Shown here: positions 1-33,742 of the stretch, one piece after another | How positions within the stretch are numbered: position 1 is the first letter of the stretch | Layout of the letters: each line of letters opens with the position of its first letter | Assembly (NCBI GenBank): GCA_947445225.1 | Contig: CANFCX010000016.1 | Span: 1-33,742, forward strand | Direction of reading: 5' to 3' | Source: Rhodospirillales bacterium | Lineage (GTDB): Bacteria; Pseudomonadota; Alphaproteobacteria; CACIAM-22H2 | Length of the DNA stretch: 33,742 bases | Program-made: the position numbers and the translations under genes | The notes under the pieces: generated by a model | What the model was told of the DNA's origin: nothing | The model's input: only the letters and a program-made list of their open reading frames with translations | Database searches by the model: none

Positions 1-19
1 GCCGGTTTCTTTTTGGGCC

Positions 20-1852
20 TCAATCCGGCTGGAAGGCTTCCAGCCGCACCTTGGCTAAATTCCTGGGCATCGCACGATCGAAGCCGGCGCGTTTTTCAGG
101 CTGGGTCAAGGGTGGCTTGGTCGTATCCACGAACCACTTGACGCCGGCGACGATGGCCCCGGACGGCGCCATCTCGGGCAGGCCGTCGATTTGGGCGACG
201 TCGTATTCGGCATGGACGCGGCTCGCCACCGACCACGACAGATCGCGCAAATCGTCGAGGTCGATGTCGTCATCGACGGCGACGACCAATTTCGGCCCGA
301 TGTCGGGCGAGGACAACGCCGCCATGCAGGCGGTCTTCGATTGCCCAAGCACCCGCGGCCTCAACTTGATGACAACCAGCCGGTTGTCGGTCTCCGGATA
401 ACAACGCACATCGAGCAGGTCGATGCCGCCTTCGACCTGACGAACGTGGTCGGCCACCACCTTCTCGATCCGCCGCGCCTCGGCCGCCGAGGCGCCTCCG
501 GCCTGGGGACGCGCCCAGGACTGCCGCGGGGTCTCAATGTCCTCGGTGGCGTCGATCAACACCTTGGTGCCGACGCGGTACATGGCGGTCCTGCCCTCTT
601 CGATGGGCGAGGCGTTGTCGAGGGCGAAGACGCGGGCGCGGTTGATCTTCTGGATGTCGTCGGCCGACCGCACGCGATTGGCCAGCGCCCAATACACCTG
701 CCGCATGTCGCTGATGTCGATGTCCTCGTCCACGGCGACGGCGATCTTGGGATGGAGATAGGGGCTGGACAGGGCGGCCAGCAACGCGGCGCGGGCCTGG
801 CCCGGAAAACGCGGGCGCAGCTTGACCACGACCATCATCGGGGTCACGCCGCCGATGCAGCGCAGATCGATGAGATCCAGTCCGCCGGCGACGCCGCGCA
901 TATGCTGCCAGAGCCGCATTTCGATGGTCGTGCAGATGATCGAATGGGCGTCGCTCGGCGGCAATCCGCATTGCATGGCATAGAAAATCGGATCGCGGCG
1001 ATGGGTGATGGCCTTGACCCGGAACAGCGGCGTTCCGCCTTCCTGGGCGTAACCGCCGGTGACCTCGCCGAACGGCCCTTCCGGTGTCGTCTCGCCGGGG
1101 CGCAATTCACCTTCGAGGACGAGTTCGGCGTCGGCCGGCACTTCCATGTCGATGGTCTCGCATTTGACCATGCGCACGGCCTCGCCGAGCAACCCGCCGG
1201 CGATGGCGAATTCATCCTGGCCATAGGGGGCGACGAACCCGGCGCTGAACACCAGCAGAGGATGGGCGCCGACAACCATCGCCGCTTCCATAGGCCGCTT
1301 CAACTCCGCGTACATTTGATAAATCTTCAACGCCTGGCGCGGGCAGATCAAATAGCCGGTGCGATCGGGGCCGACGATCTGGGCGCGGTGGAAGGAGACG
1401 TTGCGGATGCCGGTATGGGGGTCCTTGATGACACACATGCCCGAGGCGATGTAGCGGCCCGGATCGTCTTGGGAGGTCCACATCGCCGGCAGGGTCCGCA
1501 AATCGACCTCGGCGCCGATACGGATGACTTCCTTCACCGGCGCCCCGGCCTTGGGCACCATCACCGGATCGATGGGTTTGGCGATGCGGTCGTTCAGTGT
1601 CGTTACGACCGCATCTTCGGGCACACCCAGCGCCGTCGCCCATTTCCGGCGGTCGGCGACGATCTGGCTGGTCACACGCCAATCGCGGTGGCCTTTCACA
1701 TTCTCGAAAAGGCAGGCCTTGCCGAGCTGCGCGAAGGTCTTCCAACTGACCGCCGAAAGTGTTTCGTCGGGATCGACTTCCTTGGTGTAGCGGACCATGT
1801 CGCCGCTACGCAGCAGCGCCGCGATATGACCGCGGATGGATTGATCACCCAT
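20..1852 (-). CDS. UbiD family decarboxylase (prFMN-dependent type), 610 aa, with an extra C-terminal repeat
   Basis: Motifs typical of UbiD: LPAMWTSQDDPGRYIASGMCVIKDP, NVSFHRAQIVGPDR, PEGPFGEVTGGY, HPKIAVAVDEDIDI. About 120 aa longer than a canonical ~490 aa UbiD because the C-terminal module appears twice. Confidence 0.92.
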   Translation of the reverse strand: MGDQSIRGHIAALLRSGDMVRYTKEVDPDETLSAVSWKTFAQLGKACLFENVKGHRDWRVTSQIVADRRKWATALGVPEDAVVTTLNDRIAKPIDPVMVPKAGAPVKEVIRIGAEVDLRTLPAMWTSQDDPGRYIASGMCVIKDPHTGIRNVSFHRAQIVGPDRTGYLICPRQALKIYQMYAELKRPMEAAMVVGAHPLLVFSAGFVAPYGQDEFAIAGGLLGEAVRMVKCETIDMEVPADAELVLEGELRPGETTPEGPFGEVTGGYAQEGGTPLFRVKAITHRRDPIFYAMQCGLPPSDAHSIICTTIEMRLWQHMRGVAGGLDLIDLRCIGGVTPMMVVVKLRPRFPGQARAALLAALSSPYLHPKIAVAVDEDIDISDMRQVYWALANRVRSADDIQKINRARVFALDNASPIEEGRTAMYRVGTKVLIDATEDIETPRQSWARPQAGGASAAEARRIEKVVADHVRQVEGGIDLLDVRCYPETDNRLVVIKLRPRVLGQSKTACMAALSSPDIGPKLVVAVDDDIDLDDLRDLSWSVASRVHAEYDVAQIDGLPEMAPSGAIVAGVKWFVDTTKPPLTQPEKRAGFDRAMPRNLAKVRLEAFQPD

Positions 1853-1857
1853 GCGTG

Positions 1858-2739
1858 TTAGCCCGCGCGCCGGAGGGCGGCCGCGACGTCGCCGGATAGG
1901 GCCTCAAAACGCGCCGAGAGAATTCGGGCGGCGCTTCCGGAATCGGCTTCGCACGCCCGGCACATGGCGATCGAGGTGAAGGGAGCAAAGATCATGCGTG
2001 TCGCGCGCAGGAGGAGCTTCAATTCGGTTTCCGTTTTCGGCGTGAGCATGGCCCGCGCCCGCGCCAGCCGCCGCTTCAAAGTCTCATCGCCCTGCGCCTG
2101 ACGCCCGATCATTCGCCGGGTTATTAGATGAAAGAGCCTTTGCCGTCGATGGAATTCCTTGACGCAGCAAAGCGGATACCCGAGCACGCCCGCCTCCTCG
2201 CTTACGCCAAGCCTGGAACCGGCCAAACGGCGGAGCGCGGCCTCGCTTCTCGGCGGGCCGACAAACAGGAGTTGCGTCGCCGCCAGGTCTTCGCAAAGGG
2301 CCTCGTCATACCAACTCTGGCCGGAGTTTCCCGATTCGCCGATCCAGGGCGGCCCGTCGAACGCGGCCAACCCCGCGCGCGCGGCGGCTGCCGCAATCGC
2401 CACCCGAAAGGCGGTGGAATCGAAGCCCCAACCGACCGCGGCGAAGGGTTTGATCCCGGCCGCGACCGCCAGAACATCGAGCGCATCCTGGGCTGCCGCC
2501 GCGCGCGCCTCCGGCGGCGCCACCTCGATGGCGGCGGCGCAGTCCCTGGCCAGCGGCGACGATGAGCCTTCCATCGCGTCAGTATAGAAAGTTTCGCGAT
2601 GGCCGGCCGAACGGATCGTCGCCCACTCGTCATCCGTGCCGAGCAAGGTTAGAATAAGGGTGCCCTCGATCCAGTCTCGAACCGGCGGGGTGGGAAGCCG
2701 ACCCGCGACCAATGTCCCAACCAGCCACGCAAGAGCCAC
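1858..2739 (-). CDS. DUF483-like conserved hypothetical protein
   Basis: 293 aa ORF with LGYPLCCVKEFHRRQR (GYPxCCVxxF-like motif) and MCRACE; coding-like composition. Start codon uncertain; as given it overlaps the divergent nadQ-like gene by 28 bp. Confidence 0.6.
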   Translation of the reverse strand: MALAWLVGTLVAGRLPTPPVRDWIEGTLILTLLGTDDEWATIRSAGHRETFYTDAMEGSSSPLARDCAAAIEVAPPEARAAAAQDALDVLAVAAGIKPFAAVGWGFDSTAFRVAIAAAAARAGLAAFDGPPWIGESGNSGQSWYDEALCEDLAATQLLFVGPPRSEAALRRLAGSRLGVSEEAGVLGYPLCCVKEFHRRQRLFHLITRRMIGRQAQGDETLKRRLARARAMLTPKTETELKLLLRATRMIFAPFTSIAMCRACEADSGSAARILSARFEALSGDVAAALRRAG

Positions 2740-3701
2740 CGGCCCCCAGGGCGGAATTCGCCGTCAGCGTCGATCTGACCGCGGTCGTCGTGGCCGTGAC
2801 CGACGACCAACCCCGCGTCCTTATTGTCCGCCCGGCGGAGGCTTCGACCGGAGGGCTGGACGCATTGCCCTCCGGTCCTCTTGAACTCGGCCACCGGACG
2901 CTCGAATCCGGCCTGCGTGCCTGGGTGGAAGCCCAGGCCCGCGCCAAGCTCGGTTACATCGAGCAGCTCTACACCTTTGGCGACCGCGACCGAACCGCCC
3001 TGAAAGTGCCGACCGGCCGCATCCTTTCGATCGGTTATCTGGCGCTGGCGCGGGAAACCGGGGCGGCCGCCGCCAACACCTCGTGGCAGGATTGGTATCG
3101 GTATTTTCCGTGGGAAGATTGGCGGCGGGGCCGGCCACCCATCCTCGATCGGCTGGAGCCGAGGCTGCGCGGTTGGGTGGCGGCGGGGCCATCGCGGGGG
3201 GAACAGACCACACGCAAGACCCGGATCAGCGTGGCCTTCGGGCTGGACGGCGCCCGCTGGAGCGAGGAACGGGTGTTGGAGCGATACGAGCTGTTGTACG
3301 AAATTGGCCTAGCCGCCGAGGCTCACCGCGACGGCTCGCCGACCGGAGACCCCGAATCCGATGTGCCCACCGAGGCGCAACCGATGACCGCCGACCACCG
3401 CCGCATCCTGGCCACCGGCATCGCCCGCCTGCGCGGCAAGATCAAATATCGCCCGGTCGTCTTCGAGCTCATGCCCCCGGCTTTCACGTTATTGCAACTC
3501 CAGCGCACCGTGGAGGCATTGGCCGGGCTGCGCCTGCACAAACAGAATTTCCGGCGCCTGGTCGCCCAACAAGGCCTGGTCGAGGAGACCGGGGGAATGG
3601 TCACCGGCACCGGCGGCCGCCCCGCCCGCGAGGTCCGTTTCCGGCAGGAAGTGCTCATCGAACGGCCGGCGCCGGGCCTGCGCCTGCCGATCGCCCGCTG
3701 A
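2712..3701 (+). CDS. nadQ: NrtR/NadQ-type transcriptional regulator of NAD biosynthesis (Nudix-like N-domain, winged helix C-domain)
   Basis: C-terminal KIKYRPVVFELMPPAFTLLQLQRTVEALAGLRLHKQNFRRLVAQQGLVEETGG...GGRPAREVRFR is typical of the NrtR winged-helix domain; immediately upstream of nadABC. Confidence 0.82.
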   Translation: MSQPATQEPPAPRAEFAVSVDLTAVVVAVTDDQPRVLIVRPAEASTGGLDALPSGPLELGHRTLESGLRAWVEAQARAKLGYIEQLYTFGDRDRTALKVPTGRILSIGYLALARETGAAAANTSWQDWYRYFPWEDWRRGRPPILDRLEPRLRGWVAAGPSRGEQTTRKTRISVAFGLDGARWSEERVLERYELLYEIGLAAEAHRDGSPTGDPESDVPTEAQPMTADHRRILATGIARLRGKIKYRPVVFELMPPAFTLLQLQRTVEALAGLRLHKQNFRRLVAQQGLVEETGGMVTGTGGRPAREVRFRQEVLIERPAPGLRLPIAR

Positions 3702-3769
3702 CTCGCTCGGGCCGCTTCCGGTATGTCGATGCGGGAGGTCATTCGTTGTAACCTCAACGTAAAATCCGC

Positions 3770-3800
3770 TTGACTTTCTTATGCTCAAGATTAGCATAAT
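3770..3800 (+). promoter_or_regulatory. Candidate nadABC promoter: TTGACT (3770-3775) and CATAAT (3795-3800)
   Basis: Near-consensus hexamers, spacer 19 bp (somewhat long), 62 bp upstream of the nadA start. Confidence 0.45.
3779..3799. promoter_or_regulatory. Putative NadQ operator site 1
   Basis: TTATGCT-CAAGATT-AGCATAA: perfect 7-bp arms, overlapping the candidate promoter spacer and -10. Confidence 0.65.
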
Positions 3801-3833
3801 CACTCCCTTTTTTGGGGCAATTCGCGCACACTA

Positions 3834-3850
3834 ATGCTCAAATTGAGCAT
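3834..3850. promoter_or_regulatory. Putative NadQ operator site 2
   Basis: ATGCTCAA-A-TTGAGCAT: perfect 8-bp arms, just upstream of the nadA Shine-Dalgarno AGGAGG (3851-3856). Confidence 0.7.
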
Positions 3851-3861
3851 AGGAGGCGTCA

Positions 3862-4881
3862 GTGACGATACTGGCCGAGGTCCAGCCGGCGACCGAATCC
3901 CGCCCCAAGCGGGCCGAAAGCGCCGCGCTTTATGAGCGCGTGCGCCGTGTCGTGCCGGCCGTGGAGTGGCCGGTCTTCGCCCCCGACATCGACGCGATCC
4001 TGCGGCTGAAGCGCGAGAAGAACGCCGTCATCCTGGCGCATAACTACCAGACGCCGGAGATCTTTCACTGCGTCGCCGATATCGTCGGGGATTCGCTGGC
4101 GCTGGCGCGCGAGGCGGCGCGGACGCAGGCCGATGTCATCGTCATGGCCGGCGTACACTTCATGGCCGAGACCGCGAAGCTGCTCAACCCGACGAAAACC
4201 GTCCTGATCCCGGATATGAAGGCCGGCTGTTCGCTCGCCGAATCCATCACCGCCGCCGATGTTCGCCTGTTGCGCGAACGTTATCCCGGCGTGCCGGTGG
4301 TCAGCTACGTCAACACCTCGGCCGAGGTAAAGGCCGAGTCCGACATTTGCTGCACATCGGGCAACGCCCGCGCCGTGGTCGAATCCATGGGCACCGAGAG
4401 CGTCATCATGCTGCCCGACGAATTCCTGGCCCAAAACATCGCCGCCGAGACAAAGGTGAAGATCATCGCCTGGAAGGGTCGATGCGAGGTGCATGAACGT
4501 TTCAGCGCCGCGGACATCATTACGCTTCGCGCCAACCATCCGGGAATCATCGTGCTCGCCCATCCCGAATGCCCGCCCGAAGTGGTCGCGGAAGCCGATT
4601 ACGCCGGTTCGACCAAGGGGATGAGCGATTATGTCGCCCGCGAAAAACCGGCCCAGGTCGTGCTGATCACCGAATGTTCGATGAGCGACAATGTCGCCGT
4701 CCAGCATCCGGAGATCGACTTCGTGCGGCCCTGCAACCTCTGCCCGCACATGAAGCGGATCACCTTGCCCAAAATCCGCCGCGCGCTGGAAACCATGACC
4801 CACGCCGTCCACATCGACCCGGCCATGGCGGCGCGGGCGCGGCGTGCGGTCGATCGAATGCTGGCGGTCGGGCCGCGTTGA
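3862..4881 (+). CDS. nadA: Quinolinate synthase NadA
   Basis: 339 aa, GTG start, AGGAGG 5 nt upstream; [61 protein letters not shown] motifs. Confidence 0.97.
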
Positions 4882-6449
4882 GCGGCGAGACGTCCACTTT
4901 ACGAACCGAAGCGGTCGTCGTCGGCGCCGGCATTGCCGGCCTGACCGCGGCGCTGCGTTTGGCGCCGAAGCGGGTCATCGTGCTGAGCGCCGCCCCGCTC
5001 GGCGAAGCGGCCGCCAGCACCTGGGCGCAGGGCGGCGTCTCCGCGGCACTCGATGCCGGCGACAGTCCCGAGATTCACGCCGCCGACACACTCGCCGTCG
5101 CCGGCGGCATCGCCGACCCCGCGATCGTGGCCGGCGTCACCGCCGAGGCGCAAGCCCGCATCGAAGAATTGGGCGCGCTCGGCGTGCGTTTCGACCGGAC
5201 CGGCGACGGTAAACTCCGTCTCGGCCGCGAAGGCGGACACAGCCGCCATCGGATCGTCCATGCCATCGGTGACGGCACCGGCGGCGAAATCATGCGGGTT
5301 TTGACCGCCGCCGCCCGCGCCAGCGAACACATCACCCTGCTCGACGGCGCGCTCGCGCGGTCGTTGCTCGCCCCCGGATCAATCGTCGGGGTGCTGGTCG
5401 AGCGCGGCGGCGAAACCGTCCAACTGCTCGCCGATTCCGTCGTCCTGGCCACCGGTGGGATTGGCGGGCTCTATCGCTTCACCAGCAACCCGCTGACGGC
5501 GCGCGGGCTGGGGCTGGCGCTGGCCGCTCGCGCCGGCGCCGTTCTGTCCGATCTCGAATTCGTTCAATTTCACCCGACGGCGCTCGATGTCGGACGCGAT
5601 CCCATGCCGCTGGTCACCGAGGCGCTGCGCGGCGAAGGTGCGGTGTTGCTCGACGCGGCCGGGCAGCGTTTCATGCCGGCGCTGCATGAATTGGCGGAAC
5701 TCGCCCCCCGCGATATTGTCGCCCGCGCCGTCGCCAGACACCGCGCCTCCGGCCGCGTTTTCCTCGACGCCCGCGCCGCCCTCGGCCAATCCTTTCCCCA
5801 GCGTTTTCCGACGGTCTTCGCGGCCTGCCAAGCCGCCGGGCTGGACCCGCGAACAACACCGATCCCAATCGCGCCGGCCGCGCATTACCACATGGGCGGA
5901 GTCTCCACCGATGGCGTCGGGCGCAGCTCCCTTGCCGGCCTTTGGGCCGTGGGCGAGGTGGCCGCCACCGGTTTGCACGGCGCCAACCGGCTGGCCAGCA
6001 ACTCCTTGCTCGAAGCCTTGGTCTTCGCCACCCGCGCCGCCAATGACATCAAGGGACGCACGCCGTCCTCGGCAAAACCCGGGCCGGCCACCCCGGTGAT
6101 GACCGGCCGCGCGGTCGAAACGCCCGCCTTCGCCCGCGTGCGCGCGTTGATGACCGAAGCGATCGGCGTCGAGCGCGAAGAACAGGGGATGCGCCGGGCG
6201 CTCGCCGAACTGCGGAATTTGCGGGCGGAAATCGAGCCGGTTTCCTGGCCGCAAGGCGCCGCGACGCTGGTCGCCGAGATGGTCGCGACCGCGGCCCTGC
6301 GCCGGCGCGAAAGCCGCGGCGCCCATTTTCGCACCGATCACCCGGCCGCCCAGCCCGCTTTGGCGCGGCGCAGCTACCTGACGTTGGCGGAGGTCGGGAC
6401 CGACATCGCGGCCGATGCCGAGGTTCCCAGGCGCAAGGCCACCCCATGA
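4878..6449 (+). CDS. nadB: L-aspartate oxidase NadB
   Basis: FAD-binding [83 protein letters not shown]. Start trimmed from the supplied ORF to TTG at 4878, overlapping the nadA stop (TTGA). Confidence 0.95.
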
Positions 6450-7300
6450 CGCTTGCGCCACTGCCCCTCTTGATCATCGAGCCGTTGGTGCGTGCCGCTT
6501 TGCTTGAAGATTTGGGCGCCGCCGGCGACATCACCACGGCCAGCGTCGTGCCCGAGGCAACGCGCGCGCGCGCGGTCATCGCCACGCGGCAGAACGGCAC
6601 CGTCGCCGGCCTCGATTGCGCGCGGCTGGCCTTCCACTTGCTCGATCCCAGCATCGACATCGCCATCCGCTGGCCGGAGGGCAGCAAGGTCGCGGCGGGA
6701 GAAACCATCGCCGTGGTCAGCGGCCCGGCGCGGCCGATCCTGAGCGGCGAACGTGTCGCCCTCAATTTCATGGGGCATTTGTCGGGCGTGGCGACGGCCA
6801 CCGCGACCCTGGTCGACGCCATCGCCGGTCAGCGCGCCCGCATCGTCTGCACACGCAAAACCACGCCCGGCCTCCGCGCCCTCGAAAAACACGCCGTGCG
6901 ATCGGGCGGCGGCCTCAATCACCGTTTCGGTCTCGATGACGGCGTTCTGATCAAGGACAACCACATCGCCGCCGCGGGCGGCCTGCGGCCGGCCATCGAC
7001 CGCGCCCGCCGCGCCATCGGCCATATGGTCAAGATCGAGGCCGAAGTCGAATCCCTGGCCCAGCTCGAAGAAGCGCTGGCGGCCGGTGTCGATGCCGTGC
7101 TTCTGGACAACATGGCGCCGAAACTGCTGGCCGAGGCGGTGAAGGTGATCGGAGGCCGCGCGATCAGCGAGGCGTCGGGCGGCGTCACCCGCGCAACCGT
7201 GGCGGAAATCGCCGCCACCGGAGTCGATTTGATCTCCGTGGGTTGGATCACCCACAGCGCACCGGTCCTCGATCTCGGGCTGGATTTCGAGTCAGACTAA
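6446..7300 (+). CDS. nadC: Nicotinate-nucleotide pyrophosphorylase (carboxylating) NadC
   Basis: LEDLGAAGDITTASVVP, LNFMGHLSGVAT, ARIVCTRKTTPGLRALEKHAVRSGGGLNHRFGLDDGVLIKDNHI; ATGA overlap with nadB stop. Confidence 0.97.
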   Translation: MTLAPLPLLIIEPLVRAALLEDLGAAGDITTASVVPEATRARAVIATRQNGTVAGLDCARLAFHLLDPSIDIAIRWPEGSKVAAGETIAVVSGPARPILSGERVALNFMGHLSGVATATATLVDAIAGQRARIVCTRKTTPGLRALEKHAVRSGGGLNHRFGLDDGVLIKDNHIAAAGGLRPAIDRARRAIGHMVKIEAEVESLAQLEEALAAGVDAVLLDNMAPKLLAEAVKVIGGRAISEASGGVTRATVAEIAATGVDLISVGWITHSAPVLDLGLDFESD

Positions 7301-7341
7301 AGGCTGATGCCGCCCGCCCGCAAATGCGTTACCCTGTGGGC

Positions 7342-7764
7342 ATGAGCAGTATCCCGATTTCGGTTTCCGGCCTGACGGCCAGCACCGCGCGCCTCGCCGC
7401 CAGTGCGTCCAACGTCGCCAACGCCAGGACTCGGGGGCCGGTGCCGGAAGCGCCGGCGACAACCCCGCCACCCGCTGACCAAAAGGACAAACCCGAGGTC
7501 TATCGGGCCGTGGACACGGTGCAGACCAGCACGCCTGGCGGCGGCACACGCGCCACCTACCGGACCCGGCAGCCGGAATTCGTTCAGGAATTCGATCCCT
7601 CATCCCCGCTCGCCAACGAAGACGGGTTGGTGGCGGCGCCCAATGTCGATATCGGCGGCGAAGTCGTCGAGCAGATAAAGGCCGAAGGCGCGTATAAGGC
7701 GAATCTGAAGGCCGTTCAGGTCGCCGACGACATGATGAAGAGCCTGCTCGACATCAAGGCCTGA
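7342..7764 (+). CDS. Orphan flagellar basal-body rod (FlgC/FlgB-like) family protein
   Basis: N-term ISVSGLTASTARLAASASNVANARTRG and C-term GLVAAPNVDIGGEVVEQIKAEGAYKANLKAVQVADDMMKSLLDIKA match the conserved ends of rod proteins. No other flagellar gene in the window. Confidence 0.78.
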   Translation: MSSIPISVSGLTASTARLAASASNVANARTRGPVPEAPATTPPPADQKDKPEVYRAVDTVQTSTPGGGTRATYRTRQPEFVQEFDPSSPLANEDGLVAAPNVDIGGEVVEQIKAEGAYKANLKAVQVADDMMKSLLDIKA

Positions 7765-7776
7765 TCCGCGGCCGTT

Positions 7777-9228
7777 TCAGCGTGGCAGGTCGCTGCGCCC
7801 CATCAGCAATTCATCAACCGCGCGCGCGCATTGGCGACCTTCGCGGATCGCCCAGACGACCAGGGATTGACCGCGGCGCATGTCGCCCGCGGCAAAAAGC
7901 CTCGGCACCGATGTCCGGTAATTGTCGACATCGGCCTTCACATTGCCGCGCGAATCGAGCGCGGCACCCGATTGTTCGATCATCCCGGCCCGGCGCGGCC
8001 CGACGAATCCCATGGCCAGTAAAACCAGATCGGCCCGAAGGCGAAATTCGCCGTCGGCCATTTCCTTCATCTGGCTGCGCCCGCTTGCGTCCTTCACCCA
8101 TTCCGTCCGCATGCATTCCAGGGCCTCGACCCGGCCATGGGCACCGATCGCGCGCTTGGTCACCACGGACCAATCGCGCTCGCAGCCTTCCTCCTGGGAG
8201 GATGAGGTCCGCAGCCGCAGCGGCCAATCCGGCCAGCTCAAGCCCTTGTTTTCCTTCTCCGGCGGCTTGGGCATGATTTCGAGCTGCACGATCGAAGCGG
8301 CGCCCTGGCGCACCGAGGTGCCGATGCAATCCGATCCGGTGTCGCCCCCGCCGATGACGATGACATGTTTGTCCTTGGCCGTGATGACGCCCTGCGGCGC
8401 GGCCTTGCGTTCGTCGTCGCCGGCCACGCGTTTGTTTTGCTGGGTCAGAAAATCCATGGCGAAATGGATGCCTTGCAGCTCGCGGCCGGGCACCTCCAGG
8501 TCGCGCGGCGCCTCGGCGCCGCCGGTCAGAGCGACGGCATCGTATTCCTCGAGCAATACCTTCAACGGAACGGCGACGCCGACTTCGACGCCCGCGCGAA
8601 ATTCCACGCCCTCCGCCGCCATCTGGGTCATGCGGCGATCGATCGGGGCTTTCTCCATCTTGAAGTCGGGGATGCCATAACGCAGCAACCCGCCGATGCG
8701 GTCGTGTTTTTCAAACAACACGACGCCATGCCCGGCACGCGCCAATTGCTGCGCGCAGGCCAGCCCCGCGGGCCCGGAACCGACGACAGCGACACGTTTT
8801 CCCGTCCGCCGCGATGGGAGCACCGGCGCGATCCAACCCTCATCCCATCCCCGATCGACGATCATGCATTCGATGGTCTTGATGGTGACGGGATTGTCGT
8901 CGATGTTCAGCGTGCAGGACGCTTCGCAGGGCGCCGGACAAACGCGGCCGGTGAATTCCGGAAAATTGTTGGTCGAATGCAGCGAATCGAGCGCGGCCTT
9001 CCACTGGTCCCGATACACCAGATTGTTCCAATCCGGGATCAGGTTGTTGACCGGACAGCCCTGATGGCAAAACGGAATGCCGCAATCCATGCAACGCGCG
9101 GCTTGGCGGCCGACCTCGGGATAGGGCATCGGCTGGACGAATTCGGTCCAGGTCTTGCGGCGCGCCTCGACCTTGACATAGCCACGGTCCTGACGCGCGA
9201 TTTCGAGGAAACCGGTCGGTTTGCCCAT
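7777..9228 (-). CDS. gltD: Glutamate synthase (NADPH) small subunit
   Basis: [71 protein letters not shown]. Confidence 0.96.
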
Positions 9229-9252
9229 GAATAGACTCGCAATAAAAGCTGA

Positions 9253-12200
9253 TTACTCGGCGGCGACCTTGGCCGCCTTCTTTTCCGCCTTCAACTCCAG
9301 CAAGGCACGGCGGTAATCCCGGGGCGTGACCTTGACGAACCGCGTGAGCGATTCCTCCCAGGTTGAAAGCAGGTGCCGCGCCCGCGCGCTGCCGGTGTAA
9401 AGGACGTGGCGTTCGATCAGAATCCGCAGGCGCTCGGGATCGAAACGCAACATGTCGCCCATGCCGCTATTTTCCACGCTGACCGAACGCGAACGCGGAC
9501 GGTCGGCGTCCTCGGCGGCGGCGGGGTCCGACGGCGCGACCGGCTCGACATCAACCATGGCCGCGTTGCACAAATCCTTGAAGCGACCTTCGGGGTCGTA
9601 AACATAGGCGATGCCGCCCGACATGCCCGCCGCGAAATTGCGGCCGGTTTCGCCCAACACGGCAACGACGCCCCCGGTCATGTATTCACAACCGTGATCG
9701 CCGGTCCCTTCGACGACGGTGACCGCGCCGGAATTGCGCACGGCGAAACGCTCACCCGCGACACCCTCGAAATAGGCCTCGCCGGCGATGGCGCCGTACA
9801 GCACGGTATTGCCGATGATGATGTTCTCGGAGGGGACCCGACGGGCTTCGGCGGGCTGACGCACGACCAGCTTGCCGCCGGACAGACCCTTGCCGACATA
9901 GTCATTGGCATCGCCGGTCAATTCCAGCGTGACGCCGCGGGCGAGGAAAGCGCCGAAGCTTTGACCGGCATTGCCGCGGAAGCGGGCGGTGATGGTGTCT
10001 TCCGGCAGGCCGGCATGGCCATGACGTTTGGCCACCTCTCCCGACAACATGGTGCCGACGGTGCGATGTACGTTGCGGATGGCGCGATCGATGTGAACCG
10101 GCTCGCTTTTCTCCAGCGCCGGCTTGGCCGCCGCGATCAATTCATGGTCGAGCGCATGTTCAAGGCCGTGATTCTGCCGCTCGCAATTGCGGACCGCCAC
10201 ACCCTTGCGCGCCGGCGCCTGATGAAGGATGCGGCTGAGATCAACACCCTTGGCCTTCCAATGATCGAGGGCGGGGCGCATATCCAGGCGGTCGACGCGC
10301 CCGATCATGTCGTCGAGTGTGCGGAAGCCCAGTTTCGCCATGATTTCGCGAAGTTCTTCGGCGACGAAAAAGAAGTAATTGATCGCGTGTTCCGGCTGCC
10401 CGGTGAACCGCTTGCGCAGCACCGGGTCCTGGGTGGCGACGCCGACCGGACAGGTGTTGAGGTGGCATTTGCGCATCATGATGCAGCCGATGGCGATCAG
10501 CGGCGCGGTCGCGAAGCCGAATTCATCGGCGCCCAGCAACGCGCCGATGGCGACGTCGCGACCGGTGCGTAATCCCCCATCGACCTGAACCGCGATGCGC
10601 CCGCGCAGACCGTTGAGCACCAATGTCTGCTGGGTCTCGGCCAGGCCGATTTCCCAGGGCGAGCCGGCATGGGTCAGCGAGGTCAGCGGCGAGGCGCCGG
10701 TGCCGCCGTCGAAGCCGGCGATGGTGACGTGATCGGCGCGCGCCTTGCTCACGCCGGCCGCGACGGTGCCGACACCGACCTCGGACACCAGCTTCACCGA
10801 GACGCGGGCGGCGGGATTGGCGTTTTTGAGATCGTGGATAAGCTGCGCCAAATCCTCGATTGAATAAATGTCGTGATGCGGCGGCGGCGAAATCAGGCCG
10901 ACGCCGGGCGTCGAATGGCGCACGCGCGCGATATTCTTATCGACCTTGTGGCCGGGAAGCTGCCCGCCTTCGCCCGGCTTGGCGCCCTGCGCCATCTTGA
11001 TCTGAAGATCGTCGGCGTTGACCAGGTATTCCGCGGTGACGCCGAAGCGCCCCGACGCCACCTGTTTGATCGCCGATCGCATGGAATCGCCATTGGGCAT
11101 CGGCTTGAAGCGATCGGACTCCTCGCCACCTTCGCCGGTGTTGGATTTGCCGCCGATGCGGTTCATGGCGATGGCCAAGGTCGTGTGCGCCTCGCGGCTG
11201 ATCGAACCGAAACTCATGGCGCCGGTCGCGAAACGTTTGACAATCGCCGCCGCCGGCTCGACCTCGGCCAACGGCACCGGCTTGTCGGCGAATTTGAACC
11301 GCATCAGCCCGCGAATGGTCAGCAGCCGTTCGTTTTGTTCGTTGATGGTGGCGGCGAACGCTTTGTAGTCGTCGATTGAATTGCCGCGAACCGCGTGTTG
11401 GAGCCGGCCCACCGACTCGAAGGTCCAGGCGTGATCTTCGCCGCGGATGCGGAAAGCGTAGTCGCCGCCGGCATCGAGCATAGTGCGGTAGATCGGATTG
11501 TCGCCAAAGGCATGGCCGTGCCGCTCGACCGCCTCGCGCGCGATTTCGGCTAGTCCGGCCCCTTCGATGGTGGTCGCGGTGCCGGTGAAATATTTCTCGA
11601 TCAGGGCGGTGGACAGGCCAACGGCGTCGAAAATCTGGGCGCCGCAATAGGATTGGTAGGTGGAGATGCCCATCTTGGACATCACCTTCAAAATGCCCTT
11701 GCCGACACCCTTGATATAGTTCTTCTGGACCTCGTAGGGCTTCAGCGTCAGCCCGTTCTGCACCCGGATTTGTTCCAGGGTCTCGAAGGCGAGATAGGGA
11801 TTGACCGCCTCGGCGCCATAACCGGCAAGCGCGCAGAAATGGTGGACTTCGCGCGCCTCCCCAGTCTCCACGACCAGCCCGGTATCGGTACGCAACCCCT
11901 GGCGGATCAAATGATGATGCACCGCGGCGGTAGCGAGCAGCGCGGGGATGGGGATGCGCTCGACCGAGGCCGCGCGGTCGGACAGGATCAGAATATTCTT
12001 GCCGGCGATAACGGCGTCCGTCGCTTCGCGGCACAGGCGATCCAGGGCGGTCTCGATACCACCCGCGCCTTCCGCCGCCGGCCAAGTGGCGTCGATGGTC
12101 TGGGTGCTGAACGCCCCATTCACCAATGTCGAGATGGAGCGGATTTTTTCGAGATCGCCGTTGGTCAGGATCGGCTGCGAGACCTCGAGCCGATAATGCG

Positions 12201-13899
12201 TCCCCGCATGCAGGCCGAGCAAATTCGGCCGCGGCCCGATCATCGACACCAGTGACATCACCAGTTCTTCGCGGATCGGATCGATCGGCGGGTTGGTGAC
12301 CTGGGCGAAGTTCTGCTTGAAGTAATTGTAGAGCAGCTTCGGTTTGCGCGAGAGCACGGCGACCGGCGTATCGGTGCCCATTGAACCGACCGGGTCCTCG
12401 CCGTCCTTGGCCAGCGGCTCCAGGAAAAATTGTAGGTCTTCCTGCGTATAGCCAAAGGTCTGCTGGCGTTTACGCAAGGCCATCGGATCGTTCGACAGCA
12501 CCGGCGTGGACGCCGCTTGTTCCGGCAGATCCTCGAGTTTGCACTGGGTCTGCTTCAGCCACTCGCGATAGGGATGGGCATCGGCGAGCCCCCGCTTGAT
12601 TTCGGAATCGTCGATGATGCGACCTTCTTCGAGATCGATCAGCAGCATCTTGCCGGGCTGTAGCCGCCATTTGCGGACGATTTTTTCCTCGGGCACCGGC
12701 AACACGCCGGATTCGGAGGCCAGGATCACATCGTCGTCGGTCACGATGTAGCGGGCCGGACGCAGCCCATTGCGGTCAAGCGTCGCGCCGATCTGGCGGC
12801 CATCGGTGAAGGCGATCGCGGCGGGGCCGTCCCACGGCTCCATCAAGGCCGCGTGGTATTCGTAGAAAGCGCGGCGCGCCGGGTCCATCAGCTTGTTTCC
12901 CGACCACGCCTCCGGAATCAGCGTGACCATGGCCTGGGCCAGCGAGAAGCCGCCAGCGACCAGCAATTCCAGCGCGTTGTCGATACAGGCCGTGTCCGAT
13001 TGCCCATGCGGGATCAGCGGCCACATCTTGTCGAGATCGGCGCCGATCAGAGGCGAGGACATCGAATGGCGGCGCGCGTACATCCAATTGACGTTGCCGC
13101 GCACGGTGTTGATTTCGCCGTTATGGGCGATGAAGCGATAGGGATGCGCTAGACGCCAGGATGGGAAGGTGTTGGTCGAGAACCGCTGATGAACCATGGC
13201 CAGCGCCGACACCGTCAGCGGATTGCGCAGATCGTCGTAGAAACTCTCGACCTGCGGCGCCAGCAGCAGCCCCTTATAGACCATGGTTCTGGTCGAAAAC
13301 GACGGGATGTAAAGTTGTGTGAGGCCGGGCAAATTATGTTTGCGCGCAAGCTCGGCGATCGGGTTCTGCGCCTGTTTGCGGATGGACAGAAGTTTGCGCT
13401 CGAACGCGTCCTGACCGGCCAGATTGGGGTTGCGGCCCACGATCGCCTGGCGGATGACCGGCATGGTCTCGATCACACGTTTGCCGAGGCCGGTGGGATC
13501 GACGGGCACGTCCCGCCACCCGATCACGGTCTGGCCTTCGACCTTGATGAAATGTTCGAAATGGGCCACCGCGAAGTCGCGGGATTTTTCGTCTTGCGGC
13601 AGAAAACACATGGCCACGGCGTAATGGCCGGGCGGCGGCAGGGTCAGGCCCTTCTTTCCCGCCCAGTCGCGCAGCAATGCGTCCGGCATCTGGATAAGGC
13701 AACCCGCCCCGTCGCCAACCAGCGGGTCGGCGCCGACCGCGCCGCGATGGTCGAGATTGACCAGAATTTGCAAGCCGCGATGGATGATATCGTGCGACTT
13801 GCGGCCCTTGATGTTGACCACGAAGCCGACGCCGCAAGCGTCATGCTCGTTCGCAGGGTCATAGAGCCCTTGTCTGGCCGGCAACGACATCACACGCAT
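9253..13899 (-). CDS. gltB: Glutamate synthase (NADPH) large subunit
   Basis: [22 protein letters not shown] (propeptide/Cys nucleophile), [64 protein letters not shown]. Start placed at [10 protein letters not shown] rather than at the 5' end of the long ORF. Confidence 0.95.
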
Positions 13900-14277
13900 C
13901 CCAAAGGCCGCGCCGCACCGAAAACTGGCGCAATCATTAACCGGCCCGCGAATATTCTTATATGCCGCGGTCGATTTGTGAAAGTGAATCGATGCCGCGG
14001 AGCACATTCGCTTTTGGCATGTCAGCCATGCCGGCGTCGCCGCATCACGCCGATACGGAAATCGGCCACGCGCGAACGAAGGTGATGTCCACCGCAACCT
14101 CAGACGCCGGAGGGCCGTCGTGAACGGCGCCAGCACAATTGAGGACAACGACACGGCAGAGGAGCTGCTCGTGGTGCACTCAAATAACGCGACGCGCGAT
14201 CCTGCCCATCCACGTGAATAGGCCTTGTGAATTTTCGATGGACCGGATCAAGATTTAGGCTATATACTTTAGTTGGT

Positions 14278-14295
14278 ATCATGCTTTTGCATGAT
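14278..14295. promoter_or_regulatory. Perfect inverted repeat ATCATGC-TTTT-GCATGAT downstream of a TATATACT -10-like element
   Basis: 7-bp perfect arms, 4-nt spacer, located between a promoter-like AT-rich element (~14261-14270) and the 14350 small ORF. Confidence 0.4.
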
Positions 14296-14349
14296 GCATG
14301 GCGACCGGGGCGAGGCGCCAAGATGGCAGTGTCTTAACCGGAGACCCCC

Positions 14350-14541
14350 ATGCTTGAAGCCCTCGATATTAAGTCCATACTTCTCAACATCGAACGCACG
14401 GTGCGGCAACTCGACGCGCCCGAGGAACCTGCCGGCGCGACCGACACGCCGGCCGCCCAACCCGCCGCGCAACGGCCGGGACGCGATCCGCATTCAGGCG
14501 GCGCGGCAGCCGCTTATAACCAAGGAAACCGCGCCGCCTAG
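14350..14541 (+). CDS. Small hypothetical protein (63 aa)
   Basis: ATG with upstream GGAGA; MLEALDIKSILLNIERTVRQLDAPEEP...; preceded by promoter-like sequence. Disordered Pro/Ala-rich C-terminus; may be spurious. Confidence 0.38.
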   Translation: MLEALDIKSILLNIERTVRQLDAPEEPAGATDTPAAQPAAQRPGRDPHSGGAAAAYNQGNRAA

Positions 14542-15929
14542 ACGCCATCCCAACCGCCGCCGACGGCGGTATAGAGGTTGACGACCGCGGTGTAGCGGTC
14601 AAGCGCGGCCTGGACCACGGCATCATTGGCCTGAAAAACCGTCCGCTGCGCGTCGAGAACATTGATAAAATCAACCGAACCCGCGAGAAACCGGGCTTCG
14701 ACGATACGAAAGGCCTCGCGCGCCTGATCGAGCGCCTCCCGCGCCAGTTCCAAACGGCGATCGGAGGTGTCGGTGGCGCTCAAGGCGTCTTCGGTGTCGC
14801 GAAAGGCGGCCAGAATCACGGCGCGGTAGGTCTCCATCAATTCCTGGAAACGCGCCCTGGCCGCATCTTCACCGCCTTCGAGCCGACCGCCCTGGAAAAG
14901 CGGCGCCGCGAGGGAGGCGCCAAAACCGTAGGACAGACCCGAGGCGCTGAAGAGCGCCGGCAGCGTGGCGCCCTGCCAGCCGCGTTGTGCCGAAAGATCG
15001 AGGCTAGGAAAACGCGCGGCGCGCGCCCCGATCGTATCGAGCCCGGCCGCCCGCAGATTGGCCTCGGCCCTTCTGATGTCGGGACGCCGTTGCAGCAGGC
15101 CGGCGGGCAGACCCGCGGCGAGTCCGGGCAGGGTCAGATCGGCGAGCGACCGTCCGTCAACGGCAAATCCCTGCGGATTGCGGCCGAGCAACACAGCCAG
15201 CGCGTCGAGCGCCACCCTCTCCGCCTGCTGAAGCGACACCAGATTGGCGCGCTGGCTGGCCACCGCGCTGCGCTGCTGCGAGACTTCGAGATCGGAAATG
15301 AGTCCTTCCGCCCGGCGCCGCTCCAGCACCGCCAAGACATCGGTCGCGATGCGCAGCGTTTCGCCCGCCAGACGCAGCCTGTCCCGCAGCGAAAGAACCT
15401 GGAAATAGGTACTGGAGACATCGGAATACAGCGTGATGGCCACGGTTTCGAGGTCATAGCGGCTGGCTTCGAGGCGGGTCAGGGCCGATTGCCGATCCGC
15501 TTCATTGGCGCCGAACAGATCGACCTGATAACTGGCGCCGATCGAGGCCTGATAATTCGAACTCACCACCACCGAGGTCCCGCCGCGGGCCGCGGCGCGC
15601 GTCGCCCAGTTGCGGTCGAAGCCGCCGGAGGTGTTCAAGCTCGGCAACAGCGCCGCGCCCGCGATTTTGGCCTGGGCCTGGGCCTGAAGAATGCGGGCAT
15701 AGGCCGCGTTGAGGTCGAGATTGTTTTCCGTCGCCTCGCCGATCAGGCGATCGAGTTCCCCGCTGCGGAAGCCCTGCCACCAGCGCGCGTCGGGCCACAC
15801 GCCGCTGGCATCGATACGCGATTCCCAGTCGGCGGGGATGTGCACCTCGGGCTTGACGTAATTCGGGCCCAACGCGCACCCCGTCGCCAAACACGCGAGT
15901 CCGAGAAACGCCAAGGCGCGGATCGCCAT
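14538..15929 (-). CDS. NodT/OprM-type outer-membrane efflux lipoprotein (TolC-like)
   Basis: Lipoprotein signal MAIRALAFLGLACLATGCALGPNYVKPEVHIPADW; QRRPDIRRAEANLRAAG, APLFQGGRLEGG, AFRDTEDAL motifs. Start trimmed from a 1211 aa ORF. Confidence 0.93.
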   Translation of the reverse strand: MAIRALAFLGLACLATGCALGPNYVKPEVHIPADWESRIDASGVWPDARWWQGFRSGELDRLIGEATENNLDLNAAYARILQAQAQAKIAGAALLPSLNTSGGFDRNWATRAAARGGTSVVVSSNYQASIGASYQVDLFGANEADRQSALTRLEASRYDLETVAITLYSDVSSTYFQVLSLRDRLRLAGETLRIATDVLAVLERRRAEGLISDLEVSQQRSAVASQRANLVSLQQAERVALDALAVLLGRNPQGFAVDGRSLADLTLPGLAAGLPAGLLQRRPDIRRAEANLRAAGLDTIGARAARFPSLDLSAQRGWQGATLPALFSASGLSYGFGASLAAPLFQGGRLEGGEDAARARFQELMETYRAVILAAFRDTEDALSATDTSDRRLELAREALDQAREAFRIVEARFLAGSVDFINVLDAQRTVFQANDAVVQAALDRYTAVVNLYTAVGGGWDGV

Positions 15930-15934
15930 TCGGG

Positions 15935-17947
15935 TTAATCCGCGCCGAGCGCGGCGACCGGATCGAGGTTGGCCGCCTTGCGCGCCGGCAGGAAGCCGAA
16001 GAGCAACCCGGTGAAAAAGGCGCAGCCGAAGGCGAGAACTACGGGTGTCGCCGCATAAACCACCGGTTTGCCGAAACTCTGGAACGCCCAGGCGGCACCC
16101 AGCCCGGCGCCGACGCCGAGCAGACCGCCGAAGGTGCACAACACCAGCGCCTCGGTGTTGAACTGCAACAATATGTTGAAACGCCGCGCGCCAGCGGCCA
16201 TGCGCACGCCGATCTCGCGCGTGCGTTCGGTCACGCTGACCAACATGATGTTCATGACGCCGATGCCCCCGACCAGCAGCGAAATCGCCGCGATCGACCC
16301 CAACAACAATGTGAGGGTGCTTTGCGTCTCCGTCGCGGTCGCGATGATCGAGGCCATGTTGCGGATTTGGAAGTCTTCCTTTTTGTGGCGCGCGATCAAC
16401 AACTGCCGGATCGCGTCTTCGGTGACGTCGATCTTTTCGAAATCGGCGACCTTCACGGTGATCGTGCGCAGATGGCGCTGGCCGAACAAACGCAATGTTC
16501 CCGTGGTCAGCGGCACCATGGCGATGTCGTCCTGATCGTTGCCGCCGCCGGGCGAGGCGCCCTTGGGCTCCATCGTCCCGATGACCTGAAACGGAATGTT
16601 GTTGAGCAGAACGAATTGGCCCAGCGGATCGGTATCGGGCGGGAACATGACCCTGACCAGGGTCTGGCCGAGCACGACCACGGGCGCGTAGTCCTTCAAA
16701 TCGTCGTCGTTGAAGAAGACGCCGGTGGCGACCGGCCAGTCGCGGGCAATCGGAAAATCGGAGCCGCCGGCATTCACCGTTGTCCAATAGTCGCTGCCGC
16801 CGGTGCGGATGGTGGCGCTGCTTTGATATTCCGGCACGGCCACCACGACATTGGGCAAGTCCGTCAGCGCCTCGGCATCGGCCGCGACCAAAGTGGTGAC
16901 GCCGCCGGAGTTGCGGATGTTCGGAGCACCGGGGCGGACCAACAGAAGATTCGATCCCATCGCCGTGATGCGATCGACGATGAGTTGTTTGGCGCCGCCC
17001 CCGATCGCCAGCATGGCGACGACCGAGGCCACGCCGATGATGATGCCGAGCAACGTTAGAACCGTGCGCATGAGATTGGCGCGCAGCGAGTGCAGCGCCA
17101 TGCCCACGGCGGCGAGCAGATCGAAGGGCACGGCGAAGCGGCGCCGCGGCGGCGCCGTCCAACGCGGACGGGGGGCGGGCGCGTCGCGCGACAGGCGGCG
17201 GTCGGAAACGACCAACCCGTCGCGGATTTCGACGACGCGTTTGGCTTGCGCGGCGACTTCCGGGTCGTGGGTGATCAACAGGATCGTATGCCCGCGTTCG
17301 TTGAGATCGTGGAGGAGGCGCATGACCTCCTTGCCGCTGCGGGTGTCGAGCGCGCCCGTCGGCTCGTCGGCCAGGATGACCGCGCCCCCGTTCATGAGCG
17401 CGCGCGCGATCGAAACACGTTGCTGCTGGCCTCCCGAAAGCTGGCTCGGGCGGTGATCGAGGCGGTCGCCAAGGCCAAGCTGAGTCAATATTTCGCGCGC
17501 TCGCGACCGCCGCTTGGCCCCCGGCAGCCCGGCATAGATGGCGGGCATTTCGACATTGGCCGCCGCCGTTTCGGTGGCCATCAGGTTGTATTGCTGAAAG
17601 ATGAAGCCGAAGGCGTCGCGGCGCAAAAGCGCGCGGTCCTCCGCGTCCAACCCCGACATCTCCTGCCCGGCGAAGGAATAACTGCCGCCGCTCGGGCGGT
17701 CGAGAAGCCCGATCAGGTTCATCAAGGTCGTCTTGCCGGAGCCTGACGAGCCCATGATGGCGACGAATTCGCCGGCCACGATGTCGAGCGAGATGCCATG
17801 CAGCACCGGCACCTCGAACGTGCCCCGTTGAAAGGATTTCGTCAGGTTGCGGATGCGGATCAAAGGCTCGGCGGCCGGCGCCTCCGACGATTGCGGCGCG
17901 TCCCGCGCCTCGGCGGCATCCTGGGCGTAGCCGTCGAGCGCGGTCAT
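15935..17947 (-). CDS. macB: MacB-type ABC transporter, fused ATPase and permease
   Basis: Walker [54 protein letters not shown], then FtsX-like permease ([44 protein letters not shown]). Confidence 0.94.
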
Positions 17948-19065
17948 CGGGCGGGACGGCGCGTTCCCGCGGCGTCGACCACGATTTGATCGCCGGCCTT
18001 GAGGCCGGATCGGATCTCGGCGATGACGCGGTTGGTGGCGCCGATTTCGACCGCGCGGTCGACGGGCTGGCCGTTTTCGACGACACGCGCGATGTAACGG
18101 TTGCCGGTGCGCGCCACCGGGCGCAACGCCGCCATGGGAACGACCGGAACGTTGCGGGCCTGGGCGATGACAAAAAAGACCTGGGCGGTCATCTGCGGCA
18201 ACAAATCGCGGTCGGGGTTGTTCACGTCGAACAGCGCATTATAGAGCACGACGTTGTTGACGACCGTCGGCGTGGGCAGAACCTGGCGAAGCACACCTTC
18301 CCGCTTCCGGTCGATTTGACCGAGCGTGGTGAAATAGGCGGGCATGCCGATGCGCAGCTTGTTGACGTCGGCCTCGGAGACCTGCGTCCACACCGTCATC
18401 GTGTCGAGATCGGCGATCCGCAGCACGATCGGCGCCTGCTGGTTGGCGTTCAGCGTCTGGCCGGTCTTGGCCAGGATATCGACCACGGTGCCGGAGATCG
18501 GCGCGTAGATTTGCGTGTAGCTCAGATTGGCGGTGTCGGCTTTCAGCGTATTTTCCGTCTGTTTGGTCTGGGCCTCCAGCGCCTGGATCTGGGCGGCCAG
18601 CGATTTGCGGCCGGATTCGGCGATGTCGAAGGCATCCTGGCTGGTCGCGCGCTCGGCAAGAAGGCGGCGCTGACGCTCCATCTGCTTATCGGCGAGCGCG
18701 AGCTGCGCCGTGCGGTCGGCGATCTGGGCGCGCAAATTGTTGAGCTGCGCCATGTCCGCCCCAACCTTCGCTTCATAGACGGTGGGATCGAGCTGAGCCA
18801 GCAATTGGCCCTGCTCGACATTCGCCCCGAACCCGACATGGATTTTCTTAACCTGGCCCGAGACCTGGGTGCCGACATCGACATATTCGCGCGGCTGCAG
18901 CGTGCCGACGGCCGAAACCATGTCTTCCACGCTGCCGAGCACGACCGGCTGCGCGCGCCAGGCCGGCGTCGTGTCCGCTTGCGCGGCCAGCAGCCACCAC
19001 GCGCCGCCGGCTCCCGCCGCCGTCACCATCAACACCGCGGATAGAAATATCGATCGCCGTCTCAT
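17944..19065 (-). CDS. macA: MacA-type periplasmic adaptor (HlyD/RND-MFP family)
   Basis: [79 protein letters not shown]; 4-bp overlap with macB. Confidence 0.93.
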
Positions 19066-19238
19066 CGGTGATGCGTCCTATTACCGCTTTAATCATACGC
19101 CGGATTGCGGGGAAATCCTTCCTCATACCTACGGTTTCCCGCGTTCGCATTCAAGCCAGCGGCAAGACACAGGCTCGTGTATGCCCTGTCGCCCCGAGGG
19201 CGGCGGGGATCGACGACGCGGGACCGGCACCCGCCAGA

Positions 19239-19255
19239 TACAATCTTGGATTGTA
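19239..19255. promoter_or_regulatory. Putative operator in the macA / lrp-like divergent intergenic region
   Basis: TACAATC-TTG-GATTGTA, perfect 7-bp arms. Confidence 0.5.
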
Positions 19256-19263
19256 AATGTTAT

Positions 19264-19269
19264 ATTATA
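19264..19269 (-). promoter_or_regulatory. Candidate -10 box (TATAAT) reading toward macA
   Basis: Exact TATAAT on the minus strand; no convincing -35 seen at 16-18 bp. Confidence 0.35.
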
Positions 19270-19438
19270 GATATCGCCAATGTCGTTGGTTGACTTATCG
19301 GAAATGACCACAAGCGAGGTTTTTTCCGCGGGAAATGCGATGTATTGGAAATGCGTTGCCGACGGAATGATGATTCGTTATAGACTTCCGCTTTCCGCCA
19401 AATCTCGGCGATTTTTCAATCATAGGGCGAAATTCTTC

Positions 19439-19993
19439 ATGACCAATTTCCGTCTGTCCGCGGTCGATCAAGGTATCGTGACCGCGCTTAACCAGAATGC
19501 GCGCGTTTCCGTCGCGAAAATCGCCGAGCGGCTCAAAGTCCCGGAATCCACGGCCCGCCACCGCCTGGGCCGGCTGATCAAGCAAGGCGTCATCGAGTTT
19601 TCGACGATGATGAACCCGTTGAAATTCGGCTACCAGATTTGGGCGTTGATCGAAGTCCAAGTCGAGCTTTCCAAGCTGCGCTCCGTCGCCAACGCGCTTG
19701 CGGACCGGCCGGAAGTCTTCTTCGTCGGCGTCGTTTCCGGCGGCTATGACATCTTCGTCGGCGCGCTGTTTCGCACCAACACGGATTTGCTCACCTTCAT
19801 CACCGAAAGGCTGGCGAAGACTCCCGGCATTGTCCGCACGTCGACATCAAGCGTGCTGGACGTCATCAAGCGCGGCGTACCCTCGGTCACCATGTTTTCG
19901 CAGCCGTTTGACGGCGAAGCACCCCGGCGCATCGCCCGGCGTCCCGGCACGCGCAAGGCCGCCGGCAAAAAGGGCCGAGCCGCCGCGGAATAA
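19439..19993 (+). CDS. Lrp/AsnC family transcriptional regulator with basic C-terminal tail
   Basis: LSAVDQGIVTALNQNARVSVAKIAERLKVPESTARHRLGRLIKQGVIEF (HTH_AsnC), followed by an Lrp ligand-binding-like domain. Start chosen at MTNFRLSAVDQ; TTGCCG-17-TATAGA promoter-like sequence at 19356-19384. Confidence 0.85.
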   Translation: MTNFRLSAVDQGIVTALNQNARVSVAKIAERLKVPESTARHRLGRLIKQGVIEFSTMMNPLKFGYQIWALIEVQVELSKLRSVANALADRPEVFFVGVVSGGYDIFVGALFRTNTDLLTFITERLAKTPGIVRTSTSSVLDVIKRGVPSVTMFSQPFDGEAPRRIARRPGTRKAAGKKGRAAAE

Positions 19994-20023
19994 TGCGGGG
20001 ATCGCGCCGAGCGAGCGGCACCG

Positions 20024-20470
20024 TCAGGGCCGCTCGATCAGCTCCACCTTGTATCCGTCGGGATCAACGATAAAGGCGATGTTGGTGCCGCCATGCGCCA
20101 TCGGCCCCGGCGGCCGCGGAATCGGCACGCCGGCGTTTTTCAGGCGGGCGCAGGCCTCGGCCAGATCGGGGACGCCGATCGCGAGATGGCCAAATCCGGT
20201 GCCGATGTCATAGGCCTCCTCGCGACCCCAATTATGGGTCAACTCGATGACCGCCTGGGTTGCTTCCGGCCCATAGCCGACAAACGCCAGCGTGAATTTC
20301 CCGGAAGGGTAGTCGGTTTTGCGTAGCAGCCGCATGCCGAGCAGGCCGGTGTAGAAAAACAACGATACCTCCAGGTCCTTGACCCGGATCATCGTGTGAA
20401 GCAGGCGGTATGGGGCGGCATCGTTGGATGGCGCGCGGGCCGTCACCGGGTTCGTTTCTGTATCTCGCAT
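20024..20470 (-). CDS. gloA: Lactoylglutathione lyase (glyoxalase I)
   Basis: LLHTMIRVKDLEVSLFFYTGLLGMRLLRKTDYPSGKFTLAFVGYG, ELTHNWG, GFGHLAIGVPDL, AFIVDPDGYKVELIER. Confidence 0.95.
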   Translation of the reverse strand: MRDTETNPVTARAPSNDAAPYRLLHTMIRVKDLEVSLFFYTGLLGMRLLRKTDYPSGKFTLAFVGYGPEATQAVIELTHNWGREEAYDIGTGFGHLAIGVPDLAEACARLKNAGVPIPRPPGPMAHGGTNIAFIVDPDGYKVELIERP

Positions 20471-20503
20471 GTCGTCGTCGCGTCCTTGTCTCGAGGGCCA
20501 ATC

Positions 20504-21781
20504 TTAGGCCGAACCGGGCGGGCGGCGGGTAAGGTTAAGCGCGGCTTCGATGTCGGCCCCGGTCAAATCCGCGCCGGCAAGCAAGGCGCCGTCGAAATTG
20601 GCGCCGGCAAGGCGCGCGCCGTGCAGGTTTACGCCGGTGAGATCGGCGCGCCGCATATCGGCGCCCTCCAGATTGGCCGGCCACAGCCGGCCATCGGGTG
20701 TGCCGTCCGGGCGTTTAAGTTCGACCTGGCCGAGATTGGCATGGGCAAGGCCGGCATCCTTGAAAATGGCCTGGTTGAGGTCGGCGCCGCCGAGATCGGC
20801 CGAGGTCAGGTCCGCGCCAGTCATGTCGGCGGAGGCAAGATCGGCCATGACCAGCAGACAGTCGGCAAGCCGCGCGCCGGTCAGGGTGGCGCCTTTAAGG
20901 TTGGCACCGCTGAGATCGGCGCCGGACAGATCGACGCGCGCCAGGTTCCGCCCGGCGAAATTCGCTCGCGCGCCATCGGCGCCGTTGCTGGCGATCCAGC
21001 GTTCATGCGCCAGCAGGGCGACATGGAGGTCGCCAGGCAACCGCTCCGGGTTCTTCAGCATGACCGCGCGATCGAGCGCCCCGGCCGAAAAATCCACGCC
21101 CTCGATTTTGGTCCGGCGTAACACCGCCAGCGCAAAATCCGCGCGTTCGACCACGGCCTGGGAAAGGTTGGCGCCGGTCAGGTTGGCGCCCTGGAATTGA
21201 GCATCGGCGAGATTGGCCCCGGTCAAATCGGCGCCGGAAAGATCGGCGTCGCGCAATATCGCGCCCATGAAGTTGACCTCGGGCGCCGACACCGCGGCGA
21301 GGTTGGAGTTCGTCAGATCGGCATTGGAGAAATCGGCTTTGCCGAGTCGCGCCCGATCGAGCTGTGCTCCGGTCAAAACGGTGTGCGCGGCCTGGGTTAT
21401 TCGTTTGGGGCCAAGACGCGCGGCGTCGGGATTGGGCTGCGTGAAGACCCCTAGACGAAGGTCGGCCTCGCGCAGATCGGCACGGGACAATTTCGCGTTC
21501 TTTAATTTGGCGCCGCGCAAATCGGCACCGAAAAGATTGGCCTCGATCAAATCCGCGCCTTCGAGGTCGGCGCCGGCCAGTTTGGCGTAGCTCAAATCCG
21601 CGCCGGTCAGCACCGCCCCGCGCAAATCGGCGCCGGCCAGCTGCGCGCCTTTCAACGTCGCCCGCGGCAAATGAAAGCCCGCCAGCGAGGCGCCGCTCAA
21701 ATCCGCCCGCCTTCCGTCCTTGTCGCCGTTCAGGTAGCGGGCATGGCCATTGAGCACTTCGACCAATTCATCGCGTGTCAT
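20504..21781 (-). CDS. Pentapeptide repeat protein PRP1 (425 aa)
   Basis: Dozens of A(D/N)LxG units; N-terminal cap HARYLNGDKDGRRADL repeated internally as HERWIASNGADGARANF. Confidence 0.93.
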   Translation of the reverse strand: MTRDELVEVLNGHARYLNGDKDGRRADLSGASLAGFHLPRATLKGAQLAGADLRGAVLTGADLSYAKLAGADLEGADLIEANLFGADLRGAKLKNAKLSRADLREADLRLGVFTQPNPDAARLGPKRITQAAHTVLTGAQLDRARLGKADFSNADLTNSNLAAVSAPEVNFMGAILRDADLSGADLTGANLADAQFQGANLTGANLSQAVVERADFALAVLRRTKIEGVDFSAGALDRAVMLKNPERLPGDLHVALLAHERWIASNGADGARANFAGRNLARVDLSGADLSGANLKGATLTGARLADCLLVMADLASADMTGADLTSADLGGADLNQAIFKDAGLAHANLGQVELKRPDGTPDGRLWPANLEGADMRRADLTGVNLHGARLAGANFDGALLAGADLTGADIEAALNLTRRPPGSA

Positions 21782-21808
21782 TGCGCCTATTCCTCTTGCC
21801 CAGACCGC

Positions 21809-23647
21809 CTAGTCCGCCGCTTCCAGCGCCTCTTGCTGTCGCGCCCACAGCGAGGCATATCGTCCCGACAGGCGGAGCAGTTGGTCATGCCGGCCGCGCT
21901 CCACCACCGCGCCATCCTCCAGGACGATAATTTCGTCCGCGTCCACGACGGTCTAGAGCCGATGGGCGATGACCAGGGTCGTCATTCCGCGCGACACCTC
22001 GCGCAGGCTGCGCTGAATCGCCTTTTCGGTGTGGCTGTCGAGGGCGGAGGTCGCTTCGTCGAACAGGAAGATGCTCGGTTGTTTGAGAACGGCGCGGGCG
22101 ATGGCCACGCGTTGTTTTTCCCCGCCCGAAAGCTTCAAGCCGCGCTCCCCGACCATGGTGTCGTAGCCGTCGGGAAGTGATGCCACGAAATCGTGTATCT
22201 GCGCCAGGCGCGCGGCGGCGATCACGTCGTCGCGCCCCGCATCGGGACGCCCGAAGGCGATGTTGTAATAGATCGATTCGTTGAACAGCACCGGGTCTTG
22301 CGGCACCACGGCGATGGCGGCGCGCAGGCTGGCCTGGGTAACCTCGCGCAGGTCGCGGCCGTCGATCAGGATATGGCCGCCGGTCGGATCGTAAAAGCGG
22401 AACAACAATCGGCCGATCGTCGATTTGCCGGCGCCGCTGGATCCGACCAATCCCAGCACCCTGCCCGGCGCGACCGTGAAGGACACATTGTTCAACACCG
22501 GACCCCGGCGCGGATCGTAAGCGAAGGTGACGTTCTCGAACCGGACCTCGCCCGGCCCCTTGGGCAGCGCGATCGCCCCCGGTTTGTCGGTGACTTCCGG
22601 GGGCTGCTCGAACAGCGCCATGAGATTTTCGACATCGATCAGCGCCTGTTTGATCTGCCGGTAGAGCTGCCCCATGCGATCGAGCGGACGCAGGAGCTGC
22701 ATCATGTAGGTGTTGACCATGACGAAATCTCCGACCGTCATGCCGCCCGAAGCCGTCTCGCCCCCGGCCAGCAACAACATGGCGGTCAGGCCAACACCGA
22801 GAATCGAGACCTGCAAGAGGCCGGTGATGCTGCGTCCGATCAGGGCTTGCACCGTCAGTTTCTCGACTCGGTGCAGAGCCTCGTCGTAACGATCGGCGAT
22901 GTGGCGTTCGTTACCGAAGAATTTCACGGTCTCGTAGTTGAGCAGGCCGTCGATGGCCTTGCCATGCGCCTCGTTCTGTTCGATCACCGCCCGGCGCTGG
23001 TGGCGGCGGAGCCACTCCGAGCCAATGACTAGGGCCACCGTGTAGAGCCCCAGGGTGCCCACCGCCAGCAAGGCGAAGACGGGCTGGAACCAGGCCAGCA
23101 ACACCGCGCACATGAACGCGATCTCGGCGAAAAGCGGCAGGATGATGAAAACGACGTTGAACAGCAGCTCGTCGGTGCCGCGCAGCCCGCTATCGAGAAC
23201 CCGGCTGAGCGATCCGGTGCGCCGTCCGAGATGGAAACGGAGCGACAATTCGTGGAGGTGGCGGAAGGCCGCCAGACCGAGATACCGCTTTACCCTTTGC
23301 TCGATCGGCCCATAAAGCGTCCAGCGCAGCTCGTTCAGCGCCTTGCCGAGCCAATGTACGAAGCCATAGGCAAAGACGAGCGCCACCGGGGCGACTAACG
23401 CGCTGGAGGTTTGCGACAGCTGGTCCACGGCCTGGCCGAACAACACCGGGACGAGGGCGTTCACGAACGCCGCGGCGTTGAGCAGGATCACGGAAAGCAC
23501 GAGGCGGGCGCGCAGACCCGGATCGTCGCGCGGCCACAAATAGGGCAGCGCCATGCGCAGCGCCCGCCAGTCCCGCGCCTTGGCGAGATCGGCGGCGGGG
23601 TCCGGCGAATGCCTCATCCCGCGTGAATGCGCTTCAGCCATATCCAC
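21809..23647 (-). pseudogene. Atm1/HMT1-type ABC exporter (fused TMD-NBD), interrupted by one in-frame TAG at 21953-21955
   Basis: [78 protein letters not shown]; same frame continues [47 protein letters not shown] to TAG at 21809. Upstream ORF 21953..23647 would encode a 564 aa truncated product. Could be a pseudogene, a sequencing error or a suppressed stop. Confidence 0.85.
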
Positions 23648-23731
23648 CCATAGTGCGACGCTTCCAATTGCGCCAACGCGGCTACACTAACACCGGGATG
23701 TGACCGCTTGGGAGGTCAGAACCATGGACGC

Positions 23732-23768
23732 AAAAAAACCATGGCGCGGCTTGGCGGCCGCGCCATGG
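23732..23768 (-). terminator. Rho-independent terminator for the DUF2852 gene
   Basis: 12-bp perfect stem CCATGGCGCGGC / GCCGCGCCATGG (23739-23750 / 23757-23768), 6-nt loop, followed on the minus strand by a T7 tract (A7 at 23732-23738). Confidence 0.85.
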
Positions 23769-23793
23769 CTGTTTCGGTCCGGGGGTAGGGCTG

Positions 23794-24240
23794 TCAGCCC
23801 ATGGGGTTGGGCGCGCCGTGCCCCTCCGGCTCGGGCGCACGCGGCGGCCGGCGGCCGCGATCGGCCATGAACTGGTCGAATTCGGCCTTGTCGCGGGCGT
23901 GGCGCAGACGGTCCATGAATTCCCGGAATTCGCTTTGTTCATCTTCCAGGCGGCGCAGTGTCTCTTCGCGATATTCGTCAAAGGCGCGGTTCCCGCTCGT
24001 CCCGCAGGCATGGTGCCCGTGGTTGGCGCGCGAACCCCAAAAACCCATTCCACGATGTTTTCGCGATCCCATTCTTCCACTCCATATGAGGTAAGCCAAA
24101 AGGGCCAAACCGAAGGGCCAGGCAAAGATGAAGCCGAGCACGAGCAGCGCGATCCAGGCCGGTTTGCCCATGTCGTCGATTTTCGCGACGATGCCGCCGA
24201 CAACGTCGCTCAAATCATCCAGTCTCGCGGCAATGCTCAT
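23794..24240 (-). CDS. DUF2852 domain-containing membrane protein
   Basis: IALLVLGFIFAWPFGLALLAYLIW transmembrane segment then MGFWGSRANHGHH...GNRAFDEYREETLRRLEDEQSEFREFMDRLRHARDKAEFDQFMADR. Confidence 0.85.
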   Translation of the reverse strand: MSIAARLDDLSDVVGGIVAKIDDMGKPAWIALLVLGFIFAWPFGLALLAYLIWSGRMGSRKHRGMGFWGSRANHGHHACGTSGNRAFDEYREETLRRLEDEQSEFREFMDRLRHARDKAEFDQFMADRGRRPPRAPEPEGHGAPNPMG

Positions 24241-24253
24241 GGGTGATCTCCCA

Positions 24254-24278
24254 ATGTGAATGTTAATGACATTTACAT
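24254..24278. promoter_or_regulatory. Putative TetR operator upstream of the DUF2852 gene
   Basis: ATGTGAATGT-TAATG-ACATTTACAT: 10-bp arms with one mismatch, 14 bp upstream of the gene start at 24240. Confidence 0.6.
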
Positions 24279-24324
24279 AATGGGGTCGCCACCCGCTCCT
24301 GTCAAGGGGCTAACCAGCCCATCG

Positions 24325-24972
24325 CTACCGGGGGCCCGCCGGATCGAGTCCGAGACCCCGCAAATAGATGAGAAGCCCGGCTTCCAGCAACTCCTCGGCC
24401 GACATCGGCAGCTTGCGGCGGCCGGCATCGGCGCGGGCAAACAACGAGGCGATGCCATGGGCCATCGCCCAGACATGAAGGCTCATCATCAGCGCCGGGG
24501 GACGGCTTTCGCGCGGGAGCTGCGCGGTGAGGCTCTCCGACGCCTTGCGCAATACGCCAAAAGCGGCGTCGGCGGCCTGGCGCAGGCCGGGATCGGCTTC
24601 CATCGGCACGCCGGCCTCGAACATCGCCGAATAATAGGCCGGCTCCCCGCGCGCGAAGGCGAGATAAGCGCGGCCGACATTTTCAAACGCCGAGAACGGA
24701 TCGGGCCGGCCATTGTTCCAGCTCTTCTCCAGGGCCGCCTCGAATTGTTCGAAGCCGCGGCGGGCGACGTCGGCCATCAGGGCGTCGCGGTCGCGAAAAT
24801 GGCGGTAGGGCGCGGCCGAGCTGACTCCGGCCCAGCGCGCGGCATCGGCGAAGGTGAATCCGGCCGGACCTTTTTCGGCGATAAGATGAAGCGCCGCGCG
24901 GATCAATGCCTCGCGCAGATTGCCGTGGTGATAACCGCGGCCACCGTCGGAACCCTGTCCTGACCAGCCCAT
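24325..24972 (-). CDS. TetR/AcrR family transcriptional regulator
   Basis: GYHHGNLREALIRAALHLIAEKGPAGFTFADAARWAGVSSAAPYRHFRDRDALMADVARRGFEQF; start at MGWSGQG preferred over 25020. Confidence 0.92.
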   Translation of the reverse strand: MGWSGQGSDGGRGYHHGNLREALIRAALHLIAEKGPAGFTFADAARWAGVSSAAPYRHFRDRDALMADVARRGFEQFEAALEKSWNNGRPDPFSAFENVGRAYLAFARGEPAYYSAMFEAGVPMEADPGLRQAADAAFGVLRKASESLTAQLPRESRPPALMMSLHVWAMAHGIASLFARADAGRRKLPMSAEELLEAGLLIYLRGLGLDPAGPR

Positions 24973-25065
24973 GTGACGCGTTCTTACATGAAAAGCCGGC
25001 GGAGGGGTGTGAAATTCCACGCACCGAGCCGCCGCCGCCTGCCGAAATGCGCCGTGGTTGGCGCC

Positions 25066-26364
25066 CTAGGTCCGCAGGTTCGGCATGACCGCGCCGGTCA
25101 GATCGGCCTCGGTGAAGACCGCGCGAGTGATGACAGCGCCGGACAGATCGCAGCCGCGCAGTTTCGTTCCCGTGAGATTGGCGCCCGTCAAATTCGCGAA
25201 GCGCAGGTCGGCGCCGTCAAGCATCGCCGACCACAACTTCCCGCTGGGTGTGCCGTCGGGGCGTTTGAGTTCGACCGGGCCGAGATTGACGCCCGCGAGA
25301 TTGGCGCGGCTGAGATTGGCTTTACGCAAATCCGCGCCGCCGAGATCGGCGCCGGACAAATTGGCGGTCGACAGGTCGCATCCGGTGAAATTGGCCAGAA
25401 CGAACAGACAATCGGCGAGATTGGCGCCGACAAACACGGCGTCGGCGAGATCGGCGCCGGAAAGATCGGCGCCGGAAAGATCGGCGCCGCTCAAATCCCG
25501 ATAGGAGAAATCGGCGCGATTGCCGGACTCGCCGTTGGACGTGATCCATTGTTCGTGTTCGCGCAGCGCGGTCCGCAAATCCGGCGCGAGCCGCTCGGCA
25601 TTGCGCAGCATGATCGCGCCGCTGCGGGCGAGCGCGGCCGGGTCGATGCCGTCGAGCACGGCGCGCCGGAGAATGGCGCGGCGAAAATCGGCGCCCTCGA
25701 TCGACGCGCCGGCGAGATTGGCGCCGGTGAGATCGGCGCCGTCGAGCCGGGCTAGCGCCAAATTCGCACCCGTGAGGTCGGCGCCGGTCAGGTTCGCCGA
25801 TTTCAACTCGGCCCCGGTGAGGTTCGCGGCATGCAGGGTGGCGAAGGAGAATTTCGTGCCCTGAGCCTGGGCCTCGCTCAAATTGCATTCCGACATGTCG
25901 GCGTTGGTGAAATTTGCCTTCGCCAACCGGCTGCGATCGAGCTGCGCGCCGGCCAGATCGGCACTGGTGTATTCGGCCACGTTGACGCTCGCCATCGGCC
26001 CGCTCCGCATGGCCTTGGCATAGGTCACCACGCCGGCGCGGACATCGGCCTCGCGCAAATCGGCCCCGGAAAGCCGGGCGCCGCGCAGGCGACAGGCACG
26101 CAGATCGGCATTTGCGAGCGAGGCCGAACTCAAATCCGCATATTCGAGATTGGTTCCGAAAAGATCGGCCTTGCTCAAATCGGCTTCGGAAAGAAGCGCG
26201 CCGCGCATATTGGCGCCGGACAACACAGCCGCGCTAAGCCGTGCCTTCGGCAGGCGCAGGCCGATGAGATTGGCGTCCTTCAAGCTCGCGCGGGCGCCGC
26301 CTTCCTTGCCATCCAAATACGACGCGTGGGCCACTAAAACCGCGGCGAACTGTTCAGGCGACAT
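25066..26364 (-). CDS. Pentapeptide repeat protein PRP2 (432 aa), paralogue of PRP1
   Basis: LSGADLSGADLSGADL-type repeats; colinear with PRP1, including the N-terminal cap, a mid-protein cap (HEQWITSNGESGNRADF) and VELKRPDGTPSGKLW. Confidence 0.93.
   Translation of the reverse strand: MSPEQFAAVLVAHASYLDGKEGGARASLKDANLIGLRLPKARLSAAVLSGANMRGALLSEADLSKADLFGTNLEYADLSSASLANADLRACRLRGARLSGADLREADVRAGVVTYAKAMRSGPMASVNVAEYTSADLAGAQLDRSRLAKANFTNADMSECNLSEAQAQGTKFSFATLHAANLTGAELKSANLTGADLTGANLALARLDGADLTGANLAGASIEGADFRRAILRRAVLDGIDPAALARSGAIMLRNAERLAPDLRTALREHEQWITSNGESGNRADFSYRDLSGADLSGADLSGADLADAVFVGANLADCLFVLANFTGCDLSTANLSGADLGGADLRKANLSRANLAGVNLGPVELKRPDGTPSGKLWSAMLDGADLRFANLTGANLTGTKLRGCDLSGAVITRAVFTEADLTGAVMPNLRT
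25449..25493. repeat. 15-bp tandem repeat (two exact copies of GATCGGCGCCGGAAA plus a third diverged copy) inside PRP2
   Basis: Read directly from the sequence; encodes LSGAD x3 on the minus strand. Confidence 0.9.
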
Positions 26365-26680
26365 CCATTACTCCCGAGGCAGAACCAACGACGTCGTCGA
26401 GCGGAAAACCCCGCGATGACGCCGAACAAACCAGACCGCGACCTCATGCCCCGACTCGCGATCGACGGATACTAGCGTGGATTGCGCCGGATGCCGAATC
26501 AACGATCGTCGGTAGCGACGCCCGTTTCTAGGTCGATTTTCCCATCGCCACCGGAGGCCCTTGATTCTGCTATTATCCCGGCCACGATCGCACCAATCGA
26601 GGTCCTCGCCCGCCCTCGCGCGGGACCGGGTAACACCCGCGAAAACCGACGCCTCAACCACACCCTTGGAAGGGAATCCC

Positions 26681-27031
26681 ATGCCGGCACGCTCCGAAAC
26701 TTCGATCCTCATGGCCCAAAAGCGCTTCCTCAACGAAGTCGAACAAGGTATCCGCGCCGCCAACCGCGAGGTCGTCCACAAATTGATACCGACTTTGGAC
26801 AACGACAGTTTCTTCGGCCTGGCCGTGGCTGTCGCCAAGCTGCGCGCCAATTATCTGGAGGCCGCCTTACGCATGAGCCGCGCCAAGGAGCCGACCAATC
26901 CCGCGACCATCGCCGAATTGCGGACCAAACGCGAATTGTACGACGAGGGCCGCCTGGCCTTCGAGGCGTTGCAGCGGGCCATCGAGCGCGGTTACGTCGA
27001 CATCGCCGACGGGTCGGGTAAGGCGATCTAA
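26681..27031 (+). CDS. Conserved hypothetical protein (116 aa)
   Basis: MPARSETSILMAQKRFLNEVEQGIRAANREVVHKLIPTLDNDSFFGLAVAVAKLRANYLEAALRMSR..., helical coding-like sequence; AGGGAA 5' of the ATG. Confidence 0.72.
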   Translation: MPARSETSILMAQKRFLNEVEQGIRAANREVVHKLIPTLDNDSFFGLAVAVAKLRANYLEAALRMSRAKEPTNPATIAELRTKRELYDEGRLAFEALQRAIERGYVDIADGSGKAI

Positions 27032-27039
27032 CTGGCCGA

Positions 27040-30000
27040 TCACGGCCGCCGCTGTGGCGGAACCGGTTCGGTCTGGGGCTGCGCCCGCGGAACCCCGAGC
27101 AGACCCGGCAACAAATCCTGAATGATCGCGGCCGGCCCTTGCCGCTGTTCCTGCGGCAGGGCGCGCTGGAGGATGGCGCCGACACCCCGTTGCAACAGGA
27201 AGGCCTGAAGCTGCTGGGTCTCGAAAATCCGGCGCGGCGAATCGATCGGGCCCTCAAGGCGCATGAAAAAGGGCGGCGCGTTGGCGTGTTCGGTGAGGCG
27301 GAATTCGTTACGCAGGTCGAGCGTCCAGCGCGGCAGATCGATGGTGCCGGTGGCGCGGCCTTCGCCGGCCTGGGCGACGAATTTGATGTCGTTGGACGTG
27401 GCCACGCCTCGATCGAGGGCAAAGACGCCCGATAGCGACGAAAACCGCGTGCGCCCCCCACCCATGCCCGCGGCGATCAACGACAGAAGATCGGAGACCC
27501 GGTCCAGGCGTTTCAGTTGATCGCTGACGGCGGTCAGATCGAAACCCTCGATCGCTCCGTCATGGGCGGCGAAGCGGACCTCACCCTTGATGCTGGAGAT
27601 CAAGTCGGTCGGGCTGGCGCCGCCGGCTCCGAGGCCAAGGCTGACATCGAGCGTGCCGCCAACCAGATTGACGCCCCCGGTCGCGAGCAAAGCCTGGCGA
27701 ATATCGGCGCGGGTGAGCGCCGCCGTTCCTTGGGCCACGAACGCCGTGCGCGCATCGGCGCGGCCTTTCATTTCAAAAGCGCCGCCGAACAACACGCCGG
27801 TAAGCCCGTTTAGGTCGAGGATGCCGCCCTTCAAGCCCAAATCGAGCCGCGGCTTTTCCATGCGGAGTCGATCGAGGGACAAGGAATTCGCTTCGAGCTT
27901 GAGGTCGCCGTCGAATTCCTTGAGGAACCCCAGATCGAACGGCTCGCGCGACCAGCGGGCGGTTGGCGCCGGGGCCGGGGCCGGGGCCGGGCCGGCCGAG
28001 CGGCCGCCGCCGGCAATCGCGGACGCCGCCAAGGCGCCGCCCAGGAACGGCTCCAGCAACAGCTCGTCGCCGCTCAAGGCCATCGAGACTTTCGGCCGGG
28101 CATCGCGCAAATCCGCGCGGGCCGTGCCTTTGGCGTTCATCGGGCCTAGGCGCAGTGTCATGGTATCGACGTCGAGCTGCGAGTCCGTCCCTTTCACCGA
28201 AATCGCCAGCGCAAACGGTCCGTCGATCGCGGTCTGGCGGCCGGCCAGGCTCGCGACCAGTTGTTTGACTTCGGGATGCGCCGAATCGAGCCGCAGGGTG
28301 TAACGGGGCGCAAAAGGCACCAGGCCGGAGACCGTTCCCGCGATCTTGGTCTTGGCGCCGGCGACGATGAGGTCGGTGTCAACGGCCGTGGACAGCAAAT
28401 TGCCCTCGGCGCGGGCGGCGACGGTCAATGGCCCGAGCGCCAGACTCGGCGGCTCCTGCCCGAAAACCCGCATGAGGCGGTTGGTGTCGGGATGAGAAAT
28501 ATCGAGGTGAATGTCGTGGCGAAAGCCGGAGGCCAGATCGCCCAATTTGCCGGCGAACTTGGCCTTGCCGCCCGCCGCGGTCACGTCGATGTCCACCGCC
28601 GCCGATTGCAGGCTGCCCTCGAGACGCCCGTTCACCGTCGCCGGCCCGATCCCCGCCGGCAGCGCGTGACCGGCAAGGCGCGACAGGCGGGCAGCGTCGG
28701 CCGTCCGCACATCGATCTGGAGCTTCGCCGACGGCGCCGTGCCGTCCAGCCCGCCCACGGTGCCGCTCGCCTTCCCGGTAGCGCCGGCGAAATCCCGCAC
28801 CGCCAATTCACGAAGGTTCAACACACCGGCCTGCAACGTGCCGTCCAGGGCGAGGCCCTGGATCACTTCACCGCGGACGGTCAGATTGTCGACCCGCGCC
28901 TTGAGATTGGCGTCGAAACGTCCCGCGAGCGCGGAAAAGCCGCCCGGGGCTGACGCCGCCGTCGCAGCGGCGGGAGCCTGGGGCGCGGGCGTCGCGCCGG
29001 CGGCCGGTCTCGCCGGCAGATAGGCGTCGAGATTGAGCCGGTCTAAAATCAGATCGGCGCCGAAGGCCGGCCGTTGGCGCAGCGCGACCGCGACCCCGCC
29101 GGTCAGGCGGGACGCATCGACGTGAAGGTCGATCCCGGCGAGCTGCACCTCGCCGGGTGCGTAACGAAGGGTCGAGGCGAAGGAGAGTTTACGCAGGCGA
29201 TCCTGAGGCACGCCGCCGGTATCGACCTGCAGCCAATCGAGCAACCCGCGCAGATTGTCCGCGGCGGCTTCCACATTGCCCTCGAAGCGGGGTTGATCGC
29301 CGGCCATCGACAACACGCCGAACAGCGAGGCCTCGGAGCCGCCGGGCAATTGCGCGGTGGCCTGGTTGATCGTCAACGTGCCGCCGGTGATGGCGGCGTT
29401 GACCCGCAACTGGCGCACGACGCCGCGTCTGAATTCGATTCCATCGACCGTGAGGTCGAGGGCCGCTTCGATGCCGTTGGGCACCGTCAGGGACGCGGCG
29501 ATGCCGGCATCCAAGGCCCCCGCCGGGGCAGCCGGCGGCGAGGCCGCAAGCGGCCGGACGCCGCCGACCGGGCCGGGGGCCGGCGGCGGCGCCGCCAGCA
29601 GCTTGTCCAGGTCGACCCGGTTGACCGAAAGCGCGACATCCACATGAGCGATCTTGTCCAGCGTGAGGTTGGCGGCACCGGTGCCGCGTATATCGCCAAG
29701 CTGGAGGGCGATGTCGTCGACGGAGATCGACACGGGCGCGCCGGCGGCGACGGTCAGGGCCGCCTCGACGCTGAAGGCCTGGCGCAGGGCCGGCGGGGCC
29801 ACCTTGGCTTGACCAAAGGCGTCGATGAGCCCGGCCAGATCGCCGCCTTCGGCGCGCAGCCGCCCGGTCAGCTTGATCGAGTCGCCGGCGCGGAACCCAC
29901 CTTTGAAACTGGCCTTGGCCGAAACCGGCTTAACGTCGAACGACGCCCCGAACGACGAGTCCTGGCCATCGGCCAACAATCCGCTCAACACCTCGAACCC

Positions 30001-30615
30001 AACCGGGACACCACGCAAGAGCGCCTCGCCCGAGGCCTGGAAAGGCCCGCGCAGGGATTCGGCCCGCACCTGCGCGTTCACACCTTCGACCGTTTCCGCG
30101 GTCCCGCCCTTGGCGTCGCGATAACTGATGCGGCCGCGTTCGATGTCGAGCCGTTCCAGCCGAATCGGCGGCGCCGCGCCCGCCGGGGAGGCCGACCCGG
30201 CCTGGCCAACCGATGCGTTTGCGCCTGGCGCCGCGAAGCTCCAATTGGCGCGCCCGTCGGCCAGGATTTCCAGGTCGATTTCGGGCTCGACCAGGGTCAC
30301 GCTGTCGATTTCGATGCGGCCTTCGAGAAGGGCCGACCAAACGACGCTGGCCCGCAACGATTTGAGGCGCACCATGTCGGGCGTCGAGGCGCCGGAAAAA
30401 TTGGCCAGCCTGAGACCGCCGACCGCAAGGCGCGGCGTCGGCAACAGCGCGAGATCGACGTCGCCATCGATGCGAAGATCGCGGCCCGTGGCCTCGCGCA
30501 CGCTCTCGGCGATCACCGATTTGTAGGCGTTCCAGTCGAGAAAGCTCGGCACGACCAGGATCGCGACCAAGGCCAAGCCGAGCACCGCCGTTATGCCGAT
30601 TAGAAATCGCCTCAA
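27040..30615 (-). CDS. AsmA family (AsmA-like, inner-membrane anchored) protein, 1191 aa
   Basis: N-term LIGITAVLGLALVAILVVPSFLDWNAYKSVIAESVREATGRDLRIDGDVDLALLPTPRLAVGGLRLAN; C-term IKGEVRFAAHDGAIEGFDL...GRATGTIDLPRWTLDLRNEFRL. Confidence 0.92.
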   Translation of the reverse strand: MRRFLIGITAVLGLALVAILVVPSFLDWNAYKSVIAESVREATGRDLRIDGDVDLALLPTPRLAVGGLRLANFSGASTPDMVRLKSLRASVVWSALLEGRIEIDSVTLVEPEIDLEILADGRANWSFAAPGANASVGQAGSASPAGAAPPIRLERLDIERGRISYRDAKGGTAETVEGVNAQVRAESLRGPFQASGEALLRGVPVGFEVLSGLLADGQDSSFGASFDVKPVSAKASFKGGFRAGDSIKLTGRLRAEGGDLAGLIDAFGQAKVAPPALRQAFSVEAALTVAAGAPVSISVDDIALQLGDIRGTGAANLTLDKIAHVDVALSVNRVDLDKLLAAPPPAPGPVGGVRPLAASPPAAPAGALDAGIAASLTVPNGIEAALDLTVDGIEFRRGVVRQLRVNAAITGGTLTINQATAQLPGGSEASLFGVLSMAGDQPRFEGNVEAAADNLRGLLDWLQVDTGGVPQDRLRKLSFASTLRYAPGEVQLAGIDLHVDASRLTGGVAVALRQRPAFGADLILDRLNLDAYLPARPAAGATPAPQAPAAATAASAPGGFSALAGRFDANLKARVDNLTVRGEVIQGLALDGTLQAGVLNLRELAVRDFAGATGKASGTVGGLDGTAPSAKLQIDVRTADAARLSRLAGHALPAGIGPATVNGRLEGSLQSAAVDIDVTAAGGKAKFAGKLGDLASGFRHDIHLDISHPDTNRLMRVFGQEPPSLALGPLTVAARAEGNLLSTAVDTDLIVAGAKTKIAGTVSGLVPFAPRYTLRLDSAHPEVKQLVASLAGRQTAIDGPFALAISVKGTDSQLDVDTMTLRLGPMNAKGTARADLRDARPKVSMALSGDELLLEPFLGGALAASAIAGGGRSAGPAPAPAPAPTARWSREPFDLGFLKEFDGDLKLEANSLSLDRLRMEKPRLDLGLKGGILDLNGLTGVLFGGAFEMKGRADARTAFVAQGTAALTRADIRQALLATGGVNLVGGTLDVSLGLGAGGASPTDLISSIKGEVRFAAHDGAIEGFDLTAVSDQLKRLDRVSDLLSLIAAGMGGGRTRFSSLSGVFALDRGVATSNDIKFVAQAGEGRATGTIDLPRWTLDLRNEFRLTEHANAPPFFMRLEGPIDSPRRIFETQQLQAFLLQRGVGAILQRALPQEQRQGPAAIIQDLLPGLLGVPRAQPQTEPVPPQRRP
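27971..27991 (+). repeat. GGGGCC tandem run (GGGGCCGGGGCCGGGGCCGGG)
   Basis: Four G-runs separated by CC on the plus strand; encodes the (PA)n linker of the AsmA protein on the minus strand. Confidence 0.9.
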
Positions 30616-30738
30616 CGAAATACCTCCAGCACGCCCGATGTGCGATCCGGGGCGCCCCGCCCGCGGGATCGGTTCTTGTCTAACACATGGGGACGCGCCG
30701 CGCCGTACGCGCGGCGTCGATGCGCCAGGGGCGCCCGA

Positions 30739-31923
30739 TTACACCAAGAACCCGACTTCGGCATGGGCGCGGCCAAGGACCGGAGCGGACTCCACGCCCC
30801 ACCAGCGGTTCAACACCGTCGCATATACGCTGCGGAAATCGACGGTGTGTTTGAGATCGCCATCGGCGAGGTCGGTCAGCGCCGGCTGGCGGCCATGGAA
30901 GCCGCCCTTGATGCGCGGCGCCATGATGAAATGCGGCGCCGCGGTGCCGTGGTCGGTGCCCTCGCTGCGGTTTTCCGCGGGGCGGCGGCCGAATTCCGAA
31001 TAGGTCATGACCAACACGCGGTCCCACATCCCGCTTTCGATCATCGCCAGGCGGAAGGCGGTCATGGCTTCGGCGACCTCGCGCAGCAACCGGTCATGGG
31101 TCGTCCGCTGGAAGCTGTGATTGTCGAATCCGCCTTGCGAAACCTTGACCACGGGGATGTCGAGGCCGCTGGCGACCAGCCGGGCCGCGTTCCGCATTTG
31201 GCCGCCGATGCCCGAACGCGGGAATTCCGTCTTGATGTTCATGCGCGCGAGGTTCTTTTCGATGTCGGCGCCGGCCGCCTTCGCCTCCGCCTGCACCCGC
31301 ATGACGTGTTCGAGAGCCGGATTGGCGCCAACGCCGCCAGGCATCTGCACCTGTCTAGCCTGGCGCGCGAACGTCGCCGGATCGTCCAGGACCACGACGC
31401 GGGCGTTGGTGCCCACCATCGGGCCGACATAGGGCCGGCCGAAGACCACGCCATCGGCCGCCGCCGATGGCCGCGACAGGCGGCGCAGCGCGAAATAACG
31501 CGCGAGCCAGCCTTCGTCGGCGAACTCGTCGCTGTTGGATCCGGTGTCCCAGATTTCGATCGACCGGAAATGCGACCGGTTGGGCTGCGGATAGCCGGTG
31601 CCGAGAACGACGGCCAACTCACCCTTGTCCCATACCGGCTGCAGCGCCTTGAGCGCCGGGTTGAAGCCGAGGGTATCGTTGAGGCGCAGCACGTCGGTCT
31701 TGGCGACCGCGAGTTTCGGGCGCAGCTCATAATATTTCGGGTCGGTGTAGGGCACGACGGTGTTCAGCCCGTCATTGCCGCCATTGAGTTCGATGAGGAC
31801 GACGGTCTGGCCGGCCGTGCTGCCGCCGCTGGGGCCGGTCTTGGGGGCGATGGCGCAACCCGCCGGCAGCAATCCGCCGAGTGCGAGCGTGCTCGCGCGG
31901 ACCAGGAAATCACGACGATTCAT
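30739..31923 (-). CDS. DUF1501 domain-containing protein with Tat-type signal and lipobox-like motif
   Basis: MNRRDFLVRASTLALGGLLPAGCAIAP; VVLIELNGGNDGLNTVVPY, DNHSFQRTTHDRLLREVAEAM, VLVMTYSEFGRRPAENRSEGTDHGTAAP. Confidence 0.92.
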   Translation of the reverse strand: MNRRDFLVRASTLALGGLLPAGCAIAPKTGPSGGSTAGQTVVLIELNGGNDGLNTVVPYTDPKYYELRPKLAVAKTDVLRLNDTLGFNPALKALQPVWDKGELAVVLGTGYPQPNRSHFRSIEIWDTGSNSDEFADEGWLARYFALRRLSRPSAAADGVVFGRPYVGPMVGTNARVVVLDDPATFARQARQVQMPGGVGANPALEHVMRVQAEAKAAGADIEKNLARMNIKTEFPRSGIGGQMRNAARLVASGLDIPVVKVSQGGFDNHSFQRTTHDRLLREVAEAMTAFRLAMIESGMWDRVLVMTYSEFGRRPAENRSEGTDHGTAAPHFIMAPRIKGGFHGRQPALTDLADGDLKHTVDFRSVYATVLNRWWGVESAPVLGRAHAEVGFLV

Positions 31924-31933
31924 GATGCCTCCC

Positions 31934-33403
31934 TCACTTCACTTGATAGGCCGGATCGAGCAGGATGCGCTCGATCATGACGCTGGGATCGCGCCCGTCG
32001 AAGACCGTCGCCACCGGCGCGGTGGCCAGCAAGATATTGGAGATCGCCTGCGGATTGCCGGCAAGCTGTGGGTTCATTTTCATCCAACCGGCGACGCCGA
32101 ATTGGCGGAGCGGCGGCGGCGGCCGGTTGGTCTCGACAGGATCGACCGCGGCCTGCATGGCCATCATCGCCTCCATCCCGGTCGGCGCGGCGACGTTGAC
32201 TTCCTCCCCACGCAGGAAACGGCCGAGGATGTCGCGCCGCTGAATCAACGTGTGTGTGCTGACCCAATTGATGCCGCCGGGCCAGCCCTTCACATTGGGC
32301 GGGTTGAGGATGTCCTGTTGCAGGCGCCGGCCGTAATCGACCAGCGGCGCGGTATCGGAGACCGGCATGTTGAGCATCCGGATGGTGCCGACCAAAAGAT
32401 CGACCGGAGATTTGACGAGCACCGCGCGATTGGCGGGCGCGAGGAAGGCCGGCGACAGCAACATCGCCTCGACCAGCGCGCGGATGTTGTAATCGCTCGC
32501 GCGGAAGATGCCGGCTAGGCGCTCGACCTCCTTCGGATCGGGATTGTCGGAAATCAGGCTCCGCCAAAGCTTTGCGGTGATGTAGGGCGCCACCTTGGGC
32601 TGGTCGAGCACGATGTTGACGATGTCCTCGCCGCCGAATTTGCCGGTGCGGCCGAAGACGGTCTTGGCGCCGTCGTCATGGTCGCGGGCGTTGAAGAAAT
32701 AGGTGCCGTTGGTTTCGTTGACCTGCCAACCGGTGAAGGCGCGCGCCGCTTCCTTGATGTCCTTTTCGGTGTAGTTGCCCTCGCCCAGGGTGAACAACTC
32801 GAGCAGCTCGCGGGCGAAATTTTCGTTGGCCCCGCCCTTTTTGTTGCTGACGTTGTCCAGGTATTTGATCATCGCCGGGTCCTTGGCGACTTCCATCAAC
32901 ATGGCGCGGAAGCTGCCGAAGGCGTGGCGGCGGAAAATCGCCTGTTGTTTGTACATCAAGTCCGGCTGCCGGACCTTGTCGAAGCTGGACGTGAAGTGAT
33001 TGTGCCAGAACAACACCATACGTTCGGTGAAGGGGGACGGCGTGGCGATCATCTCGCCATACCACCAGGCCTTTAGCGCCGCGCCCTCGCGATCGCGCGT
33101 GCGATTGAATTCCTGCTTCGCCAGATCGTCCTTGCTGCGGTATTGCCCTGGCCAATCCGGGCGGGTCGCGAGGAAGTCGGGCAGCTTGGTGAAAGGCTCC
33201 CGGCGCGCCGTGTCCAACAAGCGGCGGACGGCTTGTTCATGGGTCAGTTTGTCGAGCGCGGCGATGTCGTCCGGGCCGGCGCCGAAGCCGGTGCGCCCGA
33301 CCAGATGTTTGGCATCCGCGGCGGGCATGGCGGGGGCCGCGACCGGGGCCAAAACGCCGGCCAGAAGGACCAGGGAGACCCAGGACAAAGGATAGAACCG
33401 CAT
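31934..33403 (-). CDS. DUF1800 domain-containing protein, secreted
   Basis: Signal peptide MRFYPLSWVSLVLLAGVLAPVAAPA; HLVGRTGFGAGPDDI, MVLFWHNHFTSSFDKV, NENFARELLELFTLGEGNYTEKDIKEAARAFTGW. AAGGAG upstream of the MRFYPL ATG. Confidence 0.93.
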   Translation of the reverse strand: MRFYPLSWVSLVLLAGVLAPVAAPAMPAADAKHLVGRTGFGAGPDDIAALDKLTHEQAVRRLLDTARREPFTKLPDFLATRPDWPGQYRSKDDLAKQEFNRTRDREGAALKAWWYGEMIATPSPFTERMVLFWHNHFTSSFDKVRQPDLMYKQQAIFRRHAFGSFRAMLMEVAKDPAMIKYLDNVSNKKGGANENFARELLELFTLGEGNYTEKDIKEAARAFTGWQVNETNGTYFFNARDHDDGAKTVFGRTGKFGGEDIVNIVLDQPKVAPYITAKLWRSLISDNPDPKEVERLAGIFRASDYNIRALVEAMLLSPAFLAPANRAVLVKSPVDLLVGTIRMLNMPVSDTAPLVDYGRRLQQDILNPPNVKGWPGGINWVSTHTLIQRRDILGRFLRGEEVNVAAPTGMEAMMAMQAAVDPVETNRPPPPLRQFGVAGWMKMNPQLAGNPQAISNILLATAPVATVFDGRDPSVMIERILLDPAYQVK

Positions 33404-33649
33404 GACATCTACTCCTTGAAGGACGCAGGTCTTGAGAACCACGCCGGGAGACGCAATTCCCAACTAGCGATAATAAGGCACGATTGCCGGCAATGCAGCA
33501 GTGACCGGCATCACGCCCCCGCCGGGAAGCGTTGACAGACCCGCCATCAGGGGCGATGTTCCCGGGGGTGAGCGGGTCTCCTCAACATCCCTCGCCGGCC
33601 GGCGAAGAGAGCTATGCGCGGAAGTTGGTGACGGCGTGACGGGGTAAGG

Positions 33650-33707
33650 CGGCGTATCGTGGGGGTGTTCGACGCCTCCACTTCTCCAGCAAAGGAGTGA
33701 TACGCCG
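33650..33707 (+). promoter_or_regulatory. Inverted repeat enclosing the ribosome-binding site of the edge ORF
   Basis: CGGCGTATC (33650-33658) and GATACGCCG (33699-33707), perfect 9-bp arms; AAAGGAG at 33691-33697 inside. Confidence 0.6.
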
Positions 33708-33742
33708 TGACCGACAATAGCATCCTCAAGTTCACCCAGCCA
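33707..33742 (+). mobile_element. 5' end of a probable IS256-type transposase gene, truncated by the window
   Basis: GTG start after AAAGGAG; MTDNSILKFTQP... resembles the start of IS256-type transposases. Only 12 codons visible. Confidence 0.45.

Follow-up and report, generated by a model that had tools for sequence, protein, structure and literature searches.

The window analysed here, a whole stretch of 33,742 nucleotides from a Rhodospirillales bacterium, carries two palindromes between a regulator gene and nadA, and raises the question of which protein would bind them and what each of the two sites would do. The initial annotation had read them as a helically phased pair of NadQ operators, whose bound dimers could loop or cooperate on one face of the DNA. 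The features that bear on this question are the following.

2712..3701, plus strand: nadQ, 329 aa, a NadQ (COG4111-type) regulator with a C-terminal NrtR-type winged helix and, by homology to solved NadQ, an N-terminal effector domain.
3770..3797, plus strand: predicted promoter P1 from a consensus scan, with -35 TTGACT at 3770-3775, a 16-nt spacer and -10 TAGCAT at 3792-3797.
3779..3799, no strand: O1, TTATGCTCAAGATTAGCATAA, predicted promoter-overlapping NadQ operator in which a polar T substitution completes the -10.
3800..3831, plus strand: leader between O1 and O2, with a weak TCCC-T6-GGGG stem and the T-run in its loop; relatives have a GC hairpin and U-tract here.
3832..3852, no strand: O2, TAATGCTCAAATTGAGCATAG, predicted symmetric NadQ operator at about +38 of the leader, abutting the Shine-Dalgarno.
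3852..3856, plus strand: Shine-Dalgarno GGAGG of nadA, read from the sequence.
3862..4881, plus strand: nadA, quinolinate synthase, the first operon gene, with a GTG start (Pfam NadA E 2.9e-113; NCBIfam equivalog above cut-off).
4881..6449, plus strand: nadB, L-aspartate oxidase (NCBIfam NF005701 662 bits against a cut-off of 528; TIGR00551 485.9 against 452.75).
6446..7300, plus strand: nadC, quinolinate phosphoribosyltransferase (TIGR00078 322.7 bits against a cut-off of 198.4).

Both palindromes were found where the initial annotation had placed them (3779-3799, and 3834-3850 for the core of the second), upstream of an operon for de novo NAD synthesis whose genes nadA, nadB and nadC were identified by profiles. 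The NadQ motif, as given in the available part of its publication (Leyn et al. 2016, PMC5343134), is ttATRCTCannntGAGYATaa, and both sites fit it: scored against this motif, the 17-mer core of O1 (3781-3797) agrees at 13/14 consensus positions and that of O2 (3834-3850) at 14/14. The centres lie at 3789 and 3842, 53 bp apart, and the O2 17-mer ends one base 5' of GGAGG (3852-3856), which bears out the claim that it abuts the nadA Shine-Dalgarno. Across the whole 33.7 kb, exactly two matches to ATRCTCANNNTGAGYAT with at most two mismatches were detected, namely O1 and O2, compared with a mean of 0.12 in shuffled sequence and two matches in 0/100 shuffles; their occurrence is far above chance. 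At the scale of the genome (2.6 Mb), O1 and O2 have no equals within one mismatch of the motif, and six further sites with two mismatches were found elsewhere, compared with 1 for a control pattern. Downstream of nadC lies a small ORF (7342-7764) whose translation, on visual inspection, looks like a flagellar basal-body rod protein (MSSIPISVSGLTASTARLAASASNVANARTRGPVPEA...).

Judged by homology, the gene at 2712-3701 encodes a true NadQ. Its product matches the 'NADQ transcription factor' of PDB entries 7q91, 7q92, 7q93 and 7q94 over residues 20-329 (phmmer E 2e-102), near full length, and contains the Pfam NrtR_WHD domain at residues 250-306 (E 6e-18), but it reaches only 55.7 bits against the cut-off of 400 for the NCBIfam NrtR equivalog. 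NrtR, the Nudix-related NAD regulator, shares with NadQ the homologous C-terminal winged helix and targets in the NAD pathway, whereas NadQ differs from it in both motif and effector domain, and the window protein stands far below the NrtR cut-off; of the earlier label 'NadQ/NrtR-type', NadQ proper can be kept, while NrtR is matched only partly, mainly in the winged helix. The motif scan of the window revealed no NadQ site at the start of nadQ, and so no sign of nadQ autoregulation. A 293-aa ORF on the minus strand (window 1858-2739), with no match in Pfam or NCBIfam, is divergent from nadQ, and its start overlaps that of nadQ by 28 bp. Within the family of the window, and among the relatives up to G022, full NadQ occurs in genus g1 only (G000-G002), and no NadA was found in three family members from other genera; the nadQ-nadABC cluster may have been gained in genus g1 or lost elsewhere.

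We analyzed the co-occurrence of the motif and its regulator by listing NadQ and NadA in 385 alphaproteobacterial genomes and taking the DNA upstream of nadA from 87 NadQ-positive and 33 NadQ-negative genomes, with a site defined by at least 12/14 matches. Conservation before orthologous nadA genes, chosen beforehand as the test on which the operator assignment should stand or fall, was observed in 84/87 NadQ-positive genomes, compared with 2/33 genomes without detected NadQ and 0.005 sites per region after shuffling the upstream regions (Fisher p 6e-23, a value not corrected for relatedness in a sample that spans many families). Both exceptions come from incomplete assemblies (G249, 80% complete; G358, 83%), which may be the simple reason why no NadQ was detected in them. 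Taken with the published consensus and the NadQ gene next door, this co-occurrence supports the assignment of the palindromes to NadQ. The upstream regions of the 87 NadQ-positive genomes carry one site in 31 cases, two in 49 and three in 4, that is, two or more in 53/87, and the 31 single-site genomes indicate that two operators are not obligatory. O2 is kept in two congeners of the window organism (L018, L019).

The spacing of the two sites gave a different result from the one proposed. While the arithmetic behind 'about five turns' is correct, with 53 bp equal to 5.05 turns, and one other member of the genus also has 53 bp, the meaning attached to it did not survive comparison with relatives. 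Counting the window, 58 centre-to-centre spacings were measured in NadQ genomes; they form a tight class of 22-29 bp (mode 26) and a broad long class of 51-78 bp (mode 59), with spacings of 36, 88, 97, 121 and 131 bp outside both. With a tolerance of 1.5 bp, 12/58 correspond to a whole number of turns, against 16.6 expected, and 28/58 to a half-integral number; the modes themselves correspond to 5.6 turns (59 bp) and 2.5 turns (26 bp), the long class shows no 10.5-bp periodicity (Rayleigh p 0.24), and the second congener, whose NadQ is 96% identical, has a spacing of 51 bp. Spacing conserved at integral turns, as a helically phased pair would display, was not found in this sample. Phasing of O1 and O2 for looping or cooperation of bound NadQ dimers on the same side of the DNA is therefore very improbable, and we reject that proposal; the five-turn spacing in the window is most simply read as a coincidence. 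The tight class represents a second architecture (L022, L024-L026, L195, L213, L214) in which 22-29 bp separate the NadQ sites and TTGAC precedes the first of them; its spacing has a mode of 26 bp in the alphaproteobacterial sample and is often 28 bp in Mesorhizobium, and no hairpin is present between its sites.

The two sites differ in their relation to the promoter. As the initial annotation had suggested, O1 overlaps a candidate promoter: TTGACT-16-TAGCAT at 3770-3797, the sole promoter-like match in 3600-3900 (0.1 expected), spans the operator, and transcription is predicted to start at about 3803-3805. This arrangement is recurrent among relatives. TTGAC was found at O1 in 29/38 long-spaced alphaproteobacterial pairs, compared with 0.44 in shuffles, and starts at -19 of O1, as in the window, in 12 of the 29; it was found at O2 in 1/38 pairs, and at a similar position with respect to O1 in 23/24 betaproteobacterial loci. 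The asymmetry of the operator is confined to one side: its gene-side half is altered from TGAGCAT to NTAGCAT. At position +3 of O1, the 38 long-spaced genomes have T in 25, A in 2, C in 1 and G in 10 (non-G in 28/38), the mirror position -3 has C in 37/38, and position +3 of O2 has G in 38/38 (non-G 0/38); these sites were searched with at most 3 mismatches, which makes the exact +3 fractions somewhat dependent on the threshold. In the betaproteobacteria, position +3 of O1 is T in 24/24. A T at +3 produces TAGCAT, which agrees with a -10 hexamer at its first T, its A and its last T, and we infer that O1 has been modified to carry the -10 of the promoter. The combined pattern TAGYAT-gap-operator, present in 7/399 genomes of the phylum, is too strict to inform.

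Taken together, we assign a probability of about 0.9 to the reading that O1 and O2 are NadQ operators controlling nadABC, with promoter occlusion at O1, added repression downstream of the promoter at O2, and release by an effector. A NadQ dimer on O1 would cover the -35 and -10 of the only recognisable promoter and block RNA polymerase, and a second dimer on O2 would repress from about 38 bp into the transcript. A site at about +38 lies too far downstream to hinder polymerase binding, so O2 most likely acts on elongation, as a roadblock. Binding of the effector would then free NadQ and allow nadABC to be transcribed; the signal is reportedly ATP, which is said to release a distant NadQ from DNA in a paper of 2022. 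It is extremely improbable that O2 acts in RNA instead, with the transcribed palindrome folding to mask the Shine-Dalgarno. The position of O2 against GGAGG and a possible 7-bp stem with a 3-nt loop in the window sequence would suit such folding, but the same motif occurs in O1, upstream of the predicted start, and tracks the presence of NadQ, genomes differ widely in how far O2 lies from the gene, and in several betaproteobacteria O2 overlaps the probable start of nadC, which has no Shine-Dalgarno close to it. In addition, the loci of 20 relatives matched no Rfam family up to E 5.

The leader between the operators, as conserved in relatives, adds a further element to the NadQ reading. In many alpha- and betaproteobacteria, a GC-rich hairpin followed directly by a T-run lies between O1 and O2. 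With strict criteria (4 or more GC pairs and 5 or more T in 7; expectations from dinucleotide shuffles), it was detected in 23/37 alphaproteobacterial O1-O2 spacers against 0.9 expected, including L154, L159, L165, L173 and L174, and in 16/24 betaproteobacterial spacers against 0.4 expected, including L021, L031, L044 and L073. The stems differ in sequence between relatives. A similar strict test of the 220 bp before nadA found the hairpin in 22/37 long-spaced genomes and 9/34 genomes with a single site or another arrangement, compared with just 1/16 short-spaced and 1/33 NadQ-negative genomes. The distance from the end of the T-run to the O2 centre is 19.8 +/- 1.3 bp in 31 alphaproteobacteria and 18.4 +/- 0.6 bp in 24 betaproteobacteria, although the small spread in the latter, which are mostly close kin, is weaker evidence than that in the former. 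By comparison, the distance from O1 to the U-tract varies (sd 5.9 in the alphaproteobacteria; Levene p 4e-5), so that the U-tract keeps a near-fixed register of about 18-21 bp with O2 and no fixed register with O1. The betaproteobacterial gene downstream of O2, where read, is mostly nadC, and in L031, L036, L023 and L027 its likely start codon lies inside O2 (ATGAGCAT), preceded by the U-tract only and by no Shine-Dalgarno.

In many genomes the next gene upstream is nadQ, and the hairpin and U-tract could be merely the nadQ terminator. We consider this unlikely: the hairpin persists where nadQ is far off or on another contig (G055, G183, G280, G137, G375), and hence is not simply a terminator of that gene, and it follows the conserved promoter P1 and keeps an almost constant distance to O2. 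When a tightly bound protein halts polymerase, the active centre of the enzyme comes to rest about 14 bp short of the edge of the site, which for O2 means about 22-24 bp short of its centre and so coincides with the U-tract of the relatives; roadblock-assisted termination in these genomes would in this sense amount to a quantitative prediction. As a tentative possibility, short of even odds, the relatives would have an intrinsic terminator close to the promoter, with NadQ on O2 stalling polymerase at its U-tract; the leader would be an attenuator governed by a DNA-binding repressor, of which the window would keep the roadblock part only. The enrichment of the hairpin in long spacers, its scarcity in short-spaced and NadQ-negative leaders, and the contrast between the near-fixed U-tract-O2 distance and the variable O1-U-tract distance argue for it, and roadblocking by a regulator bound near the promoter is, in the available parts of two reports, an established mechanism (PMC6237814, PMC4132739). 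On the other side, the U-tract could serve translation or be an unrelated conserved feature of the leader, and the window and its congeners are without a proper terminator. In the window, no intrinsic terminator was called and no GC hairpin with U-tract, as an attenuator would have between promoter and gene, was found; the T-run, 29 bp from O2, is enclosed in the loop of the weak TCCC/GGGG stem. The stem is better in one congener, again with the T-run in the loop, and the other has a different sequence.

Still more tentatively, we suggest that the control of nadABC or nadC by NadQ has two coupled steps in many alpha- and betaproteobacteria, with O1 occluding a promoter whose -10 lies within the operator, and O2 a roadblock at a near-fixed distance from a terminator, such that its occupancy would set the extent of termination. 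The window would represent a form in which the hairpin is degenerate, and for it we propose promoter occlusion and a possible roadblock only. If the two-step scheme is true, the agent of attenuation would be a DNA-binding repressor, in place of RNA, a ribosome or an antiterminator, and bench work on NadQ that treats both sites as equivalent operators would miss the arrangement of terminator and O2. The near-fixed U-tract-O2 distance in two proteobacterial classes offers a directly testable case of a repressor that uses termination. A limited literature search, which is weak evidence, found no prior account of a nadABC leader terminator or of roadblock-assisted intrinsic termination.

For the window, a predictable regulatory unit is confirmed and the looping claim removed, and the NadQ operators at nadABC are a known system, here in a new lineage. 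The likeness to the NadQ regulon, as presented in the available parts of its description (PMC5343134; PDB 7q91-7q94), extends to the regulator family, the palindrome, the target nadABC and the position of nadQ beside the operon, whereas the new lineage, the paired operators, the asymmetry of an O1 imprinted with the -10, and the order O1-hairpin-U-tract-O2 distinguish the present case from what those parts of PMC5343134 contain. The possible role of O2 resembles roadblock regulation by C.Kpn2I (PMC6237814) and LacI (PMC4132739), in which, according to the available parts of both sources, a regulator bound just downstream of the promoter stalls the elongating polymerase. An intrinsic terminator at the stall point does not figure in those parts; unlike these systems, the relatives analysed here have a U-tract at about the place where the RNA 3' end would lie in a stalled polymerase.
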